The notes beneath the pieces were generated by a model, which saw nothing but the letters and a program-made list of their open reading frames with translations, ran no database searches and was not told where the DNA came from. This document shows positions 1 to 64,000 of a stretch of DNA of 64,000 nucleotides, one piece after another. The position numbers and the translations under genes are program-made. Source of the DNA: Vibrio sp. 10N.286.49.B1 (GTDB lineage: Bacteria > Pseudomonadota > Gammaproteobacteria > Enterobacterales > Vibrionaceae); assembly GCF_002873335.1 (NCBI RefSeq), contig NZ_MCUW01000011.1:54495-118494 (forward strand), written 5' to 3'. Position 1 is the stretch's first letter; every line of letters begins with the position of its first letter.

Positions 1-627
1 GATTCGTTCATCACTGAGCGCCAGGCCGCCCATAAAAGGGATTAAGTAGATCCCTTTTGTTTTCATTCCAAAATACTTCATGGCTCGAATATGGCCATAC
101 TCATGGAAAACTAAGCAAGCAATCAATGCCAATGCAAACTGGAATGAAAACAGCCAAGAATACGCCGCAACACTGGCCCCCATCAGCACGACTTTTATTA
201 CTTTAGCGCTTTTTAGTAACTTAAAACCTAAGGAAGCCAGCCCAATAACACTGAGTTTATTTTGCTTTATGATTGGCGTAACTGGGATTTGTTGTTCTAT
301 ATCCTTGCTATTTCGAGCCCCATCGTTTATCTGCTTATCATTGACAAACAATTGATAACGAATATGAAATGGCTGCCATTTTAAATCGGTCACGAGTCGT
401 ACCACGATGGTTTGAGCGACGACAGACTGCGTCGTGCCGTCAGAACTTTGAATCTCTGCTGAGGGTTGAGTCGAGAGTTCAAATTGGTGTTCTTTGATCC
501 CATCATAGTCTGTCGAAGCTGGAATGACCGAAACAACGTCATCACCCCAAAATAGCTGTTGCCAACCCGCCATAGAACCTTCAAGGCGAAGTGGCTTGCC
601 TAAACAGTCAATGTTTAATAATTCCAA
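1..627 (-). CDS. M50-family (site-2-protease-like) membrane metalloprotease, partial
   Basis: Read on the minus strand, an open frame of 209 codons runs off the left edge of the window. It starts at a TTG (625-627) with a GAGA purine stretch about seven bases upstream. Residues 1-130 are a soluble region. A hydrophobic segment around residues 145-173 leads into HEYGH (residues 175-179), the HExxH zinc site of M50 intramembrane proteases, followed by AMKYFGM and IPFMGG, which fit the family. The C-terminal part with the second metal-ligand motif is outside the window. The family cleaves transmembrane substrates within the membrane; the substrate here is unknown. An ATG at codon 19 is an alternative start. 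Confidence 0.75.
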   Translation of the reverse strand, partial: MELLNIDCLGKPLRLEGSMAGWQQLFWGDDVVSVIPASTDYDGIKEHQFELSTQPSAEIQSSDGTTQSVVAQTIVVRLVTDLKWQPFHIRYQLFVNDKQINDGARNSKDIEQQIPVTPIIKQNKLSVIGLASLGFKLLKSAKVIKVVLMGASVAAYSWLFSFQFALALIACLVFHEYGHIRAMKYFGMKTKGIYLIPFMGGLALSDERI

Positions 628-795
628 TGTGATCTCTTTAAATTAAATAGCTGAAGACGAACAATGTCTCACTGACAGTGCCTCACGGACAGTGCACGTT
701 AATATACAGGTCTGACTCTTGCAGCGCTATGAAAGGCGATAAATACCGCCACAATTTGTGTCACATTTTTTGATTTACCCACACTCCAGTTTCAA

Positions 796-1182
796 CTAAC
801 GGGAACACACATCATTATCACAGCGAGACTTGCCAGTAATCCAGAAAGAAATGCGATAACGATTCCGAGCAAAATAAAGGTAACACTTATCAGCTAATGG
901 CTTGATTACGCGCCAACGAAGCGGTGCATAAATCCACCCTCTTCCAACCAGGCTCCAAGCCTGATGAGTGGCATCTAATCCAAGGAAAAGCTGATTGTCT
1001 TGGTCGAGCGCATGCAAGATAGTATTGGCCGCTTGAGCATCGATATGTGGGAAATCTTTGAACGCGTCACTGTAGATGTCTACCGTGCGAATTCGATTGT
1101 GGCGATCGTGCTTTGTTAGAGAACCCATCTCGCGCTTACACAGTGGGCACGTTCCGTCAAAAAAAATGGTTAGTTGCTGCAT
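796..1182 (-). CDS. DCC-family thiol-disulfide oxidoreductase-like protein (DUF393)
   Basis: 128 residues. The N-terminus carries FFDGTCPLCKREM, the D-G-x-C-P-x-C signature of the DUF393/DCC family, which is predicted to have a thioredoxin-like redox-active CxxC. The later motif RGWIYAPLRWRVIKPLAD also fits the family. The C-terminal basic tail contains two extra cysteines (SRCDNDVC). Length matches the family. It is a single gene with no obvious operon partner. The redox role is inferred from the family; the substrate is unknown. Confidence 0.85.
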   Translation of the reverse strand: MQQLTIFFDGTCPLCKREMGSLTKHDRHNRIRTVDIYSDAFKDFPHIDAQAANTILHALDQDNQLFLGLDATHQAWSLVGRGWIYAPLRWRVIKPLADKCYLYFARNRYRISFWITGKSRCDNDVCSR

Positions 1183-1383
1183 AATGCGCCTCTTCGTTTC
1201 CTGATGCCTTCCTATTGTACGCTTAATGCTGAACTTGGATCCTTGATGCTTGATCCAGACTGCTCATCGGCTATACCATACCGCGCAAAGCGCCCTTATC
1301 GGCCGCACCAACTCGAATACGATACAAGGTAACGCAAAAAATGTTATCAACATCGTCCCAACGTTGCTTAGTAAGGAATAAAC

Positions 1384-2016
1384 GTGTTCAAGATACTTAT
1401 GTTGTTATGCGCTTTAATTGGTAGTGCGCCCTTAAAGGCAAAAGAAATATGGGATTGGAACACCTTGCTGCCAGAAAGCGCGAAACAGTTCGTCGACCCC
1501 TTTTTTTCTTTTTCGCCTGAGCAGCGCTACAATTTGATGACCATAATGGAGTATCAACAAGCGGACGCTAGCGATAAGGATAGCAAAAGCTACATCGACG
1601 CGCTCATGCGCTTTAGCGGAGAAAATATTGAGATCCTCACGCTGATTAAGCAGCGAGAAGAAATAGTGACGAAACACGCGAAGGCTTTACAGTCCATTAA
1701 CGAAGCGCTCATTGGTCAGGATGGCAGGCTTCCTGGTTATATCGTGCCCTTGGAGTTTGACAATAACATTGTCACTCAATTCTTACTGGTACCAACAGCC
1801 GGAGCGTGTATCCATACGCCACCTCCACCCGCCAACCAAATCGTGCTGGTTCACTACCCTAAAGGATTCGAGTTTGAGGGTTTATATACCCCTATTTGGA
1901 TTGAAGGCACCCTGCAATCTGAAGCCTCAAACCGCAGTGTTCAACTATCTGATGGTGAAACAACCATCTCGACGTCATATCAAATGGTAGCGAACAAGAT
2001 TGAACCCTACCAATAA
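1384..2016 (+). CDS. Exported DUF3299-domain protein
   Basis: 210 residues. A GTG start follows AAGGA at a good distance; an ATG five codons downstream is an alternative. The first 20 residues (MFKILMLLCALIGSAPLKA) form a signal peptide, so the protein is probably periplasmic. The conserved core lies in the second half: GYIVPLEF, TQFLLVPTAGACIHTPPPPANQIV and a GLYTPIWIEGTL stretch typical of DUF3299. The family often sits near permease or lipoprotein genes, but here it stands alone. No biochemical function is established. Confidence 0.85.
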   Translation: MFKILMLLCALIGSAPLKAKEIWDWNTLLPESAKQFVDPFFSFSPEQRYNLMTIMEYQQADASDKDSKSYIDALMRFSGENIEILTLIKQREEIVTKHAKALQSINEALIGQDGRLPGYIVPLEFDNNIVTQFLLVPTAGACIHTPPPPANQIVLVHYPKGFEFEGLYTPIWIEGTLQSEASNRSVQLSDGETTISTSYQMVANKIEPYQ

Positions 2017-2089
2017 CCATTATCTCGCCGTATTGAGTGCTAAACGTCGCAACTAAGACAAGAAGGGCTCATCACCAAGGCCCGTAGTC

Positions 2090-2896
2090 TTAAGACGTCA
2101 TTTCAGGAACCATTAAGGATAACGCCCTACTCTTTCTTATTTCACTAGGGCTAAAACCATAATATTTTTTAAACACCCGACTATAGTAATTGGGACAATA
2201 GAACCCACTCGAATACGCACTTGTTTTTATTGACTCTCCGCTATAGAGCAAGCGTAATGAGTACTTAAGTCTGATGACTTTCAACAATTGACTAAACGTA
2301 ATGTTTTCTTTATGTAACACTCGTTGTAATTGGGAAAAAGTCATATTTATCGATTGGCATAATTCTTCTGCTGACCACTTTTTGCTTATATCCATTCTCA
2401 TGGCGTTCGCTATCCTGTCGATATCGTGTGGAAACGAAATAACATTTGCAAGTTCATTAGGAGAAGCACGACGAATATAGTTCGCTATTGCCATAGTAAA
2501 CAATGCGTGAATAACACAAGAATCAACGCTATTAGTCACAAGAGACTTAGCCGATAGAAAATATTGTTCTATCGAATATCCGTCGCTATCATTTTTCCTA
2601 ATACCCCCTATATCAAACTTATCAATAAGTGGTCGAAATAGACTCTCTTCCATAGCAAATCTATTTATCTCTATCGCCAACTTGTTATCACATGCACTAA
2701 AAGACAGTCCAACATTTGAATACGACGGTATAAAAAGCACGATCGTCCCAAGACTTTCGTACATTTTACCATTCACACAGATAAACCCTTTCGCATTCTC
2801 GATCATAACTAGGTTATGCTTGGTGACAAGGTTCGATGACGTTAAGGTTTCACTATTAATTCGAATCGTCCGAAACAGACTGTCTACGCTACTCAA
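2090..2896 (-). CDS. AraC-family transcriptional regulator
   Basis: 268 residues. The last ~100 residues form the double helix-turn-helix of the AraC/XylS family (KKWSAEELCQSINMTFSQLQRVL, then a second helix ending in YYSRVFKKYYGFSPSEIRKS). The N-terminal ~160 residues are a divergent sensor domain resembling AraC regulators that do not bind a sugar. Its start overlaps the end of the upstream EAL gene by 8 bp, so the two are almost certainly co-transcribed and translationally coupled. Target and ligand are unknown. Low GC and many rare-looking codons suggest an accessory origin. Confidence 0.88.
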   Translation of the reverse strand: MSSVDSLFRTIRINSETLTSSNLVTKHNLVMIENAKGFICVNGKMYESLGTIVLFIPSYSNVGLSFSACDNKLAIEINRFAMEESLFRPLIDKFDIGGIRKNDSDGYSIEQYFLSAKSLVTNSVDSCVIHALFTMAIANYIRRASPNELANVISFPHDIDRIANAMRMDISKKWSAEELCQSINMTFSQLQRVLHKENITFSQLLKVIRLKYSLRLLYSGESIKTSAYSSGFYCPNYYSRVFKKYYGFSPSEIRKSRALSLMVPEMTS

Positions 2897-3725
2897 TGGC
2901 TAAGTCTACTGCTAACGACATCGGCTTGATTTTTTTGTCAATGTGGCTCGGTAACCGAGCAGAACATGACTTCGTTTCCTGCATTAGTGATAGCAAGTTT
3001 TTCACATCTGTAGGGTAGTAATAATAATACCCTTGCATATAGACATGTTCCATTAAATGCATTTTCCGTTGGCTCGCTGTTTCAACACCCTCCACCACTA
3101 AACGAGGCGCATATAACCCTAGCAACTCGGCTAGCATATTAATAATTTCATCATTATCATGATAAAGTAAATAGGATTTATCTAATTTTATTACATCCCA
3201 CTTCAAGTACTGCAACGCATGTGTTTTACTTTTATCATTATGACAGTAATCGTCTAGCCAAAATTCAACACCTTGATTTCTAAGCTTCTTAATATTTTTT
3301 GCTAATCCATGATAATTTAAAGATAGTTGAGTACAGGTGATTTCAATGGCCATGGGAAAGTCGATAATAGCAAGCAGGTTATTCACGAAATGGTCATTAT
3401 CGAGGCAACTCAAAGGTAAGTTAAACGACATCAACACATCATAATTTTTGATGTAAAAACGATAGTAATCGAGTTGTGCAAACATTAAACGCTGCAAAAA
3501 TTGATCATTGATCTGACTAAAGAAATCCTCACCATTGATCTGCTGCCCACTACAATCAATGACCTGGGTTAGCACCTCGTAAGCATACACTGTATTACTA
3601 ATCGGATGCACAATGGGTTGTAATTTGAATTCAAACTCGGCAAATACATCTTGATTAATGGTTGAGTATGCCAAAAACCGACTGTTTGAACCTACTTGAT
3701 GAATAGCGACTGGCATATTACTCAT
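2889..3725 (-). CDS. EAL-domain protein (c-di-GMP phosphodiesterase-like, loop degenerate)
   Basis: 278 residues, an EAL domain alone with no sensor or membrane segment. Most metal and catalytic positions are recognisable: E50 in the EVL form of EAL, N102, E128 (EIT), D158/D159, K180, E212 (VEGVE) and Q231. The loop normally written DDFGTG is DDYCHND here, and the acid after EIT is a cysteine. Activity may therefore be weak or lost, leaving a binding or protein-interaction role as in YdiV-type proteins. It is the first gene of a two-gene unit with the AraC regulator. Confidence 0.85.
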   Translation of the reverse strand: MSNMPVAIHQVGSNSRFLAYSTINQDVFAEFEFKLQPIVHPISNTVYAYEVLTQVIDCSGQQINGEDFFSQINDQFLQRLMFAQLDYYRFYIKNYDVLMSFNLPLSCLDNDHFVNNLLAIIDFPMAIEITCTQLSLNYHGLAKNIKKLRNQGVEFWLDDYCHNDKSKTHALQYLKWDVIKLDKSYLLYHDNDEIINMLAELLGLYAPRLVVEGVETASQRKMHLMEHVYMQGYYYYYPTDVKNLLSLMQETKSCSARLPSHIDKKIKPMSLAVDLAIE

Positions 3726-4307
3726 TCCTTAAAACTCATTAATTTTGATAGGGTGAATCTAATGAACCGGAATGATAACTAGAATTGAATCTAAACTTAA
3801 TGAAAAAACACCTTTAGGTACAAAACGCTGGTTTATTGAAAGAATCTCAACGTTTCGTCAAAATTGTGACGCACATATAAGAATATAGCGAGGTTTGTGT
3901 GATCAAAGCCACATATGAAATAAGGAATAGTAATGATGTTAACGGTAAATCGTTTTTTCTCGGCGCTCGCGTAGAATTGTATTTTTACTATCAAAACACC
4001 ACACAAATTAGAGTAAAAGCACCACAGCTAATGATAAAAACAACATTAACCCACACATACTTCTTCACTGTTTTTTATATTACCGTTTGCAGTACCTATT
4101 AAGCATTACTATTCCTACTAGTATTTTTATTGATTTTAGAATAACCCTATCTAGGTTGGTTATTCTAAAAGTGCATTATGGTTATCCATTAATCTCATTT
4201 CCAAGAATAATAGTTCACAGGTAACTTAAATAACGATGCTGTCCACCAGTCACCCCAAACCAAGACCACCGGCATGACAGCCGTTCATTTATAACAAGAG
4301 AAATAAT
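3726..4307. other. Intergenic region with a 13-bp perfect hairpin
   Basis: 582 bp between the EAL gene (minus) and the alginate lyase (plus), so it should hold promoters for both. A perfect 13-bp inverted repeat lies at 4134-4170 (arms TTTTAGAATAACC and GGTTATTCTAAAA, 11-base loop). A 67-codon open frame at 3899-4102 shows no recognisable protein character and is not called. Confidence 0.5.
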
Positions 4308-5300
4308 ATGCAACCACGCAATAGAATAATCCTTAGCCTAGTCGTCACCGCTACTTTTTCAAGTGGTCTCTATGCAAACCTTGATTCGACCAAAGCTCCA
4401 TCAGACAATTTTGACCTAACTCACTGGAAAATCGTGATTCCAATGGAAGACGATAAACCAGAACGGAAAGGCAAAGTGATGGAGATATCAAAAGCCGAGC
4501 TTAATAAGGGTTTTACCAACAAGGACTGGTTTTATACCGATGTTAACTCTGGAGCAATGGTCTTCGTGGCACCGAATAAAGCAATGACGACGCCAAACTC
4601 AAGTAACGCGCGCTCGGAATTACATGCCTTGATTGCTGATGACCATGACATCGGCCCATACGAACCAGAAAACAACTTTGTCTTAGCTTCACACCCAGAA
4701 GCGGAAAAATACGGCGCTATTGGGGGTCGAATGAGCGCAACGCTCTCCGTCGATCACGTCAGCCAAAGTGGCGACCACCGACACAATGACTCTTTCTCCG
4801 TTGTGATTGGCCAGATTCATGCCGGTACCAACGAGCCGTTAAAAATATTCTATCGCAAACTGCCTGACCATGAGTTTGGCTCTGTTTACTGGAATTATGA
4901 AAACAACGCATTAGAAGAGGATTATCATCGTAGATTAGACATCTCACATAATGTTTTCGGGCAAGCTAAACAACGATTTGGCCACAACGATCCAACCGAT
5001 GGTATAAAACTCGGTGAAGTTTTTTCTTATGATGTCCACGTTGTCGGTGATGTCATGTACCTAGAATTCACGAAAGACCTCGATAACAAAACGCCAGTTA
5101 CTCGTTCTTTCGCTATGGATCTTTCTAAGGGAAAATATTTAGGCAATAAATACGATGCTGGATACAAAAATGATTGGTTCTTCTTCAAAGCGGGCGCATA
5201 CAATCAGTGCAGTACTGGCGTAGTTCGTTGCAAAAATGAAGGTATGGAGGCAGGCGATTACGCTCAAACAAGCTTTTATAAGCTTGCACTTGAACATTAG
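4308..5300 (+). CDS. Secreted PL7 alginate lyase
   Basis: 330 residues with a signal peptide ending near LYA (residue 23). The three PL7 catalytic blocks are present: ARSEL (residues 101-105, arginine and glutamate of the RxE(L/R) motif), QIH (169-171) with the catalytic histidine, and FKAGAYNQ (293-300) with the catalytic tyrosine. These enzymes cleave alginate by beta-elimination; QIH is often associated with polyG or mixed specificity, but that is not certain here. One domain, no carbohydrate-binding module. A second PL7 protein lies at 39309-40178. Confidence 0.92.
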   Translation: MQPRNRIILSLVVTATFSSGLYANLDSTKAPSDNFDLTHWKIVIPMEDDKPERKGKVMEISKAELNKGFTNKDWFYTDVNSGAMVFVAPNKAMTTPNSSNARSELHALIADDHDIGPYEPENNFVLASHPEAEKYGAIGGRMSATLSVDHVSQSGDHRHNDSFSVVIGQIHAGTNEPLKIFYRKLPDHEFGSVYWNYENNALEEDYHRRLDISHNVFGQAKQRFGHNDPTDGIKLGEVFSYDVHVVGDVMYLEFTKDLDNKTPVTRSFAMDLSKGKYLGNKYDAGYKNDWFFFKAGAYNQCSTGVVRCKNEGMEAGDYAQTSFYKLALEH

Positions 5301-5408
5301 TCACGAAGTATAGCAAGCTAGCGAAAACAACGAACCGTTAGCTTAATAACGAGTAATCAGCTTAGCAACTATGGATAACATCAATGCGGTTCATTGCTAA
5401 ATGAATAA

Positions 5409-5441
5409 CGCCGGAACTTTTATTTTATAACGGTTCCGGCG
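5409..5441. terminator. Hairpin between convergent genes
   Basis: Nine-base arms CGCCGGAAC and GTTCCGGCG flank an A/T-rich loop, located between the convergent alginate lyase and DUF2999 genes. The U-tract on either side is poor, so it may be a weak terminator or a 3' stabiliser. Confidence 0.4.
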
Positions 5442-5449
5442 AGTATTCG

Positions 5450-5701
5450 TTATTTATTTAACTGAGCTTTAGCAGCTTCAACTTTCGAGAAATCGAGCCC
5501 TAGCTCTTCCACTGCTTCTTTAATCAGTGTTGGGTTTTGCATAACCTGTCCCATCAACTGCTGTAACTGCTCTTGAGGAAGTCCAAGTTGTCCAATTGTA
5601 GCCATTGCCGCAAGTGGGTTCTCAGTTAACGTTTGAAACAGTTCGCCAATTTGAGCGTCGCTGATATTGTTTTCTTTTAGGATAGCAAGAATCGGGTTCA
5701 T
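5450..5701 (-). CDS. DUF2999-family small protein
   Basis: Called from the ATG at 5701, giving 83 residues beginning MNPILAILKENN, the usual DUF2999 start and length, with an AAGG element upstream. The open frame extends upstream to 5929, but that extra part (MCSINSISELD...) shows no family similarity and is probably not translated as one protein. The sequence is helical and Q/L-rich (QLGLPQEQLQQLMGQVMQ). The family is essentially restricted to Vibrio and relatives; function unknown. Confidence 0.8.
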   Translation of the reverse strand: MNPILAILKENNISDAQIGELFQTLTENPLAAMATIGQLGLPQEQLQQLMGQVMQNPTLIKEAVEELGLDFSKVEAAKAQLNK

Positions 5702-5956
5702 GGTACTGCCTTGTATAATCAGGTAAATGAAATCGACAATCATTCTATCACTCCCCTGCTTACTGTGTAGCAATTTATCTAACCACGCTACGTTTTCGTT
5801 CGGTTTGAAGCACTTCGTATCATGGCTCTCACCGATATAAATCTTATCACCATAAGAAATTCCACTGTCATTCGAAAAGTTGGAATAATAAATGCAATCT
5901 AGTTCAGAGATACTATTGATACTGCACAACAGCGGCTCTTAGAAGCGTTCAAGGAG

Positions 5957-6580
5957 ATGAACATGCAATTAGAATTCTTTGTAGATACCCTAAACAAGCA
6001 CACTACGCTGGAAACTCTGACTATTCGGTCGGTTTTTGGCGGGAAAGGCATCCTTTCACAAGGTATTATGTTTGCACTAATTAAGGGCGACAAGCTCTAT
6101 GTCAGGGCAGTCAATAGCCACTATAAGCAGTCATTTGATGCGCTTGATTACAAACCCTATGAATCTAACTGGCATTCTTTAACAAGAAATTATCCCGGTT
6201 TAACTAACTATTACGAGATCCCGAGTGACCTCGCATGTCATACACTTCACATCGCTACTCTATGCGGTGATATATGGGATGCAGCCGTGGAGCAACAGCG
6301 AATTAAGGCGACCCCTACCCGAATCAAAGATTTGCCTAACATGCAGTACAAAACAGAACGAATGCTCAGAAAAGCGGGGATAACCTCAATAGAAGAACTG
6401 CGCCAGACCGGGCCGGTTGATGCTTATCGTGCGATATGCCAACAACAGCAAAAACACCCTGGAGCGACACTTTTATATTCCATCGCTGGTGCTTTAGAAG
6501 GTATCCATTGGAGTATTATTCCCGACACCGTCAAGAAAACACTCTCAATAGAAGCGGGAGTAGACAGTGCCATAGTCTAA
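5957..6580 (+). CDS. TfoX/Sxy-family regulator
   Basis: 207 residues with both family domains: N-terminal (TIRSVFGGKGILSQGIMFALIKGDKLYVRA) and C-terminal helix-hairpin-helix-like (RIKDLPNMQYKTERMLRKAGITSIEELRQTGPVDAYRAI, then ALEGIHW). Family members act with CRP to switch on competence (TfoX) or motility and type VI secretion (TfoY) in Vibrio. I could not decide between the two paralogues. The 5' region lacks the cyclic-di-GMP riboswitch known upstream of V. cholerae tfoY. RBS AAGGAG lies close to the start. Confidence 0.88.
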   Translation: MNMQLEFFVDTLNKHTTLETLTIRSVFGGKGILSQGIMFALIKGDKLYVRAVNSHYKQSFDALDYKPYESNWHSLTRNYPGLTNYYEIPSDLACHTLHIATLCGDIWDAAVEQQRIKATPTRIKDLPNMQYKTERMLRKAGITSIEELRQTGPVDAYRAICQQQQKHPGATLLYSIAGALEGIHWSIIPDTVKKTLSIEAGVDSAIV

Positions 6581-6685
6581 TAGCCCGACTTCTGTTTGAG
6601 CCCAAGACTAAAGCTGATTCTATTCATCAAACCATCAGTATGAGCTGCGGCAAAGAGCACAGTAGCCTCTTCGCCGCCTGGCTCA

Positions 6686-7882
6686 TCAAGCGGTTATAGG
6701 CGGGGTAAAATGCTTACCAAGCAAGGCATGGTAAAAATCATTATCAGCCAATACTCCAACCAATTCTCCATCTTCTGCCAGCAAAACCGGCTGTCCAGTG
6801 CGATACCGGATTTCTAAACCCTCGCGCATCGAAACATCGGGGCTGGTAATCACCTGATTATCTTGTTGCAACGTTTCAAAGCAATCCCCTTCTTGCCATT
6901 GCTGCAAAGGTAACGACTTACCCTGACGCGTTACCGACGTCACTTGCCCTGCGTCATTCGTTCCAATATAGGTTTGCTCATGCTGATTTAAAACAAGCTG
7001 ACCATTTTCAGATGATAACGTATCAGCCTCGGTCATTAACGAACGACCACATAAGACGTTTAGTGGATTGGTGTGAGCGACAAACTCTGCGACATATTCT
7101 GTATTTGGATTAAGGACAATGTCTTCAGGCTTACCATGTTGAATTAATCGTCCCGACTCCATAATGGCAATGTTATTGCCTAATTTGAGCGCTTCATCTA
7201 AATCGTGACTTACAAAGACAATGGTTTTATTGAGCTTTTGCTGCAACGCCAACAACTCGTCTTGGAGTTGGCTGCGAATCAACGGGTCGAGTGCCGAGAA
7301 AGGCTCATCCATTAATAAGATATCGCTATCCATTGTGAAAGCGCGAGCGAGGCCGACTCGTTGCTGCATGCCGCCTGATAACTCATGCGGAAAACTGTCT
7401 TTCCATTCCGCCAAACCCACCATTTCCAAACGCTCTTCTGCACGGCGACGACGCTCCGTCTTGCCTATGCCTTGCATCTTCAAACCAAATGCTGCGTTAT
7501 CAAGTACAGAGAGCCAAGGCATTAAAGCAAATTTCTGGAACACCATCGAAATGCGGTTAGTGCGCAGATGGCGTAACTGCCCAGCATCGCAATTCCCAAG
7601 GTCAATCGTTTGCCCCTCGTCTTCTATCTTCAATGAGCCACGACTGACGGTGTTGAGTCCATTAATTGCGCGGAGCAAGCTTGATTTACCTGAACCAGAC
7701 AGCCCCATTAATACACAAATTTCACCGCGTTGAATGTCAAGACTCACATCATGAACACCAACGATATCACCCGTCGCATCGATGATATCCTGACGGCTTT
7801 TACCATCATCGAGCATCGAAAACGACGCTTCCACCTGACGACCAAACACAACGTCTAGATGACGAATACTAATTGCGCTCAT
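6686..7882 (-). CDS. choV: Choline ABC transporter, ATP-binding subunit
   Basis: 398 residues from the ATG at 7882, two bases after the choW stop codon; the frame extends upstream, but this start has a GAGAG ribosome site. Walker A is GLSGSGKS (residues 60-67), with LSGGMQQRVG signature and MDEPFSALDP Walker B further on. A C-terminal regulatory tail ending in a CBS-like stretch (ALLGKHFTPP) is typical of ProV/OpuAA/ChoV proteins. It energises choline or betaine uptake at the inner membrane. Last gene of the bet-cho locus. Confidence 0.92.
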   Translation of the reverse strand: MSAISIRHLDVVFGRQVEASFSMLDDGKSRQDIIDATGDIVGVHDVSLDIQRGEICVLMGLSGSGKSSLLRAINGLNTVSRGSLKIEDEGQTIDLGNCDAGQLRHLRTNRISMVFQKFALMPWLSVLDNAAFGLKMQGIGKTERRRRAEERLEMVGLAEWKDSFPHELSGGMQQRVGLARAFTMDSDILLMDEPFSALDPLIRSQLQDELLALQQKLNKTIVFVSHDLDEALKLGNNIAIMESGRLIQHGKPEDIVLNPNTEYVAEFVAHTNPLNVLCGRSLMTEADTLSSENGQLVLNQHEQTYIGTNDAGQVTSVTRQGKSLPLQQWQEGDCFETLQQDNQVITSPDVSMREGLEIRYRTGQPVLLAEDGELVGVLADNDFYHALLGKHFTPPITA

Positions 7883-7884
7883 GA

Positions 7885-8733
7885 TTAACTCTCTCTGTTT
7901 TGGGTTGCAGGGGTTTTGCACAGGCGGTCAAGAATGATAGCCACAAGAACGATCGCTAATCCGGCCTCAAAACCTTGCGAGACATTCACAGTATTCAGTG
8001 CTCGAACGACGGGTTTACCCAACCCATCTGCACCCACGAGAGCAGAGATAACCACCATCGATAACGACAACATAATACATTGCGTCACCCCTGCCATGAT
8101 GTTTGGCATTGCGGCTGGAAGTTCAACATTGAACAACAGTTTCATTCGACTGGCACCGAATGCTTTACCGGCCTCGACCAACTCTTCTGGGACACGACTG
8201 ATGCCCAAGTAGGTCAAACGGATTGGAGCAGCAATAGCAAAAATAATGGTAGAGATAAGCCCTGGTACGACCCCTAAGCCAAATAAAACCAGCGTGGGAA
8301 TGAGGTAAACAAAAGTCGGGATGGTCTGCATCAAATCTAGAATCGGGCGCAATATGGTGTAAAGCCATGGCTTGTGCGCCGCCACGATCCCAACTGGCAC
8401 CCCGACTAACACCGAAATCATGGTCGCGCTCAATACCAACACAAAGGTTTCTAGCATCTCTTCCCAATAGCCTAAATTCATGATCAGCAGCAAGGCTGTA
8501 ACCACAAAAATGACCAGTGAAAGGCTACGATGTAAAAACCAAGCCAATAAAGCGGTCATAACGATAGGCACAGAAGGCGGAAACCACTTAAATAGGTCAA
8601 CCAACATCATGATCATCGATTCTAAGCTATACGACAGTGAGTCAAAAAAGCCCGCTGCATTGTAAGTTAGCCAATCAACAAAAGTGGCCATCCAATCGCC
8701 GAGAGGGATTTTGTGATTTGTAATAAAGTCCAT
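7885..8733 (-). CDS. choW: Choline ABC transporter, permease subunit
   Basis: 282 residues with about six hydrophobic segments and the binding-protein-dependent permease signature GISRVPEELVEAGKAFGAS. Closest in style to ProW/ChoW permeases of osmoprotectant importers. The N-terminus (MDFITNHKIPLGDWMATFVDWLTYNA) matches the ChoW form. It forms the membrane channel with ChoV and receives choline from ChoX. The stop codon is two bases from the choV start, indicating tight coupling. Confidence 0.93.
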   Translation of the reverse strand: MDFITNHKIPLGDWMATFVDWLTYNAAGFFDSLSYSLESMIMMLVDLFKWFPPSVPIVMTALLAWFLHRSLSLVIFVVTALLLIMNLGYWEEMLETFVLVLSATMISVLVGVPVGIVAAHKPWLYTILRPILDLMQTIPTFVYLIPTLVLFGLGVVPGLISTIIFAIAAPIRLTYLGISRVPEELVEAGKAFGASRMKLLFNVELPAAMPNIMAGVTQCIMLSLSMVVISALVGADGLGKPVVRALNTVNVSQGFEAGLAIVLVAIILDRLCKTPATQNRES

Positions 8734-8823
8734 TGTTACTCCTTAATGGTCTTCAATGTTTGTACGCTCTACTGCCATCGTTCAACCAGAACAGACACCA
8801 GCAGAGCAAAGTCAGTGCGTGGT

Positions 8824-9804
8824 TTAGATCTCTAAATACGATTTAACAGCCTCGGCTGCGTTGCTGCCATCACGAGCCGTCACTTTATTCAGCCACTTTG
8901 TTAGCACGTCAGGGTTCGCTTTGAGCCATGCTTTGGCCGCTGCATCTGGCTTAGTGTTATCGTTAAGTATGTTGCCCATCAGTTGGTTTTCCATTTCCAA
9001 ACTAAAGCTAAGGTTTTGCAGTAACTGCCCCACATTCGAACAAGTACTTAGGTAATCTTTACGAACGTTGGTGTAAACGCTCGCGCCACCATAATTTGGT
9101 CCAAAGTAGTCATTCCCCCCATCCAGATAAACCATGTCAAAATTACTGTTCATTGGGTGCGGAGCCCAACCAAGGAAGGCGATCCATTGTTCACGCTTAA
9201 CTGCGCGCTTAACTTGCGACATCATGCCCGCTTCACTGGACTCAACAAGATTGAAGTCTTTGAGGTCGAATGCATTGTTATCGATCATGTCTTGGATCAG
9301 ACGGTTACCGTCATTACCGGGTTCAATCCCGTAGATACGACCACGAAACCTATCGTCAAATTTGGCTAGGTCAGCAAAGCTTGTCACACCTGCGTCGTAG
9401 ACATATTTAGGTACCGCAAGCGTGTATTTCGCGCCTTCTAAATTCGCGCGCACGGTTTCCACCGAACCATCTTGGTGGTATTTGGCAATATCGGCTTCCA
9501 TCGTTGGCATCCAGTTACCCAGAAAGACATCGATGTCTTTGTTTGCCATTGATGAATAGGTCACAGGCACTGAAAGCAGTTGCGTGGAGGTCTTATAGCC
9601 GAGTCCCTGTAATACTTGCGTTGTGACAGCGGTTGTCGCAGTGATATCGGTCCAACCGACATCTGAAAAGCGAACAGTGTCGCACTGGTTCGCGTACACA
9701 GAGGACGCAGATAAACTCAGTAATAGTGCACTGCTGCCTAGCAATGTATGTCGAATGGTGGTGCGTTTACTCGCGTGAGGCTTATTTGTGTTATTCGTCA
9801 TCAT
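8824..9804 (-). CDS. choX: Periplasmic choline-binding protein
   Basis: Called from the ATG at 9804 (326 residues), where an AGGA site precedes two adjacent ATGs; a longer frame to 9948 is probably untranslated leader. The signal peptide ends near SSVYA, followed by NQCDTVRFSDVGWTDITATTAVT, the characteristic opening of ChoX/OpuAC-like proteins. The aromatic-rich binding residues expected of quaternary-amine binders occur through the protein (FLGNWMP, FLGWAPHPMN). It delivers choline to ChoWV. Confidence 0.92.
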   Translation of the reverse strand: MMTNNTNKPHASKRTTIRHTLLGSSALLLSLSASSVYANQCDTVRFSDVGWTDITATTAVTTQVLQGLGYKTSTQLLSVPVTYSSMANKDIDVFLGNWMPTMEADIAKYHQDGSVETVRANLEGAKYTLAVPKYVYDAGVTSFADLAKFDDRFRGRIYGIEPGNDGNRLIQDMIDNNAFDLKDFNLVESSEAGMMSQVKRAVKREQWIAFLGWAPHPMNSNFDMVYLDGGNDYFGPNYGGASVYTNVRKDYLSTCSNVGQLLQNLSFSLEMENQLMGNILNDNTKPDAAAKAWLKANPDVLTKWLNKVTARDGSNAAEAVKSYLEI

Positions 9805-10055
9805 GACTTTCCTTTTCCCTTTGTATTGTGCGACTAATATTGTGTGGCAGTCGTCGATTACTTCCGCCTTTTTTGGGTTGTCGCAACCCGTAGGACAAGC
9901 GTTAACCTGTCCTATGAAATATTTTCTTGAGTTTGTCTTTCTCTTCACTTAACTGACGCTCAGTTCACCGAGTCTCTGTGATTAGAGAATCGGTTATTTT
10001 GACGTGCGTTATGGGTTCGCTATTTAACTGAGGCTTTATTGTTCGCTGGGTTTTG

Positions 10056-11750
10056 TCAGGGGAAGGTTGCTCTTTCTGCCCTACCTTGGCGCTGCTCTGT
10101 ATCCCAACTAGGCGCAATCCATACCGGCGCGTCTGTCGGAGTAAGAGGCGATTGACTTAATATAACATCCGCCATTTTCTCAGCTACCATGATCGTTGGC
10201 GCGTTCAAGTTACCATTGGGAATGGTTGGGAAAACCGAAGAATCGACCACACGCAACGCGTTGATACCTCTCACTTGGCAATCCTGATTTAACACCGCCA
10301 TTGGATCAGTATCCGCGCCCATTTTGCAGCTGCATGAGGGATGATAAGCACTTTCGACATTTTGGCGGACCCACGCATCAATCGCATCGTTACTGGTGAT
10401 ATCACTACCCGGCTGGATCTCTTCACCACGATAGCTATCCATGGCAGGTTGCGCCAAAATTTCACGGGTCAAGCGGATACAATCTCGCCAATCTTGTTTG
10501 TCTTGCTCAGTGCTGATGTAGTTAAATTCGATATTCGGCTTTTGATAAGGATCGTTTGACGTCAGCCATATGCGACCCCGACTCTGGGGTTTGTTTGGCC
10601 CAACATGCACCTGAAAGCCGTGGCCTGCAAATGCGGCTTGCCCATCGTATCGCATCGCAGCTGGCAAAAAATGATACTGCAGATTCGGCCATTTTAGCCC
10701 CGCTCGCGAGCGAATAAAGGCGCAAGATTCAAAGTGATTCGTCGCACCTAACCCATCTTTAAGTAAAACCCAGCGCGTGCCAATTAATCCCTTGCTAACC
10801 AAGCCAAGTTTACTGTTCAACGTGATAGGTTGATGACACGCATATTGGAAATAGATCTCTAGATGATCTTGTAGATTTTCGCCCACACCTGGCAAGTCGA
10901 CGTTAACCTCAATACCGGCGTTTTCTAATACGGCTTTAGGACCGATGCCTGACAGCTGCAGCAATTGTACCGAGCCCACTGAACCGGCGGATAGCACCAC
11001 TTCTTTATTCACATAAACCGACTGCGTTTGACCGTTACTATCAAACTCAACCCCTATCGCGCGCTTGTTTTCAATAATAACACGGCGTGTTACCACACCT
11101 GTTTTCACCGTAACGTTGCTTCGTTTCTTAGCACGACGAAGGTATGCATTTGACGTCGATGCTCTAACACCTTTATCCACCGTCATATGCATTGGTCCAA
11201 ACCCTTCTTGCTGATAACCATTGTAATCAGCAGTTTTAGGGTAACCCGCTTGCTGGCCAGCATCGATAAACGCATGGTAAAGCGGATTCAGTGCCATGTT
11301 GTTACCATTACAAGTCGCAACAGGGCCATCACCGCCACGGTAGGTGTCTTCACCACCCGCCCAAGACTCTGCTCGACGAAAATAAGGCAAACAATCTTGG
11401 TAACTCCATCCTGCTGCGCCCTGCTCTACCCATTCATCGTAGTCACAAGCATGGCCACGAACGTACACCATGCCGTTAATGGAGGAACTGCCGCCTAACA
11501 CGCGGCCACGAGGGCAATGCAGCTGACGATCATCAAGACCTGACTCGGGTTGAGTTTCAAACTGCCACGCGTATTTCTCGCTATTCATTGGGTAAGACAG
11601 CGCCGTGGGCATTTGAATAAAAATGCTTTTGTCACTGCCGCCCGCCTCGAGTAGTAACACGGAATGTTCGCCCGATGCACTTAATCTATCAGCCAATACA
11701 CAACCTGCTGACCCTGCGCCAACAACGATGTAGTCGTACTTTGTGTTCAT
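10056..11750 (-). CDS. betA: Choline dehydrogenase
   Basis: 564 residues starting [20 protein letters not shown], the FAD-binding GxGxxG of GMC oxidoreductases, with an AAAGGAAAA ribosome site. GMC signatures follow: [18 protein letters not shown] near residue 80, [15 protein letters not shown] near residue 265, and the C-terminal [21 protein letters not shown] block. [11 protein letters not shown] supply the catalytic histidine region. BetA oxidises choline to betaine aldehyde at the inner membrane. It lies between betB and choX on the same strand. Confidence 0.95.
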
Positions 11751-11822
11751 TTCATTTTCCTTTGAATCCATTCACAAGACTGCCTTACCTTATTGTCGTG
11801 CACCATAATGAGCACCGTTCAA

Positions 11823-13277
11823 TTACTCATAAGGACACTCAAGATCGCCAAGTTCAATCATGACACTCTTATTTTGGGTATAATGATTCAGTGTTTCTAA
11901 GCCGTTCTCTCGCCCAATACCTGATTGTTTATAACCGCCAACGGGCATTTCGGCAGGCGAGCCACCCCAAGTATTCACCCAACAAATTCCCGCTTCGATC
12001 TGGGCTATCACTCGATGAGCACGAGACAAGTTCTGCGTAAACAAACCCGCTGCCAGCCCATACTGAGTATCATTGGCACGACGAATGACCTCGTCTTCGT
12101 CAGAAAAGCGCAGCACAGACATAACCGGACCAAAAATTTCGTCTTTGACTTGTGGCATGTCATCCGTACAGTCGGCAAAAATAGTAGGCTGAACAAAGTA
12201 GCCCTTATCGAGCCCATTGTTCACTTCACGTTGGCCACCACAAATGAGGCGTGCGCCTGACGCTTTGCCCGCTTCAATAAAGCCCATGACTTTTTCTAAA
12301 TGGTCAGCTGAGATCAACGCCCCTACCTGCGTCGACATATCAGACGGATCGCCAACAACCAACTTGCTTGTACGGCGTGTTAGTTGCTCGATAAATGCGT
12401 CATAGATATTGTCATGAACGAAAACGCGCGTACCGTTAGTACACACTTCTCCTTGTGTATAGAAGTTTGCCATCATCGCGGCAGATACCGCGTTATTTAA
12501 CTCAGCATCATCAAACACAATGAGTGGTGATTTTCCACCCAACTCCATCGTGACCTCTTTTAGCGTGCCGGCTGCGTCAGCCATGACTTTTTTGCCAGTG
12601 CCTGACTCGCCTGTAAACGACACCTTCGCTATATGAGGGTGACGAGAAAGCATCTGTCCAACACGATAATCCCCTTGAACCACATTGAAAACACCATCGG
12701 GCACACCGGCTTCTGTATAAATTTCTGCCAGTTTCAATACCGACAACGGGGTTTCTTCTGACGGCTTAAACACCATCGCGTTACCTGCGGCTAGAGCAGG
12801 CGCCGATTTCCACATGGCGATTTGAATCGGATAGTTCCACGCTCCAATGCCCGCACACACACCTAATGGCTCGCGTCGAGTATAGAAAAACTGACCATGA
12901 CCTAAGTCTTGCTGCTGACCTTGTATTGTTGCGGCAAGCCCCGCGTAGTACTCAACCACATCCGCGCCCGTTACAATGTCCACCTCAATGGCTTCTTGAA
13001 TCGGCTTACCTGTGTCTTGAACTTCGAGCAGCGCCAGTTCATCATTGCGTTCGCGCAACAAGGCAACGGCTCGCATCAAAATACGTCCGCGTTCTATACC
13101 ACTCATTGCCGACCACACTTTGAATCCTTTTTGAGCTGATTCAACCGCTCGGTCAACATCGTTCATACTCGCCTGATCGACCTCAGCGATCGTTTCACCA
13201 TTAGCCGGGTTTAGCGTAAAAAAGGTTTCGTTTGATGAGGAGTCAACGGCTTGGCCGTGGATGTAGAGAGACTTCAT
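11823..13277 (-). CDS. betB: Betaine aldehyde dehydrogenase
   Basis: 484 residues from the ATG at 13277 (MKSLYIHGQ). Aldehyde dehydrogenase motifs are intact: [19 protein letters not shown] for the NAD site, [11 protein letters not shown] with the general-base glutamate, and [13 protein letters not shown] with the nucleophilic cysteine. [25 protein letters not shown] at the C-terminus is typical of BetB. It converts betaine aldehyde to glycine betaine, the osmoprotectant product of the pathway. Located between betI and betA. Confidence 0.96.
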
Positions 13278-13321
13278 TGTTGTCAACGTCCTTGATATTG
13301 GGTCGTGCATAATAGGTTTAC

Positions 13322-13924
13322 TTACTTCGATGACGCCGAAGTAGATGGAAGCTGTTTATCGAGGTAATCTGCGATAATGAGCTGTGCTTTTTGGGCGCAA
13401 ATCCCGTCGGGATTCAATGCGCCTCTTAACCAGATCCCGTCAATTAATGCGGCAATGCCTTGCGCGACAAACTTTGCTTGCGCTTCAGGTAGCACCTGTT
13501 TTAGTTCGCGACGAAGGTGTGACAATAATCGGCGCTCATTTACGCGCTGTAATCGATATAAATCTTTGTCGTGCATCGACTGAGCCCAGAATGCCAGCCA
13601 TGTTTTGGTGACTTTACTCTCGACCTGATAGCCATCGAAATTTGCCGCCACAATGGCTTTAACTCGTGCAGTGACGTCTTGGCCTTCAACAGCACGAAGG
13701 TGCTTAATCGACGTAGCCGATAGCTGACGCAATACCGAACGCATGGTTTCTTCGAGCAAACCATGCTTTCCGCCAAAATAATGGTTAATAATCCCAGCGG
13801 ACACCCCTGCTTTGCGACTGATTAGGGCAACACTCGCGCCCGACAATCCAACCTCATCAATCACCGCCATTGTCGCCTCTACTAGTTGTGGGCGACGAAT
13901 CTCTGGCATTCCTACTTTCGGCAT
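13322..13924 (-). CDS. betI: BetI, TetR-type repressor of choline oxidation
   Basis: 200 residues. The N-terminal helix-turn-helix reads [34 protein letters not shown], typical of BetI, and the opening [22 protein letters not shown] is family-specific. Choline binding is known to relieve repression in this family. First gene of the betI-betB-betA-choXWV string, with 44 bp to the betB start. A long palindrome 18-43 bp upstream is the likely operator for autoregulation. Confidence 0.95.
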
Positions 13925-13941
13925 ATTTGTTACTCAAATGT

Positions 13942-13967
13942 TTTTTAATTGAACGTTCAATTAAAAA
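13942..13967. promoter_or_regulatory. betI: 26-bp palindrome upstream of betI, probable BetI operator
   Basis: A perfect inverted repeat with 13-base arms centred on GAACGTTC, extended by TTTTTAATT and AATTAAAAA. It begins 18 bp upstream of the betI start codon, where a repressor would block transcription. BetI operators in enterics and Vibrio are palindromes with a similar TTGAA(C)GTTCAA centre. Confidence 0.75.
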
Positions 13968-14253
13968 TAAAATTACATTTATTCAATCCAATGTCAAAGA
14001 TCCATCTTCAAAAATAATACTTCCCAACAAAAACCATTGTCGAGAAATGTTCATTAAGCTATTGTTTATATTGCAAATACAATTAAATATCGTGATGATC
14101 GAGGTATTTTCATTAAATAATCACTAGCACGTCTTTTTCGTGTCAAGCTTTGTATTGAGGAGGTGTTGTTACCACGAAGAAAGTGCGTTGCGGTAAACAG
14201 AGCAAGATAGTTCTATCGAATGGAATCAAGAGCAGAGCAAAGGCGTGGCATAG
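13968..14253. other. Intergenic region, no gene seen
   Basis: A/T-rich region between the betI promoter and the end of the RND efflux operon. No protein-like frame or RNA gene was recognised. Confidence 0.5.
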
Positions 14254-14290
14254 AAAAAGCCATCAATAAACAACTTAATGATGGCTTTTT
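14254..14290 (-). terminator. Rho-independent terminator of the RND operon
   Basis: Arms AAAAAGCCATCA and TGATGGCTTTTT around a 13-base loop. Read on the minus strand it ends in a T-run, 24 bp beyond the permease stop codon. Confidence 0.75.
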
Positions 14291-14313
14291 AAACTCAGAA
14301 ATAAATACTGGAC

Positions 14314-17300
14314 TTAACGGTTGCTTACCGCTGCAATGCGTACTGGCATTTTAGTCACCAACATAAACATTGGTGGAACAAAATAGAACGACAAAATTGT
14401 CGTCAACGCGGTACCACCAGCAATCGCCACAGCAAACGGAGGCCAAAATCCACCACCGGCTAATATCAGTGGCATAAAGCCACCGATGGTCGTGATGGTC
14501 GTAGATGTGATGTGCCGAGTACAACTCATTACGGCTTCTAGAACCGCGTCTTGATCACCCTCACTGGCTTTTTTGTTTGCTCTCAATTCTGCCAAAATAA
14601 CAATAGCAGCATTGATAGCTAGACCAATCACACCGAGCATCGCAATGATCACGGTAAAACCAAATGGATAGCCAAACACCCATACCGACAAGATGCCCAG
14701 TCCTGCCGCTAAGCCAGCCACTGCAAAGATGATCCCACTTAACCGGAATGAATTAAACGACAACACCACCACTAAAATCATCAATACCACGACGACCGAT
14801 ATATTACCGACTAATTTGGCAACGGACTCATCACGCTCTGCCGCTTCTCCCCCAAACTCCACACGATAGCCAGCGGGGAACGAATAGTTTTCTAACGCTT
14901 CTTTAAACTCATCGAGTACCATTTGCGGAAGTACATCAGCGTCTATATAGCCTTCAATCGTATTCACACGAATGCCATTTCGACGAGTAATACTGCCTGT
15001 GCTTGGGGATAATTCTAATGTGGATAAATCAAGAACCGATACCCCAACGTTGGCGCCGCTAGAATTTGATGCTGACACTGGAAAACGCAGGTTATTCAAA
15101 TCGTTATAACTTTCACGTTCTTCATCGCGCACACGAACTCTTACTGGAATCGACTCTGTGCCTTCAATAATGCTACCACTCTCTCGGCCCACTAATGTTG
15201 ACTGCAATAAACCCGAAAACTGGTTGAGGTTCATTCCATTCATTTGTATCGCCTCCTCATCGACATCCACGACAAATTGTGGAATACCCGAAGACAAACT
15301 TTCACGAGTATGCGTTACCGATGGGATTTTTGACAAAATCAGGCGTACATCTTCACCGATCGTTTTCAGTGTATCTAGGTTATGACCATAGACTCGTAAT
15401 TCAATAGGCGCATTAAACGGAGGGCCTTGTTCCAATTTTCTAACCAAAATCTGAGCTTGAGGAAAGCGTTCGTCCAACTGCGATTGCAGTTGTGGAATCA
15501 AACGATTCGCTTCTTCAAAATCCGTGGTTTTCACCATCGCTTGCGAGAAGTAAGGGGCTTTTTGCTGCGCAGCAACGAGATTGTAATAAAATGAAGGAAA
15601 TGAAGCACCGATCAACCACTGCACTTGCTCAACGGCGGCATCTTCAAGGATAAACTGATGGATCTGCTCCGTCGTCGCTTTTGTGGCATAAATGCTCGCT
15701 TGCGGTGGCATATAGACTTGGATCTCGAACATATCACGGTCAGATGCAGGGAAAAACTGCTCAGTCAGTTGCGACATACTCCAATAGCCCGTTAACGGTA
15801 GCACTAATGCTAGACCAATCGCTAGTAAGGGGTGGCGAATAGCAAGTGCCACAGATTTTGCAAACCATACACTCATCGCGGGAATACGAATCCCCGTTTG
15901 ATACCAGCCACTAGAAGATTGTTTACTTGGTAAATAAGCACATGACAACGCCGCGATGACTGTATGCGAAATAACATAAGACCCAACCAGCGAGAAAGAC
16001 ACCGTTAACGCAATAGCACCTACAAACTCCCCTGTCGCGCCTGGCATTAAGAAGATAGGCGCGAAGGCAAATACCGTCGTCAAGGTTGAGCCAAGCAATG
16101 GAACCCAAAGGTGCTGAATAGCCACCATGGCTGATTCCAGTTTTTGCATGCCCTTTAACCGATAACTTTGGATGGTATCCACCATCACAACGGCATTATC
16201 CACCATAATTCCAAGCGCCACGATGAAACCCGTCAAGGACATTTGGTTAATTGGAATGGCAAAGTATTTCATTAAAGACAAGGTCAACAGCATGGTCAAT
16301 GGCAATGCCAAGGCAATAATGATGGCAGCACGAATTCCTAGCGTGAACAGCAGTACAAATAACACCAAGCAAAAACCAATCAGTAAGCTTTCACCCAGCT
16401 CTAGCAAGCGCTGCTCGGTGTAACCTTGCTGGCTATATAACACATTTAATTTAATGTTACTTGGCAATTCAAGGCGGAAGTCATCAACCAACTTCATCGC
16501 TGCAGGCGTCCATTTATCCACACGTAGTGTTGACTGCATCCGAGCACCCACAATGACACCAGGGTTACCATCCACCAATGCCAGTTCATCATAGGGGGCT
16601 TTTGCTCCCCGTTGTACACTGGCCACGTCCCCCACACGTATCGTGTGGCCGTTTTTATCGATTGAGATTGGCACGTTTCTTACACGCTCAATGGAGTCTA
16701 AATTAGAAGACAGCTCCAAGCCAAAGCGCGTCGATGAGTTGATTAATTCACCTGCTGAGTTTTTCGCATCGGCGCCCTCTAACGCCGCCGCAATTTGCTG
16801 TGCAGACAAACCTAACGTAGCCGTGTCGTTAATATCGAAATTAACCACAATTTCTTCGTTAGGTAGCCCGTATTGGTCAACAAACTCAGTACCGGGTAAC
16901 GTCCGTAAACGTGTCGCGAGTTCTTTTCCATATCGGCCTAACTTCAATAAATCGGCTTCACCCTCACCTTGCCAACCAAGCGATAAAATAGTGGTAAATG
17001 CATAAGTATGATCGCTGTCTAATTCAGGTGAAAGTGCATCACTGGGTAGTTCCCGTTCAACATCGGAAAGTTTGTCACGAATTTTTGACCAAATGGGCTC
17101 AGGGTCAGTAATCTCATCTTGCAATTCAACACCAATAACGGCGATGCCAAGACGGGAGGTCGATGTGATCAAGTTAATCTCATTGACTTGACGAAGCTTG
17201 TTTTCAATCACCTCCGTCACTAACGATTCGACTCGTATCGCACTGGCACCAGGGAATACCGCAGTGATAGTCGCGTTACGATTAGAAATAATCGGGTCTT

Positions 17301-17403
17301 CTGCACGAGGTAACGTATTAAAGGCAGACAAACCACTCACGATTAAAAAAGTGATAACTAGCACCATAAGGCGCGTATTTGAAAGTAACGATGCGTATTT
17401 CAT
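14314..17403 (-). CDS. RND-family multidrug efflux permease
   Basis: 1029 residues, the usual RND length, with two repeats of a large periplasmic loop and six-helix bundles. Recognisable blocks are NRNATITAVFPGASA near the N-terminus, GFIVALGIMVDNAVVMVDTI in the first half (the GxxxDxAxxxxD proton-relay region) and MLGVIGLAINAAIVILAEL in the second. RITSTTITTIGGFMPLIL-type sequence lies near the end. It exports drugs or toxic compounds by proton antiport with the fusion protein encoded 8 bp upstream. No outer-membrane channel gene is adjacent, so it probably borrows TolC. Confidence 0.92.
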   Translation of the reverse strand: MKYASLLSNTRLMVLVITFLIVSGLSAFNTLPRAEDPIISNRNATITAVFPGASAIRVESLVTEVIENKLRQVNEINLITSTSRLGIAVIGVELQDEITDPEPIWSKIRDKLSDVERELPSDALSPELDSDHTYAFTTILSLGWQGEGEADLLKLGRYGKELATRLRTLPGTEFVDQYGLPNEEIVVNFDINDTATLGLSAQQIAAALEGADAKNSAGELINSSTRFGLELSSNLDSIERVRNVPISIDKNGHTIRVGDVASVQRGAKAPYDELALVDGNPGVIVGARMQSTLRVDKWTPAAMKLVDDFRLELPSNIKLNVLYSQQGYTEQRLLELGESLLIGFCLVLFVLLFTLGIRAAIIIALALPLTMLLTLSLMKYFAIPINQMSLTGFIVALGIMVDNAVVMVDTIQSYRLKGMQKLESAMVAIQHLWVPLLGSTLTTVFAFAPIFLMPGATGEFVGAIALTVSFSLVGSYVISHTVIAALSCAYLPSKQSSSGWYQTGIRIPAMSVWFAKSVALAIRHPLLAIGLALVLPLTGYWSMSQLTEQFFPASDRDMFEIQVYMPPQASIYATKATTEQIHQFILEDAAVEQVQWLIGASFPSFYYNLVAAQQKAPYFSQAMVKTTDFEEANRLIPQLQSQLDERFPQAQILVRKLEQGPPFNAPIELRVYGHNLDTLKTIGEDVRLILSKIPSVTHTRESLSSGIPQFVVDVDEEAIQMNGMNLNQFSGLLQSTLVGRESGSIIEGTESIPVRVRVRDEERESYNDLNNLRFPVSASNSSGANVGVSVLDLSTLELSPSTGSITRRNGIRVNTIEGYIDADVLPQMVLDEFKEALENYSFPAGYRVEFGGEAAERDESVAKLVGNISVVVVLMILVVVLSFNSFRLSGIIFAVAGLAAGLGILSVWVFGYPFGFTVIIAMLGVIGLAINAAIVILAELRANKKASEGDQDAVLEAVMSCTRHITSTTITTIGGFMPLILAGGGFWPPFAVAIAGGTALTTILSFYFVPPMFMLVTKMPVRIAAVSNR

Positions 17404-17411
17404 CCTACCTC

Positions 17412-18497
17412 CTACTTCGCGATTAGCACAGACTGACCGGGCACGACTTTGTGCAACCCTGTCGTAACGACCTGATCGCCATTACTGAGTTCGCCCTGCA
17501 CATATACCGATTGGTTGTTTGCAAATAAAACGCTGATAACTTGGCGTTCTACTCTGTTTTCACCTTCGACCGACTTGAGAGAGTAGATATTCCAAGTACC
17601 TCTAATACCGTCGATCAACGCCGTAGTTGGAAGCCAGAAGCCTTTCTCAGGGTAGTGTTTTTCAAACGTAAGGTAAGCTAACTCGCCATCTAACACCGCA
17701 TTATTGTCTTCCAATAAAAAACGTAAACTTATGCTTCGTGAACTTGCATCAATATTGGATGCTTTAGAGATTAAGTGCGCGGTATATTCTTGGTTTCTTA
17801 CGCGAATAACATAGTCATGTTGAGCTTGGATATCGTCCAAGTCTTGGCTATTCACGCCAATGATGGCTTCTTTTCCTGAGGTAGAGAGAAGAGAGAAAGT
17901 GGATGACCCGACCGCGACAACATCGCCCAAAGAAACAAATCGCTTGCTAATAATGCCGTCATACGGGGCGCGAATGGTCGATTTTTGTAATTTTAGCCGA
18001 TTGGTTTCTACGGCTGATTGGATACGTAATAGGTTGGCTGCCAATGCCTCTTTTTGACTGATTAACGTATCTATTTCTGAATCGGAGCTGAAGCCCTTTT
18101 TCTTCAACGCAAACTGACGCTTTAAATTGGCTTGAGTCAGCTTTTGCTGGGCTTTCACCTCATCAAGCTGGGCTTGCAGCTCTTTCAGCTCAGAAGCAAG
18201 CAACTTAGTATCAAGGGTCACCAACTCTTGGCCCTTACTGACCGTTTGACCGACGTCGACTCGAATGTCAGAAACCTTACCTGATAATTCAAAGCCGAGG
18301 TTTGCTCGTTGACTGGAATGGATGGTCCCAACATATTCACGAGCAACTGAATAGCTGTCGTGTTCTATTACTGGCTGAGTTTGCACCGTCAGCAAAGTAT
18401 GCGGATGTTCTTGAACTTTATCTGCTTCCGAACACGCCGATAAAAAAAGCGTTGCAGAGAACGCGAAGCATAAAGAATAAAGTTTTTGATACTGCAT
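17412..18497 (-). CDS. RND efflux periplasmic adaptor lipoprotein (membrane fusion protein)
   Basis: 361 residues from the ATG at 18497, preceded by AGAAGG. The signal peptide ends in LFLSAC, a lipobox with Cys at about residue 22, so it is anchored to the inner membrane. Then come the biotinyl-lipoyl segment (GFELSGKVSDIRVDVGQTVSKGQELVTLD), a coiled-coil hairpin (LKELQAQLDEVKAQQKLTQANLKR...), the second lipoyl half (IRAPYDGIISKRFVSLGDVV) and beta-barrel domains. It bridges the permease to an outer-membrane channel. Expression is likely controlled by the divergent TetR. Confidence 0.93.
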   Translation of the reverse strand: MQYQKLYSLCFAFSATLFLSACSEADKVQEHPHTLLTVQTQPVIEHDSYSVAREYVGTIHSSQRANLGFELSGKVSDIRVDVGQTVSKGQELVTLDTKLLASELKELQAQLDEVKAQQKLTQANLKRQFALKKKGFSSDSEIDTLISQKEALAANLLRIQSAVETNRLKLQKSTIRAPYDGIISKRFVSLGDVVAVGSSTFSLLSTSGKEAIIGVNSQDLDDIQAQHDYVIRVRNQEYTAHLISKASNIDASSRSISLRFLLEDNNAVLDGELAYLTFEKHYPEKGFWLPTTALIDGIRGTWNIYSLKSVEGENRVERQVISVLFANNQSVYVQGELSNGDQVVTTGLHKVVPGQSVLIAK

Positions 18498-18544
18498 AGA
18501 ACATCCTTCTCCATCAATCATTGAAACGCTTTGTTTACAATCAG

Positions 18545-18559
18545 ACTGGGCAGTCCAGT
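18545..18559. promoter_or_regulatory. TetR operator half-perfect palindrome (site 1)
   Basis: ACTGGGCAGTCCAGT in the intergenic region between the efflux operon and its TetR gene. It differs by two bases from site 2, which lies exactly 44 bp further on, about four helical turns. Confidence 0.7.
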
Positions 18560-18588
18560 TTTACTTATGCATATTAGACACGAACCAG

Positions 18589-18603
18589 ACTGGACTGTCC
18601 AGT
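18589..18603. promoter_or_regulatory. TetR operator perfect palindrome (site 2)
   Basis: ACTGGACTGTCCAGT is a perfect 7-1-7 inverted repeat. With site 1 it suggests that two TetR dimers bind on the same face of the DNA and control both divergent promoters. Confidence 0.75.
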
Positions 18604-18653
18604 TTGATATTGATATTCTTGCAGCCCGAACAAAGTATAGGTTAGAGTCAGCC

Positions 18654-19253
18654 ATGAGCAGTGCCAGTGAACTAAAGCGCCAAAGAATCCTCGAAGCCGC
18701 GACGACATTGTTTGGTGAACACGGCTACGCGGCGAATATGGATAGCATCGCTAAGTTAGCTGATGTATCTAAGCAAACGGTTTACTCTCACTTTAAAACG
18801 AAAGACATATTGTTTGAAATTTGCATGGAAACCAAATGCTTAGAATTTCAAGCTGATGAAGGTATGTTAGATTTGACTAAACCTATGGACGAGGCATTAT
18901 TACAATTTGCTCAGGGCTTACAAGAAATTCTGTTGAACCCTGGGGCGATTCATACCTTCCGCAATGCAGTCAGTAATATTGATAATCACCCAGAATTTGC
19001 AGCTACCTACTTACGATTAGGTCCTCAGCAATCGACAGACGTGCTGGGCGACTACTTGCAGAACAAGCACAACACCGGCGAGATAAAACTGGATATCTCT
19101 GCTCAAGAAAGCGCGGCTCAATTACTCCTGATGTTTCATGGCAAACCAGTTTACTGGAAATATCTAGGTGAAGACCTCAAACAAAGCAAAACGGAACGTG
19201 ATACCTACCTAAAAAGCTGCATCGCAATGTTTCTGTCTTTTACTCGCAATTAG
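18654..19253 (+). CDS. TetR-family repressor of the efflux operon
   Basis: 199 residues from the ATG at 18654 (MSSASELKRQRILEAATTLFGEHGYAANMD). The upstream part of the frame runs through the operator palindromes and is not coding. The helix-turn-helix is SIAKLADVSKQTVYSHFKTKDILFEICM. The C-terminal ligand domain resembles the AefR/TetR_C_7 type (LRLGPQQSTDVLGDYL). Divergently placed next to the RND operon, it is the expected local repressor, released by an exported compound. Confidence 0.9.
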   Translation: MSSASELKRQRILEAATTLFGEHGYAANMDSIAKLADVSKQTVYSHFKTKDILFEICMETKCLEFQADEGMLDLTKPMDEALLQFAQGLQEILLNPGAIHTFRNAVSNIDNHPEFAATYLRLGPQQSTDVLGDYLQNKHNTGEIKLDISAQESAAQLLLMFHGKPVYWKYLGEDLKQSKTERDTYLKSCIAMFLSFTRN

Positions 19254-20285
19254 CTCCCTGATTTAAAAGATATTACATTGGCGAATTCATCCCCTTCGAA
19301 ATCTAAAGCCAATCTCACGCTTTTGTTGAACTCATTTTTATAAATGATTGCGGCTTAGCGACGTTTGTTTATCTTGTGCACTGATGTAATTTAATTCGAA
19401 CTATCTGAACGTTAAGGCATACACAGGCGAGATAAGTCAGCAGCAGTGATACTGATGAGCGGCAGCCTGACGTTATCGAAGAGCGTAAATAATGAGGTAT
19501 GACTATTTATATAGGTAGCTCGTACATAAAACATTCATATACCTCCGTTATTCTCACGGTTAAAGCAGCTTTAATAAGCTTAGTGCGAGAGAGTCATAGC
19601 GAAACCGGCAATCTCCCCCACTTTTAAGATTAACTAGAGAGAAAAATGATGCAAATTACCCACATGATTGAAGTAAAACGGTACATGGAGCACCAATATT
19701 CAGTGCCTGCAGCTTACATTGATAACCTAAAATCAGCACCACTGAAGGGATTTCCTAACCAATATGCGGTTTTTGTAGAAGCATTCAATAAAGAGTGGAA
19801 CTTCTTGATTGATACCAGCACATCGAATATCAACATTACAGAAATCACCTAGTGTGCTTATACCGTAGCGACTAAACTCAAACCCTCTCTGTGTTTCTAA
19901 ACACTTTGGTCAAAGCTACCGATATGGTTAACTTTAGCTTTTTCTGTTAGCTTACAGTCAAAGCTATAAAAAAGGACTGAGTGACAAGATCACCCCAAAA
20001 CGAGAGCGCCATCCTCATCAATCACTTCCTTACTGGTATTCCCTGATTTGGTGCGCATTGCACTAACTCTACTACCCTTCGACTGCCTGCCGTACATCCA
20101 AAAGCTAACTTACCTTAGCTATAAAAATTTAAAAATCAGCCCTTTAACTTCGGAGAAGCAGACTACGACGGCGATAGGCCGTCACCTCGATAACAGATAC
20201 AAACCTAACGTATTCGCTCATTGAGACAGCCACTATCTTTGGTACAAAAAATGCTTCATTACAGAAAAACACGAGAGGATTGGGC
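19254..20285. other. Long intergenic region, mostly unassigned
   Basis: About 1 kb with one small possible gene (19646-19852). Around 19914-19975 and 20099-20125 there are overlapping hairpin-forming stretches built on AAAGCTA and TTAGCTTT. They could be terminators or part of a small RNA, but I cannot identify either. Confidence 0.35.
19646..19852 (+). CDS. Small hypothetical protein
   Basis: 68 residues, not recognised. An AGAGAGA purine stretch lies just before the ATG, composition is protein-like (YSVPAAYIDNLKSAPLKGFPNQYAVFVEAFNKEWNFLID), and no competing frame overlaps. Alone in a long intergenic region. It may be a genuine Vibrio small protein; confidence is moderate to low. Confidence 0.45.
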   Translation: MMQITHMIEVKRYMEHQYSVPAAYIDNLKSAPLKGFPNQYAVFVEAFNKEWNFLIDTSTSNINITEIT

Positions 20286-21212
20286 ATGAAGATAGCCATT
20301 ATTGGAGCAGGAGCCATGGGTTGCCTATATGGCGCTTATCTGAGTAGGTGTCATGACATCTGTATGGTTGATATCGATAGGCAACAAATAGACGCTATCG
20401 AAAAATCTGGAATAAAAATTGACCATACCGACCATGAAACAATGACGTTCCCCAATGTGAGAGGCGTGATGTCAGGACAGTGCTGTGACGCATTTGATAT
20501 CGTGCTCCTGTTTGTAAAATCGATGTATACCGAGCAAGCTCTTCAACAAAACAAAGCTTTATTTCGGCCTGATACCATTGTGCTGTCGTTGCAAAATGGC
20601 GCAGGAAACGATAAAAAGCTAGAGCAGTACGTGACCAAGGAAAACATCATCATTGGTACCAGTTGCCACAATGCGGTTAACCTTGGTCATGGGCATGTGC
20701 ACCATTCCGCCGCAGGGATCACCACCATTGGTAGCAACCACCAAGCCAACGACATACTCAATATTGTCAACAACGCCCTAAGTGATGCCGACATTGAGAT
20801 CGAGATTTCAAGAGATATTCAACGGATCATATGGAGTAAGTTGTTAGTTAACCTCTCAGTGAATACCTTTACTGCCATCACCCAAACTCCAATTGGTTAC
20901 ATGGTAAAAAACCAGTACGCGTGGGACTTTGCCAAGCGACTGGTTTATGAAGCGATAGAAGTCGCAGAAGCCGACGGTACTTACTTTGACCGCAGAGAAG
21001 CACTGAATATGGTGAAATCACTCTGCGAATCCGCTAAGCATGGTTACTCATCGATGTATCAGGACCGACAGAACCAAGTAAAAATGGAGATTGATGCCAT
21101 CAATGGTGCCATTGTTGAACAAGCAAAGATCTACGGCGTTCCGACTCCGTACAACACGCTCATCGTTGACTTGATCCACGCGATTGAAGGCTCTTACAAG
21201 CTCTACGATTGA
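20286..21212 (+). CDS. Ketopantoate reductase-family (ApbA/PanE) NADP oxidoreductase
   Basis: 308 residues from the ATG at 20286, with GAGAGGA seven bases before; a TTG two codons upstream is less likely. The N-terminus MKIAIIGAGAMGCLYGAYL is the Rossmann NADP site (GxGxxG). Further family blocks are VLLFVKSMYTEQAL, VLSLQNGAGN and the C-terminal WSKLLVNLSVNTFTAI with the catalytic lysine. The dimer domain motif YSSMYQDRQNQVKMEIDAINGAIV is conserved. The true panE reduces 2-dehydropantoate in pantothenate synthesis; this gene has no pan neighbours and could be a paralogue with another 2-keto acid substrate. Confidence 0.88.
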   Translation: MKIAIIGAGAMGCLYGAYLSRCHDICMVDIDRQQIDAIEKSGIKIDHTDHETMTFPNVRGVMSGQCCDAFDIVLLFVKSMYTEQALQQNKALFRPDTIVLSLQNGAGNDKKLEQYVTKENIIIGTSCHNAVNLGHGHVHHSAAGITTIGSNHQANDILNIVNNALSDADIEIEISRDIQRIIWSKLLVNLSVNTFTAITQTPIGYMVKNQYAWDFAKRLVYEAIEVAEADGTYFDRREALNMVKSLCESAKHGYSSMYQDRQNQVKMEIDAINGAIVEQAKIYGVPTPYNTLIVDLIHAIEGSYKLYD

Positions 21213-21329
21213 GGCCTATAAGAGCTTTGTTATTGTCGTAATGTATGGCTTTGTTAGTTTGTTTGGCGCAGTTTACCGCCTTGCAAACAATAGGTATGAA
21301 TGAGGGTTTCATTCACCTCAATCAATTAA

Positions 21330-23120
21330 TTAAAAGTCAGCCGCTACTTCGAATTCCAACGTTTCTCCAGATACTGGGTGAACAAACTTAAGATACCCGG
21401 CATGAAGGTGTAAACGACTGTCTTTAAACCCATACAGATCATCCCCGACGATGGGCGTATTAAGCCCAGCTTGATGAGCACAATGTACGCGCAGTTGGTG
21501 TGTGCGTCCCGTCTTAGGGAAGAGATGTATTTTGGTACGATGATTTTTGCTACTGACGACCTGATACGTCGTCTCCGCCCCTCTTCCTTGTTCATGACAC
21601 ACCATTTGCCTTGGCCTATCGGTTAAATCTCCACACATTGGTAAAGTAATCACCCCAGATTGTTGTTGAATGACCCCTTCTAGCAAGGCGGTATATCGCT
21701 TTTCAACCGAGCGTTCAATAAATTGATTTTGCACATGCTTATTCGCTTCAGCCGTCAAGGTGAGAACGAGCAACCCTGACGTCGACATATCTAGCCGATG
21801 TACAATCAAAGGGCCGGTGGCATTTGGGTATCTTGCCTGCATACGCGCCTGGACAGAATCACTGATGTATTTACCGGACACGGACAAGAATTCGGCGGGT
21901 TTGTTCACCACCACTAAGGTGTCATCCTCATAAACAATGTCTAACGCTTTGTTATGTGAAGGCGTCTGCTCTAACGGACTCGGATCCGTCGAGATCCCCT
22001 CAAGCATATGCTCAAGGATTTCAAAACACTTACTTTGGCAAACCGGGTATAAGTTCTTATGCTGGCGTATTTGCGCATAAGGTGAAGCACCCCACCAAAA
22101 CTCGCCTAACGCAATTGGTGTGAGCTGTTGCGAGAATGCCGCTTGCAGTAATTTAGGCAAGTTTTGCTCGCTAGAGTTGGCAATGGGTGTTGAGTTCATA
22201 ACGTGTGTTGAGCTAATAACAGGTGTCGAATTAGTATTAGATGCTGAGTTAGTGGCCAGTACTGAACCGGAAATAGGTCGTTGCTCTTGATCTTGGCTTT
22301 GGCTTTGGCTTTGATAGTTAAAGAGGTCATACAAACTCTTCTCTACCCCCGCTTGATTCAAAAACAAGCAAGATTTCTGTGATTCAATCGTCAATGACTC
22401 ATTGAGTTTCGCCCATTGTCTTTCCATATCATCAATGACAGATTGCTCGACTTTCAGTGCGTCATTGAGGGTCATTATCTCAACTTGCCATTGCTGTTTT
22501 AGTGCTTTAAGTGCTCTTTTCTCTCGACTACTTTGCGCACCGAGATCGCTGATAAAATCCTGTAATTGCGCCTCATTAATAGACACACCCAGCTTGCTTT
22601 CCATATCCCGTCGAGCTTGTTTTCGCGTGGCTTTTGCCTTTGCATTGCGCTGTTGCAGATCAGATATCTGCTGCTCAGATTCAAGGTGTTTCTGCCTCAC
22701 CGTATGTTGCAACTGCAAGTAACCTGACGCGTTTTTATGTTGTGCAATCTCGGCCCTAAGTGACGCAATCTTGTCAATAAGGTCATCGGTTTGGCATGGA
22801 TTAGCAATCGCATCAACAAAGAAGTCAGGGTGGTTATCTTGAGCACCTTGAGTAGGTTCATCGCAAAACGACGCTAGGTAACCGATATCGCCTTGGCTAT
22901 TTTTCACCACCAGCACTGCAAACATTTTTCCCATTTGGTTAAAGTCATGCGGCCATTCCGTTTGCTTTTCTAGGTAAGCTTGCAGCTCGTCCATGGCAAT
23001 CGTGGCTAAGGGATGCGGTGTGTAGTAATACGGGAAAGTGAATGATGACGGCAGTGCGTAGTCACTGATATTCACTGAGAATGGGATAAACTTATTGGTA
23101 TTGAGATTACTTAGGGTCAT
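21330..23120 (-). CDS. RluA-family pseudouridine synthase, long coiled-coil form
   Basis: 596 residues from the ATG at 23120. The last ~210 residues are the RluA catalytic domain: VYEDDTLVVVNKPAEFLSVSGK, then HRLDMSTSGLLVL with the catalytic aspartate, and FPKTGRTHQLRVHCAH. The first ~370 residues are unlike short RluA enzymes and contain a long charged coiled coil (SEQQISDLQQRNAKAKATRKQARRDMES...) followed by a low-complexity S/N/T-rich linker (NSASNTNSTPVISSTHVMNSTP). It isomerises uridine in structured RNA, probably rRNA. The long extension occurs in a gamma-proteobacterial RluA subgroup. Confidence 0.9.
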   Translation of the reverse strand: MTLSNLNTNKFIPFSVNISDYALPSSFTFPYYYTPHPLATIAMDELQAYLEKQTEWPHDFNQMGKMFAVLVVKNSQGDIGYLASFCDEPTQGAQDNHPDFFVDAIANPCQTDDLIDKIASLRAEIAQHKNASGYLQLQHTVRQKHLESEQQISDLQQRNAKAKATRKQARRDMESKLGVSINEAQLQDFISDLGAQSSREKRALKALKQQWQVEIMTLNDALKVEQSVIDDMERQWAKLNESLTIESQKSCLFLNQAGVEKSLYDLFNYQSQSQSQDQEQRPISGSVLATNSASNTNSTPVISSTHVMNSTPIANSSEQNLPKLLQAAFSQQLTPIALGEFWWGASPYAQIRQHKNLYPVCQSKCFEILEHMLEGISTDPSPLEQTPSHNKALDIVYEDDTLVVVNKPAEFLSVSGKYISDSVQARMQARYPNATGPLIVHRLDMSTSGLLVLTLTAEANKHVQNQFIERSVEKRYTALLEGVIQQQSGVITLPMCGDLTDRPRQMVCHEQGRGAETTYQVVSSKNHRTKIHLFPKTGRTHQLRVHCAHQAGLNTPIVGDDLYGFKDSRLHLHAGYLKFVHPVSGETLEFEVAADF

Positions 23121-23676
23121 CGGCAATTAGCATCATCGGTCATTAACGTCCACAACAAACTTTGTTCTGTTGTGTTCGTAAAAATTAGGGCATGAAATTA
23201 GAGCGGATGATACCACAAAGAACACACCAGCTTGTTTCTATCAGATCTATGATATCCATGCCTAATCCTCTTATTAACTATCGGCGGACAATAAAAATTG
23301 ATCTGTTTTGAGTAATGTCAGCTCAGGAATGGCGGATTAGCTAACACGCTTCTGCCCCAAAATGGGTTACGTCTCGAGTTCGAACAAAAATGTTCAGGTT
23401 ACTTTGATATACAAAAAGTAATGAGAGATAAAAGGTAAGACCTACCTCATCTAGTGGTGTAGATGCAGGCTTAATTCAAAACAGATGTTAAGTGGTTGCG
23501 TCTTATGATGGAAACGATGGTTGAGCAGTTGACTCGACTTAAAAGCAAAAGCCCAAAATGCTTAGTTTTTTAACAACTCTATATTGTTCTCGTTGTCGTT
23601 AGAACTAAATACTCATATGTTTATTATATTTAAGTTCCTATGTTATTCTGGATGCATATGTTAGTGAGGTAACACC
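23121..23676. other. Intergenic region upstream of the SIR2 gene
   Basis: About 555 bp, A/T-rich towards its right end. No gene recognised. A short T-loop-like string near 23374-23383 (TCGAGTTCGA) lacks the rest of a tRNA and is not called. Confidence 0.4.
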
Positions 23677-25257
23677 ATGAGTTTTAAGAAGCAATTAGAA
23701 GAGCATTTTCAACAGTTTGATGCATCACCAATCTTATTCGTCGGTTCAGGTGTTTCACGACGATATTTAGGGGTGAATTGTTGGGAGGGGCTATTAAAAC
23801 AGTTCTCTGAAAAGTTAGGGGAACAACATGTCAGACTTAGAGCTCAATCCAACGGAGATCTAACTAAATATGCTCAAATTCTAGCGTCGATATATTCTCA
23901 GAAGTGGTGGGATACCGAAGACGCGAAAGATGTGATTGAGCACCAGAGCAACTTACTCATTGACGAGCAATCGCCTTTGAAGGTGTCTATCTCTCAGTAT
24001 ATTAGTCAAGCACATAATAACTTGACTGACGATCAAGAGTTGTTACGAGAAGTTGAGCTCCTTCGAAAAGCCAATATAGATGGCGTTATCACTACTAATT
24101 GGGATATTTTTTTGGAACAGCAGTTCCCTAAATTCACTCCATTTATTGGGCAAGACGGACTGATTACAGGCCGTAGCCATGGTATCGCTGAAATATATAA
24201 AATTCATGGTTGTTGTACAGAACCTAATTCTCTCGTACTTACCGAGTCCGACTATGATAAGTACCGCAAGAAAAATCCATACTTGTCATCCAAATTACTG
24301 ACTATGTTTATTGAGCGTCCCGTGATTTTTTTAGGGTACTCATTAACAGATGAACACATAGCCGAAATATTGGAAGACATTGTTAGCTGTTTCCCTAATT
24401 CTGGTCTTGAATTTTTAAAAAATAAGTTGCTTTTTGTTGAGTGGAAACCCGACCTAGAAGTCTCATCTGTTAGTGATTCGGTTATCCATAAAAAAATTCC
24501 TGTGAAATATGTACAAGCACCTAACTATGTCGAAATATTAGAAGTATTAGCAGAGACAAAGAAGCGGATACCTGCACATTTATTTAGGACGATTAAAGAT
24601 GAACTGTATGAATTGGTTCTAACTGATGATCCTAAAGGAAAACTATACGTGCGTGATTCTGAAACAATTGATGATGATAGCGTCTCAACCGAGTTTGTTG
24701 TTGGATATGGTGCTATTTCAATGGTTAAAAAATCAGAATCGCTTATGGCTTCAAGAGGTTTGATTGGCCTAGACCGATTAGATTTAATCAGAGAAGTTGT
24801 TTTTGAAAATGATAACTACCCGTCTGATGAAGTTGTCTCTAATGTACTTCCAAATCTATGTAAAGGTAATGCTCGCGTGCCTATCTTTAGATTCTTAAGG
24901 TTGGCGAACAAAATAAATGGTGATGGTACGTTGGTTGATGGGATTGAGTTTCCAGAGGGAGTGCTTGGAAGGTTTGATGTTGATGAAAATGCATTTAGAT
25001 CTGCGGGTGGAGAAGCGCGCAGAGCCGAAAGCATTGCAGCGCTAAGAGTAGGGGTAAATGAGCTTTATAAAGAAGACTTCGGTTTATTTATAAGAATGGT
25101 GCCATTTATGGACGTCGGGTTGCTTAAACGTGACTCGGACGACTTATTAAAGATACTAAAAAAGCACATTGATGAAGCACTAGCGACATCACTATCTAGT
25201 GGGTTCTGTAAGGTGGTTTGTTTGTATGACTTGATTAAAAATAGTAATCGATATTAA
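23677..25257 (+). CDS. SIR2-domain protein, probable defence NADase
   Basis: 526 residues. An N-terminal SIR2-like domain carries the NAD-binding GSGVS (residues 23-27), TTNWD (139-143, catalytic Asn and Asp) and KIHG with catalytic His177, followed by FLGYSLTDEHI (218-228). This pattern belongs to SIR2_2 proteins of prokaryotic immunity, which deplete NAD+ after phage sensing. Residues ~300-526 are an unrecognised C-terminal region, possibly the sensor. No partner gene (HerA, Argonaute or Thoeris ThsB) is adjacent. Base composition is lower in GC than its neighbours and it is flanked by repeats, both signs of transfer. Confidence 0.85.
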   Translation: MSFKKQLEEHFQQFDASPILFVGSGVSRRYLGVNCWEGLLKQFSEKLGEQHVRLRAQSNGDLTKYAQILASIYSQKWWDTEDAKDVIEHQSNLLIDEQSPLKVSISQYISQAHNNLTDDQELLREVELLRKANIDGVITTNWDIFLEQQFPKFTPFIGQDGLITGRSHGIAEIYKIHGCCTEPNSLVLTESDYDKYRKKNPYLSSKLLTMFIERPVIFLGYSLTDEHIAEILEDIVSCFPNSGLEFLKNKLLFVEWKPDLEVSSVSDSVIHKKIPVKYVQAPNYVEILEVLAETKKRIPAHLFRTIKDELYELVLTDDPKGKLYVRDSETIDDDSVSTEFVVGYGAISMVKKSESLMASRGLIGLDRLDLIREVVFENDNYPSDEVVSNVLPNLCKGNARVPIFRFLRLANKINGDGTLVDGIEFPEGVLGRFDVDENAFRSAGGEARRAESIAALRVGVNELYKEDFGLFIRMVPFMDVGLLKRDSDDLLKILKKHIDEALATSLSSGFCKVVCLYDLIKNSNRY

Positions 25258-25443
25258 TAAGCTAAAAGTGCATTAAAGGTGTATGACCTGCCACGAAATA
25301 CTTAGATTTCGACTTGTCATGGATGAGTAAAACTAGCCACTAATTCGTAGGTATTTTGAATAATTTACCTTAGCAGTGCTTATCCAAGCTCTCACAATTA
25401 CCACGGGGTCGTAACAGGGTTCTGTCCACAAACGAGTCAGCCC

Positions 25444-25473
25444 TGTCTTGGTCTGCGCTGTCTTGGTCTGCGC
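25444..25473. repeat. Two perfect tandem copies of a 15-mer
   Basis: TGTCTTGGTCTGCGC is present twice in succession and the second copy runs straight into the first of the ~240-bp repeats. Confidence 0.7.
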
Positions 25474-26635
25474 AGAATAAATTCTGGCATGTTACTGCTC
25501 CCACAAATAAAAACTAACCGTCATCCCCTTGAAAAAGGGGATCTCATTCAGCGCGTTGCGAACTCGATGTACTTAACTTAATCGGATTTTTCAATTGTCT
25601 ACGCATTTTGTGAGATCCTCACTTTCGTGAGGATGACGAATGTTATTAGTTGGAGGAAAAAGGAAACTAAACCGTTTATGTCCAAGAATATGCCCGTTCG
25701 GTTTTCATGAACGCAGAATAAATTCTGGCATGTTACTGCTCCCACAAATAAAACTAACCGTCATCCCCTTAAAAAGGGGATCTCATTCAGCGCATTGCGA
25801 ACTCGATGTACTTAACTTAATCGAATTTTTCAATTGTCTACGCGCTTTGTGAGATCCTCACTTTCGTGAGGATGACGAATGTTGTTAGTTGGAGGAAAAA
25901 GGAAACTAAACCGTTTATCTCCAAGAATATGCCCGTTCGGTTTTCATGAACGCTGAATAAATTCCGACATGTTACTGCCCGACAAATAAAACTAACCGTC
26001 ATCCCCTTGAAAAAGGGGATCTCATGCAGCGCGTTGCGAACTCGATGTACTTAACTTAATCGAATTTTTCAATTGTCTACGCGCTTTGTGAGATCCTCAC
26101 TTTCGTGAGGATGACGAACGTTGTTAGTTGGAGGAAAAAGGAGACTAAACCGTTTATGTCCAAGAATATGCCCGTTCGGTTTTCATGAACGCTGAATAAA
26201 TTCTGACATGTTACTGCCCGACAAATAAAACTAACCGCCCCCCCTTGAAAAAGGGGATCTTCGTCAGTGCGTTGTGAACCTATTCGTGTGTTATTCATTT
26301 CTATTTAAGTGAGTCACATGCTGATGAAGATCCTCGTTTTCACGAGGATGACGGCCTAATTGGGATGGGTAGAAGAGCAATAAGCTGAGAGCTTTATGTC
26401 CAAGAATGTTCCCGTTCGCTTTTCATGAGCGCAGAATAAATTCCGACATGTTACTGCCCGACAAATAAAGCTAACCGTCATCTCCTTGAAAAAGGGGATC
26501 TCATTCAGCGCGTTGCGAACTCGATGTACTTAACTTAATCGAATTTTTCAATTGTCTATGCGCTTTGTGAGATCCTCATTTTTGGTGAGGATGACGAATA
26601 TTGTTAGTTGGGGGAAAAAGGAAACGAAACTAATC
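25471..26635. repeat. Five tandem ~240-bp hairpin-rich repeats
   Basis: Units begin at about 25471, 25712, 25951, 26190 and 26430 (period 239-241 bp), each opening with CGC(A/T)GAATAAATTC. Inside each unit lie a left hairpin (ATCCCCTT/AAGGGGAT), a central stem (GGATCTCA/TGAGATCC), a right hairpin (ATCCTCAC/GTGAGGAT) and outer CGTCATCC/GGATGACG. Unit 4 differs in the central and right parts but keeps pairing by compensatory changes. A minimal relative with a single hairpin lies at 38021-38050. Open frames inside the units are accidental. Confidence 0.85.
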
Positions 26636-26914
26636 AAGCTCTATTGGTCTTCGACACTAACGTAGTTAGACCATTTCTAGCGCAAATGAACCATCGATTG
26701 GGTTCAGCTGCATTTTGGCACCTTTGAGCTTCCATGCGGATTCATTCATTAACCGTTTTAACGCTGCACTTGGTTAATCAATCACGTTTTTATTCTCATC
26801 GATAATAAGAATATTTGCCACTTAACGAACAAAAGTACGTAGGAAGCAGAGACGTTATCGACAGTGAGTAAATTTTGTTTCGTCAAAACGACAGGCATTA
26901 AACAGGAGACAAGG

Positions 26915-27637
26915 ATGAACATCCTCATTATTGGTGGTTCCGGTGGCATTGGATTGGCGTTGGTTGAACACTTTATTGCAACGAGTAAAGCGGCAACGGT
27001 TCATGCGACATATTGTCACCATTCGCCTCAACTGACGTCGCCAGAGATCATCTCGCCCAAAATCGTTTGGCATTCACTTGACGTCACTTCAGAAAAAGAC
27101 ATTCAAGCGCTGGCGGGAGCCATCCCAGACATTGACATGGTCATCAACGCCGTTGGCTTTTTACATCAACAAGGACACATGCCCGAGAAATCAATCGCTC
27201 AATTTGATCCTGATTTTTTCCAAAAAAATATACAACTTAATACCACCTCCACCCTGTTATTGGCAAAGCACTTTGCCACTCGGCTTCGAACAAGCACGCC
27301 CACTTACTTTGTCGCTCTGTCGGCTCGTATTGGTAGCATTGAGGATAACCAGTTGGGGGGATGGGTCAGTTACCGCTGCTCTAAGGCGGCGTTAAATATG
27401 GCGATTAAAACGATCAGCATTGAGTGGCAATATAAACACCCCAACTGCTGTGTCTTCTCCTTTCATCCTGGAACTACAGATACGGCGCTATCGACGCCTT
27501 TTCAACGCAATGTTCCAAAGGCCAAACTCTTTACGACAAGTTATGTGGCGACTCAGTTAGTGACATTGCTCGATACCCTATCGCCGACAGACACGGGAAA
27601 ATTTTTCAGCTTTGATGGCAGTGAAATACCGTGGTGA
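26915..27637 (+). CDS. SDR-family NAD(P)-dependent oxidoreductase
   Basis: 240 residues from the ATG at 26915, preceded by AGGAGACAAGG. The N-terminus MNILIIGGSGGIGLALVEHF is the SDR cofactor site (GxxxGxG); NAVGF follows as the NNAG equivalent, and the active site is S...YRCSKAALNMA (YxxxK). The C-terminal FHPGTTDTALSTPFQRNVP is typical of a CsgA/YciK-like SDR subgroup. Cytosolic; substrate unknown. It stands alone after the repeat block. Confidence 0.9.
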   Translation: MNILIIGGSGGIGLALVEHFIATSKAATVHATYCHHSPQLTSPEIISPKIVWHSLDVTSEKDIQALAGAIPDIDMVINAVGFLHQQGHMPEKSIAQFDPDFFQKNIQLNTTSTLLLAKHFATRLRTSTPTYFVALSARIGSIEDNQLGGWVSYRCSKAALNMAIKTISIEWQYKHPNCCVFSFHPGTTDTALSTPFQRNVPKAKLFTTSYVATQLVTLLDTLSPTDTGKFFSFDGSEIPW

Positions 27638-27829
27638 AAATACGTAAGGATTGTCTACACCATCAGTTCTTTTTGAGTCGCAAATACGCCGGGCGTGTGA
27701 TTTGATATAAACAGTGAGGCGTAAGAGGTGATCAGCGGCTAGATCAGGTGCTTTCCTTGCACCAAAATCATTCCAATCTCTAGGGCACACTCAGACACCC
27801 TAAAGAAGGTTGGACGTTATACCCAGAGA

Positions 27830-28228
27830 TTAACGTCCTCTGTGGCGTCCACCAGAAGTCCGCGCTTTATAAGTAGAAGCGGCTTTGGCTTGAGATGCAT
27901 GAATCGATTCAACCGTTAGATTCATCGGCTCTTTAGGTTCGATACCGTTAGCAAACGTACGCATACGAGGTGGGATATCGTACTCGTCTTCTCTCGGTTT
28001 GGGCATGCGCTTAAAACGAGAAAGGTAAAAAATCTCCACTTTCTCACGAGCCCATTCTGTTTTTTTCAAATATTTTACGCTACTTGCGATCGATGGATTG
28101 GTGTGAAAACAGTTCATGCGCATCGCAGCGTCTAAAATGCTCCATCCATAATGGTCAACAAGCTCAGTCACCATCTCCTCAAGTTTGAGGCCGTGAAGAG
28201 GGTTATTTTTCTGTTCGTCTAATGACAT
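27830..28228 (-). CDS. VF530-family (DUF2132) DNA-binding protein with basic tail
   Basis: 132 residues from the ATG at 28228. Residues ~7-70 match DUF2132/VF530 (NNPLHGLKLEEMVTELVDHYGWSILDAAMRMNCFHTNPSIASSVKYLKKTEWAREKVE), a small helical fold related to the SAP/HeH type and annotated as DNA-binding. The remaining ~60 residues are a linker and basic tail ending TSGGRHRGR. Family members are usually about 70-80 residues, so the tail is an extension, possibly for nucleic-acid contact. Confidence 0.85.
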   Translation of the reverse strand: MSLDEQKNNPLHGLKLEEMVTELVDHYGWSILDAAMRMNCFHTNPSIASSVKYLKKTEWAREKVEIFYLSRFKRMPKPREDEYDIPPRMRTFANGIEPKEPMNLTVESIHASQAKAASTYKARTSGGRHRGR

Positions 28229-28466
28229 GAGAGTCCTACAGTACAAGAGTGATATCACGCGTAGTATACGACGTTAAACGGCTCCTTGATAAAAAAAATT
28301 ACTTGTTAGTGTAAATCACCGGTTTTAAACACGATTATTTCCTCGGGCATGCTTCGCTGATGATTAATATCGCTTCATAACTGCAAGAATTTATGCGTAA
28401 TGAAGCATATTACATCCGCATTAAGACATGTTAAATCGATTGGCTGTGTGGCTCAGTAGACGGACG

Positions 28467-28497
28467 AAAAAAAACACGCTAAAGAGCGTGTTTTTTT
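28467..28497. terminator. Bidirectional rho-independent terminator
   Basis: AACACGCT-AAAG-AGCGTGTT flanked by a run of A on the left and T on the right. It lies beyond the ene-reductase stop (minus strand). Confidence 0.85.
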
Positions 28498-28563
28498 CGA
28501 TTTAATCTAAATAGTCTATCACTACATCGATTCATGACGAGTCATAGTCTATGTCGAAAATGA

Positions 28564-29661
28564 TTACGCACGATACTCAGCGTAATCCGTCAATCCTTTC
28601 TCATTGCCACCAAACAAGGTGTTGTGATCATGTTCAGCAAGCGGATAGTTATTTTTAATACGAGCAGGCAGATCTGGATTCGCAACAAAAGGTCGTCCAA
28701 AGCCCACGAGATCAGTCATGCCATCAGTCACGGCTTGCTCTGCTTTTTCTGCGTTGTAACGCCCAGCATAAATCAACACGCCTTTGAACGCATCACGGAC
28801 CGCTTGCTTAAACGCCACAGGTGTTCCTGGTGCATCATCCCAATCCACTTCTGCGATATGAAGATAAACGATGTTGAGTTCGTTCAACATTTTAGCCGCA
28901 GCCGTGTACGTCTCAACTGGATTAGCATCAACGGTACCGTTGAGTGACGTAAACGGGGCAAGACGAACACCAACTCGATCTGCGCCAATCGCATCGCTCA
29001 TTGCTTCAACCACTTCACGCATGAATCGCAATCTGTTTTCCACTGAACCGCCGTATTCATCGGTGCGGTTATTGGCTTCTGAGTCAATAAACTGGTTGAT
29101 CAAGTATCCGTTTGCAGCATGCAGTTCAATACCATCAAAACCCGCTTCAATAGCATTCACTGCCGCTTGGCGATATTGGCCGATCACTTCTAAAATGTCA
29201 GATTTTGTCATTGCACGTGGTTCAACAACATCAACAAACCCTGGGGCTTGCGTGCCATTATCAATAAAGACTTTTACGTTTTCAGCCTTAAGTGCTGATG
29301 ATGAAATAGGCTGCGCGCCACCAATGTTATCTGGATGAGTCACACGACCAACATGCCATAGCTGAGCGAAGATAACCCCGCCTTTGTCATGCACTGCATC
29401 AGTGACTTTTTTCCAGCCAGCAATTTGTTCAGGTGAATAAATACCTGGTGTCCATGCATAGCCTTGGCCTAATGGGTGAATTTGAGTGCCTTCTGCAACA
29501 ATCAAACCTGCTGACGCGCGCTGTGCATAGTATTCAGCCATCATTTCATTGGCAACATTACCCGGTTGCGTCGCACGAGAACGAGTCATCGGAGGCATGA
29601 CAATGCGGTTCTTAAGCGTTACAGCGCCCAGTTTTACTGGTTGAAATAAAGATTGGTTCAT
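28564..29661 (-). CDS. nemA: Old-yellow-enzyme ene-reductase (NemA-like)
   Basis: 365 residues, the size of NemA/OYE flavoenzymes. FMN barrel features include LKNRIVMPPMTRSRA, the active-site FAQLWHVGRVTHP (HxGR), GFDGIELHAANGYLINQFID with the substrate-binding histidine and asparagine, and DEYGGSVENRLRF. It reduces activated alkenes, nitro compounds or maleimides using NAD(P)H. Co-transcribed with the upstream glyoxalase gene (15 bp apart), a pairing known from electrophile-detoxification operons. No nemR regulator is adjacent. Confidence 0.92.
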   Translation of the reverse strand: MNQSLFQPVKLGAVTLKNRIVMPPMTRSRATQPGNVANEMMAEYYAQRASAGLIVAEGTQIHPLGQGYAWTPGIYSPEQIAGWKKVTDAVHDKGGVIFAQLWHVGRVTHPDNIGGAQPISSSALKAENVKVFIDNGTQAPGFVDVVEPRAMTKSDILEVIGQYRQAAVNAIEAGFDGIELHAANGYLINQFIDSEANNRTDEYGGSVENRLRFMREVVEAMSDAIGADRVGVRLAPFTSLNGTVDANPVETYTAAAKMLNELNIVYLHIAEVDWDDAPGTPVAFKQAVRDAFKGVLIYAGRYNAEKAEQAVTDGMTDLVGFGRPFVANPDLPARIKNNYPLAEHDHNTLFGGNEKGLTDYAEYRA

Positions 29662-29676
29662 AATGAATGCCTTAGA

Positions 29677-30060
29677 TTAATTAACTTGAATCAGTTCGAT
29701 TTGATACCCATCTGGGTCGGTGACGAAAGCAATATGTGTTGAGCCGCCTTTCACCGGTCCCGGCTCACGTGTGACTCGCCCACCTAGTTGTGTGATATTT
29801 TCACATACGGCATAAATGTCTTCCGCACCGAGGGCGATATGCCCGAATGCGTTGCCCATCTCATAGCTATCTGTATCCCAATTAAACGTCAATTCAATCG
29901 TGGTGCTGTTAGGCTGTTCAGGATAACCAACAAACACTAAGGTATAGCGATAATCGTTATTATCTGTTCTATCAAGGACAGACATACCCAGTACTTGAGT
30001 ATAAAACTCAATGGAAGTTTCTAGGTCGGCAACACGTAACATAGTGTGTAAAAATTTCAT
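29677..30060 (-). CDS. gloA: Glyoxalase I (lactoylglutathione lyase)
   Basis: 127 residues with FLHTMLRVADLETSIEFYTQVLGM at the N-terminus and ELTFNWDTDSYEMGNAFGHIALG in the middle; the metal ligands H5, E56, H74 and the C-terminal E (YQIELIQVN) are in the expected places of the Ni-type enzyme. It converts the methylglyoxal-glutathione adduct to lactoylglutathione. First gene of an operon with the ene-reductase, both acting on reactive electrophiles. Confidence 0.93.
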   Translation of the reverse strand: MKFLHTMLRVADLETSIEFYTQVLGMSVLDRTDNNDYRYTLVFVGYPEQPNSTTIELTFNWDTDSYEMGNAFGHIALGAEDIYAVCENITQLGGRVTREPGPVKGGSTHIAFVTDPDGYQIELIQVN

Positions 30061-30314
30061 TTAAATCACCCTCTCGTGGACTCATTCGCAGCAAGAGCGT
30101 GTGGCACAGTTCTGCGCTTTGCTCTCTTAATTGCTCACATCATAACGTGGTGCTCGTTTTTGTGAAATTATCATTAGTTTTCATTTTGATAATTTTTTGT
30201 TATACACCAGTCATACATGCACCAAAGTTAACCTGACGCGACGCGCATTAAAATAGAGAAATTTAAATAGAACAAATCGCGAACGCCACGATTTCAACAA
30301 AAATAAGACCTTAC

Positions 30315-30330
30315 ATCGTTATTTAACGAT
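30315..30330. promoter_or_regulatory. ArsR-box palindrome 1
   Basis: ATCGTTATTTAACGAT is a perfect 7-2-7 inverted repeat about 100 bp upstream of arsR. Confidence 0.65.
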
Positions 30331-30401
30331 GAATAATCCCAGCTGCTATTTTGAACACAAAAACAGGTGTTGACCCGCTAATTATTTAGGCCTATCATTC
30401 A

Positions 30402-30417
30402 ATCGTCTTTTAACGAT
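30402..30417. promoter_or_regulatory. ArsR-box palindrome 2
   Basis: ATCGTCTTTTAACGAT ends 12 bp before the arsR start codon, where bound repressor would block initiation. It is a near-perfect version of box 1. Confidence 0.65.
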
Positions 30418-30429
30418 TAGAGTGTTTCC

Positions 30430-30771
30430 ATGACCTCGACTTGCCAGCCTAGTCTGCAAACTGATTTCACGCCCTCTCCTGAAAGGGAAAAGGACGAACA
30501 CACGTTTGCCGCGATGTGCAAAGCACTATCACATCCCGCTAGGATTCGAATCATTAGCATACTGTCACTACTGGAAAAGTCTGGTGGGTGTCTAAATAGT
30601 GACCTAGTGTCACAACTTGGGCTCGCTCAATCGACGGTATCGGAACATTTACGCATATTACGACTGGCTGGGTTTATAACAGCAGAGCCGATTCCCCCTA
30701 AAATGTGTTACCGCATTAATCGAGAATCCTTTGCCCTCTATGAGTCGATGAGCCAAGACATTTTAAACTAA
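30430..30771 (+). CDS. arsR: ArsR-family metalloregulator
   Basis: 113 residues with a winged helix (HPARIRIISILSLL..., then GLAQSTVSEHLRILRLAGFI). A likely metal-sensing cysteine pattern is not of the classic ELCVC type: Cys residues occur near the N-terminus (STCQPS), in AAMCKALSH and in SGGCLNSD, so the As(III) site may be built differently. Palindromes of the same ATCGT...ACGAT type flank this gene on both sides, implying autoregulation and control of the ACR3 gene. Function is inferred from the neighbour. Confidence 0.85.
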   Translation: MTSTCQPSLQTDFTPSPEREKDEHTFAAMCKALSHPARIRIISILSLLEKSGGCLNSDLVSQLGLAQSTVSEHLRILRLAGFITAEPIPPKMCYRINRESFALYESMSQDILN

Positions 30772-30796
30772 TACCGCTGTCCCTAGTGCAATCGTT

Positions 30797-30817
30797 ACTT
30801 ATTACTTATTACTTATT
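30797..30817. repeat. Heptanucleotide tandem repeat (ACTTATT)3
   Basis: Three perfect copies in the arsR-ACR3 gap. Slippage could change the spacing between promoter elements. Confidence 0.7.
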
Positions 30818-30829
30818 ACAACCAATTAA

Positions 30830-30845
30830 ATCGTCATTCGACGAT
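30830..30845. promoter_or_regulatory. ArsR-box palindrome 3
   Basis: ATCGTCATTCGACGAT is a perfect 6-4-6 repeat lying 20 bp before the ACR3 start codon, so the transporter probably has its own repressed promoter. Confidence 0.65.
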
Positions 30846-30865
30846 TAACGATATCGGAACGTATC

Positions 30866-31924
30866 ATGAAACCAAAAATGAGTTTTTTAGATAGATACCT
30901 TACCTTGTGGATTTTTTCTGCGATGGCAATAGGCGTCTTACTCGGCATTCTATTCCCTCAAATTGAACAGTGGAATGAAGCGGTTACTGTTGGAAGTACC
31001 AATATCCCTTTGGCTATCGGTCTTATTCTTATGATGTATCCGCCACTGGCAAAAGTTGACTACCGCTTACTTGGCGCTACGGTGAAAGACAAGAAAGCCA
31101 TTACACTGTCACTTATTATGAACTGGATCGTCGGACCTATTTTGATGTTCGTGTTGGCCCTTGTCTTCTTGGGTGATCATCCTGGTTACATGGTCGGTAT
31201 CATTTTGATTGGTTTGGCTCGCTGTGTTGCCATGGTATTGGTGTGGAATGATATCGGTGGCGGTAACAAAGAGTACGGTGCTGCGTTAGTCGCGTTAAAC
31301 AGTGCATTCCAAATTGTCAGCTACAGTTTTATGGCATGGTTGTTCATCAGTGTGCTGCCGCCGGTCTTTGGCTACGAGGGCATGATCGTCGACATCTCCA
31401 TGCTTGATATTGCCCATAGCGTACTCATTTACCTTGGCATCCCATTTTTAGCGGGCTTTTTAAGCCGTAAGATCTTAGTATCGAAGAAAGGTGAGCATTG
31501 GTACAACACGGTATTTATCCCGAAAATATCACCGATTACGCTTATCGCGTTACTGGCCACCATCGTGCTAATGTTTAGCCTAAAAGGTGAAATGATTGTC
31601 GAAGTACCGATGGATGTCGTACTTATCGCGATTCCACTTACCATTTATTTCGTATCGATGTTTTTCATTAGCTTCTTTATTGGTAAAAGGATGGGCATTC
31701 CATACGACAAGAATGCCTCCATCGCGTTTACAGCAACAGGCAACAATTTTGAATTGGCTATTGCCGTATCAATCGCCGTATTTGGAATCAGCTCAGACCA
31801 AGCATTTGCAGGCGTAATAGGGCCACTTATCGAAGTGCCGGTGTTGATCTATTTAGTGAATGTAGCCTTAAAAATGAAGGTAAATTACGATAAGAAAAAA
31901 TCACCCGTCCTAACAAGTAAGTAA
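30866..31924 (+). CDS. ACR3-family arsenite efflux permease
   Basis: 352 residues with about ten hydrophobic helices. ACR3 signatures include [14 protein letters not shown], the helix-4 motif with the conserved cysteine ([22 protein letters not shown]) and [17 protein letters not shown]. It extrudes As(III) across the inner membrane by proton antiport. The gene follows arsR and carries an operator-like palindrome directly upstream. No arsenate reductase gene is present. Confidence 0.93.
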
Positions 31925-32009
31925 ACCCTGTTCATTGGTAGTTTGATAATGAGGTCCAATTTAAGCTAAACATCAAACAACTCAAATACGGTTCTATTTG
32001 ATTAGACGC

Positions 32010-32042
32010 AAAAGAGGCCAATCTACTGATTGGCCTCTTTTA
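32010..32042. terminator. Bidirectional terminator between ACR3 and serC genes
   Basis: AAAAGAGGCCAAT and ATTGGCCTCTTTT form a 13-base stem with a short loop and T-runs on both strands, between convergent genes. Confidence 0.85.
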
Positions 32043-32080
32043 ATGATAGTCACCTATCTCTATCAACCCACTTATTTAAG

Positions 32081-33202
32081 CTAGCTATCTTGAGTCACTT
32101 GTTGATAAGCCCAATCTAACCAAGGTAGCAAAGCTTCTAAATCCGCAGACTCAACGGTGGCACCTGCCCAAATTCTTAGCCCAGCGGGTGCATCTTTATA
32201 AGCACCAACGTCGTAAGCTGCGCCTTCAGCATCCAACAAACTTATTAGAGCTTTTGTCTGCGCCTCACTGGCATCAATGGTAAAACAAACACTGGTATTA
32301 GAACGCTGGGATGATTCCTTTGCCAAGAAATGAATCCAAGGACGTGCCTCAACAAAGTTCGCTAGTACGGTAAGGTTTGCTTGTGATTTCTCAATCGTGG
32401 CTTCGACACCGCCCATTTTGGCGACCCACTCTAATGCATCTAAATAATCAGCAACACAAAGCATTGACGGTGTATTAATGGTGGCACCGTTAAATAAACC
32501 CTCAATTAATTTCCCACCCTGCGTCATCCTGAAAATTTTTGGTAGCGGCCATGAAGGCTGATATGACTCAAGTCTTTGTACCGCGTTAGGGCTCAATACA
32601 ATGACACCGTGAGCGCCCTCGCCTCCAAGCACTTTTTGCCAACTAAACGTGGTGACATCTAATTTATCCCAAGGCATGTCCATCGCAAATACAGCGGAAG
32701 TCGCATCACATATGGTTAGCCCTGTGCGAGTGTCGCTGATCCAATCACCATTAGGGACTTTTACGCCAGATGTTGTGCCATTCCAAGTAAACAACACGTC
32801 GTTTTCAGCCTTAGCTTGCGATAGATCTGGGAGCAAGCCATAGTCGGCGGAGTATGAATTAACGTCCGTTAGCTTAAGCTGTTTTACAATATCATTGAGC
32901 CAACCTGACCCAAACGATTCCCAATGAAAGACATCGACTGGCCTTTGACCTAACATCGACCACATCACCATTTCCATCGCCCCCGTATCGGAAGCTGGGA
33001 CAATTCCTACTCGATAATCATCAGGGATACCAAGGACAGATTTGGTTTTCTGGATGGATTTGGCAAGCGCCTGCTTGCCAACTGAGGAGCGATGCGAGCG
33101 CCCTAACGTTGCTAAGTTAAGCTGAGTAATATCATAGCCAGGTCGTTTAGCACATGGTCCTGAAGAAAAATTAGGGTTATTAGGTAAAACTTGCGGTTTC
33201 AT
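32081..33202 (-). CDS. serC: Phosphoserine transaminase (TIGR01365 type)
   Basis: 373 residues from the ATG at 33202, preceded by GGGAGG. The opening [18 protein letters not shown] and [12 protein letters not shown], and the PLP-lysine region [23 protein letters not shown], match the Methanosarcina/alphaproteobacterial type of SerC rather than the E. coli type. It transfers amino groups between phosphohydroxypyruvate and glutamate in serine synthesis. Vibrio normally has an E. coli-type serC elsewhere, so this could be a second, acquired copy or have another 3-phosphohydroxy-acid substrate. Confidence 0.85.
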
Positions 33203-33414
33203 AAGCCTCCCTGCTTGTGAATAAATCCTGATGAGCATGGCAATCTAGTACGGGTTAACTCAATACAGGTTAATTGGATACCGGTAGCGCTAGCAATAAG
33301 CTAAGTATTCTCTCTCAATTGAATAATTAATCAACCTTCAAACGACTATCAATCACAAATTGCTCATTGATTCTGCCACTTTTCGTTGAGACCTAAAACA
33401 CTAGTTTCACGATC

Positions 33415-33446
33415 AAAAAAGGGTAATATCAATGGTATTACCCTTT
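33415..33446 (-). terminator. Terminator of the DUF819 gene
   Basis: AAAGGGTAATA and TATTACCCTTT arms with a T-run on the minus strand, 50 bp past the stop codon. Confidence 0.75.
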
Positions 33447-33495
33447 AACATCACACAAAGCTGAGTGTTACTTCACATCAAAGTGCAGAAAATAG

Positions 33496-34728
33496 TTATC
33501 CCACTACGCTGACTGCCGCTTGCATAATGATGCCGCAAATATACGCGCCATACGTTCCAAGAGCATAGCCAAGTACAGCCATCAAAATACCGACAGGTGC
33601 AAGTGCTGGATGGAAAGCGGCCGCGACGACAGGAGCAGAAGCTGCACCACCAACGTTGGCTTGACTACCCACTGCCATGAAGAACAACGGCGCACGTATC
33701 ATTTTCGCTACAACAATCATCAGCACAGCATGAATCGTTAGCCAAGTGATACCGATAAAGAAGTAACCAGGGTTATCCAATATTGCCGTCACATCCATCT
33801 GCATACCAATCGTCGCGACTAGAATGTAAATAAACGCTGAACCAATTTTAGAAGCACCGGCGTGCTCCAATGTGCGAGCACCTTTAAAGGTCGAGGCAAT
33901 CAACGCAAAGGTTGTCACTAGAACGATCAACCAGAAGAAGCCAGATGTTAAGCTGTATTTCGCTAATTCTGGTGCATTGATTTCAATCCAAGGTGCAATT
34001 AAGTCAGCAAAGAAGTGAGCCAAACCCGTTAGACCAAACGCAATCGCCACGACTTTCATCATATCGGTTGTCGTAATCGGTCGTGCATTCTCTTTCTCAT
34101 AATGCGCAACGGTTTCTTTGAGTTCATCAATAGAAGTGGTATCGGCTTTCAACCATGCATCGACTTTCTTTTGACGACCCGCCATGATGAGCAAAATTGC
34201 CATCCAGATATTAGCGCAGATAACATCAACCGTAATCATTGCAGAAAACAGCTTATCGTCGACTTCGAAGACTTCTTTCATCGCCGCTTGGTTTGCACCA
34301 CCGCCAATCCACGAACCGGCAACCGTAGTCAGGCCTCGCCATACATCACCGGCCACTAAGTCAGGGCTAATCGCGTTAATAATAAGTAGTGCAATTGGAC
34401 CGCCGATAATAATACCGAGTGTCCCTGTCAAAAACATAATGATTGCCTTCGAACCGAGACCGAATATTTTTCTGAGGTCAGCCGACACAATCAATAGAAC
34501 CAATGCACCTGGCAGTAGGTAACGACTGGCTACAAAATAGAGGTTAGAACTTGAACCATCGATCAAACCAGTGGTATTAAGCAACGACGGGATGAAATAG
34601 CACAGCAATAGGCCTGGGACAAAAGTGTAGAATTTTTTCCAAAACGGATTATTGCTGTTTTCAGTAATGAAAACGCCACCCAATATTAAGGCAAGCATCC
34701 CCATTATTACTGCATCATTTGTGATCAT
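33496..34728 (-). CDS. DUF819-family integral membrane protein
   Basis: 410 residues, about ten to eleven hydrophobic segments. Family blocks are GLTTVAGSWIGGGANQAAMKEVF in the first half and GSQANVGGAASAPVVAAAFHPALAPVGILMAVLGYALGTYGAY near the C-terminus, typical of DUF819 (YjcL-like) permeases. The two-repeat layout resembles secondary transporters, but no substrate is established. Confidence 0.9.
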   Translation of the reverse strand: MITNDAVIMGMLALILGGVFITENSNNPFWKKFYTFVPGLLLCYFIPSLLNTTGLIDGSSSNLYFVASRYLLPGALVLLIVSADLRKIFGLGSKAIIMFLTGTLGIIIGGPIALLIINAISPDLVAGDVWRGLTTVAGSWIGGGANQAAMKEVFEVDDKLFSAMITVDVICANIWMAILLIMAGRQKKVDAWLKADTTSIDELKETVAHYEKENARPITTTDMMKVVAIAFGLTGLAHFFADLIAPWIEINAPELAKYSLTSGFFWLIVLVTTFALIASTFKGARTLEHAGASKIGSAFIYILVATIGMQMDVTAILDNPGYFFIGITWLTIHAVLMIVVAKMIRAPLFFMAVGSQANVGGAASAPVVAAAFHPALAPVGILMAVLGYALGTYGAYICGIIMQAAVSVVG

Positions 34729-35334
34729 TGTTATAGCTCTCCATCTGTCATGTTGCTACGAACATCGTTTATCAATTGGCCGGAGACTATACATGCAAGG
34801 CCATTGCGCTACAAATTGTTACAATTTACCCTTAAAGAAATGATTCCCATTATGATCATCATAATTGCCAATACTAAAGCTCACTAGTTTTAGCACCGGA
34901 CATCAAACGTCTTCCTCAATCTAACGAAGCTAAAATACCAAATAATCAGTACGTTAAATGTAGTGAATAAAATGGCGATCCCCATAAAGATAGGTTGCTA
35001 AGTCAGAAGGTCAAAAATTATAAATCGAGTCATTTTTGTAAAAACAAGGCAAGTGATTATTATATGACCAATAAATTGATAGTGTTAATTTGATGTTCAT
35101 CACATAAATCCTCACATTCATGGGCAAAATTTGACAGAAAACACGCCCAACACTGACGATTATAGGCCGATTAATGACCTCATAACCTCAGTATGACAAT
35201 CAAATACGTGCAAAACCCTAGCCTAAAATTGTCATTGTTCCTGAAATAAAGACACCACCAACACCGCGCAACTGGATATTTATACAGCATCGACATATAC
35301 TGGTATTGTATACAGTGTTTAATGAGGTGTTGTT
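34729..35334. other. Intergenic region, no gene seen
   Basis: About 600 bp, A/T-rich, serving the divergent DUF819 gene and the small gene at 35335. No RNA gene or regulatory palindrome stood out. Confidence 0.4.
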
Positions 35335-35523
35335 ATGTTGCAAGAAAGACTAGAGCGTATCAATGAACTGCGTAAACAAGCGATGGCTGACCCTAACTTT
35401 GTGAAATCTGCGGAAGCACATAGACGAGCGATCATGACTGAATACCAAGACCACCACTACTCAGCGAATCAAAAACCGAAAACACTTTCAGAATTATACA
35501 GTCGTTATAAGAGTGACATCTAA
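35335..35523 (+). CDS. Small conserved-looking hypothetical protein
   Basis: 62 residues, entirely helical and charged (MLQERLERINELRKQAMADPNFVKSAEAHRRAIMTEYQDHH...). A GAGG site lies nine bases before the ATG and codon use is normal. Not recognised beyond that; function unknown. Confidence 0.6.
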   Translation: MLQERLERINELRKQAMADPNFVKSAEAHRRAIMTEYQDHHYSANQKPKTLSELYSRYKSDI

Positions 35524-35741
35524 TGAACTCGCGAGTCTAGAGAGACGAGACGGGTTAATTTAAAAGGTATGATGGGCGTGATTAACGCCTTCTATGAGAG
35601 CGGTCCTCTAACGCGATTGTGTAAGCGCCTCATGCTAACAATAAGGTGTCTTAATCAAACGAACGTTAATAATAGAGAAGGTCAGCTGAAGCGACGAGTT
35701 TATTCGCGTATTCACTGAAACAGGTTAGCCAAAAAGTAGAA

Positions 35742-35774
35742 AAGTGAATGAGTGCCGATCGTACTCATTCACTT
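35742..35774 (-). terminator. Terminator of the first YkgJ gene
   Basis: AAGTGAATGAGT and ACTCATTCACTT around a nine-base loop, with T-rich sequence on the minus strand, 25 bp beyond the stop. Confidence 0.65.
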
Positions 35775-35798
35775 CATATCAACATGATACAAGCTTGG

Positions 35799-36104
35799 TT
35801 ACATCTGTTCTGCTCGCTCAATCTTACATTCGTAAGAGGCCATTTCAAACTCTCTACATATCCATGGTCGAACTTCATAGATAGTGCACATATAGGTTTC
35901 GCGATCTAGTGCTGAACACCATCCGTCGTCTAAACGGAGCATGGTTTCCCCACCCCATTTATCATAAGCAATGTGCTCTTCAGGAACGCCGGTGTCAGTA
36001 ATTATCATCACTTCTAAACGACAGCAACAAGCATGACAATTTGAGCACGTCACTTCTGGTTCGTCGGTGATATTCTGTATTTCAATACTCATAGTATTCT
36101 GCAA
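35799..36104 (-). CDS. YkgJ-family cysteine-cluster protein (copy 1)
   Basis: 101 residues (an ATG at 36092, MSIEIQ, is also possible). Cysteines follow the YkgJ/DUF6 zinc- or iron-sulfur-type layout: CSNCHACCC near residue 20, then WCSALDRETYMCTIYEVRPWICREFE and a final SYECK. Such proteins are predicted Fe-S or Zn binders of unknown role. Two more occur at 43201 and 45309, unlike each other in detail. Confidence 0.85.
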   Translation of the reverse strand: MQNTMSIEIQNITDEPEVTCSNCHACCCRLEVMIITDTGVPEEHIAYDKWGGETMLRLDDGWCSALDRETYMCTIYEVRPWICREFEMASYECKIERAEQM

Positions 36105-36476
36105 TCAATGATGATGCTGCATAATAACCTAAACTTTACGATTCGAACATTGAACCTTTCTACCTATTGTCGCTACAACGATGATGTTCACCGTTATTTA
36201 GATAACGTAACTGGTTATTAAATCACTTTCTTTATGCTTCAAGATACGCACATAAACTATCTTTATCATCTTAACCACCATTAACAAAGCCCGCTAAAAG
36301 TGCGCATGTCACGTCGCTCTGCCTTGATTAACAACAGGCTCTAAAAATTTAGTGCGTTTAGTGCTTTATCATTCGCGATGTGTTTTAGCATTGGCGATAG
36401 TGCTTTATCAATTGCAATAGTTCGGTATAATCGCCGCCCTAACGATGTCACCCCACCACTTGTAAGTGAGTCTCCA
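36105..36476. other. Intergenic region with an imperfect direct repeat
   Basis: Contains two copies of TAGTGCTTTATCA (near 36359 and 36400). No gene seen. Confidence 0.4.
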
Positions 36477-36809
36477 ATGTCAAAAATGTTTTTTAAAGGT
36501 CGCATAGACGCAAGACAAAGCCACGTAATGTCAGGTTACAACGTAAACCGTGACGTGAAAGCAGGCACAGAAGAAGCTCCGATTTCACTCGTGGTTACCT
36601 CAGCAGAACGCAAAGATGAAATTGAGGCTCAACTCGCAGAGCACAAAATCATCGCAAATATTACGGTTGATGCCTCTCAAGACGAAAACATCATTGAACT
36701 TGAAACGCTACTTAATAAGCCAAAGACAACGACGTTTGAAAAAACGCCAAATCGAAATGACCCTTGTCTTTGTGGCAGCGGCAAAAAGTATAAAAAGTGC
36801 TGCGCATAA
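36477..36809 (+). CDS. SEC-C motif protein (PBPRA1643 type)
   Basis: 110 residues from the ATG at 36477 (MSKMFFKGRIDARQSHVMSGYNVNRDVKAG). The C-terminus is NRNDPCLCGSGKKYKKCCA, the zinc-binding SEC-C motif (CxCxSGKKxKKCC). The N-terminal region fits the PBPRA1643 family of SWIM/SEC-C proteins. It is probably a small metal-binding protein; function unknown. Upstream in-frame sequence to 36378 looks untranslated. Confidence 0.85.
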   Translation: MSKMFFKGRIDARQSHVMSGYNVNRDVKAGTEEAPISLVVTSAERKDEIEAQLAEHKIIANITVDASQDENIIELETLLNKPKTTTFEKTPNRNDPCLCGSGKKYKKCCA

Positions 36810-36817
36810 TACGCTGC

Positions 36818-36856
36818 ACCCATAAAAAAACCGCCGACGGCGGTTTTTTTATGGGT
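36818..36856. terminator. Strong bidirectional terminator
   Basis: A near-perfect 19-base stem (ACCCATAAAAAAACCGCCG with its complement) with a minimal loop, directly after the SEC-C protein gene. Confidence 0.9.
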
Positions 36857-37014
36857 GGTATTAAAGCCAGTCTATTTTAACTTCAGCGAGTTAAAATAGA
36901 TGTCACAGGGAACCGTATCGGCACAGGTATACCACCAGCACATCCAATATCGTCGAGAACCTAACAGCCTTTCACCGATTTTTCTCAAGCATACAAGTAC
37001 AACATTAGTATTCG

Positions 37015-37599
37015 CTACGAGTTAGAAAGCACTTGAGATACGCGTTTTTTCAACATGGGTACTACGGTTTCTTCAAACCAAGGGTTACGCTTTAACCAGC
37101 GATTATTTCTCGGACTTGGGTGAGGTAGCGGGATAATATGTGGTCCATATTCCTCCCAGCGCTGAACGTTCTCAGTTAAAGTATTACTTTGCTTGGGAAG
37201 GTGAAAGGCCATCGCATATTGCCCAATAACAAGGGTTAGCTGAATGTTAGGTAATGATGCTAAAACCTGATCTCGCCACTTTAAAGCACATTCGGGTCTC
37301 GGTGGGAGATCGCCTGATTTACCCGTTCCGGGGTAACAAAAACCCATAGGAACAATAGCCATCTGTTTTGGATCATAGAATGTCTCTTTTGACACCCCCA
37401 TCCACTCTCTCAACCGATCACCACTTGGGTCATTAAATGGAACACCGGTTTCATGAACGCGTTTACCTGGTGTCTGCCCTGCTACAAGAATTCTTGATTC
37501 ACTCGCCATTTGAACAACCGGCCTCGGTCCCAATGGCAATGATGCCGAGCACGTCGTGCACATCTTAATGTCGCTGAGCAGCGACTCGGTTAGATTCAT
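37015..37599 (-). CDS. Uracil-DNA-glycosylase-fold protein
   Basis: 194 residues from the ATG at 37599. Motifs: ILVAGQTPGKRVHETGVPFNDPSGDRLREWMG (GQxPG...PF.D.SG), MAIVPMGFCYPG, VIGQYAM and PLPHPSPRNNRWLKRNPWF, the C-terminal active-site HPSxRN. This matches the UDG-like superfamily (family 4-5-like, COG1573). N-terminal cysteines (CTTC) may belong to an iron-sulfur site, but the later cysteine pair is incomplete. Role in removal of deaminated bases is inferred. Confidence 0.85.
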   Translation of the reverse strand: MNLTESLLSDIKMCTTCSASLPLGPRPVVQMASESRILVAGQTPGKRVHETGVPFNDPSGDRLREWMGVSKETFYDPKQMAIVPMGFCYPGTGKSGDLPPRPECALKWRDQVLASLPNIQLTLVIGQYAMAFHLPKQSNTLTENVQRWEEYGPHIIPLPHPSPRNNRWLKRNPWFEETVVPMLKKRVSQVLSNS

Positions 37600-37626
37600 T
37601 ATGTCCCATCTTATGCTAACTAACAT

Positions 37627-38223
37627 TCAACCATGAAGTACGTATGTCCTTCACTCTTGCTTTAATAGTAGCGATATAAATCATCAATAAGTAGTGAGAA
37701 GTGGGGAATAGAAGGCTTTCATCACTGGTCTGCGATTATAATTACCACCGCCAAATCAGTTATAGGACAGAATAGTTCGATCAGAAATGTAGATTTTTCA
37801 TGCCGTTTTAAGCCCGCATCGACAATACTAAGACTTGATCATTTTTAGATGTATCAAGAATACCAAGCCTAAGAAGATGACAATTAAGATTGATGAATTT
37901 TAAAAACGTTACTGGACAAAAGCAGTCCTTAATTAGCAATCAAAATAGCCAGTGATTCGTCATTCCTTTGAAGAAAGGAGCCTACCGACAGCGCTCGCTG
38001 AACCCACAAATAAACACTAACCGTCATCCCCTTGAAAAAGGGGATGACGGCCTAATTTGGATGGTTTGAAGAGCGGCAAGCGGCACCGAAAGGGAAAAGA
38101 ATAGTCTAGATCACCTGACCGCTTAACTTGATACAGCGCTAAAACGACCAATCTTTACTGTAAATAATCAGACTTTACTGGAACCAAACAAACGTGATTG
38201 TCCTCCGACAAATTCTCATATAC
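37627..38223. other. Intergenic region with a minimal hairpin repeat
   Basis: About 600 bp between two minus-strand genes. The only notable structure is the hairpin repeat described separately at 38021-38050. Confidence 0.4.
38021..38050. repeat. Solo hairpin repeat related to the 25-26 kb array
   Basis: CCGTCATCCCCTT and AAGGGGATGACGG around a GAAA loop, preceded by the same ACAAATAAA.ACTAA leader as the large units. It looks like the ancestral or collapsed form lacking the internal stems. Confidence 0.8.
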
Positions 38224-38694
38224 TCATTCCCCCAGAAACCATTGAGGTGGCGTACGTTTTGTCCACTTTGCAAATCTCGCCTTATCACCCAAATAAAAAT
38301 TACGATACGCTTGTACGGGATCATCAATCACCTTGTAAGCATCAGGCATCGCTTGAGGAAAAGGGGTTAACCCAACAGCAGGGAAAGAGAATGCCGATAT
38401 TTGGCTCAACACACTCATCGACTTATGGTCCACATCTTTATTGTACCGGAATCGATACTCATCATTCAGTGCAACGGTCAGTGATTTCAACCACAAGAAG
38501 TTGTCATAAGAAGCCTCAACCCACAGTACACTGGGATGTTTAACGTGAGTCGACTTGTACGGCGTCTCAAAGCCTTTCTTATTTAAAGCAGTACATAGGA
38601 TTTGTACACTTTCTAAAATCATTTTAATGACATGCTGATCGCAATGATAGCGAGCACACCGGCTGACGTTTTCGTCTAGAACAAAAATGTTCAT
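38224..38694 (-). CDS. Conserved phage/bacterial hypothetical protein
   Basis: 156 residues from the ATG at 38694 (MNIFVLDENVSRCARYHCDQHVIKMILESVQILCTAL). The N-terminal half, with YHCDQHVIKMILE and STHVKHPSVLWVEASYDNFLWL, belongs to a family found in phages and marine bacteria that I recognise by pattern but cannot name with a function. The C-terminus ends in AKWTKRTPPQWFLGE, also typical of that family. The conserved C-D-x-H and H-P pairs could bind metal or form an active site. Confidence 0.7.
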   Translation of the reverse strand: MNIFVLDENVSRCARYHCDQHVIKMILESVQILCTALNKKGFETPYKSTHVKHPSVLWVEASYDNFLWLKSLTVALNDEYRFRYNKDVDHKSMSVLSQISAFSFPAVGLTPFPQAMPDAYKVIDDPVQAYRNFYLGDKARFAKWTKRTPPQWFLGE

Positions 38695-38808
38695 CTTTAT
38701 CCCTCTTTCCCTCATATATCAATATCAGTATGATCCTTAACCGAACCGTTCCGCATTAATCACTAATACAAGACCAGCATTTTTTTTATACCCAACCCAG
38801 CATACTGT

Positions 38809-39024
38809 TTACTTCCAACCCAACATCCAAGAGTCCTGATCTTTCAATTCTCGCCAATCAATCGAAGCTAACCTTTTCGTCATCACCGCTTCGATGACGC
38901 AGTGCACCACGACCCCTTCTTCAACTTCTAGTTCAGTCACCATAAAGTGCTTTTCTCGGTTGATTGGATTCAATGCAGTCCATTTACTATGCAATAATTT
39001 CTTGGGATTAATCTTATTGTTCAT
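38809..39024 (-). CDS. TIGR02450-family Trp-rich small protein
   Basis: 71 residues from the ATG at 39024 (MNNKINPKKLLHSKWTALNPINREKHFMV), the family's normal start. Upstream in-frame sequence to 39180 is not coding. Five tryptophans (SKWTALNP, SIDWRELKDQDSWMLGWK) define the family. Function unknown; common in Vibrio and Shewanella. Confidence 0.85.
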   Translation of the reverse strand: MNNKINPKKLLHSKWTALNPINREKHFMVTELEVEEGVVVHCVIEAVMTKRLASIDWRELKDQDSWMLGWK

Positions 39025-39308
39025 TACTTTATAGACCTCACAAACAAAGTTATATATCATCTTGATGGCTATACACCCTACTTTTACGATCCTCCTTTCG
39101 TTATTGTTCACATTAATTTGTATTTTTATTCGTCTATTCTGAAAAGCATAAAACCAGCAAATAGGTAAGTCATAATTCATGCAAGAATGTTGGTTACTGT
39201 CAGACTGTGAGCCAAGCTAAATATCAGCTTTGTCTTGATTATATTATTATTGACTTATTGTATGGCAATTGACATATACTCTCGAAAAAACACAAGGGTA
39301 TAACTGAA

Positions 39309-40178
39309 ATGACCATTAAGAAATCAACGACACTCGGCCTTATCGGCTCTATTTGTATCGCGGGGAATGCTTACGCGCAGCTAGACATGAATGATGCATC
39401 AAAAAATCGAGGCATCCCTGCCGAGTACTCGCAATTTCAATCAATCCTAGCCGTATCTAAATTACAAATATCCGAGCCTCATGGTAAAAAAGGCAATCAG
39501 ATTCAAGTCGCAGAAGACAGCAACTTTTCGAACATAGTTAATCAATATTTCTACGTTGATAAAGAAAGTGAAGCGTTCGTATTTAAAATGTTTGGTGATC
39601 ATCGCCGAGCAGAGCTTAGAGTTCATGAAAATTTTCGCAGTGATCTGCCAAACACATTTTATCGCCTAAGCGCGAGCTTCAAACCTGTTGCTCCACAAGA
39701 GTCGATGAAAGATTCTGATATTACACAAAATGAAATCACGTATTTGCAAGTACACAACAAAGGTATGAATGACAATGGCGACGGTGGTATTCCCCACCCA
39801 CTACTCCGCGTCGTTTGGAAACAAGATGCAAATGGTGTCATGGGGCATTACTGGGCCATCATCAAAGCAAATAGTCTGATTTGTAAGGGAGAGAGAGGCG
39901 CCGACAACATTGGCAAAGACGCATGCAAACCACAAAATGCTTACAAGCATTATGATTTAGGGATCGCAAGCGAGGAAAATGACACCGCATTTGATGTAAT
40001 CGTTGGTAATCAAAAACTCGTTATTAACGTTGATGGTAAACAACAAGTAGACCATGACATATCATACTGGAAGCACCTACTAAGCTATTATAAAGCTGGG
40101 GTTTACAACCAGTTTTCTAATGGAGAGAGTCACGCTGAGTTCTCTAAACTCGAGTACTCTGTCGATCAAATTAAATAG
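39309..40178 (+). CDS. Secreted PL7-type alginate lyase (second)
   Basis: 289 residues with a signal peptide ending at AYA (residue 23). PL7 catalytic blocks are RAELR (100-104), QVH (147-149) and YKAGVYNQ (261-268). It is divergent from the 4308-5300 enzyme outside these blocks and has QVH rather than QIH in the middle motif, suggesting different bond preference. Two cysteines (ICKGERG, DACKP) probably form a disulfide. With the first lyase it suggests growth on brown-algal alginate. No transporter genes lie nearby. Confidence 0.9.
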   Translation: MTIKKSTTLGLIGSICIAGNAYAQLDMNDASKNRGIPAEYSQFQSILAVSKLQISEPHGKKGNQIQVAEDSNFSNIVNQYFYVDKESEAFVFKMFGDHRRAELRVHENFRSDLPNTFYRLSASFKPVAPQESMKDSDITQNEITYLQVHNKGMNDNGDGGIPHPLLRVVWKQDANGVMGHYWAIIKANSLICKGERGADNIGKDACKPQNAYKHYDLGIASEENDTAFDVIVGNQKLVINVDGKQQVDHDISYWKHLLSYYKAGVYNQFSNGESHAEFSKLEYSVDQIK

Positions 40179-40272
40179 TTTTAGTACGAAAAGCTAACGC
40201 AAGGCGATGTAATCTTTACGTACCGGACTTGCGAAAATCGCCGTCGACTACGCTGTCGACGGCAATGAGAGA

Positions 40273-40686
40273 CTATGGCCGTTCTTTTGGTATCAGACCT
40301 TTCGTGACCAACCACTCCAACGTAACCATGGTCGCCAGTGAACAAATGGCTTTATCCGTTATATCAACATATCGAAACTCTTCAATTTCCATTGCCGGCT
40401 GCAATGCGCCAGTAAAGTCAGAGTAATAACAGGTCAGCTGCACTGTTACCCCCTTCGCTTTCCCATCCGCTTGGGCACTAAACGTCCCAGCATAATTTAA
40501 CGATTGCGGGGTTAATTCCACCGAGAGTTCTTCTTGGATTTCGCGAATCAGGGCTTGCTCGTCCGTTTCTCCTTGTTCACGTTTACCACCAGGCAGATAA
40601 AACAAATGTTTACCTTTTGAGCGAACCGTTAGTAATTTTCCATCTTGAATATACACCCAAGCTAATTTATCAATCATGTTGTTCAT
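40273..40686 (-). CDS. Nudix hydrolase
   Basis: 137 residues; GGGGG lies six bases before the ATG. The Nudix box is GGKREQGETDEQALIREIQEELSV (GX5EX7REUXEEXGU with S replacing the final G). It hydrolyses a nucleoside diphosphate linked to X; substrate unknown, possibly a damaged nucleotide (MutT-like). Single gene. Confidence 0.9.
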   Translation of the reverse strand: MNNMIDKLAWVYIQDGKLLTVRSKGKHLFYLPGGKREQGETDEQALIREIQEELSVELTPQSLNYAGTFSAQADGKAKGVTVQLTCYYSDFTGALQPAMEIEEFRYVDITDKAICSLATMVTLEWLVTKGLIPKERP

Positions 40687-41040
40687 TTATTCCCCCTGTC
40701 TAATTTGTAACCACGAGCATAATTTTCAGCCATGAATATACTATGCACCTTAAATAGCGAATTAACGCGATGGGCATCAGCGGACTGGCGATTAACAACT
40801 CCTGCTCGGATTAAAAACACCCGCTCGGATTAAAAATACACACTAAGGTTAACAATACGTACGGGCTGCTAAGCCATATCATCACCAGCGTACACTCATA
40901 AGACGACTCAGCTCTCATTTTTGACCATAATCCCATACTACTTATGGGGAATAAAACCACCTAGATTGATCTACATCATGTTTACTTATGTCGCTTTTAC
41001 GTTAAGTTAATGTTAACCAAAGGCTTGAGAGGTAGATAAA
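40687..41040. other. Intergenic region with a 16-bp direct repeat
   Basis: GCTCGGATTAAAAA occurs twice near 40804 and 40822. No gene seen. Confidence 0.35.
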
Positions 41041-41223
41041 ATGGAATTAAAAAAAGACACCAGATGTTACACGGATGTATGCGTCAACGGAAAGTGGTTT
41101 CACTACGACCATTGCACCACTCAAGCTTATATGCTGAAAGGTGGCGCATCCTGTGGCGTTGAACTCTCTAAGGTGCCATCTACTGAGCACGAACTCATTG
41201 AAATGCTAACCCTACACTTCTAA
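41041..41223 (+). CDS. Small cysteine-containing hypothetical protein
   Basis: 60 residues with a GAGAGG site before the ATG. Four cysteines (C9, C14, C26 and C38) might form a small metal site. Not recognised beyond that. Confidence 0.55.
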   Translation: MELKKDTRCYTDVCVNGKWFHYDHCTTQAYMLKGGASCGVELSKVPSTEHELIEMLTLHF

Positions 41224-41294
41224 TGTACCTGCACATTTAATGTAAAAGAGAGCTCGCCTTTGAGTCCACTGGCACGGTGAGCTTTCTTATTGCT

Positions 41295-41630
41295 TTAGCG
41301 CTCAAATGACAATGAGGTGATAGCAGCAAAAATCGATGGAAACTGAATTTTTGTTAGACACATCTCTGCAAGACAAAACTCATGAGCCTGAATGAGCTGG
41401 GTCACCTCTTCCAACGATACTGTTTGATTGCACTTTTGAAGCGCAACAGCATCTGGGCTAGAGTCAGAACTTGATGCGCACAACGTGAAACACGCTCCCA
41501 CTGAATCGACAACCACATCATCATCGCTCCAAATAAGATCGCGACTCTCCATAAAAAAATGTGGCTCAGAAGCGAGATAAATCAGCTCATCATCGCCCTC
41601 GAGTTTTAATAGGCACGGCCATTGAATCAT
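41295..41630 (-). CDS. DUF4144-family protein
   Basis: 111 residues starting MIQWPCLLKLEGDDELIYLASEPHF, the typical DUF4144 opening, and acidic overall. The family is confined to Vibrionaceae and near relatives; function unknown. Followed 21 bp upstream on the same strand by the DNA methyltransferase, with which it may be co-transcribed. Confidence 0.8.
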   Translation of the reverse strand: MIQWPCLLKLEGDDELIYLASEPHFFMESRDLIWSDDDVVVDSVGACFTLCASSSDSSPDAVALQKCNQTVSLEEVTQLIQAHEFCLAEMCLTKIQFPSIFAAITSLSFER

Positions 41631-41651
41631 TACTTCACCCTTGTCCTATGA

Positions 41652-42317
41652 CTAAGCATTTTGCATTGCGACTCGGTTAAGAAAATGCTCATGAGCCGAG
41701 TCGGAAATATCATTCCCATATGCCTTTCGCTTTAGATTGTTAGCGGCAATAAGCGTCGCCCCTGAGCCAAAAAAGGGATCCACCACCAACTCGTTTTCAT
41801 TCGAACTTTGAGAGATGAGCGTCTCCATCAAAGGGACTGGCTTTTCGGTTGGGTAACCCCGATATACACGCTTATGGGTCAGAATATCTGGGATACCGAG
41901 GTCGTTAAGCTTTCGTTTCCCTTTTTCAAAGAAAAGAATGTACTCATGGCGAGCACGATAGTGATACCCCATACCGATACTCACTTTATCCCAAATAATC
42001 GGCTTCCAAAATTTAAACCCCGCTTGCTCGGCCAGTGGCTTGATTAGGAACATGGTTTCCTGGTCGCAGAATAAGTAAAAGTGGGCGTTTTTCTTAAGAA
42101 CGCGATAGATCTGCGCAAGTAAACTCTCAAAGCGTTCATTCTCAAAGATCTCAAACCACTGATTGCTCGACGACTTACTGACTTTTAACCGAGTCGTTGT
42201 CCCTATCTTACGGTGCTTTTCCAATGACTCATACGGTGGGTCGGTGATGAGGAGATCAACACTTGTATCGGGGAGCGTGGATAGCCATTCTACGGCGTCG
42301 TATTTATGTACTTGCAT
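41652..42317 (-). CDS. Orphan DNA methyltransferase (DPPY type)
   Basis: 221 residues from the ATG at 42317, where AAGGG precedes it. The catalytic DPPY (LLITDPPYESLEKHRKIG) comes first and the SAM-binding DPFFGSGATLIAANN near the C-terminus, the beta-class order of amino-methyltransferases. YPTEKPVPLMETLI is also typical. It methylates adenine N6 or cytosine N4 in DNA. No restriction endonuclease is adjacent, so it may be regulatory, phage-derived or a leftover. Confidence 0.88.
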   Translation of the reverse strand: MQVHKYDAVEWLSTLPDTSVDLLITDPPYESLEKHRKIGTTTRLKVSKSSSNQWFEIFENERFESLLAQIYRVLKKNAHFYLFCDQETMFLIKPLAEQAGFKFWKPIIWDKVSIGMGYHYRARHEYILFFEKGKRKLNDLGIPDILTHKRVYRGYPTEKPVPLMETLISQSSNENELVVDPFFGSGATLIAANNLKRKAYGNDISDSAHEHFLNRVAMQNA

Positions 42318-42344
42318 ATAAACCCTTGTCGCCAGTAAATCCAT

Positions 42345-42707
42345 TAATTATCAAAGAGCAAAGGCTACACTGTTCTTTAAAATGCGGCAATCAAACTAGG
42401 ACGTTAACCATCACCTAGGTGCGAACGTTCACCTTAGCCGTGAGCATTTTTCTTGGCCGTAAATACTTATCTTGGCGGTAAATAATTATCTTCGAGGTAA
42501 AAATGGCTTTTGACGTTAGGCTTTTAAAGTTTCGAGGAGGCACACTAACCGCGGGGGTATAGAGCGATAGTTAGAAATAGATATATAAAGAGAGATAGAT
42601 AGGTAGAGCTAAAAGACAATGGACAAGAAAACCATGATGACAACGTAATAACGCCAACCTGACAGCGACGGTTCACTGACAAGCTAGCGTTGTTTCATCA
42701 ATACGCG
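42345..42707. other. Intergenic region with imperfect repeats
   Basis: Around 42430-42500 there are three imperfect ~25-bp repeats of the type CTTGGC(C/G)GTAAATA. No gene seen. Confidence 0.35.
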
Positions 42708-42956
42708 TTACTTATAAAAAGCTTCTACTGTGCCTTTTAGCGTAATTAACATTGGCTGACCCCAACGATCAAGCGCTTTCGGTGAAGGGATTTTTACCCA
42801 ACCTTCACTGATGCAGTACTCTTCTACATCAAAACGCTCTTTGCCGTTAAGTCGAATACCAATCGCATATTCGAAGATTTCTGCCACATGGTGAGGGCTG
42901 CGAGGATTACCTGCTAAGCGATCCGGTAGAGTTGGTTGAGATTTAGAATCGTTCAT
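42708..42956 (-). CDS. DUF3297-family protein
   Basis: 82 residues matching DUF3297 throughout: PDRLAGNPRSPHHVAEIFEYAIGIRLNGKERFDVEEYCISEGWVKIPSPKALDRWGQPMLITLKGTVEAFY. Widespread small proteobacterial protein without known function. Own transcription unit. Confidence 0.9.
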   Translation of the reverse strand: MNDSKSQPTLPDRLAGNPRSPHHVAEIFEYAIGIRLNGKERFDVEEYCISEGWVKIPSPKALDRWGQPMLITLKGTVEAFYK

Positions 42957-43200
42957 ATTGGTGACCTATAGAAAACAAAAGTGCCGTATCTTAGACAATA
43001 TACGCCCAATGCTCAAGGTCTCACGCCAGAAATCCACTCAGAGGCTGCGGTATTGAGCAAACAACCTGAACACACGGTCCAAACGTTGTGTTTGCCACCT
43101 TTTCAAGGTGCCCGTGATTTTAAGCCCACAAACCTAATCAACGGCCCAAGCAACATCAATGCTACAATGAAAAAGCGCTCATCCAACTAATTGGCTAACG

Positions 43201-43602
43201 ATGAAAGAATGTAATCAATGCGGTAAATGTTGCATCAAATACGGCGGCGGTGACTTAGCAGCTAATCAAGATGAGATTGACCTATGGGAATTGTTTAATC
43301 CCGATATCTTCGAATACGTGAAAAACAACGAGATATGGTTTGATCCTGAATCTGGCCAGAAACTGGATCGTTGTCCTTTCCTCAGTGTTGCGGCCAAACC
43401 GTCTCCTCAAGAGCCAGACAAGTACCTATGCAGTATCTATTTAGATCGACCCGAAGATTGCCGGCATTATCCGAGCTTAATCGATGAAATGGTTCGTGAC
43501 GAGTGTGAGATGATTGAAGTCGTTGATTTAGGCAATCCAAAACAAGCCCAAAAAAGATTAGATTTCCTGATGAGATACAGCAGGCCCGCCCACCACTCGT
43601 AA
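43201..43602 (+). CDS. YkgJ-family cysteine-cluster protein (copy 2)
   Basis: 133 residues with CNQCGKCCIKYGGGDL at the N-terminus, then RCPFLSV, YLCSIYLDRPEDCRHYP and DECEMIE, the full YkgJ cysteine pattern. Probably binds an Fe-S cluster or zinc. Its last 45 bp overlap the end of the convergent nucleotidyltransferase gene. Confidence 0.88.
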   Translation: MKECNQCGKCCIKYGGGDLAANQDEIDLWELFNPDIFEYVKNNEIWFDPESGQKLDRCPFLSVAAKPSPQEPDKYLCSIYLDRPEDCRHYPSLIDEMVRDECEMIEVVDLGNPKQAQKRLDFLMRYSRPAHHS

Positions 43603-44139
43603 CATTGGCCAAATCGTTAGCCAGTTTTTGGTATGGATGCGCTGTTCAAAAACGTCTCTTGTTCGCTTAGGGTTAGGCGTTATTTGAAGATTAAACAGTG
43701 AATCAAACCCAAATGCTGAAATACATTCATACTTATTCGCCCCAACCTGCCTGATCCCAACGGCAGTTTCTTTTTCTGGCCAATAAATCATAGCATCAAC
43801 CGTACTGAGATAAGGCATGTCACCATTGCGTACATGCATTAACGCTTGGTTTCTCACCTGCCAATTGAGCTCTGGCATCATGCAACGAAGTTGCTCTTCA
43901 TACTCTTGATGTTTGTTAGCCGCTTGATATCTATTGGCGGTATGTTCATTAGGATCGAAATAGATGACATCAACGTCATTCAATACTGTCGGATGCTGTT
44001 TTGAGTGTAAATGGTCCCAGACCAAATTTCTCACAAAACCGGCTGATAGATAACACTGTGGAAGGTTAAGCTGAAAAACACAGTGTAGTGCTTTAGACCT
44101 CAAGGCATCTTGCTTGATAAGCTGAATAACGTTGCTCAT
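43558..44139 (-). CDS. Nucleotidyltransferase-family protein (DUF925-like)
   Basis: 193 residues. GFVRN followed by NDVDVIYFDP gives the G-(S/G)-x9-13-D-h-D pattern of the nucleotidyltransferase fold, and LNWQVRNQALMHVRNGD plus YLSTVDAMIYWPEKETAVG match NTP_transf_6. Partner and substrate unknown. The 3' end overlaps the YkgJ gene on the other strand. Confidence 0.85.
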   Translation of the reverse strand: MSNVIQLIKQDALRSKALHCVFQLNLPQCYLSAGFVRNLVWDHLHSKQHPTVLNDVDVIYFDPNEHTANRYQAANKHQEYEEQLRCMMPELNWQVRNQALMHVRNGDMPYLSTVDAMIYWPEKETAVGIRQVGANKYECISAFGFDSLFNLQITPNPKRTRDVFEQRIHTKNWLTIWPMLRVVGGPAVSHQEI

Positions 44140-44237
44140 TACTTTCCTAAATAGGCACAGTCAAAACCGCACCATTGACCACACTACACTAGGCCTTAGT
44201 GCGTCATCCTCAATAGCACTCAAAGGCAGCGTTAATA

Positions 44238-44630
44238 CTACTCGCTTAATTCACACTTCACCTGTAACTCTTCACAGATTTTCAATACGCCAGATAAAGG
44301 ATTCGCCCCATCCGTTTCCGTTATATCAGAGGTGATCGTTAACTTCGACAACGTTGCACTCACTGCAGCAACCTTTAAGCTTCTGCTGTTCTCGCTTTGA
44401 CGTAAATCAAGCATTCGCATTGTGTCATCTTGTTGAACAATAGAGACCGCCGGATTGTTACTGACCGTATCAATCGCGACTTGATACACCTTGTCTGCTG
44501 GAGCTTGAATATCAACCGAAGCGACTTCATGATTTTGGCTTTTGTAATACACAATCGCCCCCACCGTTGCGACGCCTGCACAACCGCTAAGAAAAACGGT
44601 GGTTAGTAGTAACATCACAATTTTTTTCAT
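44238..44630 (-). CDS. DUF3568-like lipoprotein
   Basis: 130 residues with a lipobox (LLLTTVFLSGCAG), so it is a lipoprotein. The mature part (HEVASVDIQAPADKVYQVAIDTVSNNPAVSIVQQDDTMRMLDLRQ) resembles DUF3568 periplasmic lipoproteins. Function unknown. Confidence 0.75.
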   Translation of the reverse strand: MKKIVMLLLTTVFLSGCAGVATVGAIVYYKSQNHEVASVDIQAPADKVYQVAIDTVSNNPAVSIVQQDDTMRMLDLRQSENSRSLKVAAVSATLSKLTITSDITETDGANPLSGVLKICEELQVKCELSE

Positions 44631-44737
44631 TTATTCATCCTTAAATATCCTGAAGCAAACGTAAATGGCTCATCTCATCATTAAATCAGTACAGCAGCAT
44701 TACATCCAAGTTTTAAGTCTTGGCCGTTAACTAACCC

Positions 44738-44779
44738 CTAGCATCTAGCACCTAGCACCTAGCACCTAGCACCTAGACC
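44738..44779. repeat. Heptanucleotide tandem repeat (CTAGCAC)
   Basis: Six units from 44738: CTAGCAT, four perfect CTAGCAC, then CTAGACC. It lies between two minus-strand genes. Confidence 0.85.
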
Positions 44780-44851
44780 AAAACCTAACATTCATAAACC
44801 TAGTCTATCAACGATGCCAAAGCATGGGGCCAGATACCATACCTGCTGATG

Positions 44852-45199
44852 TCACAGACTCTTCAATCGCTTTGACCAGTTACCTTGGTGTTGAGAATTA
44901 CAGCGCTCTTCTGAATCATAAATAATATGCTCAGAGGCACGTTTAAACTGAATCCCCAACGCCTCACATCTTTTTTGAATTAACGAGGTCAACGCGCTCG
45001 CACTCTGACTAGAAGTAAACTGAGATAACTCATCATTCGTATCAAAGACACAAGCAATCTTTAAACTACTAGGAAAGTTGGAGTAATTAGCGGTGTGCGT
45101 TAACCACGCAAATCCATTAGTGCGATCAAGCTCCGTCTCACAAATTTCCGTCAACATCACTCTCAGTTGATTGTCGATTTTCTTATCATTTTTACGCAT
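44852..45199 (-). CDS. Hypothetical protein of a family annotated as Fis-like
   Basis: 115 residues (MRKNDKKIDNQLRVMLTEICETELDRTNGFAWLTHTANYSNFPSSLKIACVFDTNDEL). The opening resembles a Vibrio/Shewanella family that databases often label Fis family regulator, but I see no clear helix-turn-helix and the label should not be trusted. Function unknown. Confidence 0.7.
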   Translation of the reverse strand: MRKNDKKIDNQLRVMLTEICETELDRTNGFAWLTHTANYSNFPSSLKIACVFDTNDELSQFTSSQSASALTSLIQKRCEALGIQFKRASEHIIYDSEERCNSQHQGNWSKRLKSL

Positions 45200-45308
45200 G
45201 TACTACCTAACCTTTAACGCCTAACTGAAGCCAACGATCGTTGAAAACATCCTGTATGACCTCTGTCACTTGTCTTGTAACGTCATCCCAATACAGTTAA
45301 CCGCTGCC

Positions 45309-45662
45309 TTATACCAGTACTTGACGAGTATTTTTGATGAAGTGATGGATTTGACGCTCAGTTTTTGAGTCAATCATTTCTTCTGGTCGACAGCCGTTTG
45401 GACACGGCATATTCGGCGTGGTGCCAAACAGTCTGCAGATCAAAGGGCGCTCATCATATACAGTGCATCCTTTAGGTCCCAAGTGTACACAGTCGAAGTT
45501 GTTTAGTGCTTCATCATGCTCTGCGTCGGTTTTACGTGGTAAGCGAGACATTTCTTCTGACGATGTCGTCACAGGTCCGCAGCAGTCGTGACAGCCGGGC
45601 GTACACTCAAACGATGGCACGCGCTCACGCAACATTGCGATGATTTCTCGATTGTTGTTCAT
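45309..45662 (-). CDS. YkgJ-family cysteine-cluster protein (copy 3)
   Basis: 117 residues with CTPGCHDCCGPV near residue 20, NFDCVHLGPKGCTVYDERPLICRLFG, and PCPNGCRPEE after it. This is a clear YkgJ cysteine cluster, different in spacing from copies 1 and 2. Predicted metal or Fe-S binder; role unknown. Confidence 0.88.
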   Translation of the reverse strand: MNNNREIIAMLRERVPSFECTPGCHDCCGPVTTSSEEMSRLPRKTDAEHDEALNNFDCVHLGPKGCTVYDERPLICRLFGTTPNMPCPNGCRPEEMIDSKTERQIHHFIKNTRQVLV

Positions 45663-45907
45663 AAATACTTAAGCTGGATAAAAATTCAAGAGCATTATAG
45701 GTCTATCGAACTTGCATTAAAAGTTGCCAATTAGCTGCGTTGCTATTGTCTTCGCCTCACGCTCTTAATAAAGAGTATAAGTTGACCACTACCAAAATGG
45801 CCGAAACTCAGACACACAACGCATTGAGATAGTCTTATCGTCAACACCCATATTAAAGAATTTGGATAATACGGCGGCGTCCGACACCCGAATATTCGCT
45901 TGCAAAC

Positions 45908-46258
45908 CTATAGAAATTGCAGAAATATGCATGTGATGAAAGCTGGTAACCCAGCGATAAAAAACACTAAACCTGTTTGATAGTTTTGGCGTTCATGCCT
46001 TTGAAATTCTTGGTCAAAGTCATGGTCTTTCACCATCTTATACACTTTATCCGTTTGTGAGTCGTCTACCCGAATGGTTTTAATCCCTCTCCCCCCTTCC
46101 CACATCAACTTTGCCAACACCCAAATTACAATCACAACAAAAAACAGAAAGTCGATAACCTTTGTTGTATAGAAAAAAGGTACATACTTAGCCAGCAGAA
46201 AAACCGTCAATGCCGCAACGAGGTTGATCACAATGACTTTCTTGAGCAAATCGAACAA
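45908..46258 (-). CDS. Small inner-membrane protein
   Basis: 116 residues with three hydrophobic segments, two N-terminal (IVINLVAALTVFLLAKYVPF; VIDFLFFVVIVIWVLAKLMW) and one C-terminal (GLVFFIAGLPAFITCIFLQFL), separated by a charged cytoplasmic stretch. Family not recognised. Confidence 0.65.
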   Translation of the reverse strand: MFDLLKKVIVINLVAALTVFLLAKYVPFFYTTKVIDFLFFVVIVIWVLAKLMWEGGRGIKTIRVDDSQTDKVYKMVKDHDFDQEFQRHERQNYQTGLVFFIAGLPAFITCIFLQFL

Positions 46259-46311
46259 CGTTAACTCCTTAAAACATGAAACCTCATTACGATCCGGTCC
46301 ATATGGAATAG

Positions 46312-46728
46312 CTACCTTTTAGCCATTGGATGCTCAGGGTTTAGCTGAAGGAGGTCCCAAAGGTTTCCATACAAATCCTCAAACACCGCCACTGTGCCGT
46401 AATCTTGCTCCTTTGGCTCGCGGACGAAGTTAATGCCAATGGACTTCATATGTTCATAGTCGCGCCAAAAATCGTCAGTATTTAAGAAAATAAATACCCG
46501 TCCACCCGCTTGATTACCAATAAAGTCGTGCTGTTCAGGTTTAGAGGCCTTAGCGAGCAATAACGTGACACCCTTGGAATTTGGCGGCGCCACCACAACC
46601 CAACGCTTGTCTTGTTCTGGTTGATACGTATCCTCAATCAGTTCAAATTTTAGTTTGTTGACATAGAAATCTATCGCCTCGTCGTAGTCTTTGACGACAA
46701 GCGCAATATGGACAATGTTTTGCTTCAT
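46312..46728 (-). CDS. VOC-superfamily (glyoxalase-like) protein
   Basis: 138 residues from the ATG at 46728. KQNIVHIALVVKDYDEAIDFYVNKLKFELIED, then RVFIFLNTDDFWRDYEHMKSIGINFVREPKEQDYGTVAVFEDLYGNLWDLLQ give both beta-alpha-beta modules with the metal-ligand positions H7 and E near the end replaced only in part. Could be a dioxygenase, resistance or lyase enzyme; substrate unknown. Confidence 0.85.
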   Translation of the reverse strand: MKQNIVHIALVVKDYDEAIDFYVNKLKFELIEDTYQPEQDKRWVVVAPPNSKGVTLLLAKASKPEQHDFIGNQAGGRVFIFLNTDDFWRDYEHMKSIGINFVREPKEQDYGTVAVFEDLYGNLWDLLQLNPEHPMAKR

Positions 46729-46868
46729 TTTATTCCCTATTTCGACAATTTTTTGATGACAGAATCGTCGCTTAACCAAGGGTGTAATACAACCCTAAAG
46801 CACAGTATCTGACGTCGACTCTCAAATCAGACTCGGAACAGCACAAGACATAACAGGTGTGTGAATGG

Positions 46869-47450
46869 TCATGATTGACACGGTTGCCAGTGGTAATCCA
46901 TTTGACGCGCCACCCGCTCCGCAAGATCCTGACTCCGCAGTTCCGAGACCAAATATAAACTCATATCAATACCTGCCGAAATACCACCTGAGGTCGTGTA
47001 CTTCCCAGACGTCACCCAGCGTTTGTCATCAATAACAAGCAGTTCAGGAAAAGCTTGTTTTAAATCCGGGATGTCTTCCCAATGCGTCGTGACAGTTAGG
47101 CCATTGAGCAACCCAGCATTGGCCAATAAAAACGCCCCCGTACACACGGAAACCACACGCTCTGCCCGCTTATCGACGGTGCTCAACCAGCTTAGTATGT
47201 GTGACTTTTTCATCTCTTCAGTATGTACACCGCCAACCACTATTAATAGGTCAATAGCCGGATGGTTATGGATGGAATAGTGAGGCAGGATATTAAAACC
47301 ACCACGCGCCGAGACTGGCTCTAAAGTCTCAGACACCAAAAACACATTCCAGTGCGCTGCATCCATTCGTTTTGCTGTGCTAAACACCTCGAAAGGGCCA
47401 GAAAAATCAAGAACCTCAGCGTCGTCATAAATATAAATACCAATATTCAT
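46869..47450 (-). CDS. DJ-1/PfpI-family protein
   Basis: 193 residues from the ATG at 47450 (MNIGIYIYDDAEVLDFSGPFEVFSTAKR). The nucleophile elbow VSVCTGAFLLANAGLLNG carries the conserved cysteine, and TTHWEDIP follows. This is the GATase1-like domain found at the N-terminus of FtrA-type AraC regulators, here alone. Possibly an isonitrile hydratase-like or chaperone/deglycase-type enzyme. Confidence 0.88.
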   Translation of the reverse strand: MNIGIYIYDDAEVLDFSGPFEVFSTAKRMDAAHWNVFLVSETLEPVSARGGFNILPHYSIHNHPAIDLLIVVGGVHTEEMKKSHILSWLSTVDKRAERVVSVCTGAFLLANAGLLNGLTVTTHWEDIPDLKQAFPELLVIDDKRWVTSGKYTTSGGISAGIDMSLYLVSELRSQDLAERVARQMDYHWQPCQS

Positions 47451-47519
47451 CGTGCCTCCATGCCCATACGCGTGCTTAAGCGTGTTATCTATTACTGTCG
47501 TTAATATCAAATGATGAGT

Positions 47520-47756
47520 TTATTGGAATTCTTCACCATGATTTTCTAACGTTTTATGTCCGCATTGTGTACAAACGATATATCGGTCGATGAGATCTAA
47601 AGAAGCGCCTGCCGGACTTGCGACTCCACCGAGGAAACCCTCAAGGAAAGCCTTAAATTGTTCTTTGTTACTTTTGCCATATTTGGATGGCTTTTGTTTA
47701 ATTATCTCTTTATGTTCGGTCATATTCCCACATGCTTTGCAAATTCTAACGCTCAT
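47520..47756 (-). CDS. Zinc-ribbon hypothetical protein
   Basis: 78 residues from the ATG at 47756. ICKACGN at the N-terminus and VCTQCGH near the C-terminus form two CxxC knuckles, with a G/A-rich central part (FLGGVASPAGASLD). Function unknown. Confidence 0.65.
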   Translation of the reverse strand: MSVRICKACGNMTEHKEIIKQKPSKYGKSNKEQFKAFLEGFLGGVASPAGASLDLIDRYIVCTQCGHKTLENHGEEFQ

Positions 47757-48188
47757 TTTAGCCTCTACGCCATCTTGTAAATCCAAATAAAGATAACCAT
47801 AGAATTACACACAGAAAAGAGAGTTAGCTCGCAATTACAATAACCATAGTTACTGCTTCTAGGACGATAATAAACCTTTCAACATCACCTTCCTTTAATA
47901 TAAAAAATCAACCGTCTTCTCACCCTTATTGTACAACCATTCACTGATAGCCAACTATCGACCCCGAGTTGAGGTCTCGCTTTTATTATTGGCTAAGACA
48001 AAGGCATCCCCATCGACAACCCAAAAATGAGACGACAACAGAAATTTGGAAGCACAACATTCAACATTGCGGCACTAATGATGTTTATTTTGAGACAATT
48101 AAAGAGATTTATTCGCAGCTACCTCTTGTAAGTACCAGGTTAATCGCTAAAATCCAGTCAATTCAATAGAATCAATGAGAGATATTCG
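47757..48188. other. Intergenic region upstream of the TetR gene
   Basis: About 430 bp, A/T-rich, no gene or strong structure seen. Confidence 0.4.
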
Positions 48189-48647
48189 ATGGCTAAAGCT
48201 ACAGCTGAACAAGCAGCACAGACAAGACAACGTATTGTCAATGTTGCCCTCGATATCACGATCGAAGATGGCTTTGAATCCGCAACACTTGGCAATATTG
48301 CAAAGCGGTTATCTATCTCGCGTTCAGGAGTCAACGCCCACTTTCCAAGACGTGAACACATGGCCAAAGAGCTTGCGCCAATGATTATACACCTCATTAT
48401 AGAACCGCTGAATTTTAGCTCCTGCGAAGCATTTTATGATTCTTGGATTTACGCAATCAACAGCAATACATTATTTAGAGGCGCTATTCGCGCAATTGGT
48501 CCTATCGTCCCATCACGACAAGGCATCATAGATATCGCAGATAGAATTCAGTGCGACGATGAAGAACGCCGACTAACAACAACGTACACCGCTATTGGCT
48601 ATGCAGTCGCACACTTAGATAAAACCGATGGGGCTTTACATACTTAA
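48189..48647 (+). CDS. Short TetR-family regulator
   Basis: 152 residues with a normal TetR helix-turn-helix (RIVNVALDITIEDGFESATLGNIAKRLSISRSGVNAHFPRREHM) and a GAGAGATA ribosome site. TetR proteins are usually 180-220 residues; the C-terminal ligand domain here is short and ends DKTDGALHT, so it may be truncated. The downstream frame holds a hexanucleotide microsatellite. No divergent partner gene adjoins it. Confidence 0.75.
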   Translation: MAKATAEQAAQTRQRIVNVALDITIEDGFESATLGNIAKRLSISRSGVNAHFPRREHMAKELAPMIIHLIIEPLNFSSCEAFYDSWIYAINSNTLFRGAIRAIGPIVPSRQGIIDIADRIQCDDEERRLTTTYTAIGYAVAHLDKTDGALHT

Positions 48648-48810
48648 TAATGAGACGGTTTTCTCCCCTTCTTGTCTGCCAACATGAATACCCCCAGCCT
48701 CTTTGGCGATCAAAACCTACGATTAACAAGGTTAATAATGAACACCACTTAACGAATAAGCCGCCAGCGTTATTAGTTTGTTATCCTTATACTCAATCAA
48801 ACACCGTCAT

Positions 48811-48858
48811 ACATCTACATCTACATCTACATCTACATCTACATCTACATCTACATCT
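48811..48858. repeat. Hexanucleotide microsatellite (ACATCT)8
   Basis: Eight perfect copies with a partial ninth, downstream of the short TetR gene. A likely length-variable locus. Confidence 0.9.
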
Positions 48859-48924
48859 ACAGCTCATCAGCCTACCATCCGTTAACCCATAATTATTTCA
48901 TTAATAATTACATGAACTTAATAA

Positions 48925-49011
48925 ACTTAAAGTGCACCGCCCTTCAAAATAGGTTGCAACCATACCCAAATTAATATTAACATCCACGTTAAAGAGCAGC
49001 GCACTTTAAGT
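48925..49011. repeat. Inverted repeat ACTTAAAGTGC / GCACTTTAAGT
   Basis: Perfect 11-base arms at 48925-48935 and 49001-49011 with a 65-bp spacer, upstream of the unknown gene pair at 49127-50153. Confidence 0.6.
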
Positions 49012-49081
49012 ATGATGCACTCTGTAAAAACATCGTTCGAATTATCAAGCTTAACAGCGGGATTAAATCGATTCTTAGAAA

Positions 49082-49108
49082 GATTGGTTGTATGCAAGGC
49101 AACCAATC
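49082..49108. promoter_or_regulatory. Perfect 9-bp hairpin before gene 49127
   Basis: GATTGGTTG and CAACCAATC with a nine-base loop, ending 18 bases before the start codon. It could form in the leader transcript or be an operator. Confidence 0.5.
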
Positions 49109-49126
49109 GTTAATAGGTTAGAAAGC

Positions 49127-49498
49127 ATGATCACATCAAAAGTCAGACTTACTGACGAAAGCTTGGAAGTTATTGACCTTACCGCCACCGGTCTTTATCA
49201 CGGCACGGAGGTCAAGTATTTATCCTTTCGTGACAAATCAGGCATGTACGTACTGGCCAAAGTTCGTGGCCGTCGTCCAGGTTCTCGACCACAAGCCCTA
49301 GAAAACAAAGTTCGCGTCGAATCATTGGAAGAAGTGGTCGATATGCTTCAAGACAATGTTCGCGGTTGCACCGGGTATTACGCATGGCTTCGATGTTCAA
49401 GCCAGCAACGTATTCGCTACAACCAATTCCACCTTCATTCCATCACGTTTCACTACAAGGCAAAGTCCGATGTCACTTGCGACACCTTTTTTGTTTAG
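49127..49498 (+). CDS. Unrecognised protein, first of an overlapping pair
   Basis: 123 residues from the ATG at 49127, with AGAAAG just upstream. The first ~90 residues (LTDESLEVIDLTATGLYHGTEVKYLSFRDKSGMYVLAKVRGRRPGSRPQALENKVRVESLEEVVDML) look like a real soluble domain; the last ~30 are less protein-like and overlap the next gene by 29 bp in another frame. I do not recognise the family. Confidence 0.5.
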   Translation: MITSKVRLTDESLEVIDLTATGLYHGTEVKYLSFRDKSGMYVLAKVRGRRPGSRPQALENKVRVESLEEVVDMLQDNVRGCTGYYAWLRCSSQQRIRYNQFHLHSITFHYKAKSDVTCDTFFV

Positions 49499-50153
49499 CG
49501 GCAGTGACGCAAGGATAATCGACCACTCACACGCGTTGGCTTTGGTGAAAGGGTTTAAGCGAAAGAACTCAGATCGAATTAGCCGAAGACCTAAGTCTCT
49601 AGGCCTGACTAACCATGAGCTTAAAACACCAACTAAAAAAACACTGAGTAAGTTGATGAACCACTTCACTTACATGCAACGGGTGATCGGCAATACAGTC
49701 AAACCCCCTACGATCATTTCCAACGCGATGTCTGCATACAGTGTCGTTGTAGATAACGACCGGCTCAAACTTGGCCGGTTCCAATATTGTAATGGAGGCA
49801 TCTCGTTTGGCGTTACCGGTTTAATCATCTCAGATCATTCGATTGCAAGGTTCCTGCAACGGGAAAGAACAAACGATGTAGGCATGGCCGTGCGACTTCT
49901 TGGACGTGAAGTTTATGAGGTAAGCGTCTTAATTGATGCAGAGATTCAGAAAACGAACCAGTACCCAATACCAGAGCAAAACATTGAGGTGTCATGCTCT
50001 TTTGGTGGTGTCGTTTTCATCGAAATTAACAATATTAAGCCAGGCAAAAGCGCCCAATATTTCGACATGATATTAAAGACATACATTTCAACAAGGGAAA
50101 TGGATGCTCGGAACGGTATTAGAGCCGTTGCGTTCGCAGATCTTGTTTACTAA
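49470..50153 (+). CDS. Unrecognised protein, second of an overlapping pair
   Basis: 227 residues from the ATG at 49470, placed at the 3' end of gene 49127; the frame is open back to 49356 without a ribosome site. The sequence is basic at the N-terminus (KGFKRKNSDRISRRPKSLGLTNHELKTPTKKTLSKLMNH) and has a folded C-terminal part (GISFGVTGLIISDHSIARFLQRERTNDVGMAVRLLGREVYEVSVLID). I recognise no family. The overlap suggests coupled translation with gene 49127. Confidence 0.55.
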   Translation: MSLATPFLFSGSDARIIDHSHALALVKGFKRKNSDRISRRPKSLGLTNHELKTPTKKTLSKLMNHFTYMQRVIGNTVKPPTIISNAMSAYSVVVDNDRLKLGRFQYCNGGISFGVTGLIISDHSIARFLQRERTNDVGMAVRLLGREVYEVSVLIDAEIQKTNQYPIPEQNIEVSCSFGGVVFIEINNIKPGKSAQYFDMILKTYISTREMDARNGIRAVAFADLVY

Positions 50154-50309
50154 CGAAGACAATATCAATAATTGCGAAATCCAACACCATGATTTGTTTA
50201 ACTTTACTGGTGTTACCGTGCCTATGTATGTAATCGGCACATAAAACAAAACCAAAAGAAAACCCACCAGCCGGTGGAAAAGCCCAAAACATATGTGGAC
50301 ATAATAACA

Positions 50310-50621
50310 ATGAAGAAATTAATGCTATTAATCGTGACGATACTCGCAACAACGAACGTATCAGCAAAAGATCGTAAGGCTGAGGAAGTGGGCAAAGAAT
50401 TCGCTCAAGTCACGGCTTGTCACCTCGCAGGAAAATATAACACTGGCACGAAGAATATTCTTAACCTTCGCATCATTGACGACAACAATGTTGATAAAAA
50501 AGGGGGGTGGTGGAAAGTCGGTATGAAGGCGGGACAAAATAAAGAGTTTAAGCGCCTAGACAACACCAACGACTTAGAGCTTGCCATCATGTGTGGCATC
50601 CTTAAGGATCGTTACTTATAA
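50310..50621 (+). CDS. Small exported protein
   Basis: 103 residues from the ATG at 50310. Signal peptide MKKLMLLIVTILATTNVSA, then a basic mature part (KDRKAEEVGKEFAQVTACHLAGKYNT...). Not recognised; periplasmic or secreted. Confidence 0.6.
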   Translation: MKKLMLLIVTILATTNVSAKDRKAEEVGKEFAQVTACHLAGKYNTGTKNILNLRIIDDNNVDKKGGWWKVGMKAGQNKEFKRLDNTNDLELAIMCGILKDRYL

Positions 50622-50766
50622 GGCTAAAGCTTAAAACTGTCTCCTGTTATTTAAATTATCGTCACTGTGGTAGCGCGTGAATCGAAGTCGAGTACACTGT
50701 CGACTTCGATTATTGGTTAATCCATATATTGTTGGTTAATCGATATAAAGCCGACAACTAACTCAG

Positions 50767-51117
50767 CTAAAACACCATCACGTGATCGCAAAGGTACTTG
50801 CCATTCACTTCAACCAAAACCATTTCCGCAACAAAATTACCGCTAACTTTAGTAAATGATTGCTTCCAAACAATGGCGGCAGAGTCTTGGCGCTTGAACA
50901 CCGCAACGACTTCCCGTTGTGAAAAATACCCTTTTTCAGACTGGTATTTTTCACAAATATCTTGGAAGTAAACTTTAGTCACTATTTGCTTCATTCGATC
51001 AGTAAAGTCTTGAATATGCTTGTCATGATCAATATCAGTGGAAGCCGCCATTAAGTTATCCATGATAGGATTCGCAATCGCTAAAATATCTTGTTCTGAT
51101 AAATCTTCAAAATTCAT
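50767..51117 (-). CDS. Hypothetical protein
   Basis: 116 residues, acidic N-terminal helices (MNFEDLSEQDILAIANPIMDNLMAAS) followed by strands ending FVAEMVLVEVNGKYLCDHVMVF. The curved-sheet layout recalls NTF2-like proteins, but I cannot assign it. Possible left-most cassette gene of the array. Confidence 0.6.
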   Translation of the reverse strand: MNFEDLSEQDILAIANPIMDNLMAASTDIDHDKHIQDFTDRMKQIVTKVYFQDICEKYQSEKGYFSQREVVAVFKRQDSAAIVWKQSFTKVSGNFVAEMVLVEVNGKYLCDHVMVF

Positions 51118-51254
51118 ACATCCCTACTTCTTTCAGTGCACTATATTGTGAAATTAATACCGCTTCCCTTGATGCTGTAGCCAACCGTAGAAACTTCGGC
51201 AATATAGCTATAATGCCAACGTCCGATACCTACCCTGCTACGCTCAACGCTGTA

Positions 51255-51473
51255 CTACTGTCCAGATTCAACCATTTCCTTAACCTTCAAAGCTTTCTCG
51301 AAATGGTCGAGCTTATTGTCCTGGATCCACCAAGTCGCCGCTTCCATCAGCAACTCAGGGTCATCGTTTTTATTTGCAAAGAAGGCATAAAACGAAACGC
51401 CTACATTGTCACCTTTTTGATCCAGCTTTTTCTGGCATGTTTCGATTATTTTGCATCTCAACGACTCACGCAT
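51255..51473 (-). CDS. DUF6500-family cassette protein
   Basis: 72 residues (MRESLRCKIIETCQKKLDQKGDNVGVSFYAFFANKNDDPELLMEAATWWIQDNKLDHFEKA), a recognisable DUF6500 protein common in Vibrio and Shewanella integrons. Only 24 bp separate it from the methyltransferase gene, so both may sit in one cassette. Function unknown. Confidence 0.8.
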   Translation of the reverse strand: MRESLRCKIIETCQKKLDQKGDNVGVSFYAFFANKNDDPELLMEAATWWIQDNKLDHFEKALKVKEMVESGQ

Positions 51474-51497
51474 TACTGAATACCTTGAATTAGAGAG

Positions 51498-52295
51498 TTA
51501 ACGGGTTTTTCTGGCTATCACCAAACCATGATTGCTTGACCCCAGCAGGGATGGTTCATCACACGTTTTTAAATGGTAATCCAACCAAGTGTCATATTGC
51601 TCTGAAGTGAAATTATTTATACCGGACGAAATGTAACGACCAAATCCATCGGTAGAGAGATGGCGGAGTTTCGCGAAGCCACCTTTAGCGATCAAATCTT
51701 CGATTTCTGCTGGTGTAGCAAAATAACCAACGTTAAAAAAACCATCGGCTAATTGACTGGGAACGAGACCAGATTCTAATAGCGTACTTAATACTTCGGG
51801 TGTGATTAATTCAGGCGATTGTTGGGCAAACATACCCGCGACAAAATAACGCGAGATATACGCTACCGCTACTATCCCATCGGTTTTTAACACCCGATAA
51901 GCTTCCGAAATCGCTAAATCTCGCTCCGCTTGGGTTTGTAAATGATAAAGAGGACCGAGGATAACGCAGACATCTTGTGAGCGAGTCTCAACGAAAGGAA
52001 CGCAGCAAGCGTTTCCTTCGTAGACGGTTAGAGCTAAACCTTGTTCTGCCGCTTTACGCTTCAAAATACCAACTTGCTCTGGCGCAAGCTCTACCGCTGT
52101 GGTGTCACAGCCCATTTTTGCAAAGTTGAGAGAATACCGCCCAGTTGCAGCACCTTGTTCGAGAATTTTTATCCCAGGAGAAAGATAGTCGTCCAATGCT
52201 CGCATTGTCGTATCAAACTCCATCTTCGTAATGAGCTGCCGCGTTAACCGACCATCTTCATCAACACCTGTGTATTGTTCTATCAATTTTTGCAT
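51498..52295 (-). CDS. Class I SAM-dependent methyltransferase
   Basis: 265 residues from the ATG at 52295. The SAM motif is KILEQGAATGRYSLNFAKMG (ExGxGxG-like), then DTTAVELAPEQVGIL, VCVILGPLYHLQ and YRVLKTDGIVAVAYISRY. Small-molecule methyltransferase; substrate unknown. Cargo of the cassette array. Confidence 0.85.
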   Translation of the reverse strand: MQKLIEQYTGVDEDGRLTRQLITKMEFDTTMRALDDYLSPGIKILEQGAATGRYSLNFAKMGCDTTAVELAPEQVGILKRKAAEQGLALTVYEGNACCVPFVETRSQDVCVILGPLYHLQTQAERDLAISEAYRVLKTDGIVAVAYISRYFVAGMFAQQSPELITPEVLSTLLESGLVPSQLADGFFNVGYFATPAEIEDLIAKGGFAKLRHLSTDGFGRYISSGINNFTSEQYDTWLDYHLKTCDEPSLLGSSNHGLVIARKTR

Positions 52296-52368
52296 AAAAT
52301 CTCTCATTGGCGCGTTAAAATAAACGTAAATACGTTGGGTTTACATACTGAACGAATAGAGGCTTCCG

Positions 52369-53160
52369 CTAGACGTTAATCACACCTTTGAGATATAAAA
52401 CACCTTTTCCAGAAACAACAACCGTTCGTTCTGAAACACGACATTTAAGGATTCCGCCCCTTTTAGATGCTTGGTAAGCCAGTAAATCGGATTTACCCAA
52501 TTTACCTGCCCAATACGGTGCTAACCCTGAATGAATCGAGCCAGTAACAGGGTCTTCTTCACCACCGTTTGCTGGCCAAAAGTAACGAGAGACAAAATCA
52601 TACTCGTGAGATCTAGCCGTCACGACAATATCTAAAGGTGCTAATTGCTTCAGCTGCTCTGATACATAAGTGACGTCTAAAACGTCTCTTTCATTAGGAA
52701 ATACGGCAAAGTACGCTTGTCTGTTTTTTAAAACCTCAAGGGGCTTCACAGAAAGACCAGCCAACAATTGTTTTGGTATAGATTCAACGGCCTGTGGAAT
52801 CTGATTGGGGAACGTCATTTCTATTTCATTGTTATCATTAAGAATGACGGTTAAGGTGCCCACTTTTTGGGTAATAAACTCAATGTCGTGTTTAACACTG
52901 AATTCGTTAAACAGCACATGAGCCGATGCCAGCGTAGCGTGACCACAAAAATCAATTTCAGTCAGTGGTGAAAACCAACGAATTTCGTACCTATTGGTAC
53001 CCACATTTTTTATATAAGCGGTTTCTGATAGATTATTTTCTGCCGCGATATTTTGCATTAAGTCATCGGTCGGCCAAACTTCGACTGGGACAACGGCCGC
53101 TGAATTACCTTTAAACTGTTGATCTGTAAATGCATCAACGATAAATATATCCAATTTCAA
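52369..53160 (-). CDS. PhzF-family isomerase-like protein
   Basis: 263 residues: DIFIVDAFTDQQFKGNSAAVVPVE at the N-terminus with the usual GNxAAV, NNLSETAYI carrying the catalytic glutamate, LTEIDFCGHATLASAHVLF and a C-terminal GxxxxDPVTGSIHSGLAPYW block. PhzF-like proteins are isomerases or epimerases of varied small molecules. No phenazine genes are present, so the substrate is unknown. Confidence 0.9.
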   Translation of the reverse strand: MKLDIFIVDAFTDQQFKGNSAAVVPVEVWPTDDLMQNIAAENNLSETAYIKNVGTNRYEIRWFSPLTEIDFCGHATLASAHVLFNEFSVKHDIEFITQKVGTLTVILNDNNEIEMTFPNQIPQAVESIPKQLLAGLSVKPLEVLKNRQAYFAVFPNERDVLDVTYVSEQLKQLAPLDIVVTARSHEYDFVSRYFWPANGGEEDPVTGSIHSGLAPYWAGKLGKSDLLAYQASKRGGILKCRVSERTVVVSGKGVLYLKGVINV

Positions 53161-53300
53161 TGTATGAACTCCCTTTGCTTGGTCGCGCTTTATTGACGCA
53201 TAGTTAGATACCGATCAGCTCAATATCACTATCGTAAGCACCCAGCTAAAATAAACAAAATTTGCCGATAACGTCATACCCTTATTCAACATTTTTATGC
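53161..53300 (-). repeat. attC-like site
   Basis: Right core TTTATGC contains the stop codon of the gene at 53295. Inner AAAATTTGCCG and TTATTCAAC match other sites; the left core is unclear. Confidence 0.4.
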
Positions 53301-53696
53301 ACATTTTTCTTTCAACGTCAGCGCTTGTTGCTGAAATAACTCACCATCAGATTCAGTGTATGACTTAGCGACATTTACCCATTGAGTACCGGTTTCATCA
53401 ATATGACAAAACTCAATTTGCAAAGCATATTTTGAACTACGAAACAGCCCAAATATAAAACCTATCGCGGTTAGCAAAACAACGACTACTTTCACCCAAT
53501 AAGGGGCACTTTCAATACTTGGAATTGCTAACCATAGCGCTCCAGAGAAAACGACTACCCAAAATATAATTTCCCCTAGATTATCGAGCAAGCTTAGCTT
53601 CTTAACTCTTACGTTATTAATTTTTGATAAAGGGTAAGTATCTTTTTTGAAACTAAACTCATGTTGGCTGAGTTGAAAATCCGTTGCCTGATACAT
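53295..53696 (-). CDS. DUF6232-like membrane protein
   Basis: 133 residues from the ATG at 53696, preceded by AAGGG. N-terminal domain (FQLSQHEFSFKKDTYPLSKINNVRVKKL), two adjacent transmembrane helices (IIFWVVVFSGALWLAI; VKVVVVLLTAIGFIFGLF), then a cytoplasmic C-terminal half. The layout resembles DUF6232 proteins; the assignment is tentative. Confidence 0.7.
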   Translation of the reverse strand: MYQATDFQLSQHEFSFKKDTYPLSKINNVRVKKLSLLDNLGEIIFWVVVFSGALWLAIPSIESAPYWVKVVVVLLTAIGFIFGLFRSSKYALQIEFCHIDETGTQWVNVAKSYTESDGELFQQQALTLKEKCA

Positions 53697-53839
53697 TGTT
53701 ACCCTTATTTGTCTAACTGCAGTCACGATCACATCGAGTTTATTTGGAATAGTTACCGGCATAACCGCATTGTAATGTGCGTGTTTGACGTTACTGAAGG
53801 CTTATCTCAAAACTAATCTGCGAGGTATCATTTCGCCAA

Positions 53840-54154
53840 TTACTTAGAATATTCCATCAATTCAACTGGCGCACCATTTACCTCTATGAAAGCAACCATT
53901 AAGCCTTCACTGGGTGAGTTAGGTTCAATAATAACTTTCTTATCTTTAATTTCAGCCATCAAATCATCTACTTCAAAAGCAGCATGAGGAACTGTTTTAA
54001 CCAATTCTGGGTATGGGGCATCAGCCCAAAAACGCTGCCATTGGATGCCATAGGGATTATTTTGGTGATCAGACACTGTCATTTTTAAATGAGGCAAGTC
54101 TATTTCTCCATCGAATCGCTTTGTTGTTGGTATGCCTAAATGATTGAACTTCAT
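53840..54154 (-). CDS. VOC/glyoxalase-like cassette protein
   Basis: 104 residues (MKFNHLGIPTTKRFDGEIDLPHLKMTVSDHQNNPYGIQWQRFWADAPYPELVKTVPHAAFEVDD...VAFIEVNGAPVELMEYSK). A shortened VOC fold with HLGIP at the start and VELMEY at the end. Function unknown. Confidence 0.75.
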   Translation of the reverse strand: MKFNHLGIPTTKRFDGEIDLPHLKMTVSDHQNNPYGIQWQRFWADAPYPELVKTVPHAAFEVDDLMAEIKDKKVIIEPNSPSEGLMVAFIEVNGAPVELMEYSK

Positions 54155-54173
54155 TGAATATCCTTGTTATTAC

Positions 54174-54298
54174 CGCAGCTAGAACACAGCGTTAAGACAA
54201 GCGGTCGCTAGCGACCACAATCCCCAATCAAACCTTCCGTCAAACCTCCGTAAACGCTTAACCCGACCAAAATCCCCCGCACTCCGTTTCTTTTACTG
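54174..54298 (-). repeat. attC-like site
   Basis: AACACAGCGTTAAG at the left and a GACAAGCGGTCGCTAGCGACC inner palindrome; the right part contains ACCAAAATC as at 60.1 kb. The right core has diverged and overlaps the DUF2200 stop. Confidence 0.5.
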
Positions 54299-54658
54299 AC
54301 TACGTAGTATTTTTTCCATTTTATGCCCTTTAGCAAGCTCATCCACCAATTTATCAAGGTATCTCGCTTGTTGCGTAATAGGGTTTTCAATCTCTTCGAC
54401 TTTATAACCACAAATCTTGCCAGTAATTAACTTCGAATTTGGATTGACGGTAGCCTCAGAAAAGAACGTTCCGAATGTGGCAAAGCCTTCAATATGAGCG
54501 TTGAGTTCGGTATCACTGTAACCAGTAAGCCAACGAATTACCTCGTTAAGTTCCTCTGTAGTGCGGCCTTTCTTTTGCACTTTCGCCACATAAAGTGGGT
54601 AGATTTTTGAGAAGACCATACCTGATATTTGCTCATCTTGTTTTTGTGTAGGTTTCAT
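54293..54658 (-). CDS. DUF2200-family protein
   Basis: 121 residues with the DUF2200 core MVFSKIYPLYVAKVQKKGRTTEELNEVIRWLTGYSDTELNAHI...TFGTFFSEATVNPNSKLITGKICGYKVEEIENPITQQARYLDKLVDELAKG. Common in bacteria and integrons; function unknown. Confidence 0.9.
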   Translation of the reverse strand: MKPTQKQDEQISGMVFSKIYPLYVAKVQKKGRTTEELNEVIRWLTGYSDTELNAHIEGFATFGTFFSEATVNPNSKLITGKICGYKVEEIENPITQQARYLDKLVDELAKGHKMEKILRSQ

Positions 54659-54704
54659 TTTTAGCCTAAATAATTCAGTACGATATAACGGATTATTTTA
54701 TAAA

Positions 54705-54807
54705 AAATAACACCACGTCAAGTAATGAGTAATGGGTAATGAGTAATGAGTAATGAGTAATGCTACCACCGATAAAACGAGTGACTGCGCATGCTCACGT
54801 GTTAGAT
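54705..54807 (-). repeat. attC site containing a heptanucleotide repeat
   Basis: ATAACACCACGTCAAG at left and GTGTTAGAT (GTTRRRY) at right. The variable central part is six tandem AGTAATG units. Confidence 0.6.
54721..54762. repeat. Heptanucleotide tandem repeat (AGTAATG)6
   Basis: Six units, the third being GGTAATG, inside the loop of an attC-like site. Confidence 0.9.
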
Positions 54808-54816
54808 GTGTGGTTT

Positions 54817-55224
54817 TTACCCCCACGACACAGACATTTTAAAATACGAAACACCTGATTTTTGAAATTCATCGCCTTCAATGCGCAGCCCAAAGTGTTG
54901 ATAGAATGAAACGGCTGAAGTGCGAGCATCACACCAAAAGTAACGCACTGTGGCGAGCTGTAAATCGCAAACTAATCGTTCTATAACCTTGGTTCCAATC
55001 CCTTGACCTTGATATTCAGATAACGTAGCGAACTTTCTCAACCTCGCCTCATCAGCGTTGCGATAGACGGAGGCGACGCAAACGAGTTTCCCGCCAACAA
55101 ACGCACCGTAATGGGTAGCATATTCATCGCCTTCTACCTCACAAAATGAAGGCGACTTATTGGGCCAAAGGACTTGGTGCCTGATTGGTAAAACCTCTGC
55201 TGTCGTGATCGGCTGTATGTCCAT
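54817..55224 (-). CDS. GNAT-family N-acetyltransferase
   Basis: 135 residues. The acetyl-CoA site ATLSEYQGQGIGTKVIERL (RxxGxG/A-type) lies mid-protein, and YFWCDARTSAVSFYQHFGLRIEG is the terminal GNAT block. Substrate unknown. First of five GNAT genes in this stretch of cassettes. Confidence 0.9.
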   Translation of the reverse strand: MDIQPITTAEVLPIRHQVLWPNKSPSFCEVEGDEYATHYGAFVGGKLVCVASVYRNADEARLRKFATLSEYQGQGIGTKVIERLVCDLQLATVRYFWCDARTSAVSFYQHFGLRIEGDEFQKSGVSYFKMSVSWG

Positions 55225-55242
55225 ATTTCCTCAACAAATATA

Positions 55243-55394
55243 ACGTTGTGTTTTGCTTTCTCGGATAACCATCACATCCACTATATCGTCCGAATACGCT
55301 TTAGATCCAGAACCCGAGATCTCTATATTATCCTTATCACCCCCCGGATTAACGATAAACTTTGTCTCTTCTCAATGGTTTAGTGTTTGTTATG
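55243..55394 (-). repeat. attC site
   Basis: Left TATAACGTT, right GTTATGC; the stop codon of the P-loop gene (55390) lies inside the right core. Confidence 0.6.
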
Positions 55395-55887
55395 CGCTGC
55401 CTGCTATGCGTATCAGACTTAAATTTTCATTGTCTGTTGGGACTTCAAAATACTGGGTTACATGGTGGAAAACGGCTTCAGTATCGAAGTGTGCCCTTTC
55501 CGGTTGTTCAACCCGACGTTTAGCTATTTGGGATAAACATTCTTCATCACTTAAATCTAAATACCAAAGCTCGTGCTCACTATTAACTTCCAAGCATAAC
55601 GATGTAAACCAAGATCTCTGATTGACAGTATTCGCAGGAAAGTCCATCACCACGTTGGTCCCAGTGCTCAGTAGATTTTGGACATGACTTTTTACGAAAG
55701 GCTTAATGAGGTTTGAAACCCTAATGTAGTCATTAAAGGTTTGAATTTGGTTAGGATAGTGCGCCGATAACCAGTCGTCTTCAGAAATTAGAACCGCATT
55801 GTTTTCTGCGGCTACAGCACTAGATTTCGTCGACTTACCTGCACCCATTTTGCCACAAAAGAAGAACAGTTTTCCCTGATTTCTCAT
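55390..55887 (-). CDS. P-loop kinase-like / AAA ATPase cassette protein
   Basis: 165 residues from the ATG at 55887. Walker A is FCGKMGAGKSTKSS; SEDDWLSAHYPNQ and TGTNVVMDFPANTVNQRSWF follow as in nucleotide or antibiotic kinases and zeta-type proteins. It probably phosphorylates a small molecule. No antitoxin gene is adjacent. Confidence 0.8.
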   Translation of the reverse strand: MRNQGKLFFFCGKMGAGKSTKSSAVAAENNAVLISEDDWLSAHYPNQIQTFNDYIRVSNLIKPFVKSHVQNLLSTGTNVVMDFPANTVNQRSWFTSLCLEVNSEHELWYLDLSDEECLSQIAKRRVEQPERAHFDTEAVFHHVTQYFEVPTDNENLSLIRIAGSA

Positions 55888-55904
55888 ATTTCCCCCTTCA
55901 CGTA

Positions 55905-56093
55905 TAAGGCCCAATTAATGCGTCGCAACAAACAATATAGTGACTTACTTTCCGAAAGTTAGAGTAAAAGAATAACCATCGCGTAGCAAATGTATTAGAC
56001 CGTCATCTTAGTGGCAACGAGGGTCTCGCAAAGCGTGTGACTCACTTAAAATAAAACCAAGCGGTACGAATCGACTAGAAACGCTTTTATGTG
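55905..56093 (-). repeat. attC site
   Basis: Left GTATAAGGCCC; right AAGCGGTACGAATCGACTAGAAACGCTTTTATG, nearly the same as the 61.3-kb site. The right core holds the stop codon of the gene at 56087. Confidence 0.6.
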
Positions 56094-56512
56094 CATTGTC
56101 CTGACAAGTACAACCAATCATCAACAACGACATGGTGCTTAAAAACTTTGATTCTGTGGTAGCCTCTTTCCGTAAGAGCGGTAACCTGAATGTATTGGTA
56201 GCCTAGCAAAGATTGCTTTAGATTTAGTTCCGCTTTTATCCCCTTAAGATAAATATCTCCATCTCTTAGGGTTAAAGGATTTCGCTTAAACATCGATGAT
56301 GCCAAGAAACCTAAAAGGACACAGAAAAACATGAGAGCATGAGGCCATAATTCAATAGAATCAGGCGATAGCAGCGTCATCCCTAAATAAGTAACAGAAT
56401 AAGTACCAACAAAGGCAGCCACCGTTTTCCATTTTGCTGTGTTATACGACAGCTCAACAATCCGATCCATCCTAACTCCAAAATCTCTTAGCATCATTTG
56501 TGTATTATGCAT
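56087..56512 (-). CDS. Membrane-associated hypothetical cassette protein
   Basis: 141 residues (start M at 56512; M at 56470 is possible). Two hydrophobic segments (TVAAFVGTYSVTYLGMTLL; PHALMFFCVLLGFLASSMF) precede a soluble C-terminal domain (LRDGDIYLKGIKAELNLKQSLLGYQYIQVTALTERG). Family not recognised. Confidence 0.65.
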   Translation of the reverse strand: MHNTQMMLRDFGVRMDRIVELSYNTAKWKTVAAFVGTYSVTYLGMTLLSPDSIELWPHALMFFCVLLGFLASSMFKRNPLTLRDGDIYLKGIKAELNLKQSLLGYQYIQVTALTERGYHRIKVFKHHVVVDDWLYLSGQCT

Positions 56513-56562
56513 GCGAGTGATTATCTAATTGAGTATTCCAGATGATTATTACGAGCAAATGC

Positions 56563-56655
56563 ACATAATGCTTTGCTAATCGGGTAAGTACAGTTTGATA
56601 AAATGCGCCAAGCGCGAGCAAACTGTACGAGTCTGTTTGAGCACTTGTTAACGGC
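56563..56655 (-). repeat. attC-like site
   Basis: GCACATAATG at left, ACAGTTTG/CAAACTGT inner stem, and CACTTGTTAACGGC at right next to the GFA stop codon. Confidence 0.55.
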
Positions 56656-57069
56656 TTATTCTTCACTTTCGAAGTGGGCAAAAACTTCTGCGCCTGTCAT
56701 ATTTTGCGTTTCATTCTTGAACTCATAATATTCTGGCTTTTCGTCAATGAATATTTGGTGAGTTAACTTGTAGCTATCATTCGATATCAATAGCCCAACA
56801 GGAAGATGATATTGGTTATTTGGCACTAAAAAGTAAAACAGGTGTGTCCCACATTTTCCGCAGAAACCTCTCTCCGCCCATTCTGATGACTGATATCTAA
56901 CAACATTTTCCTCACCTGATATTTCAACTGAATCAGCGCAATCAATCGCTAGCATTGGGCCACCAGACCAATTCCTACACATACTACAGTGGCAAGCCGC
57001 TAATTCGTTGCTAGCATACTCAACTTCCAACTTAACAGCTCCACATAAGCATTTACCTGAACCTTTCAT
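56656..57069 (-). CDS. GFA-family (glutathione-dependent formaldehyde-activating enzyme-like) protein
   Basis: 137 residues from the ATG at 57069. KCLCGAVKLEVEY, ACHCSMCRNWSGGPM and FCGKCGTHLFYF supply the conserved cysteines binding zinc in GFA/CENP-V proteins. Most homologues have no proven activity. Cassette cargo. Confidence 0.9.
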   Translation of the reverse strand: MKGSGKCLCGAVKLEVEYASNELAACHCSMCRNWSGGPMLAIDCADSVEISGEENVVRYQSSEWAERGFCGKCGTHLFYFLVPNNQYHLPVGLLISNDSYKLTHQIFIDEKPEYYEFKNETQNMTGAEVFAHFESEE

Positions 57070-57107
57070 AGAACCCCCCAACCTTTTAAAGTGTGAAATC
57101 TAATAGT

Positions 57108-57207
57108 AGTTAACACTCGCTTAAGCGGTCAAAAATAGTTGGCTACAATGGTGGGAGTACCCACACAACCAAGTATTTTTGCTCCGTTTGAAGCCCGTGC
57201 TATGCGA
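57108..57207 (-). repeat. attC-like site
   Basis: TTAACACTCGCTTAAGCGGTCAAAAATA at left and GAAGCCCGTGCTATGCG at right, where the stop codon (CTA on plus) of the GNAT gene at 57200 lies. Confidence 0.6.
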
Positions 57208-57664
57208 TTTTTGAGTACATGATATGTTGAGGTCCAGCTTCACCGCCCAGGTATAGCTCACCAGTATCAACAAAATGACTTTTGTGATAACACCTTTTAG
57301 CGGTCGGATTCTTGCAATTCACAGTTAGGTAAACTAACTCAGATTCTGGATAATTTATCTTTAGATATGGCAATAATGCTTGTATAGCTCTTGTTCCAAT
57401 TCCTTTTCCTTGATGATTTACACCGATGGCAAAAATGCCTAATACCAACGAATTTTTTGGACAAAAAGAATAGTCTAATCCCAAAGAGAAACTCAGCATT
57501 ATTTTGAAAAAGCCAACAACATCTCCATTACTTTTAATAATGTATCGATGATTTGACTCACTATTGTCAGAAAGGCATTCTTCTGCTGTACCTGCAAATT
57601 TGACCTGTTCGTCAGCCAATTTCACCTGTTTGACTCTTTCAACGTGAGACTCATTTAATCTCAT
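57200..57664 (-). CDS. GNAT-family N-acetyltransferase
   Basis: 154 residues from the ATG at 57664, which overlaps the left core of the adjoining attC. IFAIGVNHQGKGIGTRAIQAL carries the acetyl-CoA loop QGKGIG; ESELVYLTVNCKNPTAKRCYHKSHFVDTGEL closes the fold. Substrate unknown. Confidence 0.88.
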   Translation of the reverse strand: MRLNESHVERVKQVKLADEQVKFAGTAEECLSDNSESNHRYIIKSNGDVVGFFKIMLSFSLGLDYSFCPKNSLVLGIFAIGVNHQGKGIGTRAIQALLPYLKINYPESELVYLTVNCKNPTAKRCYHKSHFVDTGELYLGGEAGPQHIMYSKIA

Positions 57665-57747
57665 AACGCCCAATGTAGTAGTCAGCAACGCAACCACCCT
57701 ACCCAAATAAAGCAACTGTAATCAACCACAAATGCCGATTGTTAGCC
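57662..57747 (-). repeat. attC site
   Basis: CATAACGCCC at left, CAACCACCCTACCCAAATAAAG inner block shared with the 60.1-kb site, and ATTGTTAGCC at right covering the stop of the downstream cassette. Confidence 0.65.
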
Positions 57748-58275
57748 GCGATGTACCCACTCATCACGCAACACCCCAAATTTAACCGAATCGTAATACT
57801 CCCCCTGATAATAACGAACCTTTCGCAAACGTGCTTCTTGCTGAAAGCCTAACTTACGTGCAAGCGCCATCATTCTGGGATTACCTGACCAAGTTGTCAT
57901 GCCAACACGTTCAACGTCATAAACATTAAACAAATGACTAACCTAAAGTGGAACGGCTTTCGTGGCAATACCATGCCCCCAAGAGCCTGAGTCATAAAGG
58001 ACAACACCAGCCTCTAGCCAACGAGTCGCCTCGCATTCCCAGTAGCAATTTACTGTTCCTACAGGCTTGCCATTAAAAGTGATTAACTGCATCTCCGCTC
58101 CATTGAGCAGCTTGGCAAAGGTCGACTTCTTAAATTCAGCCAAAGTTGGATGTTGGTATGAATAATAAGGGCCATTGAACCTCGTCCATTCATCATTTGA
58201 TGATATTAGCGAATATACCTGCAGCAGTTCAGATAGCTCAGCGACTCTAATTCCTACACAATTTTCTTGTTTCAT
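57742..58275 (-). pseudogene. GNAT acetyltransferase with one in-frame amber codon
   Basis: One continuous frame of 177 sense codons plus stop, interrupted only by TAG at 57943-57945 (codon 111). Reading through gives ...GHGIATKAVPL(stop)VSHLFNVYDVERVGMTTWSGNPRMMALARKLGFQQE, the acetyl-CoA loop and C-terminal part of a RimJ/RimL-type enzyme. In relatives this position is often tryptophan, so TGG to TAG is the simplest cause. The two halves alone would lack a complete cofactor site. Confidence 0.8.
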
Positions 58276-58296
58276 GCGTCCCTTTTAGCGATTCAC

Positions 58297-58393
58297 TCCT
58301 AACACTTAGAACCTAATAAAGTTGCAGAGTAACGCACCAATTACACGAGCTGAAAACCTCACGCATTGGCGGTCAGCTTAACCTGTTTTATAC
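58297..58393 (-). repeat. attC-like site
   Basis: CCTAACACTTAG at left, a TGAAAACCTCACGCATTGGCGG inner block, and TGTTTTATAC at right. Confidence 0.55.
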
Positions 58394-58444
58394 TTAAAAT
58401 TTAAAGTTCATGTTGTGTTTTATCGCCTGTAAATAGGTTCAAAT

Positions 58445-58684
58445 TTAAAGGAATAAAAAACTCACAGGCAGCCCTATTGGCGGTGGTTGGTTGGTCCCAC
58501 GCCCCACATAAATCCTTGCTATTCTCTTTTGTTCTTGTGAACTGCTTACATTTCCCACAACGATCCATACACAAACGACTCCATTCATTGACGCGCTAGA
58601 ACTCAAATAAAGATCCTCAGCCAATAACTGTAACCAATATCTAGGCCATATAATTTGATTTGGGCCAATTAGGCATGAGTTCAC
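58445..58684 (-). CDS. Possible small cassette protein
   Basis: 79 codons, largely hydrophobic (MNSCLIGPNQIIWPRYWLQLLAEDLYLSSSASMNGVVCVWIVVG...). It fills the cassette between two attC sites, but similarity to known families was not seen and coding is uncertain. Confidence 0.35.
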   Translation of the reverse strand: MNSCLIGPNQIIWPRYWLQLLAEDLYLSSSASMNGVVCVWIVVGNVSSSQEQKRIARIYVGRGTNQPPPIGLPVSFLFL

Positions 58685-58717
58685 TGTAACTGCAAACTTA
58701 TGAGGTAATGATATTAC

Positions 58718-58804
58718 CGCTAACTAGGTGAGCAGATTCAGCGTACGACTACAAATGAAAAATCAGTTAAAAATTCGTTATTGACGCCATAGTCGTTTGC
58801 TAGC
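58718..58804 (-). repeat. attC-like site
   Basis: GCTAACTAGGTG at left and GTTTGCTAGC at right; the stop codon of the GNAT gene (58800) is inside the right core. Confidence 0.55.
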
Positions 58805-59264
58805 TGTACTTTTCCATTACGAAATTTCTTAGCTTTTGCCCACGAACTTCCATTTCTTGGGCCTGAACCACTTTAAACCCAAAGTGCTCATAAAATGGTT
58901 TAGCTGTAATACTAACTTCTGAGTAAAAACGAGAAATACCCCGCTCTCTACCAACAGCGAGAACGTGATTCATCAATGTCTTTCCAACACCCATACCTTG
59001 ATACTCATGATGGCAAAAGAAGTGGTCAATTAAACCATCAGATTGAAGATCTGTATAACCTACAACGATACCGTCGATTTCAGCTACAAATGGATTCAAC
59101 CCATTCATTCTATTCGTCCAGATAGACCACTCTATACGTTCAGGAGCCCAAGCCTCAACTTGTGCTTGGCTGTAATCACGAAGGTTTATATTGCGAATAG
59201 TGTAAAAATGTATATCCCAAAGTGCCTGAGCATCGGCTTCAACATACTCTCTAATTTTTATCAT
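58800..59264 (-). CDS. GNAT-family N-acetyltransferase
   Basis: 154 residues. DHFFCHHEYQGMGVGKTLMNHVL carries QGMGVG; FYSEVSITAKPFYEHFGFKVVQAQEMEVRGQKLRNFVMEK is the standard terminal block with an extended C-terminus of the YhbS/PA4026 kind. Substrate unknown. Confidence 0.9.
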   Translation of the reverse strand: MIKIREYVEADAQALWDIHFYTIRNINLRDYSQAQVEAWAPERIEWSIWTNRMNGLNPFVAEIDGIVVGYTDLQSDGLIDHFFCHHEYQGMGVGKTLMNHVLAVGRERGISRFYSEVSITAKPFYEHFGFKVVQAQEMEVRGQKLRNFVMEKYS

Positions 59265-59334
59265 CGTACTACCTCGCGTGAGTAAAGTTTACGCCGCATT
59301 AAATGGTGCTTATTAACGATCAAACAAGCGCTAA

Positions 59335-59405
59335 ATTGTTGGTGAGTCGACGAATTGGACAAAATCAAACTAATTTCATACTTTTGGTGTGAGTCCTTTT
59401 AATCA
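59335..59405 (-). repeat. Transposon end remnant (5' end type)
   Basis: About 70 bp nearly identical to 63837-63907, the sequence before the transposase start codon, including GGTGTGAGTCC, the terminal repeat. It truncates the preceding attC. Confidence 0.75.
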
Positions 59406-59523
59406 TAATCATAAATTTATTGTTATGCATATCGTGCACATCAGAGGAATGTACAATTAAACTATTGACCCATCTATAAGGCCAGGGTTCAAGATGCACA
59501 TTCGGTCAAACAATGGAGCAAAT

Positions 59524-60033
59524 ATGCTAACTGTCACCCAAATTGCAAAACAGTTCGGAGTTTCTCGTACCACTATTCTGTACTACGAAAAAGAAGAACT
59601 ACTGATACCGGCTTACCGCTCTGAGAACGGTTACCGTTGGTATGGTGAGAAAGAGATTGAACGATTAGACGCAATTACCTCCTATCGTTCGTACGGGTTA
59701 TCAGTTTCCAGTATTCGCTCGTTATTAGACCGTAATGGGGAGTCTCAAGCCAAGATATTGAAAGACCATTTCAATGAACTGGAAAGAGAAATCCAAAATC
59801 TACGAGCACAACAAAAGGCTGTGGTTGTGTTGCTTCAAGAACCAAGTCTATTAGAGGAAAATATTGTGAATAAAGAACGCTGGGTCGAAATCATGGTTGC
59901 CGCCGGATTCACTGAAACCGATATGGTCAAGTGGCATCAAAAGTTTGAAGAACTAGAGCCTAATGAACACCAAAAATTCCTTGAATCCCTCGGCATTTCT
60001 GGTGACGAAATCACTATGATTCGAGCTCTATAG
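59524..60033 (+). CDS. MerR-family transcriptional regulator
   Basis: 169 residues from the ATG at 59524. The helix-turn-helix is MLTVTQIAKQFGVSRTTILYYEKEELLIPAYRSENGYRWYGEKEIERL, then a coiled-coil dimer helix (KDHFNELEREIQNLRAQQKAVVVLL) and a short C-terminal part (MVKWHQKFEELEPNEHQKFLESLG). It points against the array, so it needs its own promoter and may lie in a reverse-oriented cassette. No ligand-binding cysteines are evident. Confidence 0.88.
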   Translation: MLTVTQIAKQFGVSRTTILYYEKEELLIPAYRSENGYRWYGEKEIERLDAITSYRSYGLSVSSIRSLLDRNGESQAKILKDHFNELEREIQNLRAQQKAVVVLLQEPSLLEENIVNKERWVEIMVAAGFTETDMVKWHQKFEELEPNEHQKFLESLGISGDEITMIRAL

Positions 60034-60065
60034 AGTGAAAATAGCCTCAAGGAAGAGGCTATTAT

Positions 60066-60188
60066 GCATAACACCTTGTTAAGAAGTAGCTAACTTCCAC
60101 CATACCCAAACAAAGCAACCGTAATCACTAAACTCAACCAAACCAAAATCGCCGGTTGTTAACTGTCTGCTTGAACAAATTGTTAGCC
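60066..60188 (-). repeat. attC site (best preserved)
   Basis: GCATAACACCTTGTTAAG at left and AACAAATTGTTAGCC at right, with AACTTCC/CGGTTGTTAAC inner pairs. This is the classical Vibrio arrangement. Confidence 0.8.
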
Positions 60189-60198
60189 CGATTCTCAA

Positions 60199-60720
60199 TT
60201 AGAACATGTAACCCAACCAATCAACGTCACCAGTAGGCCACGTTTTTGTCCCTACAGCCTTAAAATAGAACTCTTCTACCATTTCTTCTGCTACACCATA
60301 GTTTTTATGGTCGTGAAGCCTGAGCCAAGAATGGTTTGATTCGATACAAGCGAAACCGTTAGATGTGTAAAACAAATCCAATTCTGAGACTAAAACTATG
60401 AAATCTACATCTTTGGTTGAAGCATATACTGCAAGTTCATTTAGCATTGAGCTCCCGACGCCTTTGCCTCGACAGTTTGACGACACACAAAAATCAATTA
60501 CGCCTAAAACTTTAATCGCAGAGCCTCCAACAGAAATTACTCTGTAATCTATACCTAAGTATCCAATGAGGTCGTCGTCTACGTACTCTAAAGCACGCAT
60601 GTGAGGTAGCTGTTTGAAGTAAGAACGCGGCACTTTGTGCTCAGGGAACGAGTCATTTCTAAGAGCTTCAATACCTTTATGCTGTTGTTCAGATAATTCT
60701 ATTTCTGGGTAAATATCCAT
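60199..60720 (-). CDS. GNAT-family N-acetyltransferase
   Basis: 173 residues: VLGVIDFCVSSNCRGKGVGSSMLNELAVYAS with the RGKGVG acetyl-CoA loop; VDFIVLVSELDLFYTSNGFACIES closes the fold. It resembles GNATs of the AAC(3)/YhbS set. Substrate unknown. Confidence 0.9.
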   Translation of the reverse strand: MDIYPEIELSEQQHKGIEALRNDSFPEHKVPRSYFKQLPHMRALEYVDDDLIGYLGIDYRVISVGGSAIKVLGVIDFCVSSNCRGKGVGSSMLNELAVYASTKDVDFIVLVSELDLFYTSNGFACIESNHSWLRLHDHKNYGVAEEMVEEFYFKAVGTKTWPTGDVDWLGYMF

Positions 60721-60733
60721 ATTGTCCCTGTAG

Positions 60734-60859
60734 GGCTAACACCTGGTTAATTAGTGAGTAAATGCTGCCACCAAACTATTTATGACCACCTTAACTACAA
60801 ATACTGACCATTACAAAAATGCCAAGCGTTTTGGAATCCAGTTGAACAATTTGTTAGGA
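60734..60859 (-). repeat. attC site
   Basis: GGCTAACACCTGGTTAA at left, GCCAAGCG inner block and GAACAATTTGTTAGGA at right. Confidence 0.75.
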
Positions 60860-60861
60860 GC

Positions 60862-61218
60862 TCAACTCAAGTAAATGCCAGACTGTCTTAATTGCTGCTT
60901 TAGATCTAATAGTTTGAACTGAGTAAAAATTAACTGTGTGATAGCAGTTGTGCCCGTAAAGATTGATAGTGCAGATATTACCCAATTCCATTCAACGCCA
61001 ACAACAATATGCGGTACAGCAAAAGCGAAAGCAAAAGAAAAGGCTGCGGTGATGGTTTGAATAAATTCGTTACCAGATGCCCGATAGCTGTTGCTAGATG
61101 TATCGTACGTGATTTTCACATTAGAACCAGCGCTACGAAACTTACAGTAAATTACGTCTTTTTGACCATCAAATAGAATATCGTTAAGTTCTAGGATATC
61201 CCTAACCTTATCTAACAT
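60862..61218 (-). CDS. Small membrane cassette protein
   Basis: 118 residues. N-terminal soluble part (DVIYCKFRSAGSNVKITYDTSSNSYRASGNEFIQTI) and two closely spaced hydrophobic helices (FSFAFAFAVPHIVVGV; WVISALSIFTGTTAITQLIF). Family not recognised. Confidence 0.6.
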   Translation of the reverse strand: MLDKVRDILELNDILFDGQKDVIYCKFRSAGSNVKITYDTSSNSYRASGNEFIQTITAAFSFAFAFAVPHIVVGVEWNWVISALSIFTGTTAITQLIFTQFKLLDLKQQLRQSGIYLS

Positions 61219-61263
61219 CTATCTCTCCTCGATGTAGTGGCTCATGACGCCTGCTTGAGTTGT

Positions 61264-61366
61264 GACTAACGCACCACTGAAGCCAAATTTTAAACCGTAA
61301 TCACGCAGCCAACATTAACACTAAAACTGCCAAGCGTTACGAATCAACTTGAAGCGCTTGTTATGT
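61264..61366 (-). repeat. attC site
   Basis: GACTAACGCACC at left and GCCAAGCGTTACGAATC...GCGCTTGTTATGT at right. Confidence 0.75.
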
Positions 61367-61375
61367 TTATGGTTT

Positions 61376-61723
61376 CTATAGTCTTTCCCAATCCGTAAGC
61401 AGACTTTTCTTAGCCACAAGTAGGTAATAAATGCTCATTGCAATAGCGAAGACGGAGCTGACTCCAAGGGCATTAGCCAATGTAACCATAACGCTTACCC
61501 CATCTTGAGCAAGACTAAACAAATACGTTATTGAGAAATATATAATGAAAAACTCTGTAAACTTCAACACCACGTTTTTAAAAAACGACTCGTAATATAC
61601 AGGTTTGAGCTTAAAACCTTGTTTCCGCAAAAAGCGATAAAGTATGGTCTTATCTGTGTTACATGAAAGCCCCAGCGACTTTAATTGATTATCAGCTCGT
61701 TCCAACTTTTCTTGATAGCACAT
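61376..61723 (-). CDS. DUF6404-family cassette protein
   Basis: 115 residues (MCYQEKLERADNQLKSLGLSCNTDKTILYRFLRKQGFKLKPVYYESFFKNVV...), with two transmembrane helices. The layout matches the DUF6404 family frequent in Vibrio integrons. Function unknown. Confidence 0.8.
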   Translation of the reverse strand: MCYQEKLERADNQLKSLGLSCNTDKTILYRFLRKQGFKLKPVYYESFFKNVVLKFTEFFIIYFSITYLFSLAQDGVSVMVTLANALGVSSVFAIAMSIYYLLVAKKSLLTDWERL

Positions 61724-61875
61724 ATGCCCCCCTTCAAATTAGAGGTACAGTACCAAACTTGAAAAATTCACATTTCGAGCGACCTCATATTTTGATTAAT
61801 AAACATAACGAATGACATGGATTCCCCCTCCCGAGGATCTGCCACACTTATGTGGTACTTAAATGCATCGAAATT

Positions 61876-62073
61876 TTATAAAGGACACAAAATCTTATAA
61901 AGGACACACATCTAAAATTAAATCTAAAGCACTCCCGTATTCAAAGTAGCAATTAACTGCATACTGTAACTTTCTTCAATCTATTTTGGTGAAGCTGTCT
62001 GGTTTCTTAAAAGACGTTACTTACGTTTAGGAATAGGGCGAACGACAGTAGCCAGAATTTTCTATCGGGAACG
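61876..62073 (-). repeat. Transposon end remnant (3' end type)
   Basis: About 170 bp (61902-62073) matching 62626-62794 next to the full transposase gene, preceded by a duplicated TTATAAAGGACACA end (61876-61889 and 61895-61908). A cassette boundary is destroyed here. Confidence 0.8.
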
Positions 62074-62152
62074 GTAATATTTAAATGCTCAAGTCTTGTC
62101 ATTTTTCAATTTTCCTTTTGAATAACTTAAGGGAATTATGAATCAGGATAAA

Positions 62153-62219
62153 GCCTAACACTTCAACCTAACCTGAGGTAAAGCAAAAGTTTATTTGATC
62201 GTATAACGCCCTGTTATAA
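62153..62219 (-). repeat. Short attC-like site
   Basis: GCCTAAC at left and GCCCTGTTATAAC at right, about 65 bp, next to the stop codon of the gene at 62220. Confidence 0.45.
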
Positions 62220-62480
62220 CTACGCTTTCTGCGTTGGCTGACAAACAAACAACAACATACAAAATGCGAACGCAATTCCTCCAGAAATTAAAGCATTGAA
62301 TTCTAGATAAAGATTCATAAACAATGTGGCAAAGGGTGCTACAAAAAAGATGGCATAGTAATAAAGTTTAAACGGCTTTAACTTTTTGGAACAATTTGCG
62401 CATGTGAGTTGCTTATCAGGTCTAAAGTTAAATTTTTCTTTTATGGATATAGTGGCGCCACAGTGTAGACAATTAAACAT
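62220..62480 (-). CDS. Zinc-ribbon plus transmembrane cassette protein
   Basis: 86 residues from the ATG at 62480. Two CxxC knuckles (FNCLHCGA; LTCANCSK) are followed by two transmembrane helices (YYAIFFVAPFATLFMNLYL; LISGGIAFAFCMLLFVC). Family not recognised; similar small proteins are common in integrons. Confidence 0.65.
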   Translation of the reverse strand: MFNCLHCGATISIKEKFNFRPDKQLTCANCSKKLKPFKLYYYAIFFVAPFATLFMNLYLEFNALISGGIAFAFCMLLFVCQPTQKA

Positions 62481-62619
62481 AAGTGCTCTCCAACGTTTAC
62501 TAAACCTGAAATTATCGATTGATTCTTGTTTACGCAAAGCTGAAGAAAATTAACTCGAGGGAGATCAAACTGTAGTGTAGTTATAACGCCGCAATACAAT
62601 AACACGTTTACTACAATCT

Positions 62620-63907
62620 TATAATGGACACACACCTAAAAAGAAATCTAAAGCACTCCCGTATTCAAAGCGATAATTAACTCCATACTTTAGCTTTCTT
62701 CAATCTATTTTGGTGAAGTTGTCTAGTTTGTTAAGGGACGTTACTTACGTTTAGGCATTGGGCGAACGACTATATCCAGAATTTTCACTGGCCTATGGGT
62801 AGGAGCGGCAGTGAAAATGACGCTTACTCTAATTGATAGATGTGCATCTTTTTCTTTTTTAAGGCAGCCTTAGCTTGGACTGTATGAACGTGACACCCAA
62901 CCGCTGTCGAGCGTGCCTTTTCTAACGCGGTACATACCGTTAACCAACTCTTCTGATTGAAATTTAAACGCGCCAAAATAGCAGGTTGATTGGCATCCAT
63001 ACTGGCTTTGCCTTCGCGAAATAGACGTGCAGTCCAGTCTACTAACTCAATGTAGTCGATGAGCCGAAACGGAATACCATCTAGCATTTCATTCGTCGGA
63101 TTGCCGATAAAAGGGTGTAAACATGGGGCTGTTGCTAAATTTTTACCCAGCGCATCGATTCTGGCTCTTATCGAGGTAAACTCCGATGTTTCAGGGGTTG
63201 CGGCAATACCGGCTCGAATAGGATTCAAGTCGACATACGCCATTGCGGCGGCAAGGGCTTTTTCATCAAGCAACGCTTGGCTTTTGAAGCGGCTTTCCCA
63301 AAAGTGCCCTGTACAATTATCTTCTCGATTCGCCCTACACGCTATGTCGTAATTGAGCTCTTTCATAAACCAACTTAAGCTCCACAGCCTTTCTCGCCAT
63401 ACTTCAATGAGCTCAAGACACTTGTCTTCCTCTGCTTGATTGGTGAGTTGCTTATTGTGCCAACGCTCTATGAGTACGGGTAATTTATGCGCACGCCCCC
63501 AATGCTCGACCACTTCATTCGGTGATAATGTTAACGCTTTGTCTTTATTGATATGAAGCACCAGATGATAGTGATTACTCATGATGGCGTAGGCGCAAAC
63601 ATCGATGCAGTATACCTCCGTCAGAGCGTGAATTTTTCGCTCTATCCACTCTCTTCGATGTTCGTAGCTCGTGTTGGTGAGCGGGTCATCGCCGCACAAA
63701 AAACTGCGCCTCACACAGCGTGAGACGCAGTGGTAATACGAAGTCGCATCAACGGAAATAAGCTGTTTTCTGGCTGTTGTCAAAATGAGGTCCGCTATGA
63801 AGGTTTTAAATAACTTAGCAGTTCTCTTTTAATGAGATTGTTGGTGAGTCGGCGAATTGGACAAAATCAAACTAATTTCATACTTTTGGTGTGTGTCCTT
63901 TTAATCA
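62620..63907 (-). mobile_element. IS200/RAYT-like Y1 transposase element
   Basis: Bounded by GGACACACACC at 62626-62636 and its inverted copy GGTGTGTGTCC at 63888-63898. Contains one transposase gene. A hairpin (TTTTCACTG/CAGTGAAAA) lies just beyond the gene at about 62781-62818. Homologous pieces lie at 59335-59405, 61876-62073 and from 63908 on. No target duplication was recognised. Confidence 0.75.
62824..63783 (-). CDS. Y1 (IS200/REP-associated-like) transposase
   Basis: 319 residues. MTTARKQLISVDATSYYHCVSRCVRRSFLCG and YAIMSNHYHLVLHI, with the metal-binding HYH (H71, H73), identify Transposase_17 of the Y1/HUH type. WFMKELNYDIACRANREDNCTGHFWESRFKSQALLDEKALAAAMAYVDLNPIRAG is the usual C-terminal half with FWESRFKSQ. 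These enzymes cut and join single-stranded DNA. The gene appears intact. Confidence 0.9.
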   Translation of the reverse strand: MTTARKQLISVDATSYYHCVSRCVRRSFLCGDDPLTNTSYEHRREWIERKIHALTEVYCIDVCAYAIMSNHYHLVLHINKDKALTLSPNEVVEHWGRAHKLPVLIERWHNKQLTNQAEEDKCLELIEVWRERLWSLSWFMKELNYDIACRANREDNCTGHFWESRFKSQALLDEKALAAAMAYVDLNPIRAGIAATPETSEFTSIRARIDALGKNLATAPCLHPFIGNPTNEMLDGIPFRLIDYIELVDWTARLFREGKASMDANQPAILARLNFNQKSWLTVCTALEKARSTAVGCHVHTVQAKAALKKKKMHIYQLE

Positions 63908-64000
63908 CAGTCCAGTCTACTAACTCAATGTAGTCGATGAGCCGAAACGGAATACCATCTAACATTTCATTCGTCGGATGACCGATAAAAGGGTGTAAAC
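63908..64000 (-). pseudogene. Internal fragment of a second Y1 transposase gene
   Basis: About 93 bp matching 63030-63122 inside the transposase with roughly three differences, joined directly to the 5' end of the full element. It continues beyond the window. Confidence 0.8.

Follow-up and report, generated by a model that had tools for sequence, protein, structure and literature searches.

A tandem array of CGTC-tagged, REP-like hairpin dimers in a Vibrio genome

CGTC-type REPs and the layout of the Vibrio array

The REPs of the CGTC class, which were described together with proposed roles by Di Nocera et al. 2013 (PMC3733652), are characterised in the portions of that paper used here by a CGTC (or TGTC/CCTC) tag at one end, an 8-9-bp stem starting with AT, a 4-5-nt loop and a short unpaired tail that mostly fits CCA. 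They occur predominantly as head-to-head dimers, have no dedicated transposase and no known mobilising enzyme, and rarely form clusters, dimer clusters reiterated with flanking DNA being described there for GTAG REPs; the Neisseria CGTC-1 family is equated with dRS3. The word "Vibrio" has no occurrence in the main text of that paper as used here, and the literature excerpts that we searched contained no description of CGTC-type repeats in Vibrio.

The window, that is, the whole 64,000-nucleotide stretch of Vibrio DNA that was analysed, contains five head-to-tail units at about 25471-26630, spaced by 239, 239, 239 and then 240 bp; the complete array of five CGTC-REP dimers with their flanks, delimited by repeat period, occupies 25471-26635 on the + strand. 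The initial annotation had described five tandem units of ~240 bp, and a period of 239-240 bp was recovered. Each core of ~120 bp comprises, in this order, a CGTC-hairpin, a spacer and a hairpin-GACG. The A-type cores of units 1 (25518-25638, a CGTC hairpin pair facing outward), 2 (25758-25877), 3 (25996-26116) and 5 (26475-26596), all on the + strand, were delimited from sequence, family match and single-stranded DNA (ssDNA) fold, and read GGATCTCATTCAG ... TGAGATCCTCAC with small changes among them. The B-type core of unit 4 (26235-26353, +), in which the left tag is damaged, was delimited from sequence, family match and comparison with other copies, and reads GGATCTTCGTCAG ... CTGATGAAGATCCTCGT. 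The stems ATCCCCTT/AAGGGGAT and ATCCTCAC/GTGAGGAT are 8 bp long with AT as their first two bases. Among the pattern matches in the genome the loops are GAAA, GCAG or GCAA (few copies deviate) and the tail after the hairpin reads CTC/CTT; the tag is CGTC in all 55 strand-counted pattern matches, and TGTC variants are also present among copies.

The left and right hairpins and the complementary central arms that had been proposed for each unit are present in the sequence and in ssDNA folds, and the letters agree for the central arms (GGATCTCA/TGAGATCC in four units, GATCTTCgTCAG/CTGATGAAGATC in unit 4) and for the right hairpin (CTCAC/GTGAG versus CTCGT/ACGAG), unit 5 having CTCAT plus an inserted base. 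The proposed enclosure of every unit by CGTCATCC/GGATGACG holds only in part: the left arm of unit 4 is CCGCCCCCCCTTG, and unit 5 has CGTCATCT. This outer stem and the two hairpins compete for bases, such that only CGTC/GACG remains of it when the hairpins are formed. Elsewhere in the window, the single-hairpin relative already noted at 38021-38050 (+) is a fused palindrome tagged with CGTC at both ends and devoid of a spacer, identified by pattern and family match (palindrome 38022-38049; pattern in 0 of 100 shuffles), and a degenerate partial copy of the family lies at 56001-56051 on the - strand, identified by family match. Short tandem repeats with periods of 6 and 7, which are possibly phase-variable, were also seen in the window at 48810-48861, 44737-44776, 54721-54762 and 30795-30819.

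Compared with CGTC-1 as presented in the portions of PMC3733652 used here, the Vibrio elements share the CGTC tag, the 8-bp stem starting with AT, the 4-nt loop, the head-to-head dimers, the location between unidirectional and convergent genes and the lack of a dedicated transposase, but they differ in their tail (CTC/CTT rather than CCA) and in their clusters, which are common in this Vibrio genome and rare there. Since the published description is matched in every feature except the tail consensus and the low frequency of clusters, we file the elements as a Vibrio family of CGTC-1-like REPs; the array looks like a further instance, in Vibrio, of an established class and not like a novel structured RNA. 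The initial annotation had known of no described function for the element, whereas the class and its proposed roles had already been published in the paper cited. The dRS3 repeats of the neisserial intergenic mosaic elements (excerpts of PMC3898611) are likewise 20-bp palindromes with 6+8+6 geometry in intergenic arrays with other repeats, but have arms reading ATCCCC or ATCCTC, and the literal dRS3 pattern matched one place in the Vibrio genome, no more than its reversed control. GTAG REPs, BIMEs and REPINs with RAYT, as covered by the parts of PMC2817692 and PMC3116915 used here, are also palindromic intergenic repeats in pairs and arrays; the Vibrio family differs in its CGTC tag and in that no associated RAYT was found. 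Finally, the ERIC-like RU-1f repeats of Vibrio (PMC2759123, in part) are dispersed, intergenic and of ~100-170 bp as well, but constitute a separate family, a distinction drawn from their description.

Hairpin pairing and the mosaic structure of unit 4

Folding of all five cores as ssDNA was more stable than that of most shuffled sequences (z -3.2 to -5.8), and the minimum-energy fold corresponded to the branched form of the initial annotation in units 1-3; unit 4 folded without the outer stem and unit 5 as one long hairpin. RNA folding of the three cores tried gave z values of -4.3 to -7.6 on both strands, with energies (+/-) of -42.3/-38.8, -51.4/-50.0 and -42.3/-38.0, the + strand thus being slightly more stable each time. 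The RNA of units 1 and 3 formed a long imperfect hairpin on both strands, and unit 4 was branched on the + strand.

Covariation was assessed over 66 near-complete copies (65 distinct) chosen by hand from 94 family matches. The named structure was paired in 88.8% of cells versus 86.1% in shuffles, double changes occurred at 13 of 30 pairs versus 9.3 (13 being reached by 5 of 500 shuffles), and the double-change cells numbered 90 versus 39.9. The covariation score was 0.164 compared with 0.115 in shuffles and 0.028-0.088 in slid versions of the structure, although kinship alone can lift this score above shuffles, as the tool itself warns. The count of "further pair types" went in the opposite direction (31, below 34.1 in shuffles). 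Pairing was high in the left hairpin (97.3%), right hairpin (93.6%) and outer stem (93.4%) and lower in the central stems (80.8% and 73.3%), where one pair formed in 15 of 65 rows. RNAalifold predicted only six pairs, which all belong to the left hairpin; its covariation term was -0.3. Together, the helix percentages and RNAalifold give good support for both hairpins and weak support for the central stem. Because the hairpins covary over the 66 copies, their pairing is maintained across copies.

Unit 4 had been taken as evidence that both arms of the central stem changed together in compensation. Comparison in 30-base steps showed that the region of unit 4 is 97-100% identical to unit 3 up to ~26233, 37-83% identical from there to ~26413, and 90-93% identical thereafter to 26473. 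By contrast, its middle stretch is 83-100% identical to a B-type copy (L013), reaching 96.5% over 113 core bases, and a longer search found a place on contig C8 with 97% identity over 26227-26403. These comparisons show that unit 4 contains a recombination or gene-conversion tract at approximately 26240-26400 (+, ends within about 30 bases) acquired from another dispersed subfamily; because L013 is situated where its contig stops, the left boundary is placed by the drop in identity to unit 3 and by other B copies. Unit 4 is thus not a member of the array in which both arms changed, and does not support compensation. It is the recombinant that the initial annotation had named as a refutation, though from a related donor subfamily rather than an unrelated sequence. 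Mixing of tracts within units is also seen in the reverse arrangement, as another hybrid copy (L016) combines an A-type left arm with a B-type right arm and, judged by eye, has a broken central stem. Thus, of the earlier proposal that the folded form is kept by selection, hairpin covariation over 66 copies stands in favour, and the evidence from unit 4, the weak central pairing and L016 count against it. These results caution that "compensatory" changes between neighbouring repeats may stem from recombination between subfamilies.

Dispersal, growth of arrays and gene context

The family is dispersed throughout its own 5.15-Mb genome, as had been suggested from the window: the hairpin pattern gave 55 strand-counted matches (27 forward and 28 reverse, one palindromic place being counted twice) versus 0 for a reversed control pattern, BLASTN of one unit returned 49 matching pieces, and several clusters of hairpin repeats exist. 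With the best five candidates scored per genome, 14 of the 148 genomes examined in the genus matched the unit, its own included. Of the 94 family matches, 75 cover 106 nt or more of the ~121-nt core, and the unit had no counterpart in plasmid and phage collections. Scanning named genomes with the pattern located the left hairpin in at least 10 named Vibrio species as well as in Bacteroidota and other phyla. Among the matches listed, a facing hairpin was present within 190 nt at 35 of 56 Vibrio hits and 40 of 62 others, compared with 57 of 2082 random places, once 6 short stretches had been set aside.

Related arrangements were observed at several other loci. An array of 131-132-bp units interrupted by an N run (L010 / L311, G000:C37) lies downstream of a 1366-aa ORF that resembles rpoC by eye, and another genome of the genus contains a hairpin array of alternating orientation with an 84-bp period (L100, G022:C1). 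Similar outward-facing hairpin pairs occur in BMS3Abin03 (L133, L192-L195, L208 and L210) and in Bacteroidales (e.g., L113), where by eye they are contained in elements bounded by inverted repeats that resemble GGGGCTGTCTAAAAAG.

One orthologous site carries a single element in V. variabilis (L103) and in V. gelatinilyticus (L146) and five in V. thalassae (L151), the latter recurring every 143-144 bp with adjoining DNA included; the counts of 1, 1 and 5 suggest that arrays grow in place. At another site, one gap is occupied by an element in the genome of the window (L017) and in three further species (L097, L146 and L196), the hairpin stems being different. The repeated unit extends beyond the core, since ~50-80 bp of flank per side travel with many cores in its own genome, and many of the strongest of the dozens of matches in the related genome G044 have nearly identical ends ~207 bp apart. 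A motif resembling TGTCCAAAAAYG recurs near both unit ends in its own genome, which would make slippage with a period near 240 possible. By eye, neither a clear terminal inverted repeat nor a target duplication was seen at Vibrio unit ends, and a synteny search for empty sites turned up just two kinds of place, those occupied in every species compared and those with wider rearrangement; mobility is therefore something that we infer.

Two further observations concern L362. A group II intron (RF02012, RF00029) at 1379-3121 lies within the TTTCTGTCC end motif of a G044 repeat unit; among the intron junctions listed, 2 of the 8 on the 3' side fall within repeat units, and 3 of the 8 on the 5' side have TTNTGTCC at their end. 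At 8370-8960, similarity to two other species (L412 and L413) stops on either side of a two-dimer cluster, and these breaks fall at TGTCC-like and GCCCC-like ends.

The elements are scarce between divergent genes (2 of 58 sites versus 48 of 153 element-free gaps of at least 100 bp) and frequent between convergent genes (25 of 58 versus 25 of 153), with 31 of 58 versus 80 of 153 between tandem genes. These counts were made with a simple custom ORF caller at 38 Vibrio loci among the matches listed plus the loci of its own genome, with 14 edge sites left out, and the same gene-orientation preference is reported in the portions of PMC3733652 used here. In the window, the array starts 213 bp downstream of a gene at 23677-25257 (+) encoding a 526-aa protein with a SIR2_2 domain, as the initial annotation had indicated, and the match of this protein to the PADLOC model PDC-S25 (1.4e-155) marks it as a candidate defence gene. 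No tie between the array and the SIR2 gene was found. Since other arrays of the genome adjoin other reading frames, the adjacency is most simply a coincidence, and the array at this locus probably contributes little, except perhaps by influencing the 3' ends of transcripts.

Possible origins of the units and implications

We consider it very probable that the array represents clustered REPs of the CGTC-tagged class. Each core is a head-to-head dimer of two hairpins with different stems, each with a CGTC tag, an 8-bp stem starting with AT and a 4-nt loop, separated by a spacer, and flanking DNA travels with the dimer to give a dispersed unit of ~207 bp in G044 and ~240 bp here. The units may be spread by an enzyme while in the form of folded DNA, either single-stranded or cruciform, and arrays may lengthen via slippage or unequal exchange between repeats. 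The arms would stay complementary either because the folded DNA is the recognised form or because template-switch repair restores them.

Dispersal of the 207-240-bp unit with fairly constant ends could also be expected of a classical MITE, a DNA transposon that is non-autonomous, has terminal inverted repeats and depends on an IS transposase for its movement, and the similar Bacteroidales and BMS3Abin03 pairs sit within elements with outer inverted repeats (by eye). This origin is nonetheless unlikely, given the absence of a clear terminal inverted repeat and of a target duplication by eye and the failure of the synteny search to reveal an empty site. A rather doubtful possibility is that the Vibrio CGTC-dimer arrays are sites of DNA-level exchange, which would swap tracts, mark synteny breakpoints around accessory genes (possibly SIR2) and offer the end motif TTTCTGTCC as a group II intron landing site; the same role has been suggested for dRS3 arrays in Neisseria.

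Movement by a genome-encoded RAYT tyrosine transposase, as in a REPtron-type system, would agree with the REP-like architecture and with three weak NF047646 matches in the genome. Excerpts of PMC12625758 mention a RAYT in a Vibrio, not the CGTC-type repeats. All three NF047646 matches are below the curated cut-off (best 1.9e-7). One of them is a 319-aa RAYT-like protein encoded in the window at 62824-63783 (-), and CGTCATCC is absent from the window after 56382 and hence from the vicinity of this gene; the other two places have no CGTC pattern match nearby. In addition, PF01797 gave 0 matches in its own genome and occurs in 8 of 14 element-bearing genomes versus 71 of 148 genomes of the genus overall, and none of 30 RAYT-like loci of the genus, taken from a longer list, carries the family hairpin (L334 has one unrelated hairpin). 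Most RAYT-like matches in the genus are below the NF047646 cut-off, which is reached in 4 of 148 genomes. The hairpin repeats did not flank a transposase gene, a comparison that covered RAYT-type genes. On the strength of the PF01797 result, the loci devoid of the family hairpin and the sub-threshold NF047646 matches, RAYT is not supported as a partner, and such a system is improbable.

An RNA made from one strand is expected to favour G-U over A-C mismatches. Mismatches were counted in 124 distinct copies out of 172 raw matches of at least 90 nt, with identical copies merged and N-containing ones removed, and therefore come from related copies rather than independent events. In the hairpins they were balanced (37 G-T versus 43 A-C; left 12/14, right 25/29), the left-hairpin counts being biased towards pairing because the left hairpins of L111-L211 were found by exact pattern. 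The split was less even in the outer stem (21 G-T and 14 A-C) and in the lower central stem (56 and 102, dominated by one position), the central stem having 23 and 25. The hairpins thus show no one-strand G-U bias, and an even split of this kind would be expected of a palindrome at the DNA level. A structured non-coding RNA or 3'-UTR element produced from a single strand, with a selected fold, is highly improbable despite the strong RNA folding with slightly lower energy on the + strand, the covariation over 66 copies, the scarcity of sites between divergent genes and the argument for transcription of many REPs in the portions of PMC3733652 used here, since folding is strong on both strands, hairpin mismatches are balanced, the hybrid L016 has its central stem broken (by eye), Rfam at the gathering threshold returned no match in the whole window, and 25200-26950 contains 0 sigma-70-like promoters versus 4.1 in shuffles.

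In the parts of their paper used here, Di Nocera et al. regarded G-T pairs, together with a position close to the ends of genes, as pointing to a function in RNA (PMC3733652). That position is reproduced in the CGTC-type family of Vibrio, for which the balanced G-T and A-C mismatches weaken the argument from G-T pairs. As the genus comprises species that carry the elements and others that apparently do not, with subfamilies within one genome and a site that differs between one and five copies, the Vibrio family offers a workable system for finding the enzyme of CGTC REPs and for addressing whether pairing matters at the level of DNA or RNA.
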